64,000 bases of DNA from Deltaproteobacteria bacterium (GTDB lineage: Bacteria; Myxococcota; XYA12-FULL-58-9). Positions 1 through 64,000 of this stretch are shown one piece after another. The translations under genes were made by a program, and so were the position numbers. The DNA lies in assembly GCA_016218825.1 (NCBI GenBank), contig JACRCV010000019.1:1-64000 (forward strand), in the 5' to 3' direction. Position 1 is the first letter of the stretch. Every line of letters starts with the position of its first letter. Below the pieces are notes generated by a model. That model saw nothing but the letters and a program-made list of their open reading frames with translations. It had not been told where the DNA came from and made no database searches.

Positions 1-1
1 C

Positions 2-352
2 TGCGGCAGCTTCCCGACGCGGGATCTCTCCTTCGCCGGCGCCTACCTGCCCCACGCCGGCCAGACGATGTACGCCGCGCTCGTGCGCGAGATCGACAGC
101 CGCCTGGTCGCCAGCACCTCGACCGTCGTCCCGGCCGGGGGCGCGGTGTCGCTGCCGCTCGCCGGTCGCCTCCAGGACGGCCTGAGCTACCGCTGGGACT
201 ACTTCGCCGACACCAACGCCGACGGCCTATGCACGGGACCGTCCTTCGTCGAGGATCACGCCTGGCAAATCCAGGTGCCGGAGGTGGATGGCAACGTGAT
301 CTTGAGTCGCGACCACGACACTGCGTTCGCCGCGGTCTGCGCGAGCTTCTAG
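2..352 (+). CDS. C-terminal part of a repeat-containing exported protein (5' end outside window)
   Basis: The frame is open from the window edge, so the start is missing; 116 residues remain. They form one complete copy of a ~115-residue repeat that begins after a CGSFP motif, contains PHAGQTMYAALVRE and RLQDGLSYRWDYF, and ends in VCASF at the stop codon. The same repeat occurs twice in the lipoprotein at 54938-57040 (PHAGRTFYAALVRE, RLQDGLSYHLDYF, VCASFP), so the missing part probably holds a lipoprotein signal and an earlier copy. Unlike that paralogue, this protein stops right after the repeat and has no DUF5666 region. Function unknown; an extracellular beta-sandwich is my inference from the alternating hydrophobic pattern and the single Cys at each repeat boundary. 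Confidence 0.75.
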   Translation, partial: CGSFPTRDLSFAGAYLPHAGQTMYAALVREIDSRLVASTSTVVPAGGAVSLPLAGRLQDGLSYRWDYFADTNADGLCTGPSFVEDHAWQIQVPEVDGNVILSRDHDTAFAAVCASF

Positions 353-355
353 CCT

Positions 356-393
356 AGTCGTCGATCGGGGGTAGCAACTGCGCGCCGACGACT
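356..393 (+). terminator. Possible stem-loop after the first gene
   Basis: AGTCGTCG (356-363) and CGACGACT (386-393) are perfect 8-bp arms just after the stop codon at 352, but the loop is 22 nt and the sequence that follows has only a weak A/T stretch. It may be a weak terminator. Confidence 0.3.
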
Positions 394-439
394 TAATCTA
401 TAAGTGTTCCGTTCGTACCACTCACTCGTGAGGTAGGCC

Positions 440-1258
440 ATGACTGGCACCGTCGGTCTGTTCCTGTCCGTGCTGCTCCTCGCGCCCGTCGCGCTCGCGG
501 CCGGCGCCGAGAAGAATACCAAGAACGCCGGGGCGACTGCGGCCGTCGCGGAGGAGAAGGGGACGAGCGGCACGCCCAAGGCCAAACGCTCCGACCCGAA
601 GGGTGCGGCAGTCGCACAGCCGGGGGTCGCTCCCGACCCGGCGCCCGCGTCGCAGCCCGCCGGGGCGGTCGGGGTGGAGGCCGGGCCGATGGGGGGCCTC
701 CTCAAGGGGCCGCTCTCTCTCGGCGCCTCTCTGGGCGGGGCCTTTCCGACCAACGACGGCATGTTCAACTGCTGGCGGCTGCGGGCCGACGGCAGCCTGC
801 CGGTCGCACAGCTCAGTCCGGCGCTCAAGCTCGCGGGGATGGCGTCGCTCGGCGTGCTCCTCGGCGGGAACAGCGCCACGACCGAGGAGACGATCCGCTC
901 GACGGTCTATACCATCAAGCGCGAAGCCTCGGTCACCTCGTTCGATCTGGTGCCGGGGGCGCGCCTGGCCTACGAGATCATCCCGAGCCTCTACGCCAAC
1001 TTCGATCTCGGCCTGGGCTTTGGGCTGCTGTTGTGGAAGAGCCGCCTGACGTCGGACTCGCCCACCGACCCGAGCCGATCGGACAGCGACCTCGACAGCG
1101 CCGCGATTGTCCGCGTGGCCGGCGGCGCGCACTACGCCCTCGGCAACTTCGTCATCGCCGCCGAGATCGTCGGCGCCAACTTCTACCTGGCGAGCGAGAT
1201 GGACACGGTCTTCACGCTGACGTTGGGCGCGAGCTACGTGGTGAACCTCGGCAGCTGA
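440..1258 (+). CDS. Exported outer-membrane beta-barrel-like protein
   Basis: 272 residues, ATG preceded by GAGGT with 6-nt spacing. Residues 1-22 form a Sec signal peptide. Residues 23-75 are a low-complexity linker rich in Ala, Lys, Pro and Gly. From about residue 80 on, alternating Gly/aromatic/hydrophobic strands (SLGASLGG, ANFDLGLGFGLLLW, LGASYVVNL) resemble a small 8-stranded outer-membrane barrel of the OmpW/opacity type. I recognise no specific family. It faces the convergent haem monooxygenase-like gene with only 23 nt between the stop codons, so the two do not share an operon. A structural or pore role in the outer membrane is inference. Confidence 0.7.
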   Translation: MTGTVGLFLSVLLLAPVALAAGAEKNTKNAGATAAVAEEKGTSGTPKAKRSDPKGAAVAQPGVAPDPAPASQPAGAVGVEAGPMGGLLKGPLSLGASLGGAFPTNDGMFNCWRLRADGSLPVAQLSPALKLAGMASLGVLLGGNSATTEETIRSTVYTIKREASVTSFDLVPGARLAYEIIPSLYANFDLGLGFGLLLWKSRLTSDSPTDPSRSDSDLDSAAIVRVAGGAHYALGNFVIAAEIVGANFYLASEMDTVFTLTLGASYVVNLGS

Positions 1259-1281
1259 GCTCGAGCGGACGAGTGCCGCGC

Positions 1282-2583
1282 CTAGACCCCGGTCACGTAG
1301 AAGAACGCGACACACATCTCGTCGGTCGTGCCGTCTCCCCACTCGACGTCGCGCGGCGGCTGCCGCACGCCGTCGACGACCGGCTGGTTCTCTGCCGAGT
1401 TGTCCCACTGGCACTCGAGGCCGAGCTGGTCTCCTGGAAGGGCCACGGTGGGCGTGGTCAGGAAGTACTCGCCCTGCCAATGGAAGTCCCACTGCGGGAT
1501 GGACAGCAGGCACTCCTCGGCGCCCTGGGCGCGGCGGAGCGCGATCCTGCCGCGCGTGCCGAGGACGTGCTGGTGGTGCGCCACGCCGTGGATCCGGACC
1601 GGCTCGCCCGCGGCGAACGGCAGCGGCACGCCGGTCGCGGCGAAGTACAGGGTAGGGTCCGCCGCGAAGGTATGGACCACCTGTTTGGCCCCGGCCGGGA
1701 TCGGCATGCCGCCGGGCTCGAGCCACGCCGGGTCGGACCAGGGCAAGAAGACCGCCTCCCTCAAGACCGTGCTCGCGCGGCTGAAGCTCACCGCCGTCCG
1801 ATCCGGTTTGGCGCTCACCGCCGGCGTGTTGTAGTGCACCTGCAGGACGACCTTGGTGCCCGGCCGAACCGCGATGCCGGTGCCGTCGGGGTAGGCGTGG
1901 CCGAGGCTCCCCGGCACCCAGCCGCCGAGGCCGCCGCCGCGCGTGCCGACGGGGCCGCCGAAGCAGGTGTAGCCCGGGCCGGGATCGGCGGCGTCGAGCG
2001 CCGCGTACTCCGCCGCGTGCTCCGGCTGCGCCAGGTAGACGATGACGTGGTGGACGATCGAGGTCTGCCCGGGGGTGATGCTCAGCCCGGTGACGTAGGT
2101 GGGCGTGCGCTCCGGCCAGTCGATGAGGAAGCAGCGGTAGTCGTCGGGCGAGAGCCGCGGCGTGTAGCTCTCCGGCATCGCCAGCACCAGGTCGAAGCTT
2201 TGCCGGTCGCCGCCCCCACCCTCGACGGGCGACGCCTCGTCCGCCGGGTCGCCGGCGGGCGCGCCGGCTGAAAGCCACGCCGCGAGGAGGTCGCGCTCGT
2301 CCGGCTTGAGCGCGCGATCGTTGGCGTACTCGTTGCAGTCGGGCGCCGGCGGCCAGGGCGGCATGGTCCGGCGGTCGAGGGCGCGCCGGATCTCGGTGCG
2401 GCGCGCGTAGACCGCCTCGTAGCTCGTGAGCGCAAACGGCGCGATGCCGCCGTCCGAGTGGCAGGCAGCGCAGCGAGCGGCGAGGATCGGCCGCACCTGC
2501 CCGTAGTAGGTGGGCTCGTTCGGCCCCGGCTCCGTCCGGCACGCCCCGAGGGCAACGATCAGCATCAACGCCACGATCCGCAT
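1282..2583 (-). CDS. Lipoprotein with N-terminal haem c motif and copper type II monooxygenase-like region
   Basis: 433 residues with a lipobox ending at Cys15 (VALGAC), so it is probably anchored in a membrane. A haem c motif CAACH lies at about residue 40 and is followed by a MPPWPP segment typical of mono-haem lipoproteins. The rest resembles the copper type II ascorbate-dependent monooxygenase (PHM/DBM-like) fold. Candidate copper ligands in family order are the HH of IVHHVIVYL, the His of LQVHYN and the HQH of GVAHHQHVLG. The haem could feed electrons to the copper site in place of ascorbate (inference). The start could also be the GTG one codon upstream; no strong ribosome-binding site is visible. 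A purely structural PHM-like protein without activity is possible. Confidence 0.75.
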   Translation of the reverse strand: MRIVALMLIVALGACRTEPGPNEPTYYGQVRPILAARCAACHSDGGIAPFALTSYEAVYARRTEIRRALDRRTMPPWPPAPDCNEYANDRALKPDERDLLAAWLSAGAPAGDPADEASPVEGGGGDRQSFDLVLAMPESYTPRLSPDDYRCFLIDWPERTPTYVTGLSITPGQTSIVHHVIVYLAQPEHAAEYAALDAADPGPGYTCFGGPVGTRGGGLGGWVPGSLGHAYPDGTGIAVRPGTKVVLQVHYNTPAVSAKPDRTAVSFSRASTVLREAVFLPWSDPAWLEPGGMPIPAGAKQVVHTFAADPTLYFAATGVPLPFAAGEPVRIHGVAHHQHVLGTRGRIALRRAQGAEECLLSIPQWDFHWQGEYFLTTPTVALPGDQLGLECQWDNSAENQPVVDGVRQPPRDVEWGDGTTDEMCVAFFYVTGV

Positions 2584-2719
2584 CACCCTACGCTAAGGAG
2601 CGGCGCGCGGACCGGCAACGCCGCCGCCCGGCGCGAATCCTTTCGTCGCCGTCTGGCTCCTACGCTGTGAGGGCGCACGTCGCGCCCCTCGTCGAGGACG
2701 AACCCTCTTGGAGGTTGTC

Positions 2720-2947
2720 ATGGTCGCCAAGTTGTTTCCCGCCAACGTTCATGTCATCGAGCGCGTGCTTCGTTTTGCCATCGGCGCCGGCGCCCTGAGC
2801 CTGGTGTTCGTGGGGCCGCAGAGCCTGTGGGGCCTCGTCGGCATCGTGCCGCTCGCCACCGCCTTGCTCGGCAGCTGTCCCGTGTACACCCTATTTGGGT
2901 TTACGACATGTCCGGCGAAACTGAAGAAAGGGACGATCGTGGTCTGA
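2720..2947 (+). CDS. DUF2892 (YgaP-type) small membrane protein
   Basis: 75 residues. The start is the ATG at 2720, which has GGAGG five bases upstream; a TTG four codons earlier would overlap that site. The layout is typical of DUF2892: an N-terminal N-x-H-x-x-ER segment (NVHVIERVLRFAIG), two hydrophobic helices (about 14-31 and 35-50) and the closing CPVYTLFGFTTC motif. These domains occur alone or fused to rhodaneses. The last 40 nt overlap the start of the ECF sigma gene, so the two are probably translationally coupled. The biochemical function of the family is not established; the two conserved Cys suggest a sulfur or redox link (inference). Confidence 0.85.
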   Translation: MVAKLFPANVHVIERVLRFAIGAGALSLVFVGPQSLWGLVGIVPLATALLGSCPVYTLFGFTTCPAKLKKGTIVV

Positions 2948-3492
2948 TTCGGCGAGTCGCCGAGGGTGACCGTGGTGCGTTCGACGCCCTGGTCGAGAAG
3001 CATCAGGCCTCGGTGTTGCGCTTCGCGACCGCGGTCACCGGCTCGGCCGCCACCGCCGAGGACGTCATGCAGGAGACCTTTCTCGCCGCTTACCGGCATG
3101 CGGGCGACTTTCGCGGTGACGCATCGGTCAAGAGCTGGCTCATGACCATCACCTTCCGCCAGGCCCTCAAGAGCGGCCGCAAGCGCAGCGGCGAGCCCAA
3201 GGAGATGGAGCCGCTCGACGCCCTCGGGGCGGCTGCGGGCTGGGGCGCCGAGGAGGATCCGGCCGCGGCCCTCGATCGACACGAAGGCCGGGCGATGCTC
3301 CGGACCGCGATGGAGGGGCTGAGCGAAGAGGACCGTACCATGCTCGTGCTGCGCGATCTGGAAGGGCTGTCGGGCAAAGAGGTGGCCCAGGCCCTCGACT
3401 TGTCGCTCGCCGCGGTCAAGAGTCGTCTGCACCGCTCGCGTCTGCACCTGGCTGCGGCGCTCAGGCGGCTGGGGTACCAGCATGGCGCATGA
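2908..3492 (+). CDS. ECF-type RNA polymerase sigma factor
   Basis: 194 residues from ATG 2908 (MSGETEERDD), overlapping the DUF2892 gene by 40 nt. Region 2 has the usual acidic/aromatic pattern (AFDALVEKHQ, AEDVMQETFLAAYRH). Region 4 has the LRDLEGLSGKEVAQAL and LAAVKSRLHRSR helix-turn-helix typical of ECF sigma-70 factors. It should direct RNA polymerase to its own promoter class in response to a signal passed through the anti-sigma encoded just downstream (11-nt overlap). No autoregulatory promoter motif could be assigned upstream of 2720. Target genes are unknown. Confidence 0.92.
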   Translation: MSGETEERDDRGLIRRVAEGDRGAFDALVEKHQASVLRFATAVTGSAATAEDVMQETFLAAYRHAGDFRGDASVKSWLMTITFRQALKSGRKRSGEPKEMEPLDALGAAAGWGAEEDPAAALDRHEGRAMLRTAMEGLSEEDRTMLVLRDLEGLSGKEVAQALDLSLAAVKSRLHRSRLHLAAALRRLGYQHGA

Positions 3493-3742
3493 TCGTGACG
3501 TGGCCGGCATCCGCTGCCTCGAGGTCCTGGAGCGGCTCTCCGCCTATCTCGATCACGAGCTTTGCCCCGAGGACGTGGCGCGCATCGAAGCTCACCTCGC
3601 GGGCTGTGACTGGTGCGCCAAGTTCGGCGCCCGCTTCCAGGGTGTCGTCCGCGAGCTCAAGCGCGCGCTCTCCGCCGCCGAGCCCGTCGACCAGGAGGCC
3701 GTGCGGCGGCTGAGATCGCGGCTCAAGTCCGAGCTCGGCTGA
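3482..3742 (+). CDS. Zinc-finger anti-sigma factor (ZAS/zf-HC2 type)
   Basis: 86 residues, overlapping the sigma gene by 11 nt. It contains the anti-sigma zinc motif H-x3-C-x2-C (HLAGCDWC, near residue 38), preceded by the typical CLEVLERLSAYLDHEL helix. There is no transmembrane segment, so it is a soluble cytoplasmic anti-sigma of the RsrA/ChrR-like length class. Such factors hold ECF sigma in an inactive complex and release it on oxidation of the zinc-thiol site or metal exchange; that is family knowledge. Charged helices follow the finger (RRLRSRLKSELG). Confidence 0.88.
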   Translation: MAHDRDVAGIRCLEVLERLSAYLDHELCPEDVARIEAHLAGCDWCAKFGARFQGVVRELKRALSAAEPVDQEAVRRLRSRLKSELG

Positions 3743-3777
3743 GCGGCCGGTGGGCGCCGCAGGTCGGGCGTTGGCGC

Positions 3778-4485
3778 TCAGAACGCGGCGTTGGCCTTGG
3801 TCGGTTCCACGAAGAAGGTGGCGACGACGATGAGTCGGAGGAGCGCCTTGCCGTGTGGCAGCCTCGGCTCGTCGGCGGTCTTGACGTGTACCGAGCTCGT
3901 GCCGCGCATGGCGAACTCCTTGACGTCGTCTTGGAGCTGGGTGTCGAAGTAGGTCTCGCCGCCCCGTTCCCAGGTGAAGGGGAGGTCGCCGACGAAGCCC
4001 GCGGGCGCCCCCGGCATCCGCCCGATGGTGAACCATGCCTGCCGGTCGTCCGGGTTGGCGTCCTGGGCATCCGCCAACTGCACCGCCATGTCCGGGATCG
4101 GGATCGAGAGAGTGCTGGCGTCGATCCTGAGCACGAGCTCGTTGATCTCGATCCGCCGCACGATTTGACTGCGGTCGTTGATCTGCTGGTACTTGTCGTG
4201 GTCGGGGGCGCTGGGGTCGGGCGTCAGGTCCACCGCCACGGGATCGGTCGTCATGGGCAGATCGTGCTCGATGTCCGGGAGCGCGTCGGGCCAGAGCTCC
4301 GGCAAGCCCGGGCCGGTGGCCGGGAGCAGTCCCACGGCCGCGAGCTCGGCGGCGAGCACCGCGAGCGTCTGATCGAGGCCAAGCTCGAAGGTGAACTCGT
4401 CGATCCGCACCTCCAACGGCACGCCCCCGCCGCAGGCGGCGACGACGAGCGGGAGAAGGACGGCGGTCTGTTTGCGCGCGGCCAT
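3778..4485 (-). CDS. Lipoprotein of unknown function, last gene of the barrel-lipase operon
   Basis: 235 residues with a lipobox (LVVAAC, Cys at about residue 18) and AGGAG upstream of ATG 4485. It starts nine nt after the stop of the lipase gene, so the two are co-transcribed. The body has many Asp/Glu and alternating hydrophobics (VRIDEFTFELG, IEINELVLRIDASTLSIPIPDMAVQL), which suggests a beta-rich domain. I recognise no family. It may be an accessory or chaperone for the lipase or the barrel encoded upstream, but that rests on position alone. It converges with the anti-sigma gene with 35 nt between the stop codons. Confidence 0.75.
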   Translation of the reverse strand: MAARKQTAVLLPLVVAACGGGVPLEVRIDEFTFELGLDQTLAVLAAELAAVGLLPATGPGLPELWPDALPDIEHDLPMTTDPVAVDLTPDPSAPDHDKYQQINDRSQIVRRIEINELVLRIDASTLSIPIPDMAVQLADAQDANPDDRQAWFTIGRMPGAPAGFVGDLPFTWERGGETYFDTQLQDDVKEFAMRGTSSVHVKTADEPRLPHGKALLRLIVVATFFVEPTKANAAF

Positions 4486-4494
4486 CGTAGTCTC

Positions 4495-7044
4495 CTAGCG
4501 CCTGATCTCGGGCGCGGCGCCGACCGCCGGGTTCGTGCCGTTCGCGGTGGCGAAGAAGTGCTCCAGGGTGGTGCGCGCCGCCGGGTGGTTGAACATGACG
4601 AAGTGGCCGTCGTACTCGGCGTCGGGCGTGAACTGTGCGACGCCCGCCGTGACTGCGTCCGGGGCGCCGGTCGGCAGGTTGCGCTTGGCGCCAGCGGTCT
4701 CGAGCACCGCGACGCCGTCGACCGGCACGTCCGGGGCGCCGCCCGGTGGCACGACGAGCGGCAGCCTCGCGGCGCGCATCAGCGCCTGTTGGGTCACGTC
4801 GGGCGCGAAGCTGTCGCCGACGCCGGCGACGTGGAGCACCGACAGCCGCGTCGGCGGGGATCCCCTAAGGGTCGGCTCGATGACAAAGCTGCGGGCGTAG
4901 TTGACGGCGTCGGTCGGCGCGAACAGCATGCTGAGGATCCCGAGCATGGGATGGACGCGGTTCTGCGAGCCGTCGGCGAAGATGGTGATCGCGACGATCG
5001 CCAGCTCCGGCGGCTGCCGCTTGTGCAGGATCGACAGCGACAGGTCGGCGCCGGCGCCGGAGAGGACCGCCGCCGCCACGTCGGGCTCCGCCGACAGGAA
5101 GGGGGGCGCGATCACCGTGCCCTGCGAGTGGCCGAGGAAGTAGACGCGGTTCGGGTTGAAGTGGAAGCTGCCGTTCGGCCCCGCCAGCGTGGCGGCGGGG
5201 TTCCTGACCAGGCGCACCAGGTGGAACAGATCGGCGGCGCCCTGGAGCACGTTGTCGCGCGCGGCCCGCGGGTTGAGCAGGTTAAAGAACAGCTGGCCGG
5301 CGTCGAAGAACCTGAGCGGGCGCGGCAAGGCCGCGATCACTGCCGGGAGCATGGGCGGCGCCTGCCTGAGGCCGTGCATGACGTTGTCGAAGCTCAGGAC
5401 CGCGTAGCCGCGGGCGGTAAGCTCTTCGGCGAGGCCCTCGTCGATGAAAGAGCGATAGCTGCCGCTCGTGCCATGCGCGTAGAGGATCACGGGGAAGCCG
5501 GTGGCCGGCGGCGCTACCTTGGGGACGGCGACGGCGAAGCAGAGCGTCTCGTCGCCCTGCTTTGCGGGCACCCCGGTGGCGTCGTAGACGAAGGCCCCGC
5601 CGTAGTCCGCCGTGGGATAGGGGCGGGTGCCCGCCTGGAACAGCGGGTTCTGGTAGGTGCCCTGGATCTCGTGGAAGGTCGCCGCCGGCGCCGTCGGCGA
5701 GCAGCCGCGCCGGCTCTCGGGCGCGGGCAAGCCGTCCCGACACGGCGCCGAGATCGTGGCGCTGGTGCAGACGACGCTGCCGCTGTCGAAGGTGGGCGCC
5801 GGCAGGGCATGCACCGCCTTGCGCAGGCGACCGGCGACGGCCGTGGGGTCGCCGGTGGTGAAGACGGCGGCGGCGGCGACCTTGGCCGCCTCGGCGGTCC
5901 GGCCGCTCAAGAAGGTGAGGAGCGGCTGCATCGCCGGCCGGCTCTGCGCGCCGATCATGAGCTCGGCGAAGTCGCGGTCGCGGATCGGAGCCTCGCCGCG
6001 AATGTCGCGGACGCCGGTCGTGACGATGGCAGCGTAGGTCGTGTGTGGCAGGAGCGGCTCGCCGTCTTTGGGCGCGATCCCGAGCCAGTTCTGGCAGATG
6101 TACATGCCGCTCTCGCGGCTCATGTTCAGCTGGACGGGGATGTGCCGGCCGTAGTCGTCGCCGGCGTCCGGGTCGATGTTGACGAGATAGACGTTCGGCG
6201 CGCCGCCCCGGGCGCAGAAGGGCGGCAGCGTCAGGTCGACCTGCGCCGGATAGACCGACCCCTCGTCGAGGCAGACCGACGCCGGGTCGACGATGTCCGA
6301 GAAGCGGAAGAACACCGGCTGCGTGAGGGCGAAGCCGGTCACGTCCTCTTCGACGGCGGCGAAGTAGGTGGCGCGGATGTCGACGCCGAGGATCGGGTCG
6401 TTCGGCGCCTCGTGGCCGCTGAGCGACACGTGGCCGCCGGTGACTCTCAGGTCGGTCGGGAAGGGCAGGCGGTCGAACTCGTAGGGGTCCGGCAGGGGGC
6501 CTTCGGGCGGCAGCTCGAAGTAGACCCGGAAGGCGCCGGCCTCCGCATCACTCAAGGCGCAGTTGGCACCGTCGAGATACGGCGGCCGCTCGCAGACGCC
6601 GTCGAAGTTGCAGATGAACGGCCGCTGGCAGTCGAAGATGCTGCCGCAGGCGTCGCCGAAGTCATGGGTGCCGTACGAGCCGTCGTCGGCGCCGCAGGTG
6701 CCGGTGATGCCGTTGCAGATGAGCGGCTCCTTGCACTGAATGGTGAGCGAGCAGCCCTGGCCGGCGTCGGAGAGCGGGCGGGCCGTACAGACCTCCTGGC
6801 GACCGCAGACGAGGGCGGGGGCGCAGTCGGCGTCCTCTTGGCAGGGGTCACCGGGCTGTGGGCCGGTCGCGAGGGGCGGGATCGGGGTGCAGACGCCGCT
6901 CAGACAGTCGAGGCCCGCCTGGCAGTCGGAGGCCTGTTTGCAGCTCTCCCCCTCGAGCTGGACCCCGATCAGGATTGGCGTTTGGCCCGTGCACGCGGTG
7001 GTGAGCCCGACGACGAGGACGAGGCGCAGGCGCAGCGAGATCAT
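4495..7044 (-). CDS. Large lipoprotein: Cys-rich repeats plus alpha/beta-hydrolase (lipase-like)
   Basis: 849 residues. Lipobox TTAC near residue 18. Residues 30-165 carry four Cys-rich units of the form DPCQEDADCAPALVCG...CT, a pattern common in secreted myxobacterial proteins. The middle resembles the N-terminal region of bacterial virulence-factor-type lipases (PYEFDRLPFPTDLR). The C-terminal half is an alpha/beta hydrolase: FPVILYAHGTSG (oxyanion-hole region), then the nucleophile elbow GHSQGT, and a late GHFVMFNHP His. An ester or lipid hydrolase on the cell surface is likely, with the substrate unknown. The ATG overlaps the TGA of the upstream barrel gene (ATGA), indicating translational coupling. 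Confidence 0.85.
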   Translation of the reverse strand: MISLRLRLVLVVGLTTACTGQTPILIGVQLEGESCKQASDCQAGLDCLSGVCTPIPPLATGPQPGDPCQEDADCAPALVCGRQEVCTARPLSDAGQGCSLTIQCKEPLICNGITGTCGADDGSYGTHDFGDACGSIFDCQRPFICNFDGVCERPPYLDGANCALSDAEAGAFRVYFELPPEGPLPDPYEFDRLPFPTDLRVTGGHVSLSGHEAPNDPILGVDIRATYFAAVEEDVTGFALTQPVFFRFSDIVDPASVCLDEGSVYPAQVDLTLPPFCARGGAPNVYLVNIDPDAGDDYGRHIPVQLNMSRESGMYICQNWLGIAPKDGEPLLPHTTYAAIVTTGVRDIRGEAPIRDRDFAELMIGAQSRPAMQPLLTFLSGRTAEAAKVAAAAVFTTGDPTAVAGRLRKAVHALPAPTFDSGSVVCTSATISAPCRDGLPAPESRRGCSPTAPAATFHEIQGTYQNPLFQAGTRPYPTADYGGAFVYDATGVPAKQGDETLCFAVAVPKVAPPATGFPVILYAHGTSGSYRSFIDEGLAEELTARGYAVLSFDNVMHGLRQAPPMLPAVIAALPRPLRFFDAGQLFFNLLNPRAARDNVLQGAADLFHLVRLVRNPAATLAGPNGSFHFNPNRVYFLGHSQGTVIAPPFLSAEPDVAAAVLSGAGADLSLSILHKRQPPELAIVAITIFADGSQNRVHPMLGILSMLFAPTDAVNYARSFVIEPTLRGSPPTRLSVLHVAGVGDSFAPDVTQQALMRAARLPLVVPPGGAPDVPVDGVAVLETAGAKRNLPTGAPDAVTAGVAQFTPDAEYDGHFVMFNHPAARTTLEHFFATANGTNPAVGAAPEIRR

Positions 7045-8828
7045 GACTCCTTCTCCTCGTCGTGGCGGACGGTGGGCTCGTCGCTGAACTCCCAGCCGAG
7101 CTCGAGCTCGACGAACAGCGAATGGACATTTTCGAACAGCGGCGTCTCCGGGAAGAAGGGAGACGGGTTGCCGCGAGCGTCGACCAGCTTGGCGTTGCCG
7201 AGGTGGTACTCGGCGCCCGGGCTTCGCACGATGCGGAAGTTGCGGGTGTAATGGGCGTTGACGAACAGGAAGGGCAGGACCTCGAAGCGCGCGCCGGAGA
7301 GGATGAAGGTCTCGGGGGAGAGCAGGCCGTCCCCGGCGAGGTGGCCCACGCTCTCCTCGGCGACGCGCATGTAGGTGCCGAAGAACTGCACGAAGCCGAC
7401 GCGGGGCAGCTCCAGGTGGAGGTACAGGTTGGTGTCATTCGGGCCGGTCGAGTCGGCGAGGCCGACGCCGATCGCCGCCCGCTTGCCGCGGCGATCGTGC
7501 TCGTAGATGCCCCAGGACGCTTCGAAGGCGTAGCCCAGCCGCCGGCCATCGTTCGGCCGCTCAAAGCCGTTTCGTGAATCACCGAAGATCGCCTGATACT
7601 TGGTGGGGGTCACCTGGTAGGGGTTCTCCTCGAGCGTATAGGCGTACTTCTGCACCTCGTAGGTGCTGTCGAAGTAGCCCGGCAGAAAGCCGTCACCGAA
7701 GGTCCTGAGCTCGGCCTGGAGGCGGAAGGCGCTGATCGAGGTCGACCCGGCGTTCAAGCGCGCGAGCAGGCCGGCGGAGAAGCCGTCGCCGCCGCCCTCG
7801 TTCGCGAACTTGTCCCAGGACACGAAGGCCTTGAGATCGTTGCGCTCGTTCTTGAAGAGCTTGATCTCGCCGGAGAAGCCGAGGGCGTGCACCCCGGCGG
7901 TCGTGACGTCGAAGCGGCCGGTCTCCGGGTTCGAGCGCGCGAAGGTGCGGTCCTCGAACTCGCCGGTGAACGGGTCCGAGCCCGCGAAGTTGCCGGTGCC
8001 CTTTACGCACTCGGTCGCGTCGTCGGGGTTCAAGAGCGTGCGGATGCAACGCGGCGCGGCGAAGTCGGCGACGTACTCGAGGCCCAACGACAGGCTGTCG
8101 GAGATGATGCCCTCGGTCACGAAGGAGAGCGGCTTGACGAAGACGAGGGCGCCGACGACGCGGTTGACCGTCGTGAGGTCGTTCGTCTGGAACTGAAAGC
8201 CGGCGTAGCGGTTGTAGGCGTCGAACATGAGACCGGTCATCGAGCGATCGACGTCGACGTTGCCCTGGTACTTGTTCATGAGCATCCCGTGACCGATGGT
8301 CGCCGGCCGGATGCTGTTCACCGTGAAGTAGAGGTGATCCTCTTTGCGGCCGATCGTGAAGAAGCGGATCACCCGGGCGTAGTCCGGCATCTCGTCCCAG
8401 TCCTGGCTGCGGATCCTGAATTGGCCGAAGGCATAGGTGCCGCCCTCGACCAGGCGCAGGTTCAAGGGCAGGCCGAAGGAGAGCGAGAGGCTCTTGCCGT
8501 AGTACGCCATGCCGGGCGTCACCCCCAGGAACAGGTCGTTGCCGATGATGAGCGGGCCGGTGGCCACGCTCACGTGGTCGAAGCGGGACAGGAGTCGGCG
8601 CGTGCCGACGTGGGTGATCTCGCCCTTGATGAACTCGGGGGCCGCCGGCGGGGTTTGGTCGGTGACGGCGGGCTCGGTTGCCGGCACGGTGGCGTCGACG
8701 CGCGCGGCGTCCTCGCCGACGCCCGCGGCAGGTGCGGCTACGGGTGGCAGTGTCTGGCCGAGGGCCAGCGCCGGGACGAGGCCACAGACGATCGTGCCGA
8801 TTCCCAGGGCGTGACAGAGCGCACACAT
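7041..8828 (-). CDS. Exported beta-barrel-like outer membrane protein
   Basis: 595 residues. I chose ATG 8828 (MCALCHALG) because a GGGGAGGGG-type site lies just upstream and it gives a clean signal peptide (to about residue 25) ending ALALGQ; a start 18 codons earlier has neither. The mature protein begins with a Pro/Ala/Val linker (25-60). It continues with long alternating, aromatic-rich strands (LSLSFGLPLNLRLVEGG, DHLYFTVNSIRPATIGHG, AAIGVGLADSTG) and no hydrophobic helices, as in outer-membrane porins. I recognise no specific family. First gene of the operon with the lipase and a small lipoprotein, which suggests they share a transport or surface-display task. Confidence 0.75.
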   Translation of the reverse strand: MCALCHALGIGTIVCGLVPALALGQTLPPVAAPAAGVGEDAARVDATVPATEPAVTDQTPPAAPEFIKGEITHVGTRRLLSRFDHVSVATGPLIIGNDLFLGVTPGMAYYGKSLSLSFGLPLNLRLVEGGTYAFGQFRIRSQDWDEMPDYARVIRFFTIGRKEDHLYFTVNSIRPATIGHGMLMNKYQGNVDVDRSMTGLMFDAYNRYAGFQFQTNDLTTVNRVVGALVFVKPLSFVTEGIISDSLSLGLEYVADFAAPRCIRTLLNPDDATECVKGTGNFAGSDPFTGEFEDRTFARSNPETGRFDVTTAGVHALGFSGEIKLFKNERNDLKAFVSWDKFANEGGGDGFSAGLLARLNAGSTSISAFRLQAELRTFGDGFLPGYFDSTYEVQKYAYTLEENPYQVTPTKYQAIFGDSRNGFERPNDGRRLGYAFEASWGIYEHDRRGKRAAIGVGLADSTGPNDTNLYLHLELPRVGFVQFFGTYMRVAEESVGHLAGDGLLSPETFILSGARFEVLPFLFVNAHYTRNFRIVRSPGAEYHLGNAKLVDARGNPSPFFPETPLFENVHSLFVELELGWEFSDEPTVRHDEEKES

Positions 8829-8952
8829 GACCCCTCCCCCTCCCCTCCCCGACGAGGCCAGCGACCGACTCCCCTCATGCACCCGAGGCTAAGAGTGGGC
8901 CTTCCAAAGACGCTAGCAAGGGTTGCCGTGGACCGGCCGAGGGGGGGCCTCG

Positions 8953-8995
8953 CCCCGGTCCAGGCATCCGAGAGGTGGAGTGCCTGGAACCGGGG
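8953..8995. terminator. Long inverted repeat between two minus-strand genes
   Basis: CCCCGGTCCAGGCA (8953-8966) pairs with TGCCTGGAACCGGGG (8981-8995) with one bulged base and a 14-nt loop. It lies after the lipoprotein gene that ends at 9069 and before the barrel gene starting at 8828. There is no T-tract, so it is either a factor-dependent terminator/processing site or an operator for the barrel operon. Confidence 0.4.
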
Positions 8996-9068
8996 AGGAG
9001 AGTTGAGGAAGGGCGGGGCCGAAGGGCGTGTTGCCTCAGGGCAGGGGCTGGCTGGCTCTTGGGGCCGC

Positions 9069-10112
9069 TTACGGCGCGCTGCTGCTGCCGCTGTTGTCCT
9101 GGTCGGGCGAGCCGTCCTGGTTACGGTCCTCGAAGCCTTCGATCGAGGCCTTGATGTTGTCCTCGACGAGCTTCTCGTTCATGCCGCCCTTCATCGCGGT
9201 CGCCGGGTCGACGAACATGCCCTGGCCGTCGGCGAACCAGGTGGCGAGGTCGACGCTCAGAGTGACGCTGACCGGCTGGTCGGTGACGACCAGCGGCTCG
9301 GCGAGCGGCACCAGCTGCTTGGCGTTGACCGCGGACTCGTAGCTGAAGGCGGCGCCGTTGTAGTAACCGTCCACCCGGATGCTCACGCGAGCGAAGGTCG
9401 GGTTGGCCTCTACGAACTCGTTCTGCGTGCCATCGTTCTCGGGCTTGTGGATGCGGATCTCGATCGCCCGGTAGGTGTCGGCCGGCACGGTCGTCTGGAT
9501 CTCGGTCGACATGCCACCATCGAGCGGCAGCGACAGGAGCATCGGGCCGACCGCCACCGTCTGGCAGGCCGGGACCTCGTCCGCGTCCTCGAGCTCGTCT
9601 TCGATCTCGCCCTGGCCGCCGTGATCGTCGCCTACGTCGTGCGTGGCCGGATCGTCGACGCCGTTGTCGTCGCCGGCTTCGGCCTCGGCCGCGTCGTCGG
9701 CGTCGTCGGCGCCTTCAGAGCCGCTGCTCGAGCCGTCGTCCGCGGAGGTCAGGCCGCTCGAGCTCGAGGTGCCGCTCGAATCGTCGAGACTGCCGCTCGC
9801 GCCGTCGCAAGCCGAATCCTGAGCTCGCTTCAGCCGGAGCTCGCGCACCACGAGCTCGGCCGAGGTGAACTCGAGCGTGCTCGTCCCGTCGGAGAACGCC
9901 AGGCCGCCGCTCTCGCTCGGAGCCTCGCCGACCGGCGCCTCGCTCTCCTCGGGCACGCTGAGCGCCAGGCTCAGACCCTGGCCGGTCCCTTCGGCCCTCG
10001 AGTCCACGCCCGAGCACGCGCCGAGCACCGTCAGGGCGAGCACGGGGAGCGCTACGCGGTGCGCGCTCTGGATCTTGGAAGTAGCGGAGAAGATGAATGA
10101 TTTCTTGAACAT
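9069..10112 (-). CDS. Lipoprotein with acidic low-complexity insert (paralogue of 32922-33842)
   Basis: 347 residues from ATG 10112 (MFKKSF), which has AAGGAG seven nt upstream. Lipobox LTVLGAC with Cys33. A conserved region (LALSVPEES, GGLAFSDGTSTLEFTSAELVVREL) is followed by ~75 residues of Ser, Asp, Gly and Glu. The second conserved region contains VPADTYRAIEIRIHKPE, ISIRVDGYYNG-like strands and VTLSVDLATWF. It ends in an acidic tail. The paralogue at 32922 has the same order: lipobox, SFSDGTRTL strand, acidic insert, VPADVYRAVAFRVHKVE. The architecture recalls DUF4382-type proteins, but I cannot confirm that. The acidic insert could bind Ca or other divalent ions (inference). Confidence 0.8.
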   Translation of the reverse strand: MFKKSFIFSATSKIQSAHRVALPVLALTVLGACSGVDSRAEGTGQGLSLALSVPEESEAPVGEAPSESGGLAFSDGTSTLEFTSAELVVRELRLKRAQDSACDGASGSLDDSSGTSSSSGLTSADDGSSSGSEGADDADDAAEAEAGDDNGVDDPATHDVGDDHGGQGEIEDELEDADEVPACQTVAVGPMLLSLPLDGGMSTEIQTTVPADTYRAIEIRIHKPENDGTQNEFVEANPTFARVSIRVDGYYNGAAFSYESAVNAKQLVPLAEPLVVTDQPVSVTLSVDLATWFADGQGMFVDPATAMKGGMNEKLVEDNIKASIEGFEDRNQDGSPDQDNSGSSSAP

Positions 10113-10343
10113 GACCGACTCCTTCAAACGCTGGTGAAGTAACTCGTGCGTGGGGTCCGTGTTGACCGGTCCGAACACGTAGTTGTGACCCGCGACGCTC
10201 GCCGAAAGTGACAAGAATCTTTCGGGCGTCGCCGGAGATCCGGGCTGCTGCGGGCCAGACGACGCAATGGTTGGAAATCGCTATGAAATACCAAAAACTG
10301 GGGCGGCGTCGCGCGAGGGTACGGCCGGAGGACTGAAAGAGTT

Positions 10344-10381
10344 GCGGGGGCCCGAGCGCCTGGCGACACTCGGACCCCCGC
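10344..10381 (-). terminator. Rho-independent-like terminator of the TSP3 multicopper oxidase gene
   Basis: Arms GCGGGGGCCCGAG (10344-10356) and CTCGGACCCCCGC (10369-10381) pair at 12 of 13 positions around a 12-nt loop. The hairpin lies about 30 nt after the oxidase stop codon on the minus strand and is followed there by AACTCTTTC, a short T-rich run. Confidence 0.6.
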
Positions 10382-10411
10382 GGGCACGGAACAGCTGTTA
10401 GCTTGGGGGGC

Positions 10412-14257
<3,846 letters not shown>

Positions 14258-14286
14258 AGCGTCCTCCTCCTCTTGGGTTCTCGTAC

Positions 14287-14380
14287 TGAACTGATGTTCA
14301 AGCGCGTGAAAGCTCCCCACAAACCTGGGGAGTATTGTGGGCAGCCCGCCGCGCTCGTTCGAAGAATGGGTAGATCTACC
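14287..14380. promoter_or_regulatory. Divergent control region with three inverted repeats
   Basis: Between the oxidase gene (minus, start 14257) and the kinase gene (plus, start 14498) lie three inverted repeats. They are TGAAC-TGAT-GTTCA (14287-14300), CTCCCCA-N6-TGGGGAG (14313-14332) and the perfect 12-bp palindrome GGTAGATCTACC (14369-14380). They are plausible binding sites for the NarL-type regulator encoded at 15973. I could not define -35/-10 boxes with confidence. Confidence 0.5.
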
Positions 14381-14497
14381 TACGACGCCGCCGGATCCGG
14401 CCCCCGGCCGCAAGAGCGGTGACTTCCGCCCTTCCCGAAGGTGGCAGTCGTGCCCAACGTGTGGGGGTGATTGCGCGATTCCGAGCCTGAAGGGGAC

Positions 14498-15976
14498 ATG
14501 GAGCCAAGACAGAGCGCCGGCGCCGGCCGGTCCCAGAGACCGGCGGGACAGCAGGAGTGGTGGGTGCCTGCCGGCGTCCTCCTCCTGGGCGTCGCCTCGC
14601 TCGCCATGCTCGTCTGGACCGATGCCCTGGGCCAACGGCGACACGCCGACGACGCGCAGCTCTACGTGCTCCAGGAGCTCCGCTTGACGGTCGCGACCGC
14701 GCACCTCTGGCTCGAGGAGGGCCTCACGAACGGCATCGAGCCGGATCTCGCCCAGGCGGCGGCCGACCTGGACGCGGCGCTGCGGCTCGCCGATGTCCTC
14801 ATGAACGGCGGGACGAGCGCTTCGGGCGTGGCGTTGGCGCCGCTCGCGGAACCGGGGCTCAGGGCCAACGTCGAAGAGATCTCCGGGGCGGTCGCACAGT
14901 GGACGGCGATCGCCCGCTTCCGGCTCCAGCGCGAGGGAGACGTGGGCGAGGGGTCGGAGTCAGAGAACCGCGGCGACGACGTCTTCCGTCACCTGCAGCT
15001 CCGCGCCGCCGAGCTCGCGGGCCTCGTCACCCTGGCCCAAAGCGCCGACCACGCCCTTCGTCGCCGGCTCTTCGTCGGGGTCTTCGTTGCCTGGGCGGCC
15101 ATTCTGGCGGTCTCGATCCTCGCCTTGCTGCGCCACGACCGGCGCCGGACCGTCGCCCAGGCGGCGCTCACGCGCGCCCAGGAGGGGCTGGAGGAGACCG
15201 TGGCGGTGCGGACGGCCGAGCTGCGCCAGATCGACGCCGCGCTCCGCCTCGAGCTCGAGGACCGCAAGCGGGCCGAGCAGGCGCTCTACGAGTCGCGAGA
15301 GCACCTGCAACGCCTCTCCGCCCGGCTGCTCACGGCGCAAGAGACCGAGCAGCGGCGCCTGGCGGCCGAGCTGCACGACGGCCTCGGGCATTCACTGGTC
15401 TTGATGAAGCTCATGCTCGGCCGCATCGCGGGCACGCTCCCGAGCGCGGCGCCGGGCATCGAGACCTGTTGCCACGACCTGGCGGCCACGATCGACGAGG
15501 TCCTCGAGGACGTCCGCCGGCTGTGTCGCGACCTGCGGCCGTTCTTGCTCGAGGATCTCGGGCTGTCCGCCGCGCTGCGCTCGCTCGTGGGTCGCTATTT
15601 CACGCACGGCCGGAGCCGCGTCGTCTCGTCGGTGGAGGACGTCGATCACCTGTTCTCGCCGGCGGCGCAGGTGCACCTCTACCGCATCGTTCAGGAGGCG
15701 CTGACCAACGCCAGCAAGCACGCGCAGGCGGCGCAGGTGGAGCTGCGGCTCGCGCGGCAGGGGGACGTGGTCGACTTCGTCGTCGAAGACGACGGCAGGG
15801 GCTTCGACCTCGACGCCGTGAGCGCGCCGGAGCGTGGCGACAAGGGCGTGGGGCTCGCGACGATGCAGGAGCGGGCGCGGATCCTCGGTGCGGCGCTGGC
15901 CATCTCGAGCGTGCCGGGCAAGGGCACGCGCGTCCAGGTCGGGGTGCCGCTCTTGGCCGCGGGGAAGTCTTCATGA
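14498..15976 (+). CDS. NarL-family sensor histidine kinase
   Basis: 492 residues from ATG 14498; a TTG nine codons upstream is an alternative because the Shine-Dalgarno AAGGGG sits very close to the ATG. Two membrane helices (~20-40 and ~191-213) bracket a ~150-residue periplasmic sensor of no recognised family. Then come a coiled coil, the HisKA_3 box RLAAELHDGLGHSL with His293, and a HATPase domain with N-box IVQEALTNASKHA, VEDDGRGFD and GLATMQERARILG. It should autophosphorylate and pass phosphate to the regulator whose ATG overlaps its TGA. Placement back to back with the TSP3 multicopper oxidase suggests that it controls that gene (inference). Confidence 0.92.
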   Translation: MEPRQSAGAGRSQRPAGQQEWWVPAGVLLLGVASLAMLVWTDALGQRRHADDAQLYVLQELRLTVATAHLWLEEGLTNGIEPDLAQAAADLDAALRLADVLMNGGTSASGVALAPLAEPGLRANVEEISGAVAQWTAIARFRLQREGDVGEGSESENRGDDVFRHLQLRAAELAGLVTLAQSADHALRRRLFVGVFVAWAAILAVSILALLRHDRRRTVAQAALTRAQEGLEETVAVRTAELRQIDAALRLELEDRKRAEQALYESREHLQRLSARLLTAQETEQRRLAAELHDGLGHSLVLMKLMLGRIAGTLPSAAPGIETCCHDLAATIDEVLEDVRRLCRDLRPFLLEDLGLSAALRSLVGRYFTHGRSRVVSSVEDVDHLFSPAAQVHLYRIVQEALTNASKHAQAAQVELRLARQGDVVDFVVEDDGRGFDLDAVSAPERGDKGVGLATMQERARILGAALAISSVPGKGTRVQVGVPLLAAGKSS

Positions 15977-16614
15977 TGCCCTACCGGATCGTGCTCGCCG
16001 ACGATCACGTGCTCGTGCGCCAGGGCGTGCGTCGGATCATCGCCACCGACCCCGACCTCGAGGTCGTCGGCGAGGCGAACGACGGGCTGGAGCTCCTGGC
16101 GCTCCTGAAGGAGGTCCCGGTTCGCCTCGTGATCCTCGACCTGTCGATGCCGCGTCTCCGCGGTCTCGAGGCGCTGCACGAGATCCGCGTCATCGCGCCC
16201 GACGTCGACGTGATCATCCTGACCATCCACAAGGAGGCGGAGTACGTCACCGCGGCGTTGGCCGCCGGCGCCCGCGGCTACCTCCTCAAGGAGGACGCCG
16301 AGGCGCAGCTGTTCTCGGCGATCAAAGGGGTGCGTGCCGGCGGCATCTGCCTGTCACCGAAGCTCGCGCACCTGTGTGCGGAGGAGTGGGCGGAGCCCAG
16401 CGGCGACCCCGCGCCGCAGGTCGACCCGCTGACCATCCGCGAGCGCGAGGTGCTGAAGCTCGCGGCCGAAGGCCGGTCGAGCAAGGAGATCGGCCGCCTG
16501 TTGTTCATCAGCGCGCGCACCGTCGAGCACCACCGCGCCAACATCTTCGCCAAGCTCGGGCTCGGCAACACCGCGGACCTGATCCGCTACGCGATCCGCA
16601 GAGGTTACCTGTGA
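15973..16614 (+). CDS. NarL/FixJ-family response regulator
   Basis: 213 residues, ATGA overlap with the kinase gene. The receiver domain (1-120) has the acidic pocket LADDH and the phospho-acceptor Asp56 in VILDLSMP, plus the switch-region Lys in LLKED. The C-terminal LuxR/GerE helix-turn-helix (~148-210) reads LTIREREVLKLAAEGRSSKE, then RTVEHHRANIFAKLG. It is the DNA-binding partner of the upstream kinase. Likely sites are the inverted repeats at 14287-14380. It converges with the cyclase gene, 38 nt between stop codons. Confidence 0.95.
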   Translation: MMPYRIVLADDHVLVRQGVRRIIATDPDLEVVGEANDGLELLALLKEVPVRLVILDLSMPRLRGLEALHEIRVIAPDVDVIILTIHKEAEYVTAALAAGARGYLLKEDAEAQLFSAIKGVRAGGICLSPKLAHLCAEEWAEPSGDPAPQVDPLTIREREVLKLAAEGRSSKEIGRLLFISARTVEHHRANIFAKLGLGNTADLIRYAIRRGYL

Positions 16615-16652
16615 GCGCTCGTGGGTGAGGCGCTGCTCCGGGACCCTGGGTG

Positions 16653-18044
16653 TCAGACCGTCTCTTCCGCGTGGATCGAGCGCAAGAACCGCGTCAGGTG
16701 ACGGTCGGTCTTGGTGATGTGGTTGACGAGCCAGTCGATGAGGAACACCTGGATGTGAAAAGCGATGAGCAGCGGGTCGTGCTGGCCCGAGGCGATCTCG
16801 CGCTGCAAGCGCTGGAAATACTTGCCGAACATGCGGTGTTGCTGCCGGTGCTCGTCCGCCATGGGGTAGGCGTAGCGCTTCATGAGCTCGCCTTCGACGG
16901 CGAAGTGCTCGACGGCGTAGCGGGACACGAAGTCCAGGAATTCCCGAGTGTCCGACGCGTCTTTGCCGCCCACCTTCCGTGTAAGGGCGCTGAAGTGGTC
17001 GAAGAGGCTGCGGTGCTGAAGGTCGATCGTCGGCACGCCTGAGGCGAGATCCGTCGTCCACACCCGCGTGCCGTCCAGCTCGCCGGTGCCGTAGTGGCGG
17101 CCGGTGGCCGCGAACTCCCGGCAGCGATGGAGGTAGATCTGCGCGGAGTGGTCGTCGGGGGCGACGGCGAGGCAACGCTCGAGCAGCGGCACGGCGCGCG
17201 GCACCTGCTTCATGTGGTAGAACGCCAGCGCCGCTTCGAAGTCGCCGAGCGTCGCGGCCTTCGCCTCGCGCTCTGCCGGCGGATCGTGATCGAACACCTC
17301 GTAGACCGACTGCGGCTGGGCCCTTCCCTTGACGCGGATCCGGTCGACGAACCGGATGTGGTAGCGGCTTTGGTCGGCGAGCCCGTAGAGCGTGTGCTCG
17401 CTGATGAGCAAGGGGGTGCGATAGATCTTGGTGGCGCTCTCCAGCCGGGCGGCGACGTTGACCGCGTCACTCACCACCGTCGTGTCCATGCGCGAGTCCC
17501 CGCCCACGGTCCCGAGCATCACGATGCCGGTGTTGAGCCCCATGCCGATCCTGACCGAGGCATAGCCGGCGCGCTGGCGGCCCTGGTTGTACGGGCCGAG
17601 CTCGGCCAGCATCTCCAGGGCACACTTCAGCGCGTCGTCGGCGGTGTTCGGGAAGAGCGCCATGATGGCGTCGCCGATGTACTTGTCGATGATGCCGCGG
17701 TTACGGCCGATGATCGGCGCCATCCGCGTCAGGTAGGCGTTGATGAAGCGGAAGTTCTCGTTCGGGGTCATCGACTCCGACAAGGTCGTGAAATCACGAA
17801 TGTCGGAGAACAACAGCGTCATCCGGCGCTCGATCTGATCGCCGAGCTTTACGTCGAGGATGCTCCTTACGCCCATCAACCCGAGCAGCTGGTCGGGCAC
17901 GAAACGGCGGTAGGCCGCCTCCGTGGCCTCCAGGAGGGAACGGGTGTGCGCGTGGGCTACGACCTCGTTCGCGAGGGGATCCGCCGTGACGGCGACCGAG
18001 GCAGGGTCAGCCCCGGGGCGCACGAATGCTCTGAGCTCACTCAT
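16653..18044 (-). CDS. Class III adenylate/guanylate cyclase with TPR-like linker and C-terminal hemerythrin domain
   Basis: 463 residues from ATG 18044, with GGGGGTGA eight nt upstream (a GTG four codons earlier is possible). Residues ~65-265 are a class III cyclase catalytic domain. Metal-binding Asp residues lie in LFSDIRDF and DKYIGDAIMALFP, and the transition-state Asn/Arg in DAVNVAARLE. Residues ~275-325 look like a TPR pair. Residues ~345-463 are a bacterial hemerythrin with all seven di-iron ligands: TIDLQH, EHFAVEGE, DEHRQQH, NHITKTD. Such di-iron sites bind O2 or NO. No membrane segment is visible, so it is a soluble sensor-cyclase making cAMP or cGMP in response to oxygen or redox state (inference). 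Confidence 0.92.
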   Translation of the reverse strand: MSELRAFVRPGADPASVAVTADPLANEVVAHAHTRSLLEATEAAYRRFVPDQLLGLMGVRSILDVKLGDQIERRMTLLFSDIRDFTTLSESMTPNENFRFINAYLTRMAPIIGRNRGIIDKYIGDAIMALFPNTADDALKCALEMLAELGPYNQGRQRAGYASVRIGMGLNTGIVMLGTVGGDSRMDTTVVSDAVNVAARLESATKIYRTPLLISEHTLYGLADQSRYHIRFVDRIRVKGRAQPQSVYEVFDHDPPAEREAKAATLGDFEAALAFYHMKQVPRAVPLLERCLAVAPDDHSAQIYLHRCREFAATGRHYGTGELDGTRVWTTDLASGVPTIDLQHRSLFDHFSALTRKVGGKDASDTREFLDFVSRYAVEHFAVEGELMKRYAYPMADEHRQQHRMFGKYFQRLQREIASGQHDPLLIAFHIQVFLIDWLVNHITKTDRHLTRFLRSIHAEETV

Positions 18045-18095
18045 GCTCCTGCTCACCCCCCGGACGCCAAGACGGGGAACCGGGGCCAGCTCAAG

Positions 18096-18126
18096 GGAAC
18101 CATGGGTCGGTTCCTGGGAATGTCAA
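18096..18126 (-). promoter_or_regulatory. Possible promoter/operator of the cyclase gene
   Basis: Read on the minus strand, TTGACA (18126-18121) is a perfect -35 box. About 7 nt downstream is the inverted repeat GGAACC-N7-GGTTCC (18096-18114), which covers the expected -10 area; a further GGGAACC copy sits near 18075. The -10 itself is poor (ATGGTT), as expected for an activated or repressed promoter. Confidence 0.35.
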
Positions 18127-18198
18127 CCACCGCCGTACAACTAATCAGGCGCGTCCCGCGATCGAGCGTGCCGCGGGGCCGCAACGACGGGCCGCCGG

Positions 18199-20274
18199 CT
18201 ACTGACACGTACCCGCGGCGACGAAGGTAACGGCGGCGGCGTTCGGCAGGTAGGAGTAGAGACCGGCGGTGAGGGTGTTGGCGAGCTCGTAGTCGGCGCG
18301 CGCCGGGCCTTCGATGGAGAGGCTCGCACCGACGCGGTTGTCGATCACGACGCCGCTGTCGGTGGTGTTGCCGAGCATCCGCAGGCAGAGCTGCGACGTC
18401 GCCAAGCCGGAGGCCTGGGCGTTAAACCCACCGTCGGAGAGAGCGTTGGCCGCCAGATTGCCCTCGACCGTGGCCACGTGCCGGCCGCCGTCGGTGGCGT
18501 TGACCTGGATGCCGGCGCGGCCGAGGGCCGTGCCGTTGTCACCGACGACGTTGTCGCGGATCGTCGTGTGCAGGACGGCGGCGCCGACCGCATCGACGTC
18601 AATGCCGCGCGAGTTGGGATCGATGACCCCCATGCCGGTCATGGTGTTGCCGAGGATCGCGAGCGTACCGGCGCCGCCGGTCAGCTGGACGCGGAGACCG
18701 CTGTCGGCCGTGCCCCGAATGACGTTGTCGGTCACGGTCAGCTGCAGCGTAAGAGCGCTGCTCACCAGATCGATGCCGTTGCCGGAGGAGTTGGTGCCGG
18801 CGTTGTCGAGGATCCGGTTGTTGACGAGCGACACCACGCCGCCGGCGTTCGGCAGGAAGATCGGCTCACGCCGCATGCCGGTGATGGTCGTGTCGTGGAT
18901 GCTGAGATCGACGGTGGCGTTGCCGATGACCCCGATGTTGGTGACGGTCGGATCTCCCTGAAGGACGAGGCCGGCGATCTCGCAACCATTGCCACCGAGG
19001 GTCACGACCGGCACGTTGCCGGCGGCGACCGTCCGGTTGGCGACGACCGGGAGGGTGACGGCGGCCGCGACCACGGTGACCCCGTTCACCATCAGCGGCA
19101 GCCCCTGGCCCAAGAGCTTCTGGCCGACGCTGAGCGTGACCCCGGTGCGCTGGCCGAGGTCGGTACCGTCGCCGGCGAAGAGGAAGAGGGTGTCGCCGGC
19201 GTCGGCGTTCCCCGAGGCCTGAGCCAAGGTCGCAAACGGCGCGACGTCGGTGCCCGAGGCCGCACCCGCGAAGGTGTTGTCCACGTACCAGATGCGCTCG
19301 AGAAGCGTCACGCTGACGGTAGCGGTGCCGCCGCCCACGAGGGCGTAGGTGAAGGTGTCGGTCAGGTTCTGGTCGCCCAGCTGCGGGTGATAGGTGAAGC
19401 TACCGTCGGCCAAGAGCGTCACGGAGCCGCCGGCGGACGTGGTCAGGGTGCCGGGCGCGGCGACACTGGCACCGGCAGGATCGTTCAGGAGCAGGCCGCC
19501 GGCCGCCGCCATCGTCAGGGTGGTGTTGCCGGTCCAGGCGAAGGCGTCGGCCATCGGATCGCAGGCATCACCGAAGCCGTCGCCATCGGCGTCGAGCTGC
19601 CCGGGGTTGGCCGCGAGGCTGCAGTTGTCGCAGACGTCGCCCTTGCCGTCGGCGTCGGTGTCCAGCTGCGCCGGGTTGGCGATCGCCGGGCAGTTGTCGA
19701 GGTCATCTATCCGAAGGTCGCCGTCGGCGTCGGTCTCGCAGGCGTCGCCGACGCCGTCGCCGTTGGTGTCCACCTGATCGGCGTTGGCGAGCACCGGGCA
19801 GTTGTCGCTGGCGTTCGCGGCGCCGTCACCGTCCTGGTCCGGGTCACAGACGTCACCCAGGGCGTCGCCGTCCTGGTCGAGCTGGCCGGGGTTCGCGGTC
19901 GAGGGACAGTTGTCCTGTGCGTCCAGGACCCCGTCTCCATCGCCGTCGGCCGGGTTCACGGTATCGCACGCGTCCCCGACGCCGTCGGCATCCGCGTCCG
20001 CCTGGTCGGGGTTCGCCCGTGTCCGACAATTGTCGAGACTGTCGGCGACGCCGTCGCCGTCCTCGTCCGGATCGCTGCCGACCTGGCAGGCATCACCCCT
20101 GCCGTTCTGGTCCTGGTCCGCCTGGTCGGCGTTGGCGACGAGCGGACAGTTGTCGCTGTCGTCGAGCACGCCGTCTTGGTCCGCGTCCTTCGGCGCCGGC
20201 TCGGCGGCCCGGTCGTCGCTGCAAGAGATGAGGGCCACTCCGAAGACAGCCACCGTAAGAGCGCGCAGAATCAT
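18199..20274 (-). CDS. TSP3 lipoprotein with Ig-like and right-handed beta-helix domains
   Basis: 691 residues; ATG 20274 is preceded by GGGAGG. Lipobox VALISC. Residues ~22-238 hold classical TSP3 units ([20 protein letters not shown] and variants with DACD ends), predicted Ca binding. Residues ~245-335 are an Ig/cadherin-like unit ([20 protein letters not shown]). From ~345 on, IWYVDN...[13 protein letters not shown] and regular ~23-residue turns ([41 protein letters not shown]) are typical of a parallel beta-helix (PbH1), a fold used for polysaccharide binding or cleavage or for adhesion. No lyase active site is recognisable. A surface adhesin or scaffold is most likely. Confidence 0.85.
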
Positions 20275-20280
20275 TGGTAC

Positions 20281-20299
20281 CTCCCGCGGGAGCTCCCGC
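20281..20299 (-). promoter_or_regulatory. Overlapping palindromes at the ribosome-binding site
   Basis: CTCCCGCGGGAG (20281-20292) and GCGGGAGCTCCCGC (20286-20299) overlap each other, and the first covers the GGGAGG site of the gene starting at 20274. They could pair with the ribosome-binding site or be a binding site for a protein. Confidence 0.25.
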
Positions 20300-20484
20300 C
20301 TGACGTCGTGACCGCCGCAGGACTGACGAGGCAACACCTCCCCCGCTCCGGGGCCGAGTCAACCCGCAGAGTGTGCTCGCCAACAATCGAGCGGCGTTCG
20401 TGAGTGAACAGTGGGTCCGGTTCGATGCCGCGTCAAGGTCGCCCTGGCGCTGCGGTACTCGCCCCCGCGTTCGTCGCCGTCTTG

Positions 20485-21921
20485 CTACTCGAACTCGAGC
20501 TCGTCGACCGTGAGGACGGTGCCGGCGAGCGTGCCGCGGCCCTTGACGAGCTTGCCGGCGGTCAGCGCCGCGAAGAACGCCTCGCTGGTCATGCTCACCT
20601 CGCCGACGGTGCGGAAGCTGACCCCGCCCCCCGATGCGACCATGGTGATACCGAGGACGACCACGCTCTTGGACGCGGCGTCAAAGCTCGTGACCGGGCC
20701 CTGCAGGATGAAGTTGTCGGCGTCGATCGGGTTGCTGCGCCGGTCGATCCGCGTCGCCGTGAGCCCCCCGCCGCTCACGTTCAAGAAGCCGCGGAAGCGC
20801 AGACCGCCGCCGACCGCGAGCTCGCTGAGGCTCGAGAGGCCGTTGAGCTCGGTCTCGCTGCCGACGCCGACGGTCTTGCCCATGAGCGAGAGCGTCATCG
20901 CAACCGGGTCGAGCGCTTCGATGTTCGCCTCGATGCGCAAGCTGTCCTTGATCTCGATCTTGTGCGCCTTGAGCGTGCCGCCGGCCATGATGCCCTCGGC
21001 CTCGACACGCACGTCGTTCGCGAGGTCGGCAGCGACGCCGCCCTCGAGCCGGGTCGCGGTGGTGGTCTCCACCTGCTGGTCACCGACGAAGAAGGTCCCC
21101 GGGTGCGAGGTGAAGCCGCTCATGAACCCCTCGACGTGGAGCTCGCCACCCTCGGCCGCCTCGAACTCGTCGTCCTCGGCGTCCTCGACGTCGACCTCGG
21201 TCGCGACGAGCACGCCCCCGACCAGATCCCCGTGCACCTCGACCAGGATGCCGTTCGCCAGCGTCGACCCGGCCGGCAGGAGGGTGGCGCCGTTGTAGTC
21301 GACGCTCATCGCCCCGATGCTGAAGGTCTTGGCGCCGGTATTGAGCGCGCTGACGACGCCCCGCAGCTCGTCGACGAAGCCGGTGCCGGCGAGCACCTCG
21401 ATGCGGCTCGCGCGAATGTCGTCGGCCACGTCCCGGAGCCCGTGCACCTCGACGTTCGCCCCCACCGTGAGCGCGGCGTAGCCGGCCACGTTGGCATAGA
21501 CGGTGCCGCCGTCGACGACGACCCGCTGCCCGAGGAGCGTGAAGGCGTCCGGCGGCAGGAGCGCCGCGATCGGCCCGCGCGCCTCGTTCTCGATCTCGAC
21601 GCTGTCGGCGACGCCGTCGACCCCGTTGTCGTCGATCGAGCCGTTGACCGTGACGTTCATGCCGTCGTCGAGGCTGGAGGTCGGCTGGCCGCCCTGGTCG
21701 TCGACGATGACGTCGGCGCCGCTGTCGTCGAAGCGCACGCCGTTCACGATCACGCTGCCCTTCGTCATGATCCCGATGGCTACGGCCGAGCCGACGTTGT
21801 TGTTATTGTTGTTATTGTTGTTGCTGGTATTGCCGCTGCCGTCCTTGTCGTCGCTGCAAGCGACCAGCGCGGCCGCGAGAACCAGGCACGCCGTCATTCC
21901 CGAGTGTGTTGTCTGTCGCAT
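20485..21921 (-). CDS. DUF5666-type repeat lipoprotein
   Basis: 478 residues from ATG 21921. Lipobox ALVAC, then an Asn-rich linker of nine consecutive Asn residues. The body is repeated beta-barrel-like units of the DUF5666 kind: GVRFDDSGADVIVDD, DDGMNVTVNGSIDDNGVDG, VVVDGGTVYANVAGY, VEVHGLRD, VEAEGIMAGGTLKAHKIEIK. The unit beginning IMTKGSVIVNG is closely matched by GTMKKGSIIINGVRFDDS in the lipoprotein at 54938. The family is common in secreted proteins and has no established function. Only 34 nt separate it from the upstream P-family gene, so it ends an operon with the genes at 24472 and 21956. It terminates in TVDELEFE, like its paralogue at 54938. Confidence 0.85.
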   Translation of the reverse strand: MRQTTHSGMTACLVLAAALVACSDDKDGSGNTSNNNNNNNNNVGSAVAIGIMTKGSVIVNGVRFDDSGADVIVDDQGGQPTSSLDDGMNVTVNGSIDDNGVDGVADSVEIENEARGPIAALLPPDAFTLLGQRVVVDGGTVYANVAGYAALTVGANVEVHGLRDVADDIRASRIEVLAGTGFVDELRGVVSALNTGAKTFSIGAMSVDYNGATLLPAGSTLANGILVEVHGDLVGGVLVATEVDVEDAEDDEFEAAEGGELHVEGFMSGFTSHPGTFFVGDQQVETTTATRLEGGVAADLANDVRVEAEGIMAGGTLKAHKIEIKDSLRIEANIEALDPVAMTLSLMGKTVGVGSETELNGLSSLSELAVGGGLRFRGFLNVSGGGLTATRIDRRSNPIDADNFILQGPVTSFDAASKSVVVLGITMVASGGGVSFRTVGEVSMTSEAFFAALTAGKLVKGRGTLAGTVLTVDELEFE

Positions 21922-21955
21922 GATGAATACCTCGTGGCCCGATTGGGTCATTTGC

Positions 21956-24421
21956 TCAGCGCAGCCGCACCGGCTGGTTCAAGAGCGAGTTGCCGCTCGA
22001 CGAGCTGATGCTGATGCTCAGGGTGTCCGGGTTCGCAAACGCGACGCCACGGAAGCGCCAGACCCCGAGGGTGTCGGCGAGCGCGCCGCCGATCGAGGCG
22101 CCGCCGAGCGTAGGCCCGGCGAAGATCGCGACGGTCGCGCCCGGCGCGGCCGTGCCCTGGATGTTCCACTGCCGCTTCGACACGACGAGCTCGGCGCGGG
22201 TCACGGTCAACGCCTCGACCGGGACGACGTTGACGTTGACCGTCGCCACGTTGGAGGTGAGCCCGGTCGAGTCGATGAGCTGGTAGCCGAAGGTGTCGAC
22301 ACCCACGAAGCCCGGGGCGGGCGTGTACGCGATCGCGGTCCCGTTGATCGCGACCGTGCCGCTGAACGGCCCGATCGCCGGCGCGATGAGCAAGCTCGAG
22401 ACCGGCGCCGTGAACACGTCGTTCGCGAGCACGTTGACGAGGAGCGTCTGACCGGTCGGGATCGCCCCGGCGTCGCCGACCGCGACCGGGCCGGCGGCTG
22501 CCGGCGGCGCGGCGAAGGTCAACGGGTCGTAGACTTTGCCGGTGACCACGAACTGGTCCATCATGCCGGTGTCGAGGCCGGCCGTGTCGGTCACCCTCAG
22601 GTAGTTGCGGAACCCGGAGGGGTGCGCGGCGTCGGCGATGGTGCTCCCGAGCACCGCGTGGCGGATGAGCGGATTGCCGACGTAACGCAACGTCGAGCCG
22701 GCAGGCCCCGGGAACTTGAGCGCCGGGTCGGTGAGCGCCGGATCGGCGTTGAAGGTGCTCCACTTCAAGAACGGGTTCACCTTGCCGAAGAGCGCGCCGA
22801 TGAAGCCGGCGTCGGGGTTGGTCCCCGCGGTGATGATGCCGACGTCGTCGGTGTAGCGAACCTCGCCGGCGGCGGTCGCGGTGAAGGTCAGGTCGCCGTA
22901 CGGATGCGCGACCGTGTAGGTGCCGGGCTGGTCGACCTTGACCCGATAGCGGATGCGGACGAACACCACCTGGTCGCCGTCGAAGACGTCGCCGAGCGGG
23001 TTGCCGAAGGCAGCTTCGACGGCGAGGATTAGCTTGGCGTCGATGTCGCGCCTTACCGGCACGGTCTGGCGGAAGGCGATGTCGCCCGTGGCGCTCCAGT
23101 AGAACGACTCCGCGCCGACGCCGAGCGCCACCGAGGCCGCGCTCGACGGATCGACGGGCATGGAGATGCACATCGGATCCGCCCCGGGGCAGAGCGTGAG
23201 CTGGACGCCGCCGCCGTCGATGAACAGGCCGGGATTCAACGGGTCCGGCACCGGGACCCGCTCCTGGTACCAGTAGGGGAAGCCGATCGGGTAGCCGTTG
23301 CCCGGCGGAATGGCCGGGGTCACGAGACCGGCCGGAGCGCCGGGGCTCGGCAAGTTGCTCGACGGCGCCGGCCAGTTGGCGGCGCGGTTCACGGCGCCGA
23401 CGGCGCTCACCGGGAGCTCGCTGCTCTCCGGGCCCACCGCCCACAGGTTCTGCACCGGCAGGTTGGTGTAGGTGTAAATGTCATAGCCCAAGGCGGGCGG
23501 GACGTGGACCTTGCCGGTGACGACGAAGAGGTCAGTGTCGGAGACGGTGCGGAAACCGCCCGGCGCGGCGGCGTCCTCGATCTGGATGCGGAAATAGTTG
23601 CGGAAGCCCGACGGATGCGTGGCGTCGGCAATGGCGCTGCCGGTCACGACATGCGGCAGGACGCCGTCGCCTAGATACTGCGCCGTGACGGCGCCGGTGA
23701 GCGGGTCGACGGTCTTGAGCAGCGGGTCGGTCAGCGCCGGGTCGGCGTTGAAGGTGTCCCAGGTGAGGAAGCTCACGATCGTCGGGTCCTGAGGATCGAA
23801 GCCGTTGAGCGCGCCTGCGAACGCCGCGGCCGGGTCGAGCGGGTTGACGCCGCCGATGTCGGCGGTGAGGCGCACGTCCTTGAAGGCGGAGAGGCTCTCG
23901 GCGACGAAGGCCGCCGGGAGGTCGAGGGTGCCGTACGGGTGCAGGATCCGGTAGTGGGCCGGCCCCGGGGCGTCGAAGCGCACCCGCACCCTGGTGAAGA
24001 CGATCTGGTTGTTCGCGACCGGGCTGCCGTCGCCGCCGTAGGCCGCCTCGACCGCGAGCACCAGGAGGGTCCTGCCGCCGGTCACGAGCGGACGGCCCGT
24101 CGCCGTCGCCATGAAGTAGAACGCCTCGGCGCCGAAGCCGGTGGTCGCCGACCAGGCGTTGCCCGGCACCACCGGGTCGAAGAAGCACGGGCCGAGAGTC
24201 ACCGGGTCGGGCGGATCGAGGCAGAGCTCGGTCGCGAGCCCGTTCCCGTCAGAGTAGAAGCCCGGAAAGCCGTGCGGCATGACCGCCGGGTAGGTGGGCG
24301 GAACCGTTGGAGCTCCGAGCGGCGCCGGCGGGCCCACCGCGGACAACGCGGCCAGAGCCGGAGCGGCGCTCAGGCCGGCGGCCAAGAAGAACAGAGGCGC
24401 GAGGTAGCTACGTTGACGCAT
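21956..24421 (-). CDS. Exported WY-motif/Ig-like protein, double-headed (P-family)
   Basis: 821 residues; ATG 24421 has GAGGAGA upstream. Signal peptide to about residue 26 (APALAALSAVGPP). It carries two copies of a ~220-residue head: FPGFYSDGNGLATELCL...AEAFYFMATATG, then FPYWYQERVPV...LTLCPGA...AESFYWSATGD. Each head has VVAxRIRxRV-like strands and a YRI/YTV-HPYG motif. The heads are followed by a Big_9/cadherin-like domain (AIAYTPAPGFVGVDTFGYQL) and a C-terminal ~85-residue domain (LTVTRAELVVSKRQWNI ... QPVRLR). The other P proteins (29436, 30817, 39369) have one head. Not a recognised enzyme; a secreted structural or binding protein. It lies in an operon with the Q lipoprotein upstream. 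Confidence 0.8.
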   Translation of the reverse strand: MRQRSYLAPLFFLAAGLSAAPALAALSAVGPPAPLGAPTVPPTYPAVMPHGFPGFYSDGNGLATELCLDPPDPVTLGPCFFDPVVPGNAWSATTGFGAEAFYFMATATGRPLVTGGRTLLVLAVEAAYGGDGSPVANNQIVFTRVRVRFDAPGPAHYRILHPYGTLDLPAAFVAESLSAFKDVRLTADIGGVNPLDPAAAFAGALNGFDPQDPTIVSFLTWDTFNADPALTDPLLKTVDPLTGAVTAQYLGDGVLPHVVTGSAIADATHPSGFRNYFRIQIEDAAAPGGFRTVSDTDLFVVTGKVHVPPALGYDIYTYTNLPVQNLWAVGPESSELPVSAVGAVNRAANWPAPSSNLPSPGAPAGLVTPAIPPGNGYPIGFPYWYQERVPVPDPLNPGLFIDGGGVQLTLCPGADPMCISMPVDPSSAASVALGVGAESFYWSATGDIAFRQTVPVRRDIDAKLILAVEAAFGNPLGDVFDGDQVVFVRIRYRVKVDQPGTYTVAHPYGDLTFTATAAGEVRYTDDVGIITAGTNPDAGFIGALFGKVNPFLKWSTFNADPALTDPALKFPGPAGSTLRYVGNPLIRHAVLGSTIADAAHPSGFRNYLRVTDTAGLDTGMMDQFVVTGKVYDPLTFAAPPAAAGPVAVGDAGAIPTGQTLLVNVLANDVFTAPVSSLLIAPAIGPFSGTVAINGTAIAYTPAPGFVGVDTFGYQLIDSTGLTSNVATVNVNVVPVEALTVTRAELVVSKRQWNIQGTAAPGATVAIFAGPTLGGASIGGALADTLGVWRFRGVAFANPDTLSISISSSSGNSLLNQPVRLR

Positions 24422-24471
24422 GATTATCTCTCCTCGACTCGAGCGTCGATTGGTGTCTTCAAGGCTGACGA

Positions 24472-26856
24472 TCACGGGGTGGCCACGAACCCAACGCCGG
24501 CGTCGATGCCGACCACCTGCCCGGCTTCGTTGATGCTCATCGCCGCGGTCTGGGCGACCACGGCCGTCACCGGATCGGCGTTGTTGGCCGGAATGGCCGC
24601 GACGTCCCACACGGAAGCCGTGTCGAGCTGGGCACCGCAGATCCGCCCGGCGTTGGTGACGTCGCTCGCCGAGCCCGTCGGCCCCAGGTCCACGGGGCCG
24701 GCGATGAGCGCCGCCGTGATCGGGTCGACCCGCCAGCGCACCGCGTGCACGGCGCCGTTTTGCCCCATCGACTCGCCGACGATGACGCCGCTCTCGTTGA
24801 CGCTGAGCGCCGTCGCCGACTCGTGACCGGGGAGCGTTCCCAGGTCCACCGGGCCCGCGAGCAGGTCGGTCGCGCTCACCTTCCAGGCCACGGCGCGAAC
24901 CACGCCGGCGTGCACCGACGGCGGCATCGCCTGCGCCTCACCGACGACGATCCCGCCCAGGTTGATGGCGCGCGCCGAGCTGTACGGCGTGCTCGCGAAC
25001 TCGCCGGCGACGACGCCGACGTCGAAGGGAGCGGCGACGCTGCCGTCCGCCTGCATCACCCAGATGACGGCGTGCGGCTCGAATGACACGTTCTCGGACT
25101 CACCGGCGATCCAGCCCTGATCGTTGACGTCGTAGGCCGCGCTGAAGCTCGACCTGCCGCCGAGCCCCAACAGCTCCGTCGCGCCGGCCGCATCCCACAT
25201 GACCGCGACGAGCACGCCGGCGGCGTTTAGCGCCTGACCGACGACGTGGCCCATCACGTTGGCGCCGAAGGCGGCGCTGAAGCTTTGGGCGGGGACACCG
25301 GGGAGCGCCGGCAGGCCGGCAGGGGCAGTGGCCACGCCGTCCAAGCCGACCGACCAGGTCACCGCGCTGACCGCCGTCCCGGCCGCGCTCTCGGAGTTGC
25401 CCGCGATGAGCCCGTTGACGGTGATCGCCGCCGGGGCGGTATCAACACCGCCGGCGAGCGGCGCGAGCGCCGCCACGACCGGGAAGGCCGCGAACCGGGT
25501 GTTGTTCAACGGCAGCGCATCCACGAGGTCGAGGATGCCGTCGCCGTCGTCGTCGGTGTCGGCGTTGTTGCCAGCGCCGTCGGCGTCGGTGTCGAGCTGT
25601 TCGGCGGGGTTCGCCGGGAAGGCGTCCTGCGTGAGGCCGGAGGCCAGGATCTCGGCCGCGGTGGCGCCCGGCGCGAAGGCGTCGGGCGCGCCGTCGTTGT
25701 CGGTGTCGCGCGCCGCGATCGCCTGGGTCGGGAAGGCGTCCTGCGTCAGACCGGAGGCTGCGATCTCCGCGGCGCTGGCGCCGACGACGAAGGCGTCGGG
25801 CGCGCCGTCGCCGTCGCTGTCGAGCGCGGCGACCCCCTCGAGCGGGAAGGCGTCGACCAGGTCGGCCACCAGGTCACCGTCGTCATCGACGTCGGCGTTG
25901 TTGCCGATGCCGTCGAGGTCGGTGTCGAGGTGCTCGTTGGCATCGAGCGGCAGGGCATCTGCCGCATCCAGGAAGCCGTCGTTGTCGTCGTCGCTGTCGG
26001 CGTTGTCGCCCGTGCGGTCGCCGTCGGTGTCGAGGTGCTCGGCCGCATCCTTCGGGAAGGCATCGACGGCGTCGGTGAAGAAGTCACCGTCGTCGTCGGC
26101 GTCGTGGTTGTCGCCGGTGCCGTCGTTGTCGGTGTCCTCGAACTCGGTCGCGTCCGTGGGGAAGCGGTCCTGGAGGTCGGGATGAGCGTCGTTGTCGTCG
26201 TCGAGGTCGGCGTTGTTGCCGCGCCCGTCGCTGTCGGTGTCGACCGTCTCGGTCGCGTCGAACGGGAAGCTGTCGGCGACGTCGTCGACGGCGTCGCCGT
26301 CCTCGTCGTCGGAGAGGTCGGCGACGTCCGCGATGCCGTCATCGTCGCCGTCGGCGAGCGTCACGAGGGCGGCCGGCAGCGCCACGGTGTCGAAGGTCCA
26401 CGCCACGCCGTGACCGCGATCGATGGCGATCTCGCCGAGCCGGACCCGGGTGCCGGCGAGCGCGGCGGCGAGCGAAAACGAGGTGCGACCCGAGGCACTG
26501 TCGGCGACCAGGACGCCGTAGGCCTGACCGGTCGCCGGCTCGTGCCGGAAGACGACGACGTAGTCCTCGTTGACCGGCAGGTCGAACGAGAAGCTCGGGT
26601 CGATGTGCGACACCCGGACAGCGGCGGCGACGGCACCGGTCTTGTTGATCGCGGTCGCGGTCACCGAGGCATCGAGCGGCACGAGCAGCGCGGCGGCGCC
26701 GAGCGGCGCGAAGCCGGCGAGCGAGCCGGTGAGCGCCACCTTGGTGGGAGTGACCGGCCCAGGGCCGGGATCGGTCTGCTTGGGTTCGTCGCCACCGCAG
26801 CCCCCGGCCGCCAGCGCCCCGATGATGGTCATCGACCACAAAGTCCGTCGCATCAT
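24472..26856 (-). CDS. TSP3 + HAF-repeat lipoprotein (Q-family)
   Basis: 794 residues; ATG 26856 with GAGGAG eight nt upstream. Lipobox LAAGGC. Residues ~35-150 are the N-terminal module shared with the TSP3 oxidase and peroxidase (FSFDLPVNEDYVVVFR, YGVLVADSASGR, LGEIAIDRGHGVAW). Residues ~155-440 are TSP3 units (DSDGRGNNADLDDDND, DAFPKD), two of them irregular (DAFVVGASAAEIAASGLTQ and its near copy). The rest is HAF extracellular repeats: NGLIAGNSESAAG, NDQGWIAGESENVS, NLGGIVVGEAQAM, NESGVIVGESMGQNGAVHA. HAF repeats probably form a beta-propeller; their function is not established. Gap of 50 nt to the P-family gene downstream. Confidence 0.87.
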   Translation of the reverse strand: MMRRTLWSMTIIGALAAGGCGGDEPKQTDPGPGPVTPTKVALTGSLAGFAPLGAAALLVPLDASVTATAINKTGAVAAAVRVSHIDPSFSFDLPVNEDYVVVFRHEPATGQAYGVLVADSASGRTSFSLAAALAGTRVRLGEIAIDRGHGVAWTFDTVALPAALVTLADGDDDGIADVADLSDDEDGDAVDDVADSFPFDATETVDTDSDGRGNNADLDDDNDAHPDLQDRFPTDATEFEDTDNDGTGDNHDADDDGDFFTDAVDAFPKDAAEHLDTDGDRTGDNADSDDDNDGFLDAADALPLDANEHLDTDLDGIGNNADVDDDGDLVADLVDAFPLEGVAALDSDGDGAPDAFVVGASAAEIAASGLTQDAFPTQAIAARDTDNDGAPDAFAPGATAAEILASGLTQDAFPANPAEQLDTDADGAGNNADTDDDGDGILDLVDALPLNNTRFAAFPVVAALAPLAGGVDTAPAAITVNGLIAGNSESAAGTAVSAVTWSVGLDGVATAPAGLPALPGVPAQSFSAAFGANVMGHVVGQALNAAGVLVAVMWDAAGATELLGLGGRSSFSAAYDVNDQGWIAGESENVSFEPHAVIWVMQADGSVAAPFDVGVVAGEFASTPYSSARAINLGGIVVGEAQAMPPSVHAGVVRAVAWKVSATDLLAGPVDLGTLPGHESATALSVNESGVIVGESMGQNGAVHAVRWRVDPITAALIAGPVDLGPTGSASDVTNAGRICGAQLDTASVWDVAAIPANNADPVTAVVAQTAAMSINEAGQVVGIDAGVGFVATP

Positions 26857-27011
26857 GTTGGAATCTCCTCTTGGAGGTGCTTGCCGAGCGTAACGGTGCT
26901 CACGCGGGAGGGCGGTTCAAGGGCGTGGCCGCCGACTCAGTCGCTATTCGGATCGCCGGTCGGGTCGGCACGCGGGCGCGCGGCGCCCGGGGGACAGGCA
27001 GGCCGCGCCCC

Positions 27012-27038
27012 CACGGCGGTCGCGCTTCGACCGCCGTG
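27012..27038 (-). terminator. Perfect 11-bp hairpin after the Q-family gene
   Basis: CACGGCGGTCG (27012-27022) and CGACCGCCGTG (27028-27038) form a perfect stem with a 5-nt loop, 29 nt past the stop codon at 27067 on the minus strand. No T-run follows, so termination may need Rho. Confidence 0.5.
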
Positions 27039-27066
27039 CTGGGACCGGCTCGGTTGGCGGCACGGC

Positions 27067-29370
27067 TTACGGGGTCAGAACCACCGGCGCGGGCAACGAC
27101 ACGAACGGCGCGTCGCCGTCCGGGGTCGTCGCTGCCGTCACCGCCTCGAACGATCCGACGACCACGCCGCTCTCGCTCACGTTCAACGCCTGGCCGGCCT
27201 TGGAGGTGACGCGCGGCAGGGTCGAGGCCGGCTCGATCGCCGGCTCGGCGAACGCGGCGTTGGCGAAGCCCATGTCCCACGCCGACGGCCCCAGGTTGGT
27301 CGCGTCGGTCCAGCCGGCGATGCGGCCGCGCGCGTTCATGGCCATGGCGCCGCCGTTGGCGGTGACGACCCCGAGCTGCACCGGCGAGCCGGCGCCCGGC
27401 GCCCAGACGAAGGCGTGGGCGACGCCGCCCGCCTGCATCGCCTCGATGACGACCGCGCCCGCGCTCGACGCGCCGTAAGCGGCGCTCGAGGTGTGGCCGG
27501 ACACCGGCAGGCTCAGGCCGACGGCGCTTTGCGCCCCGGCGGCGATCGTGAGATCCCACATGTAGGCGTGCACCGCGCCCGTGGCGGTCGTGGCCTCGCC
27601 GGTGATCCGGCCGCCGGCGTTGATGGCGAAGGCCGCGGCGTAGCCGGTAGGGCCGCTAAGCTGCATCGGGTTGGCCTGGCCGGCGGCGGGGGCGAGCTTC
27701 GCGCCGGTCGTGGGGTTGACGAGCCACACCACCGCGCGGGAGATGCCGGCGCTGTCCTTCGCTTCCCCGACCACCACGCCGACGGCGGCGTGCGTGGTGC
27801 TGTCGGTCATGACCGCGATGTCGTAGGCGGCGCTGGTCGCCGGCGCCGCGGCGCCCGCGAGCGCGCCGAGCTCCGCACCACCGCCCGGCGACGTGCCGGC
27901 GGCGTTCCACAGGATCGCCGAGATGACCCCGGCGACGGTGGCCTCGCCCACCACCAGGTTGTCCTTCGACACGGCGTGGGCGACGCCGTACGCGTTGTCA
28001 CCGGCCGACAGGACCGTCGGGTTGATGGGGCCGCTGCCGACCGTGATGTTCCAGAGGATCGGCCTGAGGGTCAGGGCCCCGCCCGCCGTCGCCGCCGTAT
28101 CCGAATAGCCGACGACGAGCTTCTTCGTGGCGTTGTCGCTCACGTCGAGCGCGGCGCCGGTCTTGGCGTTCGAGAGCCGGCCGAGGCGCATGGCGTCCGA
28201 GTCGTACTGCGCGAAGCGCGACGAGCGCAGCGGGAAGGAGTCGAGGCCGTCGAGCACGCCGTCGCTGTCGTAGTCGGGATCGAGCGGATCGGTCGTCACC
28301 TCGTCGATGTCGAGCATGAAGTCGCCGTCGTCGTCGGTGTCGGCGTTGTTGCCGAGGCCGTCCAGGTCGGTGTCGAGCCACTCGGTGTGGTCCAGTGGTA
28401 AGGCGTCGACCGCGTCGAGGCGCCCGTCACCGTCGCTGTCGGCGGCGAGCGGGTTCGTGCCCCGGGCGAGCTCGGCGGCGTCGGTGAGCGTGTCGCCGTC
28501 GTCGTCGGTGTCGGCGTTGTTGCCGGTGCCGTCGTGGTCGGTGTCGAGGGTCTCGGCCGGGTTCGACGGGAACGCGTCGCCGTTGTCGCCGACACCGTCG
28601 CTGTCGGTGTCGATGGCCTCGGCCGGGTCGAGCGGGAAGGCGTCGGCGCCGTCGAGCGCGCCGTCGCCGTCGGTGTCCCGCAAGAGCGGGTTGGTGCCGG
28701 CCGCGATCTCGGCGGTGTCGGAGACGTTGTCGCCGTCGTCGTCGGTGTCGGCGAGGTTACCGATGGTGTCGCCGTCGGTGTCGCGGATCTCGGCCGGGTC
28801 GAAGGGGAGCTGGTCCCCGACGTCGGGCGTCTGGTCGCTGTCCTGGTCGGCGATGTCGCCGGCGCTGGCGTCGTGGACGCCGTCATGGTCGGCGTCGAGC
28901 CGGATGGCTTCACCCTCGGCGTCGGGAAACGGCAGCGGGTCGTTGGAGCTCGTGGCCTGGCCGAGGCGCAGCTCCACCGCGAGCGTCCCGAGATCGGTCG
29001 TGCCCGGGTCGGGGTGGAAGGCGCGCTTCATGGCGGTCCGGTCCCAGACCAGGATCGCGATCGCCACGCCGCTGCCGTTGCGGAGCTCGAGAAGATAGTC
29101 GTGATCCGACTCGGCCGTGAGGGAGAACGCCGTCTCGCCGGCGGCGAGAGACTGGGCCACCACGTCGGCCCCGTCGCCGTCGATCAAGACCACGCTGAGC
29201 GCCATGGTCGCCGGCACGGCGTCCGCTTCGACGCCGCGCTTGAGCGCGCCGCTCAAGGTCGCCTGCGGCTCCGCCGTCGTCGACTTGGAGTCGCCGCAAG
29301 CGGCGGCGCCCAAGGCCACCGTGATGAGAGAGCCGAGAACCCACGCCGCTCTGCCGTTCAACTGCTTCAT
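27067..29370 (-). CDS. TSP3 + HAF-repeat lipoprotein (Q-family)
   Basis: 767 residues from ATG 29370 (MKQLNGRAAW), AAGGAG eight nt upstream; the frame is open far upstream but that part is out of register with the real gene there. Lipobox GAAAC. Shared N-terminal module at ~35-150 (AFSLTAESDHDYLLELR, IAILVWD, LGTLAVELRLG). TSP3 units at ~155-385 (DTDGDTIGNLADTDDDGDNV, DAFPLDPAE). The HAF-like half has irregular repeats (KDNLVVGEATVAG, NAGGRITGEATTATGAVHA, NARGRIAGWTDATN, NVSESGVVVGSFEAV). Closing DAPFVSLPAPVVL resembles the ends of the genes at 24472 and 37256. Last gene of an operon with the P genes at 30817 and 29436. Confidence 0.87.
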   Translation of the reverse strand: MKQLNGRAAWVLGSLITVALGAAACGDSKSTTAEPQATLSGALKRGVEADAVPATMALSVVLIDGDGADVVAQSLAAGETAFSLTAESDHDYLLELRNGSGVAIAILVWDRTAMKRAFHPDPGTTDLGTLAVELRLGQATSSNDPLPFPDAEGEAIRLDADHDGVHDASAGDIADQDSDQTPDVGDQLPFDPAEIRDTDGDTIGNLADTDDDGDNVSDTAEIAAGTNPLLRDTDGDGALDGADAFPLDPAEAIDTDSDGVGDNGDAFPSNPAETLDTDHDGTGNNADTDDDGDTLTDAAELARGTNPLAADSDGDGRLDAVDALPLDHTEWLDTDLDGLGNNADTDDDGDFMLDIDEVTTDPLDPDYDSDGVLDGLDSFPLRSSRFAQYDSDAMRLGRLSNAKTGAALDVSDNATKKLVVGYSDTAATAGGALTLRPILWNITVGSGPINPTVLSAGDNAYGVAHAVSKDNLVVGEATVAGVISAILWNAAGTSPGGGAELGALAGAAAPATSAAYDIAVMTDSTTHAAVGVVVGEAKDSAGISRAVVWLVNPTTGAKLAPAAGQANPMQLSGPTGYAAAFAINAGGRITGEATTATGAVHAYMWDLTIAAGAQSAVGLSLPVSGHTSSAAYGASSAGAVVIEAMQAGGVAHAFVWAPGAGSPVQLGVVTANGGAMAMNARGRIAGWTDATNLGPSAWDMGFANAAFAEPAIEPASTLPRVTSKAGQALNVSESGVVVGSFEAVTAATTPDGDAPFVSLPAPVVLTP

Positions 29371-29435
29371 CGCTGTCGCTCCTTTATCCCTGAATGTTCG
29401 TGATAGACCTGAAAGTGAGATCATCGGGCGCGCCC

Positions 29436-30770
29436 CTACTTCATGCGCAAGGGCAAGCCGATGAGCTTGATGCCGTTCGCCGAGACAACGGAGATCGTGC
29501 GCACGCTCGCCGGGCTCAAGGTGCTCTTGCCGGAGAAGCTCCAGGTGCCGTCCGCCGCCACCGGCCGTGCCTGGGCGAGGAGCGGGCCGGTCGGGAGCCC
29601 CGCTGCATTGACGGTGGCACCGAGATAGATGTCGACGGTGTTGGCCGCCGCGTCGGAGCTCAAGCCGCGGATGTTCCACTTCATGAGCTTGCCGCTCAGC
29701 TCGGCCTCCGTGATCTCGAGCCGCTCGACGAACACGGTCACCGTCGCCGGGGCCGAGGGGAGCCCGGTGAAGCTCTGGACGGTGTAGGTGAAGGTGTCGG
29801 TGCCGGAAAAACCGGCGGCCGGCGTGTAGGTGAGCAGGACCTTGTTGCCGACGCGCGTCGGCGCGACCGTGCCGCCGTTCGCGGAGGCGGCGGCGACCAT
29901 CGACGTCGGGTTGATGGCGACGTTGGTGGCCGCGTCGTTGGCGAGGACGTCGATCGCGAGCGACCCGCCGGCCGGGACGAAGAACGGCCCGGGGTCGGCG
30001 TTGGCGACCGGCGCGGTGTTGGCGGCGCCGCCGTTGGTGAAGACCTTGCCGCTGACGACGAACTTGTCGGTCTCGGCCAGGACCACGCCGTCTTTCATCA
30101 CCCGGAAGAAGTTGTCGCCGGTGGGGCTGCCGAACACCTTGTGCTCGGTGACGCCGTCGCCGACGTAGGCGTTGTTGCCCGCGGCGCCGGCGAGATCGAA
30201 GAGAGGAAGCCCGGCGTCCCAGTAGAGATACGGGCCGATGGTCGTGGCGAGGGCGCCTGCGAAGTTGCAGGGCCCGGCGAGACAGCCGATGTCCGCCGTG
30301 AAGTTGATCTCGTAGCCCGCGCCCAAGGTCGTCACCGTCTCCTGATGGGTCCCGAACGGGTGGGTGATGGTGTAGTTGCCCGGCGACGCCGCGTCGACGC
30401 GGATGCGGATGCGGCCGAAGGCGATCTGCCCGCCGGCCGCGGCCGGCTCGGCGTCGAACGTGCCCTCGATGGCCAGGATCAGGTTCGCGCCGAGTGTGCT
30501 GCCGGCGATCGGCAGGCCGACGACGTCCGCGCTCCACCAGAAGGTCTCGAGGCCGACCCCGAGGCCGGTGACCGTCGGGTCGAACAGGCAGAAGCCGTTG
30601 TTGAAGTTGCAGAGCTCGAGCTGCAGACCGGCCGCGTCTTGATACCAGAGCGGGTAGTTGCCCGTCGGGTCGAGCGCCGGCGACACCGCGCTCAGGGCGG
30701 CGCCGGCGGTGCCCGGCCAAGTGACGAGAAACAGCGCGGCCAGCATGCGGTGGGTTGCGGTTCGTTTCAC
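29436..30770 (-). CDS. Exported WY-motif/Ig-like protein (P-family)
   Basis: 444 residues with a GTG start at 30770, AAAGGAG upstream. Signal peptide ends near GTAGAALSAV. Single head domain: NYPLWYQDAAGLQLELC, LETFWWSAD, QIAFGRIRIRVD, NYTITHPFGTH. Then a Big_9/cadherin-like domain (LLTYTPAAGFSGTDTFTYTV) and the family C-terminal domain (LEITEAELSGKLMKWNI, DGTWSFSGKS, GLPLRMK). Paralogue of 21956, 30817 and 39369. Located 65 nt upstream of the Q lipoprotein at 27067. Probably secreted and assembled with that lipoprotein (inference from recurrent pairing). No catalytic motif seen. Confidence 0.8.
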   Translation of the reverse strand: MKRTATHRMLAALFLVTWPGTAGAALSAVSPALDPTGNYPLWYQDAAGLQLELCNFNNGFCLFDPTVTGLGVGLETFWWSADVVGLPIAGSTLGANLILAIEGTFDAEPAAAGGQIAFGRIRIRVDAASPGNYTITHPFGTHQETVTTLGAGYEINFTADIGCLAGPCNFAGALATTIGPYLYWDAGLPLFDLAGAAGNNAYVGDGVTEHKVFGSPTGDNFFRVMKDGVVLAETDKFVVSGKVFTNGGAANTAPVANADPGPFFVPAGGSLAIDVLANDAATNVAINPTSMVAAASANGGTVAPTRVGNKVLLTYTPAAGFSGTDTFTYTVQSFTGLPSAPATVTVFVERLEITEAELSGKLMKWNIRGLSSDAAANTVDIYLGATVNAAGLPTGPLLAQARPVAADGTWSFSGKSTLSPASVRTISVVSANGIKLIGLPLRMK

Positions 30771-30816
30771 GATCTTCTCCTTTTGGTCGTCGCCGGCCGG
30801 GACCCGGCATTCTCAG

Positions 30817-32253
30817 TCAACGGATCACCAGGGGGGCGGCCGCCGCGGTCACGAGCGCGGACGTCGCCGAGCGAGCGGTCACCTGCCGGCCGCCGGCGGG
30901 GCTCAACGCGGCCTTGCCCGCGAACCGCCACGAGCCGTTCGTGACCGTGGCCGTCCCGAGCACCCGGGCCGGATCCGCGGTCGGGGCGCCAAAGACGGTG
31001 ATGACCGTGCCGTTCGCCGCCGAGCTCGTGCCGCTGACGGTCCATTTCACGGTCTTGGGGCTGAAGGTCGCGTCGGTGACCGCCAGGGTCTCGACCGTGA
31101 CCGTGACCGTCGCCGGCACGACCGGGTCGGTGGCGAGGGTCTGACCGGAGATGAGCCCGCCGGTGTCCTGGACGACGTATTGGAACGTGTCGACCCCGGT
31201 GAAGGCCGGCTGCGGGTGGAACTGGAAGGTGCCGTCCGGGTTCTTCGTGACCGTGTTGCCGCCGGCGGTGGTCACGACCTCGTCGGCCCCGAAGGTGAGG
31301 ACGGTGCCGCCGACGGTGACGGTCTTCGGACCGGCGACGCCGCCGACCAAGGCCGTGGCTTTCGGGTTCAACCCGTGGACGTTGCCGGCGCCGACGACGT
31401 CGGTGTCGTTCAGGAGCGGGTCGATCACGATCGGCCGCCCGCCCATGGCGATGGCTGCATCGGCGACGAGCACGGGTGCGGTGTTGGGGCCGGGGTCGAA
31501 GGCGCGGCCCGCCATCGTCAAGACCTGGTTGGTCGACAGCGTGCTGATGCCGGGCCCGAACGCATTCAGAGGTCCGGTGACGCTGAACGTCGTGCGCGCC
31601 GGCAAGCTGCCGCCGGCGTTCGACGACGCCATGAGGCCCGCGCCCGTAAACAGCGCCCCGGGCGCGGGCGCGCCGATGCCGGCGACGGAGAAGAAGTGGG
31701 TGATACCGGAGCCGAGCACGCCGGCGAACGGCGGCACGTCGGCGACCGTCCCGGCGATGTCACCGCCGAGGACCGAGAAGTTGGCGTCGGTGATCTCCGG
31801 CCCCGGGCCGACCGCGGGGACCACGACCGTGGCCTGCCCGAACGGGTGCGTGACCGTGTAGCTGCCGGGCACGAGGACGTCGATCCTGAAGCGGATCCGG
31901 CCGAACGGGAACTGATCACCGTTCGCGGGATCGAGGATCGCCCACGCCGCCTCCATCGCCATGACCATGAGCCCCAACCCGGCGGGGTTGCCGAGGTCCA
32001 TGTCCGCCATCCAATAGAAGGCCTCGCCGTTGAAGCCGACCTGCTCGGAGAACCGATTCCCGGCCTGAACCGGGTCGGGGATGCAGGCGGCATCGAGACA
32101 GAAGCCGACCGGGAACCCCGCGTTGTCGCCGAACCAGACCGGATAGCCGTTCTGCAGGCTGCGCGGGCCGATGGTTTGGATGGCTTGCGCGGGGAGCGCA
32201 ACCAGCAAGCTGACAATGACGCAGGCGCTGACGATGCATCGTTTTAGAATCAT
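30817..32253 (-). CDS. Exported WY-motif/Ig-like protein (P-family), first gene of operon
   Basis: 478 residues; ATG 32253, GGAG upstream. Signal peptide to about residue 24 (LVALPAQA). Head: NGYPVWFGDNAGFPVGFCLD, GEAFYWMADMD, PFGRIRFRIDV, SYTVTHPFG. A longer linker and an Ig-like domain (TFQFHPQPAFTGVDTFQYVV) follow, then the C-terminal domain (LAVTDATFSPKTVKWTV, NGSWRFAGK, APLVIR). Heads the operon 30817-29436-27067 and is divergent from the small haem lipoprotein at 32542, with a 288-nt spacer in which I see no clear promoter pair or palindrome. Structural role inferred only. Confidence 0.8.
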   Translation of the reverse strand: MILKRCIVSACVIVSLLVALPAQAIQTIGPRSLQNGYPVWFGDNAGFPVGFCLDAACIPDPVQAGNRFSEQVGFNGEAFYWMADMDLGNPAGLGLMVMAMEAAWAILDPANGDQFPFGRIRFRIDVLVPGSYTVTHPFGQATVVVPAVGPGPEITDANFSVLGGDIAGTVADVPPFAGVLGSGITHFFSVAGIGAPAPGALFTGAGLMASSNAGGSLPARTTFSVTGPLNAFGPGISTLSTNQVLTMAGRAFDPGPNTAPVLVADAAIAMGGRPIVIDPLLNDTDVVGAGNVHGLNPKATALVGGVAGPKTVTVGGTVLTFGADEVVTTAGGNTVTKNPDGTFQFHPQPAFTGVDTFQYVVQDTGGLISGQTLATDPVVPATVTVTVETLAVTDATFSPKTVKWTVSGTSSAANGTVITVFGAPTADPARVLGTATVTNGSWRFAGKAALSPAGGRQVTARSATSALVTAAAAPLVIR

Positions 32254-32541
32254 TGAGAAACTCCGTGTCGGCGTAGGCTTCAGAAGCCCGCCCGCTCACT
32301 TTAGAAAGCGCCGCTGCCGATCCGCAGCGCAGCGGACGACCCGTTTTCTTGAGGTCATCAGCTGCCCCGCGGGTGGGAACGATGTACATGGCGGCAGCGT
32401 CGTCAAGCTGCCACGTCGGCACATCCCGCGCCCTTGACAGGCTTCGCTGCGGGATCACCGTTTCCCCCGGCTGGCACGCGGGGGCGAAGGATGTCCGGCC
32501 GAACGCGCGGAGGGACATGACCTCCTGGAGGTACGGTGGCC

Positions 32542-32889
32542 ATGAATGCACGCGCTCATGTGGTCTGCGGATTGCTGCTCGGCCTCGGGGCCGGCTGCGG
32601 CGACGGCACGAGTGACAAGACCTGCGGCCAGGATCGGCCGATCACCTACGAGGCGGACGTCGCTCCCCTCGTGGCTCGAAGCTGCACCACGTGTCACTCG
32701 TCGACGGCGATCGATCGTCGGGGTGCGCCGGCGAGCGTCAACTTCGACACCTATGACGCCTGTTGCACGAATGCCGAGCACGCGAACGTCCACATTCAGG
32801 AGGGCGCCATGCCTCCCGCCGCCGCGCTCCCCGACCAAGACAAGTGCGTCTTCCAGGCGTGGGTCGACGGCGGCTTGCAGCGGAACTGA
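32542..32889 (+). CDS. Small mono-haem c-type lipoprotein
   Basis: 115 residues. GGAGG lies 10 nt before ATG 32542 and 4 nt before an in-frame GTG two codons earlier; either could start it. Lipobox LGAGC. A single haem motif CTTCH sits in DVAPLVARSCTTCHSS, the same N-terminal layout as the haem parts of the genes at 1282 and 45997 (cf. QVRPILAARCAACH, DVQPIFTGLCAQCH). Further features are DACC and a MPP segment whose Met could be the sixth haem ligand. It should be a periplasm- or surface-tethered electron carrier. It is the only plus-strand gene inside the large minus-strand block. Confidence 0.85.
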   Translation: MNARAHVVCGLLLGLGAGCGDGTSDKTCGQDRPITYEADVAPLVARSCTTCHSSTAIDRRGAPASVNFDTYDACCTNAEHANVHIQEGAMPPAAALPDQDKCVFQAWVDGGLQRN

Positions 32890-32921
32890 AGTGCCAGGTA
32901 ACGCTCGGCGGGACCGTTTGG

Positions 32922-33842
32922 TCAGCGGTTGCGGATCGAGGACTTGATGTTGTCCTTGATCAAGCCCTCGTTGGCGCCGCCTTTGAGCCCTGAAGCCGGA
33001 TCGACCAGCGCGCCGCCGGCGCTGACGAACCAGGCGCCCACGTCGACCGACAGGGTCACGAGCGCGGGCTCGGCCTCGGTCACCTCGAGCGGCTCGGGGA
33101 AGACGATCTGCTGCTTCGCGTTCAGGTCGCTCGTGAAGAGGTAGGGGGCGTCGTTGTAGGTCCCCTCGACCCTGATGCTGATGCGGCTCCACCCCGGGTG
33201 CGCCTCGAGGAACGCCTGATCGCTGCCGTCATCCTCGACCTTGTGGACCCGGAACGCGACCGCGCGGTAGACGTCGGCCGGTACCAGGGCCTCGACCTCC
33301 CGCACGACGCTCCCGTCCAGGGGGAGGTCGAGGAGCAGCGGCCCTACCTCGATATCCTCGTCGCACTCGCCGTCCTCGCCCGAGTGATGGCCGCGGTCGT
33401 CGGCGCCGTCGCCCGAGTCGTCGGTGCCGCCGCTCGCGTCCGAGCCGCCGCTGTGATCCTCCCCACCCTCGTGGTCGGCCGAGGTCAAGCCGCTCGTCGA
33501 CGAGCCGCCGTTGTCGTCGGCGAGATCGGCGGCGCCGCAGACGCCTTCATCCAGGCGCTTGAACTGAATCTCGCGGAGCACGACCTCGGCCGAGCTGACG
33601 GTGAGCGTCCTGGTGCCGTCGGAGAAGGAGAGGCCGCCGGTCGTCTCCGGCTCGGCGTCGACCGGCGCCGTGCTGTCCTCGGGGACGGTCACGGCGAGCG
33701 CCACGCTCTGGCGCGGTGTTTCAGCGTCGCTCTTGGCGCTCGTGCCGCAGGCGACGAGGGAGGCCGCGGCCAGGATCGGCCAAGCCAAAGCCCCCGCTCG
33801 CTCGAGGTACTCGGGTGAAAGAGAGAGTGAATTCTTCAGCAT
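32922..33842 (-). CDS. Lipoprotein with acidic His/Asp-rich insert (paralogue of 9069-10112)
   Basis: 306 residues from ATG 33842, GGAG six nt upstream (an in-frame ATG four codons earlier is less well placed). Lipobox ASLVAC, Cys32. Conserved block GGLSFSDGTRTLTVSSAEVV is followed by a ~70-residue Ser/Gly/Asp/Glu/His insert with runs such as DDRGHHSGEDGECDED. The second block has VPADVYRAVAFRVHKVEDD, RISIRVEGTYNDAPY and VTLSVDVGAWF. The His-bearing insert differs from the Ser-rich one at 9069 and looks suited to transition-metal binding (inference). The next upstream gene is the TSP3 peroxidase, with 206 nt between. Confidence 0.8.
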   Translation of the reverse strand: MLKNSLSLSPEYLERAGALAWPILAAASLVACGTSAKSDAETPRQSVALAVTVPEDSTAPVDAEPETTGGLSFSDGTRTLTVSSAEVVLREIQFKRLDEGVCGAADLADDNGGSSTSGLTSADHEGGEDHSGGSDASGGTDDSGDGADDRGHHSGEDGECDEDIEVGPLLLDLPLDGSVVREVEALVPADVYRAVAFRVHKVEDDGSDQAFLEAHPGWSRISIRVEGTYNDAPYLFTSDLNAKQQIVFPEPLEVTEAEPALVTLSVDVGAWFVSAGGALVDPASGLKGGANEGLIKDNIKSSIRNR

Positions 33843-34048
33843 GGGATGCTCCATTGCCGCGACATCGGTAGGTGGTATCGGGCCCCGGGATCTGGGTTGC
33901 GATCAGCGTGCCCCTCTACGCGTTTGGATGCCGCAGGCCGGAAAACGATTCGCGGTGGCGCGACCCTCGGCGTTCGCTCGAGCCTCCGGGGTGCCGCCGT
34001 CGGTCCGGCCAATGGCATGTGGGGCAAGCCCGGTGTCCCCCTCGAGCG

Positions 34049-37000
34049 TCAGGGCTGCGCGATGGCGCCGGAGGCATTGCGCGCCGGGATCTTGATCAGC
34101 ACCTCGGGATCGCCCTCCGGGACGAAGAGCTCCGGGTGGTCGAACGGCGCCGACTCGGCCGCGACCCGCGCGTCGGTCAAGGCGTGCATGAAGGCGACGA
34201 GTGCAGCGTGCAGCGAGTTCTGGCCGTGTAAGAGCAGGCTCGCTCCCAAGATCTGCGGGTCGAGCTGGGCGCGGTTCTCGTCGGGGAAGTTCCCGCCCCG
34301 CGCGTAGAAGTCCAGGACCTGGTCGAGCGTCAGGGCGCTGCCGTTGTGAAAATAGGGCGGGGTGAGCGCCACGTTGCGCAACCCCGGCACCTTGAAGTTG
34401 CCGTCGGCGTTCAGCCCGATGTTGGCCGGCAGGAACAAGGGCAAAATCGGCGTCTCGAACGGCAGGAGGCTCTGCTTCTGGAGCACGGCCAATCGGTTGA
34501 AGGCCAGGGGATACTCCTGACCGGTCCGCGGGTTGATAAACGGCATGGTGCCGCCGCGCCCGGGATCGTCGCCGTTCGGCGTCACGCCGGTGTTGTTGTA
34601 ACCGGTGTCGTAGAGCACCTGGCTCCCGTTGGTGGCGAACATCAGCTCCATAGTCGCGTTGTCGAAGTTATCGAGGAAGGCGGTCGTGGCGACCGACGCG
34701 GAGGTGAGCTCGACGCCCGTGTGGCAGCCGGAGCAGTTGGCGATGCCGCTGAACAGCGCGAAGCCGAACTTCTGCTGGTCGGAGAGCGCCGCGGCGTCGC
34801 CGGCGAGCCAGCGATCGAACGGGGTGTCATCGGAGACCAGGGTCGCCTCGTAGAGCTGGACGGCCAGGCCGAAGAACAGGGCGAAGTTCGCCTCCATCTG
34901 CGTGAACCCCTGCGGCGTTCGCGCCGAGGAGCTCCACAGGTTGTTCGAGAACGCCGCCTGGATCATCTCGGCGTAAGTGGTGCCGAGGCCCTTGATGTCG
35001 GTGACGCTGCCGTCGGGCAGGAGGGTCGCGTTGGAGAGGTTGCCGAGCACGCCGTCGCCGGGGTGGACGAGCTGCAGGCCGAGGGGCGTGAGGGTCAAGA
35101 GCTTCCGGCCGATCATGGGAAAGGTCCGGCCCCGCGCCGACATCTCGAAGTCACTGAGCGGCGGGCCCACGGCCTGCGACGCGAGGCTCGCGAACTGGAT
35201 GACGACCGGCCGTTTCACGAGCCCCTGCACGGGATCCGCGAACCAGACCCCGGCGTTGGGGTCGGCCGGCCCGAACGGGTTCTCGCCGTTGAACAGGAAG
35301 CTCGCCCGGCCATCCCAGAAGTTGGTGAAGTTGAAGACGGCGTTGATGACCGTCGGCGTATTCCGCGGCTCGACGCGCCGGGTGTTGACGCCGCCCAGGT
35401 TGAACACCGGATCGGGGATCACGGAAACGGTCTCCATGGCCGAGCCGGGGACCATCTGCTGGAACAACGTCAGGCGAACGCCCTGGGAGGAGACCACGTC
35501 GTTGGTGTCGCGCAGGATCGGCAGGAAGACGATATCCTCGGGCGGCGCGCGCACGTGCAGCGGGAAGTCAGTGGCGCTCAACGGGTAGTTGGGCGCGAAC
35601 GCGGGGAAGTCCATGCCGCCGCCGCGGTTGTTGCCGAAGATCGAGTCGCCGGCCAGGGTCCCCGGGTTGAGCTGGTTCTTCATGCGCGGGTCCGCGCCGG
35701 CCTGGAAGTGGCAGGTCGCGCAAGCCTGCACGCCGTCGCTGCCGACCTGCATGTCCCAGAAGAGCGCCTTGCCGAGCCGGATGGCCGCGAACTTGCTCTT
35801 CACGAACATGGCGAGCTGCGGCGGCTCGGGGATGGCTATCTGACTGAGCGGGTTGAGATCCGGCGGCGGCACGACCGGGCTCTGCGGAGTCGAGATGAGC
35901 GGCCACGGATCCGCGGCGTCGAGGAGACCGTCGTTGTCGTCGTCAGGGTCGGCGTTGTTGCCGATGTTATCGGCGTCGGTGTCGAGCCACTCCGCGGGGT
36001 TCGTGGGCATGGCGTCGAACAGGTCGTTGACGCCGTCGTTGTCGTCGTCGAGATCGGCGCGATCGCCGATGCCGTCGCCGTCGGCGTCCGCCCACTCGTT
36101 CGGGTCGTCGGGGAAGGCGTCGGCTTCGTCGGCGACGCGGTCGTCGTCGTCGTCGATGTCGGCGTTGTCGCCGATGCCGTCGCCGTCGCCGTCGAGCGAC
36201 TCGGTGGGGTCGTACGGCAAGGCGTCGAACAGGTCGGGGAAGCCGTCGTTGTCGTCGTCGGGGTCGAGCCCATCGCCGATGCCGTCACCGTCGTTGTCGG
36301 CGGAGTCGCTCGCGTCCTCGGGGAGCGCGTCGTCAAGGTCGAGGACGCCGTCGTTGTCGTCGTCGGGGTCGGCGTTGTTGCCCACGCCGTCGCCGTCCGT
36401 GTCGGCCGTCTCGGCGGCGTTCTTGGGGAAGGCGTCCGCCGCGTCCGGGACGCCGTCGTTGTCGTCGTCAGCATCGGTCCGGTCGCCGAGGCCGTCACCG
36501 TCGGAGTCGAGCCAGTCGCGCGGGTCCTTGGGCAAAGCATCCTCGGCATCGACGACGCCGTCGTCGTCGTCGTCGGTGTCCGCGTTGTCGCCGACCCGAT
36601 CGCCGTCCGTATCCTCGGTCTCGCCGCCGTCGAAGGGGAAGGCATCCTGGCCGTCGATCACGCCGTCCAGGTCCTCGTCGCTCGAGCTGTCGGCCTTGTC
36701 CGGGATACCGTCGCCGTCGCCGTCGGGCGCCGGCGTTCCAGGCTCGAGCAAGGCGAGGCCGCTCACGATCCACGCCTTGCCGCGCTCGCGATCCATGACG
36801 ATCGGCCCGACCGCTCGCTCGCCTTCACTGCCGGCGAGGGTGAAGCCGCTGCGACCCGTCCCCGGGTCCGCGACGAGCACCGCGAGGGTCCGACCGTGGC
36901 GGTCCCCCTCGCGGAACACCACGGCGTAGTCGTCGTCCGCCTCGAGCTCGAAGGCGAACTCGCCGCTCTTCGCGCTCAGTCGCCGGTCAGCCACCTCGTC

Positions 37001-37195
37001 GCCGGCGCCGTGCAGCGCCACCGCGGTCACCTCGGCGCCCAAGGGCACGATCGCGGCTCCCAGGGTCCCGGCGGGCGCGCGCGCCCCCACGACGGCCCCG
37101 GTCAACTTGACCTCCCCTTCGCCGCCGCGCTCGCAACCGCCCGCCAGCCACGCGACCAGAAGCACCCCGCCCACCGTCGTCGTTCGCGCCATCAC
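34049..37195 (-). CDS. TSP3-repeat di-haem cytochrome c peroxidase-family lipoprotein
   Basis: 1048 residues; GTG start 37195 with GGAGG eight nt upstream (ATG is the next codon). Lipobox LAGGC. Shared N-terminal module ~25-140 (FAFELEADDDYAVVFR, LAVLVADPGTGRSGFTL). Eight TSP3 units ~150-440 (DGDGIGDNADIDDDDDRVADEADAFP, written here only in part as DGDGIGDNADIDDDDD). The C-terminal ~600 residues are a MauG/CcpA-type di-haem protein: FAAIRLGKALFWDMQVG, haem 1 at C492-x2-C495-H496 (CATCHF), NTPTVINAVFNFTNFWDGRA, haem 2 at C821-SG-C824-H825, and PGLRNVALTPPYFHNGSA. Haem spacing (329 residues) exceeds that of small bacterial peroxidases, so there is an insertion. Likely a peroxidase or oxidase on the cell surface. 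Last gene of the operon starting at 42830. Confidence 0.93.
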   Translation of the reverse strand: MMARTTTVGGVLLVAWLAGGCERGGEGEVKLTGAVVGARAPAGTLGAAIVPLGAEVTAVALHGAGDEVADRRLSAKSGEFAFELEADDDYAVVFREGDRHGRTLAVLVADPGTGRSGFTLAGSEGERAVGPIVMDRERGKAWIVSGLALLEPGTPAPDGDGDGIPDKADSSSDEDLDGVIDGQDAFPFDGGETEDTDGDRVGDNADTDDDDDGVVDAEDALPKDPRDWLDSDGDGLGDRTDADDDNDGVPDAADAFPKNAAETADTDGDGVGNNADPDDDNDGVLDLDDALPEDASDSADNDGDGIGDGLDPDDDNDGFPDLFDALPYDPTESLDGDGDGIGDNADIDDDDDRVADEADAFPDDPNEWADADGDGIGDRADLDDDNDGVNDLFDAMPTNPAEWLDTDADNIGNNADPDDDNDGLLDAADPWPLISTPQSPVVPPPDLNPLSQIAIPEPPQLAMFVKSKFAAIRLGKALFWDMQVGSDGVQACATCHFQAGADPRMKNQLNPGTLAGDSIFGNNRGGGMDFPAFAPNYPLSATDFPLHVRAPPEDIVFLPILRDTNDVVSSQGVRLTLFQQMVPGSAMETVSVIPDPVFNLGGVNTRRVEPRNTPTVINAVFNFTNFWDGRASFLFNGENPFGPADPNAGVWFADPVQGLVKRPVVIQFASLASQAVGPPLSDFEMSARGRTFPMIGRKLLTLTPLGLQLVHPGDGVLGNLSNATLLPDGSVTDIKGLGTTYAEMIQAAFSNNLWSSSARTPQGFTQMEANFALFFGLAVQLYEATLVSDDTPFDRWLAGDAAALSDQQKFGFALFSGIANCSGCHTGVELTSASVATTAFLDNFDNATMELMFATNGSQVLYDTGYNNTGVTPNGDDPGRGGTMPFINPRTGQEYPLAFNRLAVLQKQSLLPFETPILPLFLPANIGLNADGNFKVPGLRNVALTPPYFHNGSALTLDQVLDFYARGGNFPDENRAQLDPQILGASLLLHGQNSLHAALVAFMHALTDARVAAESAPFDHPELFVPEGDPEVLIKIPARNASGAIAQP

Positions 37196-37255
37196 TGCTT
37201 CATCCTCCGTTGGCGGTCCGAACCGCGAAGCGTCGTCTACTCGTCAACCGCTCGG

Positions 37256-39364
37256 CTAGCGCGCCGGCACCGCGACGAACGCCCGCTCGCCGCTCGGGCG
37301 GGCGACCAGGCCGACCGCCGAGCCGCCGGCCCCGGCGGCGTAGGCCTGATTGGGCACCGTGCCGGTGACGATCGCTTCCGCCACCGTGGGGTCGATGAAG
37401 CGGGCGTCCCAGGCGCGGGCCGTCACTTGCGTCTGTCGCGTCCAACCAACGATGCGGCCGTCGTCATCGATCGCCGTCGCGCTGCCCTCGACCACTGCGC
37501 CGGCGAGCGGCAACGCCCCGACCTCCGGACGCCAGAGGACGGGATGCGGCTTGGCGTCCGCGGTCTCCGCCTCGCCCACCACGAGGCCGGCGGCGTTCAC
37601 GCCGAAGGCCACCGCGCTCACGAACCCGGTGGGGATGCCCAGATCGACCGGCCCCGCCACCGTGTCGTCGGCCCCGATCTGCCAGACGACCGCGTGCGGT
37701 GCGCCCGCGGCGTCATCGGCCTCACCGACCGCGCGGCCGTCGGCCGCGATGAAGTAGGCGGCGCTGGCCTCGCCGGCGAGCCCGTCGAGCAGCACCGGGC
37801 CCGGGCTCACCGCCCCGGCGGCGTCGACCCGCCAGAGCGCCGCGTGCCTTACGCCGGTCGGCTCCTCGACGACGCCGACCACCTGGCCGCTGCCGTTGAT
37901 GCCGTACGCCGCGGTGGCGAGCCAGCCGCCGCTTCCGGCGAGCGCGACAGGCACGGCGCTCACCCGGTTCCAGAGGACGGCGACCGCGCGGCCGGCCGCG
38001 GCGTCCTCGCAGACGCCGGCGATCTGCCCGAGGTCGTTGATGGCAAACGCGGCGGCCGTGGGATCGGGCGGCGCGGTGGGCAACGCCAACAGCTCGATGG
38101 CGCCGCTGTAGCTCGTGCCGGCCCTCGTCCAGGCCGCGGCGCGCACGGCCCCCGTGGCGACGGTCGATTGGCCGACGACCACGCCCGCGAAGTTGACGCC
38201 GACCGCCAGGCTACGGCTGCCCCCGACGAGCGTCGTCAGATCCCTGACGACGTAGGCGGCGAAGCGCTCGCGGTCGAGCGGCAGCGAGTCGAAGTCGTCG
38301 GCGACGCCGTCGCCATCGTCGTCCGCGTCACACAGGTCGCCGGCGCCGTCGGTGTCCGTGTCGAGCTGGTCGACGTTGACGGTGAGCGGGCAATTGTCGG
38401 TGAGGTCGGGCGTCAGGTCGTTGTCGTTGTCGGCGTCGCAGAGGTCGCCGATGCCGTCGGCGTCTCGATCACCGAGGTCGGCCCCGGGCGTCGTCTTGCA
38501 GTTGTCCTCGTCGTCATCCCAGCCGTCGTTGTCGTCGTCGAGGTCGCAGGCGTCACCGAGGCCGTCGAGGTCGGTGTCGAGCTGGTCGGCGTTCAGCAAG
38601 AGCGGGCAGTTGTCGCTCACGTCCGGCGTCGTATCGCCGTCGTCGTCGTCATCGCACGGGTCGCCAAGGCCGTCGCGGTCGGTGTCGGTCTGGTCGGTGT
38701 CGGCCATGGTCGGGCAGACGTCGCTCGCGTCCGGGATGGCGTCGCTGTCGTCGTCATGGTCGGCGTTGTCACCGACGTGGTCCTGGTCGAGGTCGGCGGT
38801 CTCGCCCGCGTCCCAGGGGAAGGCGTCCTGGGCGTCCGGCGCGTCGTCGCCGTCCTGATTGCCGGACCGATCGCGGACGTCCGGCACCCCGTCGCCGTCG
38901 GCGTCGGCGAGGATGGGTGCCTCAGGCTCGACCGGCGGCAAGAGATCACTGAAGTCGGTGCTCACGAGCACGCGGCCGAGCGCCGGCTCGAGGGTGAGCT
39001 CACCGAGCGCCACCGCGTCGTCACCGTCCGGAAAGTGGAATGGGACCCGCTCGGCCGCACGGGTCACGACGAGGACACCGGCGGTCGGCCCGGCGCCGTC
39101 GAGATCCTCCCGGAAATCAACGAAGTAGTCCCGCCCCGGCGAGAGCCGCAAGGAAAAGCTCGTCGCCGCCGGCGTGATCTCGGCGCGGCTCTCGTCTACG
39201 CCGTCACCGGACACCGCCACCGCGGTGAGCGGCAGCGTCGTCGGCAACGAGCCGGTCAGGCGCGTGCCCGACCCCGTCGTCTCTCCACCGCGACAGCCGA
39301 GGCCGGCGCTGACGAGGGCCGCTAGGGTGAGCTCGAAACTGAGGAGGATGTGGCGGCTGGTCAT
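37256..39364 (-). CDS. TSP3 + HAF-repeat lipoprotein (Q-family)
   Basis: 702 residues, ATG 39364 four nt after the stop of the P-family gene. Lipobox SAGLGC. A short form of the shared N-terminal module at ~30-140 (SFSLRLSPGRDYFVDFRE, GVLVVTRAAERVPFHF, LGELTLEPALGRV). TSP3 units at ~146-361 mix the DAFPWD type with the classical DNCPLLLNADQLDTDLDG type. HAF repeats at ~365-702: NFAGVVVGQSTVATGAVRA, NDLGQIAGVCEDAAAGRA, NGSGQVVGVVEEPTGVRHA, NAAGLVVGEAETADAKPH. Sixty nt upstream of the TSP3 peroxidase, so probably co-transcribed with it. Confidence 0.88.
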   Translation of the reverse strand: MTSRHILLSFELTLAALVSAGLGCRGGETTGSGTRLTGSLPTTLPLTAVAVSGDGVDESRAEITPAATSFSLRLSPGRDYFVDFREDLDGAGPTAGVLVVTRAAERVPFHFPDGDDAVALGELTLEPALGRVLVSTDFSDLLPPVEPEAPILADADGDGVPDVRDRSGNQDGDDAPDAQDAFPWDAGETADLDQDHVGDNADHDDDSDAIPDASDVCPTMADTDQTDTDRDGLGDPCDDDDDGDTTPDVSDNCPLLLNADQLDTDLDGLGDACDLDDDNDGWDDDEDNCKTTPGADLGDRDADGIGDLCDADNDNDLTPDLTDNCPLTVNVDQLDTDTDGAGDLCDADDDGDGVADDFDSLPLDRERFAAYVVRDLTTLVGGSRSLAVGVNFAGVVVGQSTVATGAVRAAAWTRAGTSYSGAIELLALPTAPPDPTAAAFAINDLGQIAGVCEDAAAGRAVAVLWNRVSAVPVALAGSGGWLATAAYGINGSGQVVGVVEEPTGVRHAALWRVDAAGAVSPGPVLLDGLAGEASAAYFIAADGRAVGEADDAAGAPHAVVWQIGADDTVAGPVDLGIPTGFVSAVAFGVNAAGLVVGEAETADAKPHPVLWRPEVGALPLAGAVVEGSATAIDDDGRIVGWTRQTQVTARAWDARFIDPTVAEAIVTGTVPNQAYAAGAGGSAVGLVARPSGERAFVAVPAR

Positions 39365-39368
39365 GGGC

Positions 39369-40898
39369 TCACCGCAAGCTGAGCGGAACGTTCTTGATGG
39401 CTGTCGAGTTGGCGGACACCACGGTCACCGAGCGCCAGCTCTGCTTGACCTCGAAGGCGCCGGCGCACGCCCAGCTGCCGTCGGCCGCGACCGTGGCCTG
39501 CGCCAGGAGCGCGCCGGTCGCGTCGGGTCCGGCGTGGACCCGGATGACGTTGGGGGCGAGATCGGGGCCGAAGGGCTCCGAGGTCGTGCCGGAGACCGCG
39601 AACCGCAGGTGCCGCAGGCGGAGCGCGGCGCGCACGATCTTGAGATCCTCGACGATGACGCTCACGGTCGCCGGCGCCGAGATGAGCCCGCCCGTGTCCT
39701 GGACCACGTACGAGAAGCTGTCGGTCCCGGTGAACCCCGGCGCCGGGGTATAGACGAAGGAGGAGCGGCCGGTCGCGGTCGCCGTGCGCCGGACCACGGT
39801 GCCGTGCGGCGTCGTCGCGGCGATGGCGTACGGCGGCGCCGCGCCCAGGCCGAGACCCTGCGGGTCGATGAAGTGCAGCGAACCGGGGTCGGTGTCGTTG
39901 GCGAGCACGTCGATGTCCACCGCGACGCCGATCGTGGTCCCGCCACGGTCGGGATTGGCCACCGGCGGCTGCGGCGCCGGATCGTCGCGGAAGACCTTCC
40001 CCGACACGCTGAAGCCGGTCGTCTCGACCACGTTGGTGCCCGCGGCGCCGTTCAAGGCGAAGCCGAGCGGCGGGTTCAGGAGCTCGAGGCGCACGAAGTT
40101 CTGCCCGACCGGGCTGCCGGTGATCGGTTGCTCGAGGGGGACGACCAGGCCGTTCACGATCGTCTGCGGGATCGCCAGGTAGAGATCGCCGTTTAGCGCC
40201 TCCAAGAACGGGGGTGTCGCCGCCGGCAAGAGGAACGGCCCGATGCTGCGGTCGAGGACGTCCACCTTGGGCGGCGGCCCGACCTCGCCCGGCAACGGCG
40301 GCGCGGGGCCGTCGAGGAGCGCGAGCGAGTAGTCGCCGGTCCGGCCGGGGCTCACGAAGTTGCCGATCTCCTGGTTGTGGTTGATCTCGCGCCCGCCGCC
40401 GACGCCGCTGACGGCGTAGTCCATCGGCCCGAACGGGTGGGTGATGCGGTAGGTGCCGGTCATCGGCACGTTGGCGCGCACGCGCAGGCGGGCGAAGACC
40501 ACCTGCTGCCCCTCCGCGACCACGAGCGCCGGAAAGCTGGCCACGAGCGCCATCGACACCGTGACGTCACCGGGGGCGCCGAACGGCAGCCCGCCCTGGG
40601 TGCTCGAGAACACCGCGAGCGCGTCCGCCGACCAATACATCTCTTCGACGCCGAAGTTCTGCGGGAACGAGAGGGGGCTGCCCGGCACGGGCTCGAGCGT
40701 CATGCACGGCTTCATGAGCTGACCGCCGACGTCGAGGACCTTGGCCTCGAGGCAGGGCGCGACCTTGAAGCCGGCCGCGTCGGCGTACCAGAGGGGAAAG
40801 CCGTGAGCCAGGCTCGTCGGTCCGAAGCCGGAGAGTGCCGCCTGCGCCGTGCTCGGCGCGATCGCCAAGGCGCAGACGACGAGCGTCAGAGGTCGCAT
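39369..40898 (-). CDS. Exported WY-motif/Ig-like protein (P-family)
   Basis: 509 residues; ATG 40898 preceded by GGAGGAG. Signal peptide to about residue 20 (PSTAQAALSGF). Head: HGFPLWYADAAGFKVAPCL, VEEMYWSAD, QVVFARLRVRAN, TYRITHPFGPMD. Longer than the other single-head members by an insert before the Ig-like domain (SFVYTPAPGFTGTDSFSYVV). C-terminal family domain: LKIVRAALRLRHLRFAVSG, DGSWACAGA, NVPLSLR. It sits between two Q lipoproteins (40986 and 37256), the tightest case of the P/Q pairing (4 nt to the next gene). Confidence 0.8.
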   Translation of the reverse strand: MRPLTLVVCALAIAPSTAQAALSGFGPTSLAHGFPLWYADAAGFKVAPCLEAKVLDVGGQLMKPCMTLEPVPGSPLSFPQNFGVEEMYWSADALAVFSSTQGGLPFGAPGDVTVSMALVASFPALVVAEGQQVVFARLRVRANVPMTGTYRITHPFGPMDYAVSGVGGGREINHNQEIGNFVSPGRTGDYSLALLDGPAPPLPGEVGPPPKVDVLDRSIGPFLLPAATPPFLEALNGDLYLAIPQTIVNGLVVPLEQPITGSPVGQNFVRLELLNPPLGFALNGAAGTNVVETTGFSVSGKVFRDDPAPQPPVANPDRGGTTIGVAVDIDVLANDTDPGSLHFIDPQGLGLGAAPPYAIAATTPHGTVVRRTATATGRSSFVYTPAPGFTGTDSFSYVVQDTGGLISAPATVSVIVEDLKIVRAALRLRHLRFAVSGTTSEPFGPDLAPNVIRVHAGPDATGALLAQATVAADGSWACAGAFEVKQSWRSVTVVSANSTAIKNVPLSLR

Positions 40899-40985
40899 CG
40901 CTCTCCTCCATCATCTCGCCGCGGGGCCTCGCGTGGAGCGCCGCCCGGCCTGTCTCGCAACCAGTCGCGCCGCTTTGCGCCGGAG

Positions 40986-42830
40986 CTACCGCCGGGTGGT
41001 GAAACCGAACCGGCCGTTCGGTCCCGCCAAGGTCCCGACCATGACGTCGACGTTGTTGATGCCGGAGGTCATGGCCAACGTCGCGCTCGACGCGGTCGCG
41101 ATCCCGCTGGCGGTCGTCGTGTGGGTGTCCCAGGCCGCGACCTGGCCGAGGCCGCTCGTCGCCGCCGACCAGCCGGCGATCCGGCCGACGCCGTTGATCG
41201 CCGTGGCGCTGCTCGGCGTCGTGGCGAGGCTGATATCGGTGACCTGCACCACCCCGCCGAGCGTCGACCAGCGCAACGCCCGCGTGCTGCCGTCGGCCAG
41301 CGTGCCGTCGCCGACGGCGTCGCCGTGGTCGTTGACGCTGTAGGCCACGCTGGTCACGTACCCCGCGGGCGCGCCTAAATCGATGACCGCGCTCACGTTG
41401 CCGTCGGCGTCGACGTGCCACATGGTCGCGTGGACCCTGCCGAGGCTGTCCGCCGCCTCGCCGACGGCCTGGCCGGCATCGCTGATCGCGTACACCGAGC
41501 AGAACAAGCCGCCGAGCGCCGGCAACACCGTGGGGCCGTTCACGAGCTGGCCGAGCGCGTCGACCGTCCACAAGACGCCCTGCGTGCCGCCGGCGCCGTT
41601 GTCGGATTGACCGACCACCTGCCCGAGGCTGTTGATCCCGTGGGCGACCGTGGCGCCGCCGCCGGCGAAGCCCGGCAGCGCGACCGGATTCAGCGACGCG
41701 TGGTTCCAGACGACGGCCGTGAGCATGCCGACCATGTCTTCGGACTCGCCGACCATCTGGCCGGAGTCGTTGAGCCCGTAGGCCGCGGTGACGGCGTCTT
41801 CGGCGGCGCCGACGAGCGGCAGGAGCGCCTGGGGCGCCACGTAGTTGGTGCCGTCCTGCGTCCAGAGGACGGCCATCCACATGCCGGCCGCATCCATGGC
41901 CTGGCCGACGACGTCGCCGCCGTCGTTGATGGCGCTCCCCACGCTCATCCCGTCAGGGGTCAAGGGGGGCAACGTCTGGATCTGGAAAGTGACGAACCGC
42001 AGGGGATCGAAGGGGAACGCATCGAGGAAGTCGGGCACGCCGTCGTTGTCGGAGTCGCCCTCGCAGGCGTCGCCGAGCCCGTCGCCGTCGCTGTCGAGCT
42101 GGGTCGGGTTGGGGACCGTCTCGCAGTTGTCGAGCCCGTCCGGGATCCCGTCATTGTCGTTGTCGAGGTCGCACAGATCGCCGATGTGATCGTTGTCGCG
42201 ATCCGTCTGGTTGGCGTTGCGGATGGTCGGGCAGTTGTCCTGGTCGTTGCGCACGCCGTCGCCGTCGACGTCGGTGGCGCAGGCGTCACCGGTGCCGTCC
42301 TGGTTGAGATCGGCCTGATCGGGGTTCATCGTCCCCGGGCAGTTGTCGTCGTCGTTGCCGTGACCGTCACCGTCGAGATCGTCGGCGCAGTCGTCGCCGC
42401 GTGTGTCGTCATCCAGGTCGTCCTGGGTCGGATTCGGCGACAGGGGGCAGTTGTCGAGGTCGTCCTCGACGGCGTCGTTGTCGTCATCATCATCGCAGAC
42501 GTCGCCCGGGCCGTCGCCGTCGTGGTCGTCCTGCGCCGGATCCTGGATCATCGGGCAATCGTCGTCATCGTCGCCGACATCGTCATTGTCGTCGTCGGGA
42601 TCGCAGACGTCGCCGGCTCTGTCGCCGTCGTTGTCGCGCTGATCCGGGTTGGCGAGCTCCGGACAGTTGTCGACCCCGTCGAGGACGCCGTCGCTGTCGA
42701 GATCCTGCCGGAGCGGATCCACGTTCCCCGGGGAGCCGCCGTCTGTCCCCGAGTCGCTACAGCCTGCGACCGTGAGGGCCAGCACCGAGAGCGACGCGCA
42801 CAGGAACGGGTTGAGTCGGATCCGCATCAT
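40986..42830 (-). CDS. TSP3 + HAF-repeat lipoprotein without the N-terminal module (Q-family)
   Basis: 614 residues. I chose ATG 42830 because GGAGG sits six nt upstream; other in-frame ATGs at 42836 and 42827 are adjacent. Lipobox ALTVAGC. Unlike the other three Q proteins it goes directly into classical TSP3 units (~33-273; DNCPELANPDQRDNDGDRAG, DVCDPDDDND). HAF repeats from ~290: NDGGDVVGQAMDAAGM, NDSGQMVGESEDMVGMLTA, NSLGQVVGQSDNGAGGTQG, NDHGDAVGDGTLADGSTRA. First gene of the operon 40986-39369-37256-34049, and divergent from the split oxidase gene at 43137. Confidence 0.88.
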   Translation of the reverse strand: MMRIRLNPFLCASLSVLALTVAGCSDSGTDGGSPGNVDPLRQDLDSDGVLDGVDNCPELANPDQRDNDGDRAGDVCDPDDDNDDVGDDDDDCPMIQDPAQDDHDGDGPGDVCDDDDDNDAVEDDLDNCPLSPNPTQDDLDDDTRGDDCADDLDGDGHGNDDDNCPGTMNPDQADLNQDGTGDACATDVDGDGVRNDQDNCPTIRNANQTDRDNDHIGDLCDLDNDNDGIPDGLDNCETVPNPTQLDSDGDGLGDACEGDSDNDGVPDFLDAFPFDPLRFVTFQIQTLPPLTPDGMSVGSAINDGGDVVGQAMDAAGMWMAVLWTQDGTNYVAPQALLPLVGAAEDAVTAAYGLNDSGQMVGESEDMVGMLTAVVWNHASLNPVALPGFAGGGATVAHGINSLGQVVGQSDNGAGGTQGVLWTVDALGQLVNGPTVLPALGGLFCSVYAISDAGQAVGEAADSLGRVHATMWHVDADGNVSAVIDLGAPAGYVTSVAYSVNDHGDAVGDGTLADGSTRALRWSTLGGVVQVTDISLATTPSSATAINGVGRIAGWSAATSGLGQVAAWDTHTTTASGIATASSATLAMTSGINNVDVMVGTLAGPNGRFGFTTRR

Positions 42831-43136
42831 GGCCATCCTCCAGCGCAGCCGCGAAGTCCGCTTCGCGAGCTCAACGCGTCGGAACGTTGCGCACACCTGA
42901 TGCACGGTTCAAGGGTTTAGCGAACGCGACGTTCGCCGGCCGATCCTGACCGCCGTCGTTTCCTCACTGCCAGATCGCGCGGCCAACTTGACTTCGCTTG
43001 CACCCGTCCCACTTTTCCCCTCTGCAGACGATGCGAGTCTCTTAAGGACGGCACCGCGACCGACCTGGCCGCGCCGCGGCGGGGTGCAGGGGCGAGTGCA
43101 ACTCTCGCGCACAACGCGCGAGTGGAGGGTAAAGCG
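42831..43136. promoter_or_regulatory. 306-bp bidirectional control region with a perfect palindrome
   Basis: This gene-free stretch separates the TSP3/peroxidase operon (minus) from the split-oxidase operon (plus). It contains GCGAACG-CGA-CGTTCGC (42920-42936), a perfect 7-bp inverted repeat with a 3-nt spacer, and near the plus-strand gene the hairpin at 43104-43122. No convincing -35/-10 boxes were found. Confidence 0.45.
43104..43122 (+). promoter_or_regulatory. Leader hairpin before the split-oxidase gene
   Basis: CTCGCGC (43104-43110) and GCGCGAG (43116-43122) form a perfect 7-bp stem with a 5-nt loop ending one base before the GGAGGG ribosome-binding site of the gene at 43137. It may be an operator or modulate translation. 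Confidence 0.4.
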
Positions 43137-44579
43137 ATGGATCGGCGAGGGTTCATGTCAGGTGGCACCGCGGGTCTTGCACTACTCCTGGTAGGTAAGA
43201 AGATGCCTTGGGTCCTCGGCGACCCGGCCTACGCGGCCAAGCCGGTGCGGCGCAACACCATCGATTTCACGATCACCGACGCCCTCAAGGACATGGTCAC
43301 CCACAACTCGCTGAACACGGCGCAATGCTACTTCTGGGTATATAAGGAGGCGAGCTTCGCGGCGGACTGTCCCGCGCCGCTCATCTTCGCCACCTCCGGC
43401 GACACCATGTTCTTCAACATCACCAACGCCCTCACCGAGCCGCACGCGCTGTTCATCCCGGGGCCGCCAGGGCAGCCGCCGATGTTCGACAGCGGCCCGA
43501 TCGCGCCCGGACAGACGATCTCCCGGAAGGTGAAGGTCGGGCCGGCCGGCAGCTACCTGTATTACGACAACCTGAATGCGCCGGTGAACCGGATGATGGG
43601 CTTGCACGGCGCCCTCGTGGTCATGCCGCGCAAGGCCGCCCCCGGTCAGCGCTTCACGCCCTATGACAACCCCACGCCCGCGGTCCAGCGGCTCTTCAAC
43701 GAGCTCGGCACCGCGCATTGGCCGGGGCTCGCCTGGGAACAGGGCGACCCGAACCACGCGACCTTCGCGCCCCCCTTCCGGCAGTACATCTGGGTGCTCC
43801 ATCAACCCTCGTCGCACCTGTTCGCCGAGGTCGGGCAGTTCGCGCAGCAGAACCCCGGCCAGCTCTTCCCGGCGCAGAGCTTCATTGACGCGCTGCACAA
43901 CGAGGCGTTCGTCCCGGCCGGCACCTGGGGCGGGAGCCGCAAGTCCGACTACTTCACGATCAACGGGCAGTCGGGGCACTTCGCACACAACAACCCGTAT
44001 TTGTGCCCGAATCTGCGCGTCGGCGAGCCTTGCGTCATCCGCGTCTTGAACGCCGGCATGCAGATGCACTCCATCCACATCCACTGCAACCATCAGTACG
44101 TGCTCTCGTACGAGGGGCAGCAGCGGGACAACCTCTGGTGGGTGGATACCGCCAGCGCCCGACCCATGGGCGGCTTCGAGTGGCTGAACCCCTACATGCG
44201 CTCGCCGGACGTGCCCAACGTCCTCGGCATCGGCCGGGCCGACCTGTCGCCGGGCCTGCCGACCTTGGCGACGGACGGGCACCTCACGTGGCCGCCCACC
44301 GAAGAGCTCAACACCTTCATCCCGCCCGTAGGGACCATGGCCGGCGGGGTCGACATCTCGGTGCGACTGTCGCCGTTGTGCTTCCCGATGCACGACCACT
44401 GTGAGCCGTCGCAGACGGCCCAGGGTGGCAATTACAACTGCGGCATGATCTCCGGCATGAACATCACCGGCGACCGGACGCTCCCGGGCGGCGTCGTGAC
44501 CTTCCCGAACGAGGGTCACATCGGCCATGGCCCGATGCGGACCGGTCTGGCCGCACCTGAGATGAAGGGGCCGGCGTAA
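43137..44579 (+). CDS. Split multicopper oxidase, subunit A1 (Tat-exported, second-domain half)
   Basis: 480 residues from ATG 43137 (GGAGGG seven nt upstream). Tat-type signal with Arg3-Arg4 (MDRRGFMSGG), hydrophobic stretch and cleavage near AYA. Two cupredoxin domains. In the first, the usual HxH motifs are lost: NALTEPHALFI keeps one His, and the YHSH position reads GSYLYYDNLN before MMGLHGALVV. The second keeps trinuclear-site motifs H311-SI-H314-I-H316 and H419-D-H421. The Cys of a canonical HCH is Asp420, so A1 cannot build a normal type 1 site. The missing half is present in B1 encoded 56 nt downstream, so A1 and B1 probably form one enzyme at their interface (inference). Confidence 0.88.
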   Translation: MDRRGFMSGGTAGLALLLVGKKMPWVLGDPAYAAKPVRRNTIDFTITDALKDMVTHNSLNTAQCYFWVYKEASFAADCPAPLIFATSGDTMFFNITNALTEPHALFIPGPPGQPPMFDSGPIAPGQTISRKVKVGPAGSYLYYDNLNAPVNRMMGLHGALVVMPRKAAPGQRFTPYDNPTPAVQRLFNELGTAHWPGLAWEQGDPNHATFAPPFRQYIWVLHQPSSHLFAEVGQFAQQNPGQLFPAQSFIDALHNEAFVPAGTWGGSRKSDYFTINGQSGHFAHNNPYLCPNLRVGEPCVIRVLNAGMQMHSIHIHCNHQYVLSYEGQQRDNLWWVDTASARPMGGFEWLNPYMRSPDVPNVLGIGRADLSPGLPTLATDGHLTWPPTEELNTFIPPVGTMAGGVDISVRLSPLCFPMHDHCEPSQTAQGGNYNCGMISGMNITGDRTLPGGVVTFPNEGHIGHGPMRTGLAAPEMKGPA

Positions 44580-44635
44580 GCAAGCGAAGCAACTCGGTGG
44601 GAGACACTCCCAAGCAACAACGCGAGGACACGATC

Positions 44636-45991
44636 ATGTCATTTTCGAACCCAGGTTTTCGCATCCCCCGCCAGTCGATCGTCGGCCACGAAGGCGAATG
44701 GGTCAAGATGTGGGATCCACCCACGGCGAGCCCGGCGACACCCGAGCTCGTGGCACCCACGAACCCGGTGCCGGCATTCATCGCCTCGCCGGCGTCCCTC
44801 GTCGCGGGGGCGACCAACGCCATCCCGAACACGGTCCAGCGCCGGTTGATGCACGGCCTGCCGCTGACCATGTGGGACGGCAAGTCCGTGACCTTCTTCG
44901 TCTTCAGCGATCCGGACATCCCCTCCACCTCGGGCGGGACGTTCCCGGCCCCCACCATCCGGGTGCCGCGCGGGGTGATCTTTCATGGCGCGACCTCGGC
45001 CGGCGGCCCGCCGCCGCACACCATCCATTGGCACGGCATGGAGCCGACGCCGATGAACGACGGGGTCGGTCACTGCTCCATGGAGATCGGCTCGTACACC
45101 TACCAGTTCCAGCCGAACTTCATCGGCACCTACTTCTACCATTGCCACCGCAACACGGTGCAGCACTTCGAGTTCGGGCTCTACGGCATGCTCCTGGTCG
45201 AGGCGCCGGACGCCTACGACCCGACCGACGGCAAGAACGTCGGCGGCTATCCGCGGCGGATCGCGGCCAACATCCCGCCGGCGCCCTTCCCCATCCAGAT
45301 CCCGGGGTTCGACTCGACGCCGGTCCACATCATCAACGCGGCCACCGGCAAGCCGTTCCCGCACGCCATGACCGTGCCCTACGACGTCGAGGCCTTGTGG
45401 GTGCTCGACGACCGCGACTCGGTCTGGAGCGATCTCGCGCCGAGCGCCTTTACCACTTTCCCGCGCCACGGCTCGCAGCCGGGCGTCAACGACCTCTTCC
45501 ACCTGAACGCGGGGGTCTCGGACTTCTTTGCCTTCAACGACTACAAACCGGACTACTTCTTCGTCTCGGGCGTCAACGTCCCGGGTGCCGTCGGCTCGCC
45601 CAATCCCGTGGCGATCCCCGGCAACATCGTGGTGCCGCCGGCTCTCAACAGCGGCGTCTCCGGGATGCAGGTCTCGATCAACGCCGCGGTGGGGCAGACC
45701 GTCCTGGTGCGTTGCCTGGATGCCGCCTACGCGTACGCCGAGATCACCTTCCCGATGGACGTCGTCATCATCGCGTTCGACGGTCGCGCCCTCGGCGTGC
45801 CGCCGTTCGGCAACTACAGCTCGGCCTACATCCTGCCCGCGAACACGCCGATCGAGCTCACCACCGCTCGGCGTTTCGACGCGCTCATGCGGCCGACCCA
45901 GGTCGGGAGCTTCTCGGCGCTCGCGAAGCTCCGCGACTACCGTACCGGCGGTGACCTCATCACGATCGAGATCCCGATCACCATCGTGTGA
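44636..45991 (+). CDS. Split multicopper oxidase, subunit B1 (first-domain half, no signal peptide)
   Basis: 451 residues; ATG 44636 with GAGG eight nt upstream. The N-terminus (MSFSNPGFRIPRQS) shows no export signal. First cupredoxin domain: H128-TI-H131-W-H133-G, then EPTPMNDGVG, and H169-C170-H171-x5-H177-FEFGL. This has all ligands for a type 1 site (His128, Cys170, His177) and four trinuclear-site His. In the second domain the motifs are gone: the HxxHxH position reads AYAYAEITF and the HCH position SFSALAKLRDY. This is the mirror image of A1. Likely co-exported with A1 through Tat (inference). Laccase-like substrates or metal ions are possible. Confidence 0.88.
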   Translation: MSFSNPGFRIPRQSIVGHEGEWVKMWDPPTASPATPELVAPTNPVPAFIASPASLVAGATNAIPNTVQRRLMHGLPLTMWDGKSVTFFVFSDPDIPSTSGGTFPAPTIRVPRGVIFHGATSAGGPPPHTIHWHGMEPTPMNDGVGHCSMEIGSYTYQFQPNFIGTYFYHCHRNTVQHFEFGLYGMLLVEAPDAYDPTDGKNVGGYPRRIAANIPPAPFPIQIPGFDSTPVHIINAATGKPFPHAMTVPYDVEALWVLDDRDSVWSDLAPSAFTTFPRHGSQPGVNDLFHLNAGVSDFFAFNDYKPDYFFVSGVNVPGAVGSPNPVAIPGNIVVPPALNSGVSGMQVSINAAVGQTVLVRCLDAAYAYAEITFPMDVVIIAFDGRALGVPPFGNYSSAYILPANTPIELTTARRFDALMRPTQVGSFSALAKLRDYRTGGDLITIEIPITIV

Positions 45992-45996
45992 CGGTC

Positions 45997-47319
45997 ATGA
46001 ATCGGCAACACCTTGTGTTGGGGGTGGCGCTGGCAACGGCCGCGGCCGCTTGCCGGAGCGACGAGACCGATCCACGACCGCCCACCGTGAGCCTGAGCCT
46101 CGGAGCCGTCGACGTGGCGGGAAGCCCGACCACGGCGGCGCTCCCGTTGAACCCCGCCACCGGCATGCTGGTCGTCGACTCGGAGAGCCCGTGTGCCGTC
46201 GTCATCACCGCGACGCCCAGTCCGGACACGCACGACCCGGTGCGCCTGCTTCACGAGGGCAGCGGCGACCCGAGCACCCTGGCGGTGTACTCGGACGTGC
46301 CGGTGCGGGACCCGTTGGCCGAGGTCATCTACAACCGCGGCGTCAACATCGCGCCGGCCTTCCACGCGCGTCCGGGGAGCGCCGGCGACGGCGCCGAGGT
46401 GATCGCGGTGCTCGTCGCCGTGCCGCAAGACGCCCTGACGGCGCTCGCGACCTTCACCGCCAGAGTGGCGGACGCGGCGGGGCTCGGCTCCGAGGTGGAG
46501 GAGACGACGGTCGAGCTGGCCACCCCCTTCCCGCCGGAGGCTCGCGGCACGCTCCAAGCAGCGCCGACGCCGGGCGCGGGCGCGCTCACCGGCGTCCTGT
46601 TGCCGCAGCGGCTCGTCGGCGGCCACAGCGTGCTCACTTCCCCGGCCACGCCCTTTGCCCTCACCGTCGAGGTGCTGCCGAACCCGCAGTCGGGCCTGAA
46701 GCTCGATCTGGTCGACGAGGCGACCGGGCGCGGCGATCCCGCGACCCTCCTCGTCACGGTCGACGTCGCGCTCGGGGACCCACGGCAGGGAGGCGTAGAC
46801 GCCGGCGAGAACCTGGCGCAGCGCTTCAACGCCGACGTCGCCCCGCTCGTCGACCCGGTGACCGGCGCCACGACCGTCGCTTTCGTGGCGGCGGCCGGCC
46901 TCGTGCCGCCGCCCGGCACCGCCACCTTCACCGTCCGAGTGGTCGACGTCGGCGGCCACCGTTCGCTGACCACCCGGGTCGCCCTGGACGTCTCGGCGGG
47001 CGCGTCGTTCTCCCGGGACGTGCAGCCGATCTTCACCGGCCTGTGCGCCCAATGCCACTTCTCGCCGTACGGGATGTCCCCCTCGCTCGCGCAAGGCACG
47101 AGCTACGCACAGATCGTCGGCGTCTTCGGCCAGCAGGTGGCGATGCCGATCGTTCAGCCGTTCACCCCGTCGCGGAGCTACCTCCTGCACAAGATCGCCG
47201 GGACCTTCGAGGACGTCGGCGGCGGCGGCGTGCGGATGCCGCGGTACTTGCCGCCGTTGAACGGCGTGGAGCTCGAGACCATCGAGGATTGGATCCTCTT
47301 GGGCGCGCCCAACGACTGA
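45997..47319 (+). CDS. Lipoprotein with C-terminal mono-haem c domain
   Basis: 440 residues. ATG 45997 follows the B1 stop by 5 nt; a GTG at 45988 overlaps that stop and is an alternative start. Lipobox TAAAAC. Residues ~35-340 are beta-rich, probably three or four Ig-like domains (TATPSPDTHDPVRLL, TFTARVADAAGLGSE, TFTVRVVDVGGHRSLTTRV), without a recognised family. The C-terminal ~100 residues are a cytochrome c: DVQPIFTGLCAQCHFSP, then YLLHKIAG, VRMPRYLPPLNGVELETIEDWI with a candidate Met ligand. As third gene of the A1-B1 operon it is a good candidate electron partner for the split oxidase, tethered by lipid (inference). Confidence 0.87.
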   Translation: MNRQHLVLGVALATAAAACRSDETDPRPPTVSLSLGAVDVAGSPTTAALPLNPATGMLVVDSESPCAVVITATPSPDTHDPVRLLHEGSGDPSTLAVYSDVPVRDPLAEVIYNRGVNIAPAFHARPGSAGDGAEVIAVLVAVPQDALTALATFTARVADAAGLGSEVEETTVELATPFPPEARGTLQAAPTPGAGALTGVLLPQRLVGGHSVLTSPATPFALTVEVLPNPQSGLKLDLVDEATGRGDPATLLVTVDVALGDPRQGGVDAGENLAQRFNADVAPLVDPVTGATTVAFVAAAGLVPPPGTATFTVRVVDVGGHRSLTTRVALDVSAGASFSRDVQPIFTGLCAQCHFSPYGMSPSLAQGTSYAQIVGVFGQQVAMPIVQPFTPSRSYLLHKIAGTFEDVGGGGVRMPRYLPPLNGVELETIEDWILLGAPND

Positions 47320-47397
47320 GCGCCGGCCGGAGTTTCGCCTTCGGGATCCAGCCGCGGGGCGCAGGCGTGAGATCGGAGCGCTGCGGTTGCGTGGCCG

Positions 47398-47922
47398 TCA
47401 ACAGGCCGCGCGTTGTGCGAACCGCGCGGCGGCGTCGTCGTAGTCGCGGATCAGGAGGTCATGCTCACGCTTGAGCATCCTCAGGTGCTGCTCCTCCCAC
47501 AGCGCCAGGCGGCGGTACATCTCCCGGACCCAGGCATCGGTCGCGGCGGTGGCGAGCGCGTCGTAGAAGCGAACGGCGTTGGCCTCGAGGTGCATCGCGA
47601 GCGACAGGGCGCTGATCTCGATGTGCGCCTCGTGCAGGCGGCTCCTAATGGCCGGTGAGAAGATCGGATCATCGGGCCCGAGCCGCGGCTCACCCAAGGC
47701 CGGGACGGTCTCCTCGGGCGGGCTCTCCTTGAGGAGCAAACCACGGCAGGCGCGGAGATAACGCACGTGCTCCAGCTCGTCCTCGGCCAAGGTCTCGAAC
47801 ACGACCCGCCCACCTTCGTCGCGGGTGTTCCTGGCTGCGATCTGGTAAAAGTGGTAGCCGTCGGTCTCGGCCTGAATCGCCTGGTCGATGCCGGCGAGCA
47901 TGCCCTCCTGGGTCGTGTCCAT
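47398..47922 (-). CDS. Ferritin-like/rubrerythrin-type di-iron protein
   Basis: 174 residues from ATG 47922 (AAGG about 10 nt upstream; an in-frame ATG 15 codons earlier has GAGG touching it and is less likely). Four-helix ferritin-like pattern with paired Glu/ExxH ligands: IQAETDGYHFYQIAA, AEDELEHVRYL, MHLEANAVRFYDA, WEEQHLRMLKREHD. There is no C-terminal rubredoxin CxxC, so it is the erythrin-only type. Such proteins act in peroxide reduction or iron handling in the cytoplasm. No signal peptide. It converges with the haem lipoprotein gene; stop codons 79 nt apart. Confidence 0.88.
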   Translation of the reverse strand: MDTTQEGMLAGIDQAIQAETDGYHFYQIAARNTRDEGGRVVFETLAEDELEHVRYLRACRGLLLKESPPEETVPALGEPRLGPDDPIFSPAIRSRLHEAHIEISALSLAMHLEANAVRFYDALATAATDAWVREMYRRLALWEEQHLRMLKREHDLLIRDYDDAAARFAQRAAC

Positions 47923-48119
47923 GTCGTCTGCCTTTCCGGCCAGCGTGGCCAGTCCCCCTCCGCTCATCCTCTGGGGACTGCTGAAACGGTGTACATTCGC
48001 CGCCGCAATTCAACCGGCGCCTTGCCAGGGCCCCACGGCTGCCTACCGCACGCAGCAGGCCCCGACTGTCCGGGCCGACCCTGACGGCAGCTCCTCGAGC
48101 TTGGCGGCGGTGGACCGGC

Positions 48120-49022
48120 TCAGCCGGCCGCGGCGAGCCCGCGGGCCTCGAGCCCGGCGCGCAGGCGCTGCAAGACGGAGCCTTCGATCTGCCGCACGCG
48201 CTCGCGCGAGACGCCTAGGCAGCGGGCGATCTGCTGCAGGGTCTTGGGCTGCTGCGAGCGCAGACGATGCTCCAGGACGTAGGCCTGCTTCTCCGACGCC
48301 AGGGGGGCGACGGCGTGGAGCTCGCGCTGCAACATCGCGCCGGCCTCACGCTTGGCCACCACCTCATCGGCGGCCGGCGTCGCCGCCGGGAGGTGATCGA
48401 TGCGGCAATCGTGCCCGTCCTCGCCCAGCTGCTGGTCGAGCGACACGTCGCGACCCGCCAGGCGGGCGCCCATGGATTGGACGTCGCACTCGCGGACGCC
48501 GAGACGATCGGCGACCTCGCCGCTCGAGGCGGATCGGCCGGCGCCTTGCGCCGCGTCTGCCTTCGACTGCGTCGCCCTGAGCGAGAAGAAGAGCCGGCGC
48601 TGGACCTGAGTCGTGCCGATCTTCACCATCGACCAGGTGTGCATCGCGGACGCGCGCATGTAGGCCCGGATCCACCAGACCGCGTACGACACGAGGCGGT
48701 GACCGCACTCCGGATCGAACCGCTTGACCGCCACCATGAGGCCGAGGTTGCCTTCCTGCACCAGGTCCAGGAACGGAACGCCGTAGCCACGAAATTCCTG
48801 AGCAATCCTGAGCACGAAGCGGAGATTGCCCTGCACCAGCTGCTGCGCGTACTTGCTGTCCTGGGTTTCTACGTACTTACGCGCGAGTTGACGTTCTTCC
48901 TCGGCGGTCAACAGTGGGATCCGACCGACCTCGGCCATGTAGCGTGCGACCATCGGGTCGTCGCTGGTCCCCCAAGCCGCCTCGTGCCGCCCCGTCTTGC
49001 TCGATCGCCGTTGCGCTTCCAT
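48120..49022 (-). CDS. rpoH: RpoH-like (sigma-32 family) RNA polymerase sigma factor
   Basis: 300 residues from ATG 49022. Region 1.2 DPMVARYMAEVGRIPLLTAE. Region 2: NLRFVLRIAQEFRGYGVPFL, DLVQEGNLGLMVAVKRFDP and YAVWWIRAYMRA. The RpoH box is QRRLFFSLRATQSK (E. coli form QRKLFFNLRKTK). Region 4: IARCLGVSRERVRQIEGSVL. The box and length place it in the sigma-32 family, which also includes the myxobacterial SigB/SigC-type developmental factors, so heat-shock function should not be assumed from the symbol. Divergent from the hybrid kinase at 49308. Confidence 0.88.
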   Translation of the reverse strand: MEAQRRSSKTGRHEAAWGTSDDPMVARYMAEVGRIPLLTAEEERQLARKYVETQDSKYAQQLVQGNLRFVLRIAQEFRGYGVPFLDLVQEGNLGLMVAVKRFDPECGHRLVSYAVWWIRAYMRASAMHTWSMVKIGTTQVQRRLFFSLRATQSKADAAQGAGRSASSGEVADRLGVRECDVQSMGARLAGRDVSLDQQLGEDGHDCRIDHLPAATPAADEVVAKREAGAMLQRELHAVAPLASEKQAYVLEHRLRSQQPKTLQQIARCLGVSRERVRQIEGSVLQRLRAGLEARGLAAAG

Positions 49023-49138
49023 TCGTGCCTGCCTTTCCTGCTCCGGTCGGCCACCCGCTGTGACCGTCCTTGGCTTGTCACTCCACCAATGGCGCGAGCC
49101 CGAACCGGGTGCGCGCTCGATGTATTTTCATTACCGTT

Positions 49139-49162
49139 GCCCGATCACGACACCAATCGGGC
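49139..49162. promoter_or_regulatory. Inverted repeat in a divergent control region
   Basis: GCCCGAT (49139-49145) and ATCGGGC (49156-49162), spacer 10 nt, lie between the sigma-32-like gene (minus) and the hybrid kinase (plus), beside an A/T-rich patch (TGTATTTTCATTACC) that stands out in this GC-rich sequence and may mark a promoter. Confidence 0.35.
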
Positions 49163-49307
49163 GCCGCCGGTTTGATGCGCAGGGCGCACGACCAGACCGG
49201 CCTAGGAAAACGCCTGAACGCAGAACGCTTCCCCAGCGGCGCGCTTGACGGCGGCCAAAGACGACGCACTCCTTTGGTAGCGGCGATCAACGACCTGGGA
49301 GCGGTAG

Positions 49308-52300
49308 ATGGAGACGTTGCTGCCTGACGATCCCGGCACCTCAGGTGCCGCGCGGGCTGAGCCTGACTCCGAGGGCATCGGCTCGCGCTCGGGGACCGGC
49401 GGCACAAAGACGGCGGGCCGGCAAAGCGCGGACTCGGCTCCGCCGCTCGGTCGAGGCGACGCTGCCGGTCCCGCGCCATCGAGCACCGCCGCACGTCTGG
49501 CGCGATTCGCCACGTTTGTGGTCTTCGCCGTCGCGGCGCTCGCGACGCTCGGCGGCATCCTCGACGTCGCCCCGCTCGCGGGCTTCGTGGCCGATCACCA
49601 GTCCATGAGCATGCCCTCGGCCATCGGCTTTCTGGTCATCGCCGCAGAGCTCGTGGCCCTCATCGAGCGCCCGGCCTGGCCCGGCGCGCGGGTGCTCACC
49701 CTGTTGCCCGGGCTCGTCGTCGGCACCCTGGCTCTCGGGCTCATCGCCGGCGAGGCCTTCACCGGCCGTACGGCCGCCATCGCCGCCATCCCGTTCGGGG
49801 GCCAGGCATGGGCAGCGCCGCCCTTGTTGACCGCAGCGCTCTTCGCGCTGACCGGCGCCGCCCTGACGCTGCTCGCGACCCACCGCCGTGGCGCCACCGC
49901 GCTCGCCCACGCCCTGCTCATCCCGATCGCCGTCGCGAGCCAGGTGGTGGTCGTCAGCGACCTGTTGGACGTCCAGACGCTCCATGAGATCAAGGCGGCG
50001 TCGATCGCGATGAACACCGGCCTCGCCTTCGCGGCCGCGAGCCTCGCGATGTTCGCGCTCGCGCCCGGCACCTGGCTGACCCGGCCGTTCGTCGACGACC
50101 CGGCCGGTCGCTTCATGGCCCGCCGCCTCCTGCCCGGCCTGCTCCTCGTCCCCCTCATCGTCGGCTGGGCACGGCTCTACGGCGAGCGCACCGCGCTCTT
50201 CACCTCGGAGGTCGGCGTCGTCCTCGTGGCCGCCACCTACGGGGTCGTCCTGGTCGGCTTCTTGTGGCTCGCGGCCAAGACCGTCAATCGGGCGCACCAC
50301 GATCTGCGCGCCAGCGCCGCGCGCTTCCAGCTGTTGACCGAGACCGCCGGCGAGCTCTTGCGCTCCGCGGAGCCCGAGCGCGCGGTGCGCTCGCTCTGCC
50401 ATCGGGTGATGACGCACCTCGACTGCCACGTCTTCATGAGCTTCCTGGTCGACGAGGCCCGCGGCCTGTTCCACTTGAACGAGTACGCCGGCATCTCCGC
50501 CGAACAGGCGCGGCAGGTCGAGTGGGTCGACGACCGCGCCGCGATGTGCGGCGTCGTCGCCCGCCGCGGCCACGGGCCCGTCGCCCAACAGCTCCGCGTG
50601 CACCCCGCTGCGCGCGCCGAGGTCGCCACGGCGTGCGGCATGCGGGCGCATGCGTGCCACCCCCTCCTCGGGGTCGGCGGCAAGATGCTCGGCACCCTCT
50701 CCTTCGGCACCCGCAGCCGTGACACCTTCAGCGCCGACGACCTGTCTCTGATGAAGGCGGCCACCGATCAGGTCGCCGCCGCCGTGACCCGCGGCGCCAC
50801 CGAGCAGGCCTTGCGGCGGCTCAACAGTGAGCTCGAGGGCCGGGTCGTCCAACAGACCACCGAGCTCAACCGGACCTACCAATCGGTAACCGCCGAGCGC
50901 CGCCGGCTCTACGACGTGCTCGAGATCTTGCCGGTCTCCGTCGTCCTGCTCACCCGTGATCACCACGTCCCGTTCGCCAACCGCACCTTCCGGGAGCGCT
51001 TCGGTGAGCCGCACGACCGTCTCTGCTACGACTACCTCTTCGGCCGCACCGCGCCGTGCGAGACTTGCGAGTCCTTCAAGACCTTGAGCACGCGCGCGCC
51101 CCATCGCTGGGAGTGGACCGGGCCGGACGGCCGCCACTACGAGGTCGTCGACTTCCCGTTCAGCGACAGCGACGGCACCACCCTGGTCCTGGAGATGGGC
51201 ATCGACGTCACCGAGCGCAGACGGGCCGAGGCCGACTTGCGCGCCGCCAACCTCGCGGCCGAAGAGCGCAGCGACCAGCTGCGGACCCTGGCCTCCGAGC
51301 TGACTCTCACCGAGCAGCGCGAGCGCCAGCGACTGGCCGACCTCCTGCACGACGGCTTGCAGCAACTCCTGGTCGGCGCCAAGTTCCGCCTCGGCGCGCT
51401 CCACCGAATCAAGGAGCGTCGCGTCCGCGACACCGCCCGCGCCGTCAGCGATCTCCTCACCGAGTCGATCGAGACCTCGCGGTCGCTCACCTACGAGCTC
51501 AGCCCGCCGGTCCTGGCTCAGAGCGGGCTCGGCCCAGCCCTGCATTGGCTCACGACCTGGATGGGCGACAAGCATGGGCTCGCCGTCGACCTCGAGATCG
51601 CCTGCGCCGCCGACACCCTCGACGCCCTCGGCGTAGACCTTGCCGTCCTCTTGTTCATGGGGACACGCGAGCTCTTGTTCAACGTCGTCAAGCACGCGGG
51701 CGTCCAAGCGGCCCGAGTGCGCGTCAGCACCGACGCGGGGGCGCTATGCGTCGCGGTGACCGACGGCGGCCAGGGGTTCGATCCCTCGCTGATCCGCGCC
51801 GCCGGCGGCAAGGCCGGCGGCTTCGGCCTGTTCAGCCTGAACGAGCGCCTGCGCCTGCTCGGCGGCCGCATGGAGATCGACAGCGCCCCGGGTCGCGGCA
51901 GTCGCTTCCGCCTGGTGGCGCCGGCAACCCCTGCCAAGGACATGCCGGTGTCGCGCGCGGCGACGGCCGCGAGTCACGCCGCGACGCCGAGCCCCGAGTC
52001 CGCGGCCAAGTCACAAAAGATCCGGGTGATGCTCGTGGACGACCACGAGGTCATGCGCCAGGGCCTGGCCGAGCTCCTGGCCGGCGAGAACGACCTCGAG
52101 ATCGTGGGTGAGGCGGCGGACGGCAGGGCCGGCATCGCGCTCCTCTCGAAGGTTCGCCCGGACGTCGTGCTCATGGATGTCAACATGCCCGGTTTGAGCG
52201 GCGTCGAGACCACGACGATCATCCACACCGAGCGTCCCGACGTGCGGATCATCGGCCTGTCGATGTTCGAGGAGGACGAGATGGCCGCCGCCATGTTCGC

Positions 52301-52433
52301 CGCCGGCGCCGAGGCCTACTTCGTCAAGTCGGCGCCGACGACCGCGCTCGTCCAGGCGATCCGGAGCGGCGCGACGCACGCGCCGCCGGCGCTCGAGTCA
52401 AAGCCGCGGACGCGGCGATCGCCTTGCCCCTGA
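49308..52433 (+). CDS. Hybrid NarL-type histidine kinase: membrane, GAF, PAS, kinase, receiver
   Basis: 1041 residues; ATG 49308 with GGGAG upstream. After a ~60-residue cytoplasmic lead, about eight hydrophobic segments (~65-325) form an integral membrane region. A GAF domain follows (~345-505; FQLLTETAGELLRS), then a PAS domain (~540-640; ILPVSVVLLTRDHHV) with a CxxC (CETC). The HisKA_3 box is RLADLLHDGLQQLL with His681. HATPase has ELLFNVVKHAG, DGGQGFD and GLFSLNERLRLLGG. The end is a receiver (~905-1020; MLVDDHEVMRQG, Asp957 in VLMDVNMPG) with no helix-turn-helix. Output must go through another protein, or the receiver acts as a phosphate sink. It precedes the second split-oxidase pair. 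Confidence 0.92.
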   Translation: METLLPDDPGTSGAARAEPDSEGIGSRSGTGGTKTAGRQSADSAPPLGRGDAAGPAPSSTAARLARFATFVVFAVAALATLGGILDVAPLAGFVADHQSMSMPSAIGFLVIAAELVALIERPAWPGARVLTLLPGLVVGTLALGLIAGEAFTGRTAAIAAIPFGGQAWAAPPLLTAALFALTGAALTLLATHRRGATALAHALLIPIAVASQVVVVSDLLDVQTLHEIKAASIAMNTGLAFAAASLAMFALAPGTWLTRPFVDDPAGRFMARRLLPGLLLVPLIVGWARLYGERTALFTSEVGVVLVAATYGVVLVGFLWLAAKTVNRAHHDLRASAARFQLLTETAGELLRSAEPERAVRSLCHRVMTHLDCHVFMSFLVDEARGLFHLNEYAGISAEQARQVEWVDDRAAMCGVVARRGHGPVAQQLRVHPAARAEVATACGMRAHACHPLLGVGGKMLGTLSFGTRSRDTFSADDLSLMKAATDQVAAAVTRGATEQALRRLNSELEGRVVQQTTELNRTYQSVTAERRRLYDVLEILPVSVVLLTRDHHVPFANRTFRERFGEPHDRLCYDYLFGRTAPCETCESFKTLSTRAPHRWEWTGPDGRHYEVVDFPFSDSDGTTLVLEMGIDVTERRRAEADLRAANLAAEERSDQLRTLASELTLTEQRERQRLADLLHDGLQQLLVGAKFRLGALHRIKERRVRDTARAVSDLLTESIETSRSLTYELSPPVLAQSGLGPALHWLTTWMGDKHGLAVDLEIACAADTLDALGVDLAVLLFMGTRELLFNVVKHAGVQAARVRVSTDAGALCVAVTDGGQGFDPSLIRAAGGKAGGFGLFSLNERLRLLGGRMEIDSAPGRGSRFRLVAPATPAKDMPVSRAATAASHAATPSPESAAKSQKIRVMLVDDHEVMRQGLAELLAGENDLEIVGEAADGRAGIALLSKVRPDVVLMDVNMPGLSGVETTTIIHTERPDVRIIGLSMFEEDEMAAAMFAAGAEAYFVKSAPTTALVQAIRSGATHAPPALESKPRTRRSPCP

Positions 52434-52560
52434 GCCCAGAGTCGCGGCGCGCGCCGCCGACGACCAATCTCGCACCTGGTCGTTGCGAGCCTCCAGTCCT
52501 GACCTAGCTTACCCACTGGACAGCGGCGGGCCGCCGGGCACGGCGGCGGGGAGGTGCAAC

Positions 52561-53766
52561 ATGCACGGCCATGACCTTCAATGGTGTATCTCGAGCAAAG
52601 AGTGGAGTCGGCGTGACGCGTTGACGCTCGGTGGCGTCGGGCTCGCGACCCTGTCGTTGCGCTCGGTCGCCTGCCACGCCGCTCTCGGCGGACCGCTCGA
52701 CCCCGAGCTGTCGATCGGCGAGGCGCTCGTCGAGATGATCGACGGGGAGCTGGTGTACGCCTGGGCGTTCGGCGACCCGCGGCGCGGCCCCAGTGTTCCC
52801 GGGCCGGTGCTCGAGGCGTTCGCCGGCCAGGAGCTGCAGGTCACCGTCACCAACACGCTGTCGACCCCGCACGCCTTCGCGGTCCTCGGCACACCGATCG
52901 CGACCAAACCGATCGCGCCCGGCGCCACCGAGACCCTGACCTTCCGCGCCCCGCCGGCCGGGACCTACCTCTACGTCGACCCGCTCTCGGCGCCGGTGAA
53001 CCGACTCATGGGGCTGCACGGGGCGATGGTGGTTCTGCCGGAGGAGCGAGCGGGCACGCCCTACAGCGCCCCGACACCCGCCGTCGCCAGGCTCTTCGGC
53101 GACCTCGGGACGACCGAGCACTTCCCCGGCGAGCCGTGGCAGAGCGACCGCTCGCGGGTGTGGCTGTTCGGCTCGGTCGACTTGCGCCTCCCCGACTCCA
53201 TCAGCCGCGGTGCGACGTTCGACATGAACGAGTTCCTGCCCGGCTACTTCACCATCAACGGCCTCTCCGGCGCGTTCGCCTCGCATGACCCCGAGACGAT
53301 CCCCAAGGGCAGACTCGGCGAGCCCCACCTCGTCCGCATCCTGAACGCCGGCATGGCCGCCCACTCGCCCCACTTCCACGCCAACCACGTCTACGTCCTG
53401 GCCAGGAACAACGTCGTCCAGGAGAACGTCGTCCTCGTCGACTCGTTCACGGTCGGACCGACCGAGCGGGTCGACGTGCTCCTGCCGTTCATGCGACCGC
53501 CCGACGTCGCCGGCGATCCGCAGACCCCGCTGCGTGACCTCGTCAAGCACGAGCTCGGGATGAGGCTGGGCACGCCGCAACGTCCGCTCGCCTACCCGAT
53601 GCACTGCCACATGGAGATGTCGCAGACCGCCGCCGGCGGCAACTACCCCCAGGGGCTCGTGACCCACTGGGAAATCACCGGCGACCTGGACGGTGTGGAT
53701 TTCCCGGAATCGGAGCTGGAGAGCCAGTCCACGGGTGGAGACCGCCATGACCATTCCAGTCATTAG
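52561..53766 (+). CDS. Split multicopper oxidase, subunit A2 (Tat-exported, second-domain half)
   Basis: 401 residues; ATG 52561 after GGGGAGGTG. Twin Arg17-Arg18 in SRRDALTLGG followed by a hydrophobic stretch gives a Tat signal. First cupredoxin domain degenerate as in A1: NTLSTPHAFAVLG, GTYLYVDPLSAPVNRLMGLHG. Second domain: H268-SP-H271-F-H273-ANH and H348-C349-H350-MEMSQTAAGGNY. Unlike A1 the Cys of HCH is kept, but no His stands where a type 1 ligand is expected, so a normal type 1 site in A2 is doubtful. Trinuclear-site His are intact. Overlaps the B2 gene by 20 nt, implying coupled synthesis in a fixed ratio. The tail is His/Asp-rich (GGDRHDHSSH). Confidence 0.88.
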   Translation: MHGHDLQWCISSKEWSRRDALTLGGVGLATLSLRSVACHAALGGPLDPELSIGEALVEMIDGELVYAWAFGDPRRGPSVPGPVLEAFAGQELQVTVTNTLSTPHAFAVLGTPIATKPIAPGATETLTFRAPPAGTYLYVDPLSAPVNRLMGLHGAMVVLPEERAGTPYSAPTPAVARLFGDLGTTEHFPGEPWQSDRSRVWLFGSVDLRLPDSISRGATFDMNEFLPGYFTINGLSGAFASHDPETIPKGRLGEPHLVRILNAGMAAHSPHFHANHVYVLARNNVVQENVVLVDSFTVGPTERVDVLLPFMRPPDVAGDPQTPLRDLVKHELGMRLGTPQRPLAYPMHCHMEMSQTAAGGNYPQGLVTHWEITGDLDGVDFPESELESQSTGGDRHDHSSH

Positions 53767-54829
53767 CCGCATGCCGATGCCCACCGAGGAGTCGGCGGCC
53801 TTCTTCAAGCACGTCTGCCCGCCGACCTTCGCCGGCGACAACCCCGACCCGGTAGAGCCGACGGTACGCATCGCCCGGGACCTGGTCGTCGACTTCGCGC
53901 TCGCCCTGCCGGAAGGCGACAGCGTGCCGATGTGGATCATCGAGGACCCGGAGGACGCGAGGCTCGGTCGCCAGTTTCCCTCCAAGCTCATCCGCCTCAG
54001 GGAAGGCGACGTCGTCCATGCGAAGGTAGGCGCCAAGAAGAACACCCACACGATTCATTGGCACGGCATCGAGCCCACGCCGATGAACGACGGGGTGGGC
54101 AAGCACTCCTTCGAGGTCGGCGCGAGCTTCGTCTATCAGTTCTGCGCGCGCCAGGCCGGCACCTACTTCTACCACTGTCACAAGAACACGCCGCTGCACT
54201 TCGAGATGGGCCTCTACGGCCTGCTCATCGTCGATCCGCCGGAGGGGCAAGGCGTCGTGACGCGCTTGGCGCCCGAGCAGGGTCACCGGGAGCACTACGA
54301 CGTCGAGGCCTTCTGGGTGCCGGACGAGATCGACCGACGCTGGCACGAGCTCGGCCACGAGGCCTTCATGCAGAAGTGTGACGAGGCCGACCCGGTGCGC
54401 CGGGACGACTTCAGCCACGGCGGCATCCTGAACGATTTCCGGCCCGACGTCTTCCTGGTGACCGGCGTGCCGGCCGCCAGGCGCGACCCGAAGATCGTCG
54501 ATCCCCGCGTCGCCGTCTCGGCGCACGCCGGCCAGACCATTCTCCTGCGGGTCCTCAACGCCGGTTACACCGTGCAGCGGTTCACGCTCGACCTCGACGC
54601 CGAGGTCATCGCCATGGACGGCCGGCCGCTGGGAGTGCCACCCTACGGCGTGTACTCCTCCCCGTTCACGCTGCCGGCCAGGACGCCGTTCCAGCTGACC
54701 TCGGCCATGCGCTGGGAGCTCCTGCTCAAGCCGACCGTCCCCGGCACCTACCCGGCGCAGGTGGAGTACTTCCACTGGGTCACCGGCAAGAGGCTGGCGA
54801 CGGTGAGGACCCAGATCAAGGTCCTGTGA
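53747..54829 (+). CDS. Split multicopper oxidase, subunit B2 (first-domain half, no signal peptide)
   Basis: 360 residues; ATG 53747, GGAG six nt upstream, inside the end of the A2 gene. No export signal (MTIPVISRMPMPTEES). First cupredoxin domain: H101-TI-H104-W-H106-G, EPTPMNDGVG, H143-C144-H145-x5-H151-FEMGL, giving a full type 1 set and four trinuclear-site His. Second domain lacks motifs: NAGYTVQRFTLDLDAEVIAMDG-type strand without His (positions ~277-298) and GTYPAQVEYFHW where HCH would be. Closely parallels B1, and is shorter by ~90 residues. Needs A2 to complete the copper cluster (inference) and probably travels with it through Tat. Confidence 0.88.
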   Translation: MTIPVISRMPMPTEESAAFFKHVCPPTFAGDNPDPVEPTVRIARDLVVDFALALPEGDSVPMWIIEDPEDARLGRQFPSKLIRLREGDVVHAKVGAKKNTHTIHWHGIEPTPMNDGVGKHSFEVGASFVYQFCARQAGTYFYHCHKNTPLHFEMGLYGLLIVDPPEGQGVVTRLAPEQGHREHYDVEAFWVPDEIDRRWHELGHEAFMQKCDEADPVRRDDFSHGGILNDFRPDVFLVTGVPAARRDPKIVDPRVAVSAHAGQTILLRVLNAGYTVQRFTLDLDAEVIAMDGRPLGVPPYGVYSSPFTLPARTPFQLTSAMRWELLLKPTVPGTYPAQVEYFHWVTGKRLATVRTQIKVL

Positions 54830-54937
54830 GTGCGCGTCGCGGTCGCGGTCTCGACAACACCCACCTTCGTGCACATGGTTCCCGCGATTCTTCCGCAACA
54901 CCCGACGTGTGCCCGACGGGCAAGAGAGGGGGCTCTC

Positions 54938-57040
54938 ATGGTCACTTCAAGAACACTGGTCTCGATCCTGGTTGCCGGCCTGCTGGGCGCGGGGCCCCTC
55001 GCCTGTAACGACGATGATGATGGTCAAGGGCAGCCCGCCGGCTCGCTCGACCTCCGGATCACCGGCACCGGCTTCGCGCCGCACAACGGCGAGGTGATGA
55101 GCCTGGCCCTGACGACCACCGCCGGCCAAGTGCTGACCCGCGGCGCGGCGCTGGTTGCCGATGGCGGCTTCGCCTTCACCTTCCCCGGCAGCCTGGAGCG
55201 CGGCCTTGGCTACCGCCTCGACTACTACACCGATCATGACCACGACGGCGTCTGCACGACTCCGGTCCTGGCCGGCGATCACGGCTGGACCGCGACGGTG
55301 CCGACGGTTACGGACGCGGTGACGCAGACGCTCACGCACAACGTCATCTTCGGCGCCGGCGTCTGCGCCAGCTTCCCCACCCACGCCCTGACCTTCTCCG
55401 GGACGTTCGCGCCGCACGCCGGCCGGACCTTCTATGCCGCCCTGGTGCGCGAGCTCGATGGCTTCCCGGTCGCGACCACCAGCATGCTCATCCCCGCAGG
55501 CGGGGCCGTGTCGCTGCTGTTTGCCGCCCGGCTGCAGGACGGCCTGAGCTATCATCTCGACTACTTCGTGGACGCCAACGCCAACGCCGCCTGCGAGACG
55601 CCGGCGTTGACCGCGGATCAGGGCTGGCGAATCGCCGTCCCGACCGTGAGCGGCGACGTGACGCTCAGCCGCTCGGAGGACACGACTTTCGAGCCGTCGG
55701 TCTGCGCCTCCTTCCCGGTCAACGGCGGTCGCGGCACCTTCGTCGCCGTCGGGACGATGAAGAAGGGCAGCATCATCATCAACGGCGTGCGCTTTGACGA
55801 CAGCGCCGCGGACATCACCGTGGACGACGTGCCCCATCAGGACGCCGCCGCGCTCGAGGACGGCATGCAGGTCACCGTCCGTGGCAGCGTCGACGACAAC
55901 GGCATCGATGGCGTCGCCGACACGGTCGAGGTGGAGAACCAGGTGCGCGGCGTCATCACCTCCCTGGTCTTGCCCGACGGCTTCATGGTGATGGGCAAGA
56001 CGGTCGTCGTCGACGGCATCACGGTGTTCGCCAACGTCGTAGACTTCGCCGGCCTCGCCGTCGGTCAGGACGTGGAGGTCCATGGCGAGGAGGACTTGGC
56101 CGGCGTGATCCGCGCCAGCCGCGTCGAGGTGGTCACCGGGGCCGGCCTCGCCGACGAGCTGCGCGGCGTCGTCGCCGGCCTCGACGGCACCGCGAAGACC
56201 TTCACCCTCGGCGCGCTGTCGGTCAACTACGCCGGCGCCGTCATCCTGCCCGCGGACTCGACCCTCGCCGACGGCCAGCTCGTCGAGGCGCACGGGGCCG
56301 TGCAGACCGGGGTCTTGGTCGCCACCCGGATCGATGTCGAGAACCTCGAGGACGACCGGCTCGATCCGGATAACGGCGACGACGTGCACCTCGAGGGCTT
56401 CGTCAGCGGCTTCACCGCCCACCCCGGCGCCTTCACGGTCGGCGAGCAAGCGGTCGTCACCACGGCGACGACGCGGTTCACGGGCGGCATTCCGACCGAT
56501 CTCGCCAATGACGTCAAGGTCGAGGCCGAGGGTGCCATCAGCGCCGGGGTGCTCACCGCGTACAAGATCGAGTTCAAGGACAGCCTGCGGCTCGAAGCCA
56601 ACCTCGACGCGGTCGACGCCGGCGCGCGCGCCCTCACCATCATGGGCAAGACCGTCGTGCTCGGCAGCACCACCGAGCTCTCGGGCGTCGCCGCCGTCGA
56701 GAACCTGACGGTGGGCGGTGGCGTCCGCGTGCGTGGCTTCCTCAACAACGACGGCCTCACCCTGTCGGCGACCCGGGTCGACGCGCAGAGCAATCCGGTC
56801 GCCGCCGATCGCCTGATCCTCCAGGGGAAGGTGACCGGCAGCGACGCGGTGGCCAAGACGATCGTCGTGGTCGGCATGACGCTCGACGCGTCGGGGGCCG
56901 GGGTGCAGTTCCGGAGCGAGGAGGACGCGGCCATGACCGCCGCGGAGTTCTTCGCCGCGATCACCGGCACGAGCATCGTCAAGGGACGCGGCACCCTCGC
57001 CGGCGCGACCCTCACCGTCGACCAGCTCGAGTTCGAGTAG
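54938..57040 (+). CDS. Lipoprotein with two N-terminal ~115-aa repeats and a DUF5666 region
   Basis: 700 residues from ATG 54938 (GAGGGGG six nt upstream). Lipobox GPLAC, Cys23, then an Asp run. Residues ~30-150 and ~150-265 are two copies of the repeat also found at 2-352 (FAPHNGEVMSLAL / FAPHAGRTFYAAL; GVCASFP / SVCASFP). Residues ~268-700 are DUF5666-type units (GTMKKGSIIINGVRFDDSAA, VEVHGEEDLAGVIRASRVEV, VEAEGAISAGVLTAYKIEFK), ending DQLEFE as in the gene at 20485. Surface protein of unknown role. It lies 108 nt after B2 on the same strand, so it might be transcribed with the oxidase pair. Confidence 0.85.
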   Translation: MVTSRTLVSILVAGLLGAGPLACNDDDDGQGQPAGSLDLRITGTGFAPHNGEVMSLALTTTAGQVLTRGAALVADGGFAFTFPGSLERGLGYRLDYYTDHDHDGVCTTPVLAGDHGWTATVPTVTDAVTQTLTHNVIFGAGVCASFPTHALTFSGTFAPHAGRTFYAALVRELDGFPVATTSMLIPAGGAVSLLFAARLQDGLSYHLDYFVDANANAACETPALTADQGWRIAVPTVSGDVTLSRSEDTTFEPSVCASFPVNGGRGTFVAVGTMKKGSIIINGVRFDDSAADITVDDVPHQDAAALEDGMQVTVRGSVDDNGIDGVADTVEVENQVRGVITSLVLPDGFMVMGKTVVVDGITVFANVVDFAGLAVGQDVEVHGEEDLAGVIRASRVEVVTGAGLADELRGVVAGLDGTAKTFTLGALSVNYAGAVILPADSTLADGQLVEAHGAVQTGVLVATRIDVENLEDDRLDPDNGDDVHLEGFVSGFTAHPGAFTVGEQAVVTTATTRFTGGIPTDLANDVKVEAEGAISAGVLTAYKIEFKDSLRLEANLDAVDAGARALTIMGKTVVLGSTTELSGVAAVENLTVGGGVRVRGFLNNDGLTLSATRVDAQSNPVAADRLILQGKVTGSDAVAKTIVVVGMTLDASGAGVQFRSEEDAAMTAAEFFAAITGTSIVKGRGTLAGATLTVDQLEFE

Positions 57041-57080
57041 CCGAGCTCTACAGGTCGGCGACGACCGGCTCTATCGATCC

Positions 57081-57120
57081 GTGCCGGCGGGCGCCTGAGG
57101 CCCGCCGGCACAGCTTTGTT
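57081..57120. terminator. Strong bidirectional terminator
   Basis: GTGCCGGCGGGC (57081-57092) and GCCCGCCGGCAC (57100-57111) form a perfect 12-bp stem with a 7-nt loop, followed by AGCTTTGTT. It lies 41 nt after the DUF5666 gene stop and just beyond the stop of the convergent minus-strand gene. Confidence 0.78.
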
Positions 57121-57122
57121 GG

Positions 57123-57719
57123 CTACGGGCGGATCTGCAGCGGAATGCGGGGCACCACATCGACGTCGACGCCGCGTCGAGCCACCACGGTGACCTGGTC
57201 GTCGAGGAGGGGCACTCCGAGCCGGTTCAGGCGGAAGCGGCCGACGGCGTTGGCGCGGACGACCCCGGCGAGCCTGCCGTTGCGACCACCCCAATGTACC
57301 GACACCTGCGCCCGCGGCGCGCTGAAGCCCGTGACCAACAGCCGGTTGGCGGTGAGGAAGAAGGCGGCGCGGGTGATTCTCAGCTGGTCGTCGAAGGGAT
57401 CGAATACGCCGTCGTCGACGCAGATGATCCGATCGTCGAAGCAGAGGCAGCTGGCACCGAACCCGCCAAACGAGTCCTCCTCGTCGCCAAGACAGATCAG
57501 GCGGTCATCGAAGCAGATGCAGTTGCCGAACCCTTCATCACCAAACTCGTCCCCGAACTCATCGCCGAAGCCATCATCGTCATCGTCATCATCATCGCGT
57601 TCGGATTGGGCGGCCGGCGGGTCAGCGGCGTACGCGCCCGATGGGGCCACTGGACTTGCGATGGCGACCGCGATCGCTCCGACCAGCCAGGTCGCGGAGC
57701 CCGTTCCATTAAAGCGCAT
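57123..57719 (-). CDS. Small exported protein with CxCFDDR repeats and P-family C-terminal domain
   Basis: 198 residues from ATG 57719, AAGGAG seven nt upstream. Signal peptide to about residue 30 (SGAYAADPP). An Asp run and three FGDE(F/G) units follow. Then two copies of a short Cys motif: NCICFDDRLICLGD and SCLCFDDRIICVDD, with C-x-C-F-D-D-R-x-I-C in common. The C-terminal ~90 residues (LRITRAAFFLTANRLLVTG, AVGRFRLNRLG, RIPLQIRP) resemble the C-terminal domain of the four P-family proteins. The Cys/Asp repeats may form disulfide loops or bind metal. No known family recognised. Convergent with the gene at 54938. Confidence 0.75.
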   Translation of the reverse strand: MRFNGTGSATWLVGAIAVAIASPVAPSGAYAADPPAAQSERDDDDDDDDGFGDEFGDEFGDEGFGNCICFDDRLICLGDEEDSFGGFGASCLCFDDRIICVDDGVFDPFDDQLRITRAAFFLTANRLLVTGFSAPRAQVSVHWGGRNGRLAGVVRANAVGRFRLNRLGVPLLDDQVTVVARRGVDVDVVPRIPLQIRP

Positions 57720-57844
57720 GGTCCGTCTCCTTTTCGGGGCGAGCGCCCCGACGCCAAGAGCGTGAGGAGAGGAGATCTCCTCCCATCGGAGGCGCAAGGT
57801 AGTCACGTATCCTACCCTGGCAATAGGCGAGCCGCGGCCGGCGC

Positions 57845-57889
57845 CAAAACGACGCCAAGGGCGGCTCCCTCGCGGCAGCCGCCCTTGGC
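57845..57889 (-). terminator. Rho-independent terminator of the DUF5666 gene
   Basis: GCCAAGGGCGGCT (57854-57866) and AGCCGCCCTTGGC (57877-57889) form a perfect 13-bp stem with a 10-nt loop. Read on the minus strand it lies about 35 nt after the stop codon at 57925 and is followed by GTCGTTTTGG with a short T-run. Confidence 0.72.
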
Positions 57890-57924
57890 TCGATGCCATT
57901 CTATGTCCCCGGTTGGGGCGTCCC

Positions 57925-59442
57925 TCACAGACTGGTCTGAAGCTCGATCTCCTCGGCGGTGAGGACCTCACCGACCAGGCTCTCGGGCCCGGCGCCCCGG
58001 GCCTTGACCAGGGTCTTGTTGATCTCGATGTCCGCGAGGCGCGCCGGCGTCGCGGTGCCGTCGCCGGTGCCGCTCTGGTTCGCCTCGACCGCGCTCACCC
58101 TGGCCGAGCCGGTCGCCACCGTGAGGCCGAGCATGGTCAAGGTGCCGGCCACCTCGTCCTTGGCGCTCACCGTCGACTCGACGAAGATCCGCGAGTCGTC
58201 CACGCTCTCGACGCGGGTCGCCAGGATGTCGCTGCCGTTTTGCGCCAGCCGCCCGCGGATCTTCACCGCGCCGCCGAGCGCTGCCAGGTCGAGGGTGCTG
58301 CCGCTCTCGCCCCGGAGCTCGGTCATGGCGTCGACGAGGATGGTCGAGCCCAACAGCTCGAACGAGCCTTCGTGCGCGCCGATCGCCGCGAGCGCCGTCA
58401 CCGGACCCTGCAGGCGCAAGAACTCGCGCAGGGAGACCCGACGGGCCACGAGGATACCGTCGGCGCTGAGCGAGCCTTTGGCCTCGACCTTCACACCGGG
58501 CAGGATCTCGGTGGCCAAGCCGCCGACGAACACGGTCATGGCGTCGGTCGTGACCGACTGACCGGCGACGACGAAGGCGCTGGCATCGCCACTCGTCACC
58601 AGGCCCTCGACCTCGAGCTCGGCGAAGTGCTCGTCCTCGCGCTCGTGCTCGTCCTCGCGCCCGATGTGCTCGTCCTCGAGCTCGATGCGGGAAGCGACGA
58701 GGCTCTCGCCCTCGGGGGCGGTCCGCGCCTTGATCTCGACGAATGAGCCTTCGGCGATGCCTGCCGGCAGGGTCGCGCCCTCGGCGAGCGTGACGTGATA
58801 GAACGGGGCGCCGTCGATGGTCATGAGCAGGTCGAAGGCCGCCGCGGGCTCGATCGAGAGGCCGGCCACGTAGCCCTTGATCTCGAGCTCGAACTCGGCC
58901 TCGTCTTCGGGCGCGGGGGTGTCGTCGATGCGGCTGGCGCGCACCCAGCCGCTGTCGTCGGGCTCGCCGAATACGCGCACCGGCGTGCCGACCGGGACCA
59001 CGGACAGGTCGCCCAGGCCGGCCGAGACCACCGTGGCTCGGGAAAGCTGTACCGGGTGGTTGCCGACGTAGACCACGTCGACGCCGTGACCGGTGACTCG
59101 CCCGCGCACGGTGTGGGCCACGCGGACGCTCTCGGCCACGAGGCCGTTCACGCCCGGGGTGCCGGCGGCGACCGCCATCATGCCGAGCTCTACCGCCTCG
59201 ACGATGGCCAGATGCCCGTCGATCTCGACCACGGCACCCGACGTGTCAATGACGGTACCGGCGATCGTCAGCCTCACCTTGCTGGTCACCGCGCCGCGCA
59301 CGACCGACAGGGGTGCGATCCCCGGGGCCGACGGCTCGGCTTCGACCGTCTTCTCGTCGCTCGGTGCCGTGCCGCACGCCGCGAGCACGACGACCAGGAT
59401 CGCTACGCTCAAGAGGTTCATTTGGATCGAAGTCGCGTTCAT
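57925..59442 (-). CDS. DUF5666-type lipoprotein with EDEH metal-binding-like loop
   Basis: 505 residues; ATG 59442 preceded by AAGGAG. Lipobox VVLAAC. Beta-rich repeats of the DUF5666 kind: VRVFGEPDDSGWVRASRI, VEIKARTAPEGESLVASRIE, VEAKGSLSADGILVARRVSL, VKIRGRLAQNGSDILATRVE. Mid-protein (~250-275) is a charged loop with three EDEH copies in EDEHIGREDEHEREDEHFAE. Its acidic/His spacing suggests binding of divalent metal (inference). Third DUF5666 protein of the window. It has its own terminator downstream and a 151-nt gap upstream to the RCC1 gene, so it is probably a separate transcription unit. Confidence 0.83.
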   Translation of the reverse strand: MNATSIQMNLLSVAILVVVLAACGTAPSDEKTVEAEPSAPGIAPLSVVRGAVTSKVRLTIAGTVIDTSGAVVEIDGHLAIVEAVELGMMAVAAGTPGVNGLVAESVRVAHTVRGRVTGHGVDVVYVGNHPVQLSRATVVSAGLGDLSVVPVGTPVRVFGEPDDSGWVRASRIDDTPAPEDEAEFELEIKGYVAGLSIEPAAAFDLLMTIDGAPFYHVTLAEGATLPAGIAEGSFVEIKARTAPEGESLVASRIELEDEHIGREDEHEREDEHFAELEVEGLVTSGDASAFVVAGQSVTTDAMTVFVGGLATEILPGVKVEAKGSLSADGILVARRVSLREFLRLQGPVTALAAIGAHEGSFELLGSTILVDAMTELRGESGSTLDLAALGGAVKIRGRLAQNGSDILATRVESVDDSRIFVESTVSAKDEVAGTLTMLGLTVATGSARVSAVEANQSGTGDGTATPARLADIEINKTLVKARGAGPESLVGEVLTAEEIELQTSL

Positions 59443-59593
59443 GATGTCTCTCCTTGTCGAGTGACGGTTGGGTGTTGATTGACTTCAATGGGAGGACACC
59501 CGGCCGACGGCGGAGTGGACAGAATTCCGCGCGCCGCACGCGCACGGCACCAACTCATCGCCAACAGGACTGTTTTCTGGATTGCCGAGACTG

Positions 59594-61345
59594 CTAGCGG
59601 CCGCTCACCGGGAGCGGGTCGGGGCGCGAGGTCGTGCTGCCGTCACCGAGCTGGCCGCGGCGATTGTCGCCCCAGCAATAGACCGCGCCGCTCGTGAGCC
59701 GGGCGCACGTGGAATCGCCGCCGGCGGCGACGTCGACGGCCAGGTCGGCCACCGGGATCGGCGCCGCGGAGACGCCCCCCGGATCGATGCTCGCCGGCGT
59801 GCCGCGCTGGCCGACGTCGTTTGCCCCCATGCACTTGAGGCCGCCGATGTCGCCCAGGCGCAGCATGCAGCTGTGCGCGCGGCCGGCCGCGAGGCGCGTC
59901 GGCCTGAGCGAGGCGATGCCGCCCCCGATCTCCGGCGCGGTCGGCGCCGGCACCGGCGTCGTGGCGCCCGCGCCGATCTCACCCTCGGCGTTCGAGCCCC
60001 AGCAGAGCACCACCGGGTCCCCCTGGGAGGTGTCGATGGCGCAGCCGTGCGCCACGCCCGCGGCCACGAAGCTCGCGGTCGTGAGCACGGTCGCCGGACT
60101 CACGGCCGGCGTCGGCGACACCGCGCCGTCACCCACCTGCCCGCTCGTGCGGTCGCCCCAGCAGGCGAGCCCGCCCGCCGCGGTCACCACACAGGTGTGC
60201 CGGGCACCGGCGGCGAGGACGCCACCGCTCGTGACGGTCGACGCCGTCACCCCGGCGACCGGTCGCGGCGTGGCGCTCGAGGTCGTGTCGCCGAAGCCCA
60301 GCTGGCCGGCGTTACCTGCGCCCCAGCAGCGCACCTCGCCGTTCGTCGTCACCGCGCAGGTGTGGCCCTCCGCGGTCGGCGCGCCGCCGCTATTCAGGTA
60401 GCCGCCGGCGGCGATGGTGACGACGCTCGAGAGCCCCACGGCGACGGGCGCCGGGCTCTCCGACCCGGTGGCGTTCGGACCCAGCTGCAGGGTGGCGTTG
60501 CTCCCCCAGCAATGGACCGCGCCGCCCACGACCGCGCAGGTGTGGGCAAAGCCGGTCGCGACCCCGGTCACCTCCGACCCCGAGGGGTAGATCTCGGTCG
60601 GCGTGTCGCGATCGCTGGTCGTGCCGTCCCCGAGCTGGCCGAGCCCGTTGGCGCCCCAACAAAGCAGACCGCCGGCGGTGGTGACGGCGCAGGCGTGCTC
60701 GGCGCCGAGCGCCAGCGCCGAGACCGCGCAGCAGCCGTCGCCGCAGCGCAACAGCCCTGGATTGCAGACGAAGGCGCAGGTGTGCGCCGACGTGCACTCG
60801 GCCGTCGCTTGCGCCGGCGTGCTCGGTCGGCAGTCCTCACAGCTCTCCCCGCAGCTCTCAGCCGACTCGGCGACGCAGCTCGTGCCGCACAGCTCGTGGC
60901 CGATCTCGCAATCGACGCCACAATGGCCGGTGCCGGGGCTCGGCCCCGGCAGACAGACTCCCTGGCCCGGACCCGCGGTCGGGCCGGCGCAGACCTCGCA
61001 AGCGTTGCCGCAGCTCGTGGCGCTCTCGGCGACACACAGGGGTAGGCCGGGCACCTGCTCGCAGCGATGCGTGCCGTTGACGCAGGTGAAGCTGCACGCC
61101 GCCGCCGCGGTGCACTCGCCGACCGCGTCGTTGGGGACAGCGCAGACCTCGCAGCTCTCGGGGTCGCAGATGAGGGTGCTCGGTGCGAAGCAGCCGCCGC
61201 CGCAGGTTTGAAAGCCCGCCTCGCACTCGGTGACGCCCAGGAGCGTCGGCGGCGCGTTGTGGTCGACGAGCGTGTTGCCGCAGGCTGCCGCGCTGACGAG
61301 GAGCGCGAGCGTCGCCGGACCGGGCGCTTGTCGTCGCCACGCCAT
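59594..61345 (-). CDS. RCC1-repeat lipoprotein with Cys-rich N-terminus
   Basis: 583 residues; the ATG directly follows the TGA of the caspase gene (TGAATG). Lipobox SAAAC. Residues ~38-215 hold many Cys in units such as CEVCAVPND, TSCGNACEVC, ESCGESCEDC. Residues ~220-583 are about seven RCC1/BNR-type repeats (HACAVTTAGGLLCWGANGLG, HTCAVVGGAVHCWGSNATLQ, HTCAVTTNGEVRCWGAGNAG), predicted to form a seven-bladed propeller with paired Cys. Such secreted RCC1 proteins are numerous in Myxococcota; their roles are mostly unknown. Last gene of the ECF-caspase operon. Confidence 0.88.
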   Translation of the reverse strand: MAWRRQAPGPATLALLVSAAACGNTLVDHNAPPTLLGVTECEAGFQTCGGGCFAPSTLICDPESCEVCAVPNDAVGECTAAAACSFTCVNGTHRCEQVPGLPLCVAESATSCGNACEVCAGPTAGPGQGVCLPGPSPGTGHCGVDCEIGHELCGTSCVAESAESCGESCEDCRPSTPAQATAECTSAHTCAFVCNPGLLRCGDGCCAVSALALGAEHACAVTTAGGLLCWGANGLGQLGDGTTSDRDTPTEIYPSGSEVTGVATGFAHTCAVVGGAVHCWGSNATLQLGPNATGSESPAPVAVGLSSVVTIAAGGYLNSGGAPTAEGHTCAVTTNGEVRCWGAGNAGQLGFGDTTSSATPRPVAGVTASTVTSGGVLAAGARHTCVVTAAGGLACWGDRTSGQVGDGAVSPTPAVSPATVLTTASFVAAGVAHGCAIDTSQGDPVVLCWGSNAEGEIGAGATTPVPAPTAPEIGGGIASLRPTRLAAGRAHSCMLRLGDIGGLKCMGANDVGQRGTPASIDPGGVSAAPIPVADLAVDVAAGGDSTCARLTSGAVYCWGDNRRGQLGDGSTTSRPDPLPVSGR

Positions 61346-62869
61346 TCAGAACCCCATCAACACGAGCAGCCCGAGCGAGCCCGCGAAGCGCACGCGCTTC
61401 GTGTCATTGAGCTCCACCCAGGCGGCAGACACCGACAGATCGAGGCCGACGCGCAGCGGCCCGACCGGGGCGGTCGCGTAGGCCGTGCCCCCGGCCAGGA
61501 GCGCGCCGGCGCTGAAGAGCTTCTGGTTCTCGAGGCGCTGCATGATGTAGGCATAACCGAGCTGCGGCCCGACCTCGACCAGGATCTCGGAGGTGTTGGC
61601 CGGCAAGAGCGCCGCCGCCGTGGCCCCGAGCCAGGTGAGCTCGTAGCGCAGGTCCTGGTCCGTGACCGGCCGATACATCGCCTCGAGACGGACGCGGACC
61701 CCGACCGGGCCCACCTCTTTGCGCACGCCGGTCGTGAACACCGCCATCGCCCCGACCCCCGGCAGCGAAAAGGTGCCGATCCCGCCGCCGGCGAAGACCA
61801 GCCCCGGCTTCGGCCCGCCCTTGGCGCGCGCGAGCTCGTAGCGGGTGGGTACGAGCACGGGCAGGGCCCTGAGGTCGCCGGCGTCGACGTCGAGGCTGCC
61901 GGTCGCCCGCCCGATCGGGCTGCGGCGCTCGACGTCGTAGGTCCCCGGCGGCACGGCAATGACCCGCGCCTTTGCGCCGCCCGTGACTTCGACCAAGAGG
62001 TCGCGCGGGCCGCGCAGGAGGTAACGCGACTCGCTGCCGGCGGGGATGAGCACGCGCGCCGTCGCCCGCCCGAGGTCGGTCAAGACGACGTCGGCGCGAC
62101 CGGCCATGCGGAAGTCGTAGGTCGGATGCTGCGGCCCCTCGGCGGTGCCGGCGGTGCGCGCCACGGTCTGGGCGGAGGTATAGTGGAAGGCCTCGTTCAA
62201 GGTCACGCGGCCGTCGTTGTCGAGATCGGCGGCGCCGCGCAGGCCCGCCTCGAGGTGGTGCGAGAAGAAGCTGCCGCCGATCGCCGCCGACTCCTGGGCG
62301 GACTCGCCGACGGCGGTGGAGGCGATGTAGGCCACCCCCTGCGCGGTCTCGTCGGGCGGCAGGGCGAAGCCGAGGTCGGTCGCCGGGGCGGCGCCTTTGA
62401 CCTGGGTCAGGAGACCGGCCTCGCAGGCGTCGACGATGACGATCTTGATGTCGGCCGGCGTCGCCTGCACGAGCTCTTTGAGGTCGGCGAAGCTCAGGTT
62501 TTCGTTGCCGAGCTCGACGCCGTGGTTGTCGGCGTGACCGGAGTAATAGACGACGAGCAAGGTGCGATCGCCCTCCTGAACGGCGGCCCCGATCTGCGTC
62601 GACATGCGCGCCAGGGCCTGCCGGGAGCGCTTGAGGTCCTGACCGCGCAGGAGCTCGACGTTCGCCGGCTCGAATTCGCCGAGCTCGATCAAGGTGGCGG
62701 CAATGCGCGCGGCGTCGGCTTCGGCGAACCAGAGCTTGGCACGGCTGGCGGCCCCGCGGTCGTTGCCGATGACGACGGCAAAGCGCCGCTCGGCGGCGGC
62801 CGTGGCAGACGGCCAGGCGAAGGCGAAGAGCCCGAGCCATACGCCGACGAGGTGGAGAGGCGTGCTCAT
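61346..62869 (-). CDS. Exported caspase-like peptidase (C14) fused to a beta-barrel-like C-terminus
   Basis: 507 residues; ATGA overlap with the anti-sigma gene. Signal peptide to about residue 26. Caspase-like domain ~28-255: RFAVVIGNDRG, catalytic His112 in VVYYSGHAD and Cys149 in VIVDACEAG, then YIASTAVGESAQE and DLDNDGRVTLNEAFHY (EF-hand-like loop). Next a short beta domain (PPGTYDVERRS). Residues ~350-507 have alternating amphipathic strands and a terminal Phe (LGLLVLMGF), as in outer-membrane barrels. A peptidase held at the outer membrane facing the periplasm or outside is the likely picture. Cleaves after Lys/Arg or Asp in known relatives; specificity here unknown. Confidence 0.87.
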   Translation of the reverse strand: MSTPLHLVGVWLGLFAFAWPSATAAAERRFAVVIGNDRGAASRAKLWFAEADAARIAATLIELGEFEPANVELLRGQDLKRSRQALARMSTQIGAAVQEGDRTLLVVYYSGHADNHGVELGNENLSFADLKELVQATPADIKIVIVDACEAGLLTQVKGAAPATDLGFALPPDETAQGVAYIASTAVGESAQESAAIGGSFFSHHLEAGLRGAADLDNDGRVTLNEAFHYTSAQTVARTAGTAEGPQHPTYDFRMAGRADVVLTDLGRATARVLIPAGSESRYLLRGPRDLLVEVTGGAKARVIAVPPGTYDVERRSPIGRATGSLDVDAGDLRALPVLVPTRYELARAKGGPKPGLVFAGGGIGTFSLPGVGAMAVFTTGVRKEVGPVGVRVRLEAMYRPVTDQDLRYELTWLGATAAALLPANTSEILVEVGPQLGYAYIMQRLENQKLFSAGALLAGGTAYATAPVGPLRVGLDLSVSAAWVELNDTKRVRFAGSLGLLVLMGF

Positions 62870-63594
62870 GGTGCCTTCTCGAGCGTGAGGCTCGTCTGCC
62901 GGGTGCCGTCGGGCAGGCCGTCAATGGCGGCGAGCGGCCGCGCGGCGGAGCCGAGCGTGCTGGTCAGCAGAGCGCGCAGCTCGCTCATCGGCACGGGTGC
63001 CTCGGTGCACACCGCAAAGAACTGCTCACTCCCTGCCTGGTCGTCGAGGCGGATACCGCCTTGCAGCGTCGTCTCGCCGGCGGCGATGAGCGCCGGCTCG
63101 GGGCTCGTCGGATAGAGCTCCGAGACCTGGCCGGCGTCGTCCAACGACAGGAGGGTCAGATAGCAGGCCTGGTCGGCGTGGACTTTGAAGCGCAGGCCGG
63201 CGCCGCGGGGGACCCGGTCGTGATCGGCGAGGGCCTTGGGGCCGCTCGGGGTCGCCACGAACGGCGTGAGCGACAGACCCGAGCCCTTGAGCCCAACGTA
63301 GTCGGCGGGCGGCTTCTCCGGGAGGAGCACCAGGACCACCGCCGCCGCGGCCGCCATCGGCGCGAGCACCCCGATCCAGGGGAGCGCGAAGAACGGGCGG
63401 CGCTCCGTCACCGCGACCACCTTGTCGACGGTGGCGGGGAAGACGAACCGCTGGAACTCGGTCCCCAGACGCTCCATCTCCGCGAGCCGCGCCTCGCAGT
63501 GGTCGCAGGCCTCGACGTGCTCACGGACGGCCGAGTGGGTCGGGTCGGCGAGGTGTCGCTCGAGCGCGAGATCAGATGGGCAGGGAGAGATCAT
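62866..63594 (-). CDS. Membrane-bound anti-sigma factor with zinc finger and DUF4384-like region
   Basis: 242 residues, starting 3 nt after the sigma stop. Residues ~25-36 hold the zf-HC2 motif (HVEACDHC, H-x3-C-x2-C). One transmembrane helix at ~93-112 (GVLAPMAAAAAVVLVLL). The periplasmic part (~130-242) has GLSLTPFVATPSG, VHADQACYLTLLSLDD and VSELYPT, a DUF4384-like pattern often seen beside caspase and kinase domains. It should sequester the ECF factor and release it on an envelope signal. Overlaps the caspase gene by 4 nt. Confidence 0.87.
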   Translation of the reverse strand: MISPCPSDLALERHLADPTHSAVREHVEACDHCEARLAEMERLGTEFQRFVFPATVDKVVAVTERRPFFALPWIGVLAPMAAAAAVVLVLLPEKPPADYVGLKGSGLSLTPFVATPSGPKALADHDRVPRGAGLRFKVHADQACYLTLLSLDDAGQVSELYPTSPEPALIAAGETTLQGGIRLDDQAGSEQFFAVCTEAPVPMSELRALLTSTLGSAARPLAAIDGLPDGTRQTSLTLEKAP

Positions 63595-63597
63595 GGC

Positions 63598-64000
63598 TCA
63601 GCTCCTCTCCACGTACTTCTTCGCCTGGGTGAGAAACCGCTCGAGCTTGCGCGCGACGGTGCGGGTCGAGATGCCGAGCATCTCGGCGATCTCCGCCTGC
63701 TCCATGCCCTCGACCAGCGAGCCGACGGCGATGGCCGCGGTCTCCTCGTCGAAGCGCGCGAGCACGCGTTGCGCGAGCTGCCGCGCCGGGAATGACACGG
63801 CTGCCGGCCCGGGCATCACGTCGAAGTCGGCCGCGCCGCCGTTCTCGCCATGACGAGCCGCGTCGCGCAGATGGTTCAGACAATGGTTGGTCGCCACCCG
63901 GTACAGCCACGGCAGAAGGTCGGCCCGCTCCTCCAGCTGGTCCATGTTGCGAAGGAGCTTCATGAATACCTCTTGCGTCGCATCCCGCGCCGCGTCGGGG
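63598..64000 (-). CDS. ECF sigma factor, N-terminus beyond window edge
   Basis: The frame is open to the window end and includes DAARDATQEVFMKLLRN, the end of sigma region 2, upstream of the first in-window ATG at 63963, so the true start lies outside. Visible: LPWLYRVATNHCLNHLRD (region 2.3-2.4), a linker, and region 4 (EGMEQAEIAEMLGISTRT, VARKLERFLTQAKK). It heads an operon with a membrane anti-sigma, a caspase-barrel protein and an RCC1 lipoprotein; the tight spacing (3 nt, overlaps) implies one transcript. Confidence 0.88.
   Translation of the reverse strand, partial: PDAARDATQEVFMKLLRNMDQLEERADLLPWLYRVATNHCLNHLRDAARHGENGGAADFDVMPGPAAVSFPARQLAQRVLARFDEETAAIAVGSLVEGMEQAEIAEMLGISTRTVARKLERFLTQAKKYVERS

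Follow-up and report, generated by a model that had tools for sequence, protein, structure and literature searches.

The adjacent genes at positions 43,137 to 45,991 of the window, i.e. the whole 64,000-nucleotide stretch of DNA analysed here, encode two cupredoxin proteins, A1 and B1, each with one half of the ligands of a shared putative copper site. We conclude, with a probability of about 0.86, that they are obligate subunits of one extracytoplasmic, hetero-oligomeric multicopper oxidase related to the type C two-domain oxidases. The eight histidines of a trinuclear cluster and the His-Cys-His set of a type 1 copper site, which mark a multicopper oxidase, are present in A and B jointly and in neither chain singly. 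To our knowledge, all cluster ligands of the known multicopper oxidases come from one gene. The literature that we searched, mostly without subscription journals, gave no account of two different chains sharing a trinuclear cluster, and queries on multicopper oxidases in split, heterodimeric or heterotrimeric form, on Geobacter OmpB and on mnxA/mnxB left the A/B pair undescribed. The preliminary description of the window likewise knew of no characterised enzyme of this form.

Half sites in the window

Both genes lie on the + strand, with ATG starts at 43137 and 44636 and a gap of 56 nt between them. Each product has two cupredoxin domains and one match to Pfam Cu-oxidase_3 (PF07732; E 2.9e-11 for A1 and 2.3e-12 for B1), and the fold search with models of homologues, described below, agrees with cupredoxin domains of the Cu-oxidase families. 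The copper ligands are confined to domain 2 in A1 and to domain 1 in B1 (Table 1). Domain 1 of A1 has no full copper motif: the HxH and HCH are gone, with YLYYD replacing YHCH, and His103, the first His of the lost motif, is retained. In the HCHx5H segment of B1, Leu182 lies five residues past His177, and alignment with homologues reveals no conserved copper motif in domain 2. The retained and lost motifs of both chains, including H311, HIH (314/316) and HDH (419/421) in A1 and HTIHWHG and HCHx5H in B1, are those of the preliminary description, whose residue numbers are exact.

A second, diverged pair, A2/B2 (52561-54829), which was absent from that description, is located 8 kb downstream of A1/B1, and its two ORFs overlap by 20 nt. 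A2 has HCH where A1 has HDH. Because Ser replaces the required His at the type 1 position in both, neither the A1 form nor the A2 form has a type 1 copper site. Pairs of the A1 type (HDH) and of the A2 type occur together in several genomes, including that of the window.

Table 1. Features of the window and of related three-gene or two-gene clusters (positions refer to the window, or to the locus where an L number is given).
Feature	Position	Strand	Basis or remark
Thrombospondin type 3 repeat protein	37256-39364	-	
Secreted Big_9-type protein with HGFPLWYADAAG motif	39369..40898	-	relatives flank A/B in 9 other loci
Thrombospondin type 3 repeat protein	40986-42905	-	
A1, subunit A, 480 aa	43137..44579	+	ORF and Pfam PF07732; alignment with A2 and homologues
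A1 twin-arginine signal (MDRRGFMSGG...AYAA)	43137..43247	+	homologue alignment, simple scan
A1 H311-S-I-H314-I-H316, half of the trinuclear-cluster ligands of A	44067..44084	+	homologue alignment
A1 H419-D-H421, second half of the ligands of A; no Cys, Ser425 at type 1 His position	44391..44399	+	
B1, subunit B, 451 aa	44636..45991	+	ORF and Pfam PF07732
B1 H128-T-I-H131-W-H133-G, type 1 His128 and two trinuclear-cluster His	45017..45037	+	homologue alignment
B1 H169-C170-H171...H177...L182, two cluster His, type 1 Cys170/His177, axial Leu182	45140..45181	+	
Lipoprotein with C-terminal CAQCH haem-type motif, directly after B1	45988..47319	+	ORF
A2, subunit A of the diverged pair, 401 aa; HSPHFH, HCH; Tat-type N-terminus	52561..53766	+	42% identical to A1
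B2, subunit B of the second pair, 360 aa; HTIHWHG, HCHKNTPLHFEMGL	53747..54829	+	41% identical to B1
Lipoprotein-like protein, four DUF5666 domains, adjoining A2/B2	54830-57040	+	
Lipoprotein-like protein, four DUF5666 domains, near A2/B2	57925-59442	-	
B'-A'-C' cluster, L121	1747-5912	-	
B'-A'-C' cluster, L122	3338-7831	+	
B'-A'-C' cluster, L123	2906-8999	+	
B'-A' in Paraburkholderia, L171	1299-4542	+	

Conservation of the split and pairing of the genes

When 84,980 species genomes were scanned with an alignment of A sequences, 204 relatives of A were returned, 80 of which were kept. The kept loci come from Nitrospirae, Desulfuromonadales, other deltaproteobacteria, Bacillus/Neobacillus and Alphaproteobacteria, as well as from Chloroflexi, Actinomycetota, Armatimonadetes, Phycisphaerae and others; sphingomonads are also among the bacteria with A/B genes. 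On plasmids, tblastn detected pairs in Indioceanicola and one Arthrobacter pair resembling an A-B fusion broken by a frameshift. In the latter (L039, 5716-8063, a plasmid of Arthrobacter sp. FW305-BF8), the A frame enters the N-terminal part of B and a different frame continues B, a pattern that a frameshift within a fused A-B gene, or a sequencing error, would produce. The viral contigs searched contain no relatives of A.

In the alignment, H314, H316, H419 and H421 of A are invariant in all 89 homologues, as are Asn318 and His319, while H311 is found in 87 and Ser425 in 88 of them; residue 420 is variable (Cys 49, Asp 37, Gly 2, Ser 1). For B, H128, H131, H133, H169, C170, H171 and H177 are invariant in 83 of 83 homologues, with Leu (45) or Met (38) at the axial position. 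Because the ligands are retained to this extent (89/89 in A and 83/83 in B), the complementary half sites are not a matter of chance. The preliminary description had the pair jointly supplying eight cluster His and a type 1 site in B, and this holds for all 81 full pairs, counted over the 80 kept loci, the window and the plasmid loci: each has the complete set of eight cluster His and type 1 His/Cys/His, always split into four His from A and four His plus the type 1 site from B. Among these 81 pairs no B has regained a domain-2 copper motif, and one A only has an incidental domain-1 HxH.

The adjacent homologous pairs that the preliminary description had proposed to look for in other genomes exist in many bacterial phyla, with B directly downstream of A for 83 of 89 A ORFs. 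Five of the six remaining ORFs are at contig or locus ends, and the sixth is on P. aurescens pTC1, where A is accompanied by B fragments only. By our count of strong hits, 20 whole genomes contain 33 full A and 33 B genes (besides one extra A fragment on another contig), and every A adjoins a B on the same strand, with seven pairs in Skermanella. This 33:33 co-occurrence, together with the natural fusion, the coevolution, the signal peptide confined to A and the confident joint model described below, bears out the obligate partnership. Within the phylum of the window, the pair is found in 1 of 195 genomes, that of the source, which suggests that the source genome gained it laterally.

At several loci B has a C-terminal extension of 200-400 aa (L104, 3582-5840 and 7476-9965; L106, 4454-6703; L120, 7520-9736; also L073, L088, L100 and L109), which in L104 and L106 contains CarboxypepD_reg beta-sandwich domains.

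Export signal

The N-terminal signal of A1 is widely shared: twin Arg is aligned in 87 of 89 A homologues, and in 81 of 89 a simple scan recovers RR with a hydrophobic stretch behind it. At nearly all loci, including those of B1 and B2, the N-termini of B begin with charged or polar residues and have no signal peptide; L090 and L117 are signal-like exceptions, and L118 is ambiguous. Since a copper oxidase of such a kind works outside the cytoplasm, the missing signal of B is most simply explained by co-export on the Tat signal of A, a form of hitch-hiking that is established for hydrogenases. This explanation would imply that A and B assemble before export.

Natural fusion and predicted structures

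One MAG contig (L042) contains a natural A-B fusion, a single 858-aa frame in which A is followed by B with no Met at the start of B. Its AlphaFold2 model, built on 752 residues from an alignment of 52 locus sequences with paired read-through rows that leaves out one row from a plasmid locus, has a pLDDT of 92.1 and a pTM of 0.92. L102 is a same-frame pair of the A1/B1 type (57% identical to the window pair in A and 55% in B), and its read-through model has a pLDDT of 81.6 and a pTM of 0.86, with a disordered linker of 47 residues. Because the pTM of L102 is 0.86 despite this linker, the relative placement of A and B is predicted with confidence.

Foldseek gives MnxG (9bxa) as the best match of both models and ceruloplasmin among the top PDB matches. 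The superposition is loose (TMq 0.4-0.5, rmsd 10-15 Å), as would be expected because the models span four of the six domains. The match to the type C subunits 2zwn and 3g5w has a TMt of 0.67-0.68.

Coevolution and origin

The trees of A and B (81 sequences each) are correlated with r = 0.83, compared with a permuted maximum of 0.13. When A and B were re-paired within genomes that have several pairs, the observed value was reached in 0 of 1000 trials, and the sequences indicate that A/B pairs duplicate as units. In a joint tree, A, B, the chains A', B' and C' of a similar split system (see below) and the two-domain oxidases form one clade apiece, with support of 100 each for A and B, and A groups with A' and C' with a support of 89. 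The two-domain outgroup of this tree is small, since an L124-based search of the phylum gave mostly three-domain oxidases. Against the two-domain oxidases and the A'/C' proteins, a common clade of A and B (p-AU 0.53) is neither supported nor rejected, and a grouping of A with A' (p-AU 0.31) is equally undecided. The preliminary description derived the pair from a two-domain homotrimer whose gene was duplicated and whose copies then degenerated reciprocally, which is a possible origin.

Genes with a similar but different arrangement are found in genomes of the phylum of the window, where the B'-A'-C' cluster encodes three two-domain cupredoxin proteins with one copper site (Table 1). B' has the type 1 site and half of the cluster in domain 1, A' has half of the cluster in domain 2, and C' has two cupredoxin domains with zero ligands. 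The likeness to A/B is that the type 1 site and half of the cluster reside in one chain and the other half in a second; the differences are the gene order, the third, copper-less chain and the secretory-looking N-termini on B' and A'. Its sequences suggest a heterotrimer that has one trinuclear centre, an arrangement resembling what would be expected of a heterotrimeric ceruloplasmin. The cluster strengthens the idea of a split two-domain oxidase and raises the question of the A/B stoichiometry.

Genomic neighbourhood and possible substrate

A SCO1/SenC copper chaperone is a neighbour of A/B in 22 loci, and secreted Ig/cadherin-type proteins of the HGFPLWY group are frequent neighbours as well. 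MopA-like animal haem peroxidases occur near A/B in 6 loci. Four loci have a large multicopper oxidase or a CopD-like gene nearby, and in Bacillus-type loci and L114 such neighbours are CopC/CopD-like genes or a large MnxG-like multicopper oxidase (L064, 8944-13363; L069, L084, L114). An NRAMP metal transporter lies close to the Arthrobacter pairs. In P. putida, the mnxG operon includes an SCO gene (PMC8218464). Taken with the neighbours of A/B, this points weakly to metal oxidation, and a metal (Mn, Fe or Cu) is our first, tentative guess for the substrate. Two 'novel MCOs' are reported to be encoded by Ca. Manganitrophaceae (PMC9040806).

In the window, two thrombospondin type 3 proteins bracket the HGFPLWY-type protein (39369-40898), and relatives flank A/B in the Desulfuromonadales loci L054, L055 and L085. 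The CAQCH lipoprotein encoded directly after B1 is a possible partner of A1/B1; it has no Pfam match and no relatives in other A/B loci, and we dropped it as a third cupredoxin chain for lack of a Pfam match and of conservation. The two DUF5666 proteins beside A2/B2 likewise have no relatives among the neighbours of other A/B loci.

Proposed enzyme and alternative explanations

The half sites, the strict pairing, the signal restricted to A, the fusion and the coevolution are evident from the sequences; O2 reduction, co-export and the geometry of the A-B interface are what we infer. The type 1 copper of B (His128, Cys170, His177 and axial Leu182) would be the site of substrate oxidation, B would contribute four cluster His, and domain 2 of A the remaining four. 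In type C trimers, domain 2 of one chain packs against domain 1 of the next; by analogy, contact between A domain 2 and B domain 1 would complete the cluster at a single interface. From Cys170, electrons would reach the cluster by way of His169/His171 and there reduce O2 to water, and the copper-less domains of A and B would serve as a scaffold. Assembly of A and B probably takes place in the cytoplasm, and the two would exit jointly on the twin-arginine signal of A, with copper loaded outside.

A ring of three two-domain chains would require a third subunit or an uneven A:B stoichiometry. Such a pseudo-trimer with a single copper site, whether A2B, AB2 or A and B with a third chain, would be the multi-chain counterpart of ceruloplasmin, and it fits the trimeric type C relatives, the six-domain best fold matches (MnxG and ceruloplasmin) and the B'-A'-C' cluster of the same phylum, which has exactly three two-domain chains and one copper site. 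However, a third two-domain gene is absent from the window and from the recurring A/B neighbours, and the four-domain fusion is modelled confidently by itself, so that we regard this composition as possible but rather doubtful.

Two further explanations would dispense with the shared cluster. If the two chains formed separate homo-oligomers, with A as a copper binder, B as a blue copper protein and the residues as relics, each chain would simply be a two-domain cupredoxin protein by itself, and copper sites have been lost in many cupredoxin proteins. The half sites should then decay, yet the cluster His are invariant (89 A, 83 B), and the strict pairing and the L042 fusion also make this explanation very improbable. 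A NirK-like nitrite reductase, whose copper would be limited to types 1 and 2, is still less probable. NirK trimers do consist of two-domain chains that have type 1 copper in domain 1, and weak TIGR02376 matches exist, but the eight cluster His are invariant and B has the HCH of oxidases instead of the HCA/HCP of NirK. Membership of the NirK family was rejected, with TIGR02376 scores of 17-45 bits (17.5 for A1 and 17.2 for B1) against a cut-off of 296.3 bits.

As a broader reading of the hetero-oligomeric oxidase, we give even credence to the view that A and B represent widespread, undescribed, obligate hetero-oligomeric multicopper oxidases, with a trinuclear centre made by two gene products, assembly before export and Tat export on one signal, which together with B'-A'-C' would be multi-chain counterparts on the route from the homotrimer to MnxG and ceruloplasmin. 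The conserved split shows how a three-site homotrimer could shed two sites by using different chains, a step that has been proposed to lie between two-domain oxidases and enzymes of the ceruloplasmin type, and it makes the half sites separately mutable. The usual labels of the genes are 'multicopper oxidase domain-containing protein' and 'hypothetical protein', and singly they look inactive. They are candidates for metal oxidation in view of their presence in Nitrospirae, Desulfuromonadales, Bacillus, sphingomonads and others, where some of them adjoin MopA-like peroxidases, MnxG-like oxidases or NRAMP transporters.

Comparison with known oxidases

Two-domain oxidases are trimers with cluster ligands from two protomers and are typed by the T1 position, which in type C is in the N-terminal domain (PMC13151041). 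The sequence of B1 matches domain 1 of the two-domain oxidases 3gdc, 3g5w and 2zwn. In A1, the half with the copper ligands aligns with domain 2 of 3g5w and 2zwn, both of type C, with HSIHIH over HAMHSH and HDHCEPSQTAQGG over HDHVDTHVTAGG. From these alignments, the four His of A correspond to domain 2 of type C and the type 1 site and four His of B to domain 1, as the likeness noted in the preliminary description implies. A/B shares with type C (mgLAC 2zwn and Nitrosomonas BCO 3g5w) the domain order, the type 1 site in domain 1, HxH and HCH in domain 1, HxxHxH and HxH in domain 2, and the expected position of the cluster, where domain 2 of one chain meets domain 1 of its neighbour. The difference is that type C has one gene, three identical chains and three copper sites, whereas A/B has two genes with half a site each. 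B1 has the two cupredoxin domains and N-terminal type 1 site of type C, A lacks a type 1 site, and no A or B homologue has all four His pairs in one chain.

NirK is likewise a two-domain cupredoxin trimer with type 1 copper in domain 1 and an interchain active site; it differs in being a homotrimer and in having a three-His type 2 site instead of an eight-His trinuclear cluster. MnxG and ceruloplasmin, the top fold matches of the joint A-B models, are six-domain rings with one trinuclear centre at an interface of the domain 2/domain 1 type, formed by a single long chain in contrast to the two chains of A/B. The Mnx complex is composed of a single 138 kDa MCO chain with MnxE and MnxF, which are accessory and have no similarity to characterised proteins (PMC5622069). 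Unlike A (480 aa) and B (451 aa), both of which contain cluster ligands, MnxE and MnxF carry no half cluster.

Follow-up and report, generated by a model that had tools for sequence, protein, structure and literature searches.

The ancestry of six-domain oxidases such as ceruloplasmin is generally traced to two-domain oxidases. Living intermediates, in which the subunits of an oligomer have turned different, are absent from open-licence accounts of oxidase evolution. The two-domain oxidases are described as homotrimers in which residues of two protomers bind the trinuclear cluster (TNC), and they are classed by the location of the T1 site, which in type C lies in the N-terminal domain (PMC13151041). 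Type C enzymes, such as 3g5w from Nitrosomonas europaea and the metagenomic laccase 2zwn, have two cupredoxin domains per chain and form the TNC from domain 1 of one subunit and domain 2 of another; their subunits are identical and are encoded by one gene. Six-domain MnxG/MofA-type oxidases and ceruloplasmin also contain several cupredoxin domains, some of them copper-free, around one surviving TNC. The MnxG/MofA type is a single six-domain polypeptide with the T1 site in domain 2 (PMC3600357). Heterodimeric fungal laccases (POXA3/NLAC) are copper oxidases of two chains, a large one that holds the whole copper site and a small accessory protein (PMC10741624).

Here we describe two neighbouring gene pairs, A1-B1 and A2-B2, within the window, that is, the whole stretch of 64,000 nucleotides that was analysed. 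Each pair, in our view, likely encodes a multicopper oxidase that is an obligate assembly of two chains and is related to the type C two-domain oxidases. The pairs share with type C the two cupredoxin domains per chain, the N-terminal T1 site and, as proposed here, a TNC formed between domains of different subunits, but they consist of two diverged genes, with half a site in each product and two copper-free domains. With the six-domain enzymes they have in common several cupredoxin domains, one surviving TNC and copper-free domains, although they are not one polypeptide and their T1 site is in domain 1 of B, which is not the equivalent of domain 2 of MnxG. Unlike POXA3/NLAC, neither chain would hold the complete copper site.

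No earlier description of a divided multicopper oxidase was found in the open-licence literature, paywalled papers and preprints being outside the search, and we provisionally regard the A-B pairs as a previously undescribed variant of multicopper oxidase. They may also represent a new architectural class, in which two (A-B) or three (B'-A'-C') distinct two-domain chains would share one copper centre and be exported by Tat hitchhiking. Such a class, hetero-oligomeric, would stand between the homotrimeric two-domain enzymes and the six-domain oxidases made of one chain (MnxG, ceruloplasmin); we regard the whole reading as an even question. The A-B pairs and their three-gene relatives resemble the missing intermediate, in which losing complementary copper ligands has locked the duplicated subunits together, and culturable hosts (Geomonas, Citrifermentans bremense, Pelotalea, Skermanella and Sphingomonas) make the idea testable.

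Methods

Contigs were scanned with two B-chain peptides (TYFYHCH and [..]HTIHW), yielding 80 loci with 79 readable A-B pairs; with those of the window, 81 pairs were aligned. Pairing was tested by A and B profile searches of 12 whole genomes reached through the loci. Trees of the A and B chains were computed for 74 pairs in quick IQ-TREE runs. A2 and B2 were modelled as single chains with AlphaFold2 from 40-sequence alignments of window and related-locus proteins, and the models were compared with known structures using Foldseek and VIA-align.

Gene organization and copper motifs in the window

The A1-B1 pair lies 6.6 kb upstream of A2-B2 (Table 1), and the two pairs are 42% (A1/A2) and 41% (B1/B2) identical in alignment. 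The coordinates, frames and motif residues that the initial annotation gave for A2 and B2, as well as the 20-nt overlap of the two genes, proved exact on re-reading. The A2 protein starts with the twin-arginine sequence SRRDALTLGG and carries the motifs H268-SP-H271-F-H273 and H348-C-H350. Its domain 1 has no copper ligands, while domain 2 has four TNC histidines (H271, H273, H348 and H350) and lacks a complete T1 site. The translated B2 sequence contains H101-TI-H104-W-H106 and H143-C-H145-x5-H151-FEMGL, so that its domain 1 has a T1 site (H101, C144, H151 and axial L156) together with the TNC histidines H104, H106, H143 and H145; domain 2 is without copper ligands, and the protein is without a signal peptide. 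Both pairs had been described as having the same A-then-B order and reciprocal motif pattern, which we confirm here and find again in 79 homologous pairs elsewhere.

Table 1. Genes of the two pairs and their neighbours in the window
Feature	Position	Strand	Remarks
A1 chain (type 1)	43137-44579	+	Tat motif MDRRGFM; H-S-I-H-I-H and H-D-H
B1 chain (type 1)	44636-45991	+	HTIHWHG; HCH-x5-H-FEFGL; no signal peptide
Apparent lipoprotein, one CxxCH (CAQCH)	45997-47319	+	Begins 5 nt after B1; no Pfam match
A2 chain, two-domain cupredoxin protein	52561-53766	+	ATG start; 401 aa; stop-free frame
B2 chain, two-domain cupredoxin protein	53747-54829	+	ATG start, GGTGGAG upstream; 360 aa; stop-free frame
DUF5666-repeat apparent lipoprotein downstream of B2	54938-57040	+	ORF open from 54830

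A1, B1, A2 and B2 all match the Pfam model Cu-oxidase_3 (multicopper-oxidase N-terminal domain) above its cut-off, and by these cupredoxin domains, and for A2 and B2 by matching folds, they belong to the multicopper oxidase superfamily. Apart from these four, the window's genome has a single Cu-oxidase_3 match, to an unrelated oxidase encoded on a different contig. With NCBIfam, none of the four window proteins reaches the cut-off of any model, and the NirK models score 17-45 bits against a cut-off of 296. NirK has a T1 site and a single T2 site without a His-Cys-His bridge, whereas HCH is present in all B chains and each pair has eight TNC histidines.

Complementary ligand loss

The initial annotation held the reciprocal half-site pattern to be stable and selected, and the same complementary conservation was indeed seen in 81 pairs. 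Every A chain that covers these positions has H271, H273, H348 and H350 (A2 numbering). The seven T1/TNC ligands of the B chains (H101, H104, H106, H143, C144, H145 and H151) are likewise invariant wherever covered, with the qualification that residues within the scan peptides (HTIHW, YHCH) were partly preselected, a bias that touches neither B H151 nor any A residue. Neither HxxHxH nor HCH occurs in domain 1 of any A chain aligned, where H104 is kept in 67 of 74 chains, the T1-Cys position is Asp or Glu in all 74 and the T1-His position is Arg in 73. Conversely, domain 2 of the B chains as a family keeps none of its ligands, and HxxHxH is found there in just one of 74. Eight TNC histidines and a T1 site are thus present only when A and B are combined. 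On these sequence grounds the two chains together are predicted to restore one normal oxidase site, and they are probably functional only as a joined pair.

H104, D140 and R148 of A2 belong to a nearly invariant His-Asp-Arg set that replaces the lost T1 site of domain 1 and is possibly a structural salt bridge.

A2 retains the Cys of its HCH motif (H348-C-H350) at the position where A1 has Asp (H-D-H). This difference had been read as two stages of loss; the difference itself is real, but the reading is too simple. The pairs fall into two types. At the T1-Cys position in domain 2, all 43 type 1 A chains have Asp, while the residue in type 2 is Cys in 24, Ser in eight, Asp in four and Gly in two. 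The position of the second T1 His in the same domain is already Thr in nearly all A chains. Because the Cys position of type 2 has undergone at least five changes on the A tree as well as on the B tree, we read this Cys as a labile remnant and not as a fixed intermediate stage. All type 1 B chains have Leu at the axial T1 position, and those of type 2 have either Leu or Met there; the axial Leu suggests a T1 site of high potential.

Fold and origin of the two chains

A2 (AlphaFold2 model m67ee28dcc56a, pLDDT 82.6) and B2 (model m7a52f804f2e9, pLDDT 84.4) are each predicted to be a complete two-domain cupredoxin protein. The best structural matches of both are the type C two-domain oxidases 3g5w and 2zwn, with Z of about 25-28; A2 aligns to 3g5w over 269 residues (Z 27.6) and B2 to 2zwn over 256 residues (Z 25.1), in agreement with the two cupredoxin domains per chain of type C. 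Neither A nor B, however, combines a T1 site in the N-terminal domain with both TNC halves in one chain, as type C does. Chain lengths, models and motif positions also set the proteins apart from three-domain laccases, which have three cupredoxin domains in one chain and ligands in domains 1 and 3. They likewise depart from the MnxG type, a six-domain chain with the TNC between domains 2 and 3 and T1 in domain 2, in having T1 in domain 1 of B.

The alignment of the A-family with the B-family profile is colinear and takes in both domains (264 columns, E 1e-18). Because the models are full two-domain structures and the profiles are colinear, A and B appear to be paralogues from one two-domain ancestor and not halves of a cut gene. 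The term "split" used at first for this oxidase gene is therefore misleading: an oxidase gene cut in two is rejected by the colinearity over both domains, and duplication with complementary loss takes its place. The initial annotation was right, in turn, that the divided state is no sequencing or frameshift artefact. There are 81 pairs and every chain is a full two-domain protein, so a frameshift or assembly error is rejected as well.

Distribution, pairing and export

The 79 additional pairs come from Nitrospirota, Thermodesulfobacteriota, Chloroflexota, Planctomycetota, Myxococcota, Pseudomonadota, Poribacteria and the archaeon Methanoperedens, phylum labels being those of the sequence records and many loci being metagenome-assembled. 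Hosts include anaerobes or metal and nitrogen cyclers such as Geomonas, Citrifermentans, Methanoperedens and Brocadia. In all 79 pairs A comes first and B follows on the same strand, and no fused A-B chain was found among the loci. The median gap is 37 nt and only seven of the 79 pairs overlap; the 20-nt overlap of A2 and B2 is not conserved. With overlaps so exceptional, the suggestion that the overlap indicates a fixed stoichiometry had to be abandoned. A divergent A-B-like pair on a plasmid of the actinobacterium Arthrobacter sp. FW305-BF8 (L158:4538-6885) has genes overlapping by about 76 nt.

Eight of the 12 whole genomes contain exactly one A and one adjacent full B (one of these, Brocadia, also gave a weak unrelated oxidase match), and the other four, Skermanella and three metagenome-assembled genomes, contain several adjacent pairs. 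No orphan full-length A or B was found by the profile searches of the 12 genomes. An unusual expansion to seven full A-B pairs was seen in the Skermanella aerolata genome (G200; loci L139, L140 and L145). In an Indioceanicola record the A chain is annotated as 'hypothetical protein', and public annotation there misses half of the proposed enzyme.

A twin-arginine motif is present near the start of all 75 full-length A chains, typically as RRDFLK followed by a hydrophobic stretch. Among the B chains 74 of 75 have no convincing signal, the exception being one arguable signal-like sequence (L152), and the intergenic space before B is often too short for a signal peptide. A twin-arginine peptide on one subunit only is the arrangement of a Tat-exported heteromer, and because of it B is probably exported bound to A. 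It is established elsewhere that a Tat signal on one partner can carry a folded complex across (PMC4273604, PMC10924467). Tat hitchhiker complexes such as E. coli PaoABC likewise have a signal peptide on one subunit only, but they are not copper oxidases, and co-export has been demonstrated for them whereas we infer it for A-B (PMC4273604). By this analogy, the signal on A alone offers independent support for a stable A-B complex that would form before export.

History of the pairs

The split between type 1 and type 2 has 100% support in the A tree as well as in the B tree, and the two trees share 32 of 71 splits, compared with a mean of 0.17 after label shuffling. The correlation of path distances between them is 0.89 for the whole set, 0.45 within type 1 and 0.74 within type 2, values that 0 of 2000 permutations reach. 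These results uphold the proposal that the pairs diverged as units. The congruence of A and B trees that had been put forward as its check is nevertheless incomplete, with 11 conflicting pairs of well-supported splits, which may reflect local recombination, partner exchange or tree error.

Pair 1 of the window is type 1 and pair 2 is type 2. Because they stand on opposite sides of the fully supported split, they appear to have diverged long ago and not to result from a recent tandem duplication. Several other assemblies likewise contain both types. At one locus (L125:4539-8900) a type 1 A gene directly follows a type 2 pair, so that both types lie side by side. The 194 other genomes of the host's phylum gave domain-level matches only, with no A- or B-level homologue; for this reason horizontal acquisition of the window pairs is likely and inheritance within the phylum is disfavoured.

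A related cluster with reversed gene order, B'-A'-C', recurs in the host's phylum (L161, positions 2911-6397, L162, L163, L164 and L166-L172). A' is matched by the A profile with E 2e-24 and B' by the B profile with E 1e-22, and A' and B' carry the same complementary half-sites as A and B. The cluster differs from A-B also in its third chain: C' is a two-domain homologue that lacks ligands at the HxxHxH position in nine of nine aligned copies, its HxH region being not reliably alignable. With this composition, the three products may form a heterotrimer that has six domains and a single copper centre. The three-gene cluster is also present in Burkholderiales (L175, L176), where close homologues of A' (about 62% identity) lie on large replicons of Paraburkholderia and Cupriavidus metallidurans CH34; the annotated Paraburkholderia record names each of the three genes 'hypothetical protein'.

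Proposed enzyme and alternative readings

We propose a two-chain oxidase because the ligands are complementary in 81 pairs and have been lost from opposite domains, the folds are those of type C, the A and B profiles are colinear, pairing is strict, only A has a signal and the A and B trees agree. An ancestral two-domain gene would have been duplicated, after which the copper ligands disappeared from domain 1 in A and from domain 2 in B, the losses being visible in the sequences. Domain 2 of A would pack on domain 1 of B across an interface like that between the subunits of homotrimeric two-domain oxidases, and four histidines from each chain would bind the trinuclear cluster there. The T1 copper of B would pass electrons to this cluster through the His-Cys-His bridge, and O2 would be reduced to water, as the intact ligand set implies. 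The folded complex would be exported by the twin-arginine peptide of A, with B as a signal-less passenger. Its stoichiometry could be AB, A2B, AB2 or larger (numerals counting chains), and the foremost candidate electron donors are a c-type cytochrome and a metal ion.

Some observations sit less easily with this proposal. A 1:1 complex misfits the three-fold ring of two-domain chains unless there is a third member, and no third chain to complete a trimer was found near the pairs, in the window's genome or, beyond A and B genes, among the 12 other genomes, those with a single pair included. The T1 site is confined to B, which might serve by itself as an electron carrier. Also, with many nominal anaerobes among the hosts, the main substrate may be something other than O2.

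This last point, together with metal- or nitrogen-cycling hosts and the di-haem CCP/MauG genes downstream of several pairs, is what favours a complex that forms and binds four coppers in a role other than classical oxidase turnover, such as O2 scavenging in anaerobes, nitrogen-oxide chemistry, or copper storage or sensing. We think such a role unlikely in view of the full eight-histidine TNC and His-Cys-His bridge in A and B. The combination is the signature of O2-reducing multicopper oxidases, and copper nitrite reductases are without it.

It is improbable, further, that A and B arose by fission of a longer four- or six-domain chain like MnxG or ceruloplasmin. The A-then-B order would place the TNC between 'domain 2' and 'domain 3', as in the bacterial six-domain oxidases, but T1 would fall in 'domain 3' (B domain 1) and not in domain 2 as it does there (PMC3600357). 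The reversed order of B'-A'-C', the lack of a fused chain among the loci and the fact that the A2 and B2 models fit two-domain oxidases best also argue against it. That the chains act separately, B as a T1 copper electron carrier and A as a non-catalytic scaffold or copper binder, is very improbable: B does have a complete T1 site and AlphaFold folds each chain confidently alone, but the four TNC histidines invariant in each chain despite ligand loss in opposite domains, the strict pairing and the signal on A only would all be left unexplained.

Neighbouring genes

The neighbouring genes and the extensions of B point tentatively to a redox function of the proposed two-chain oxidase at the cell surface or in the periplasm, with haem partners. 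Judged from its position next to B1, the apparent lipoprotein with one CxxCH motif may exchange electrons with pair 1. In other genomes, type 1 B chains frequently have C-terminal extensions, one of them a carboxypeptidase-regulatory-like domain, and at locus L082 DUF5666 repeats are fused to the C-terminus of the B chain. In the window, the protein encoded at 57925-59442 on the reverse strand resembles by eye the DUF5666-repeat protein downstream of B2. The di-haem CCP/MauG-family proteins encoded downstream of pairs at other loci (L093:10345-13473, L106:9811-13002, L120:7230-9539 and L151:6931-9024) in some cases have S-layer or Ig-like domains.
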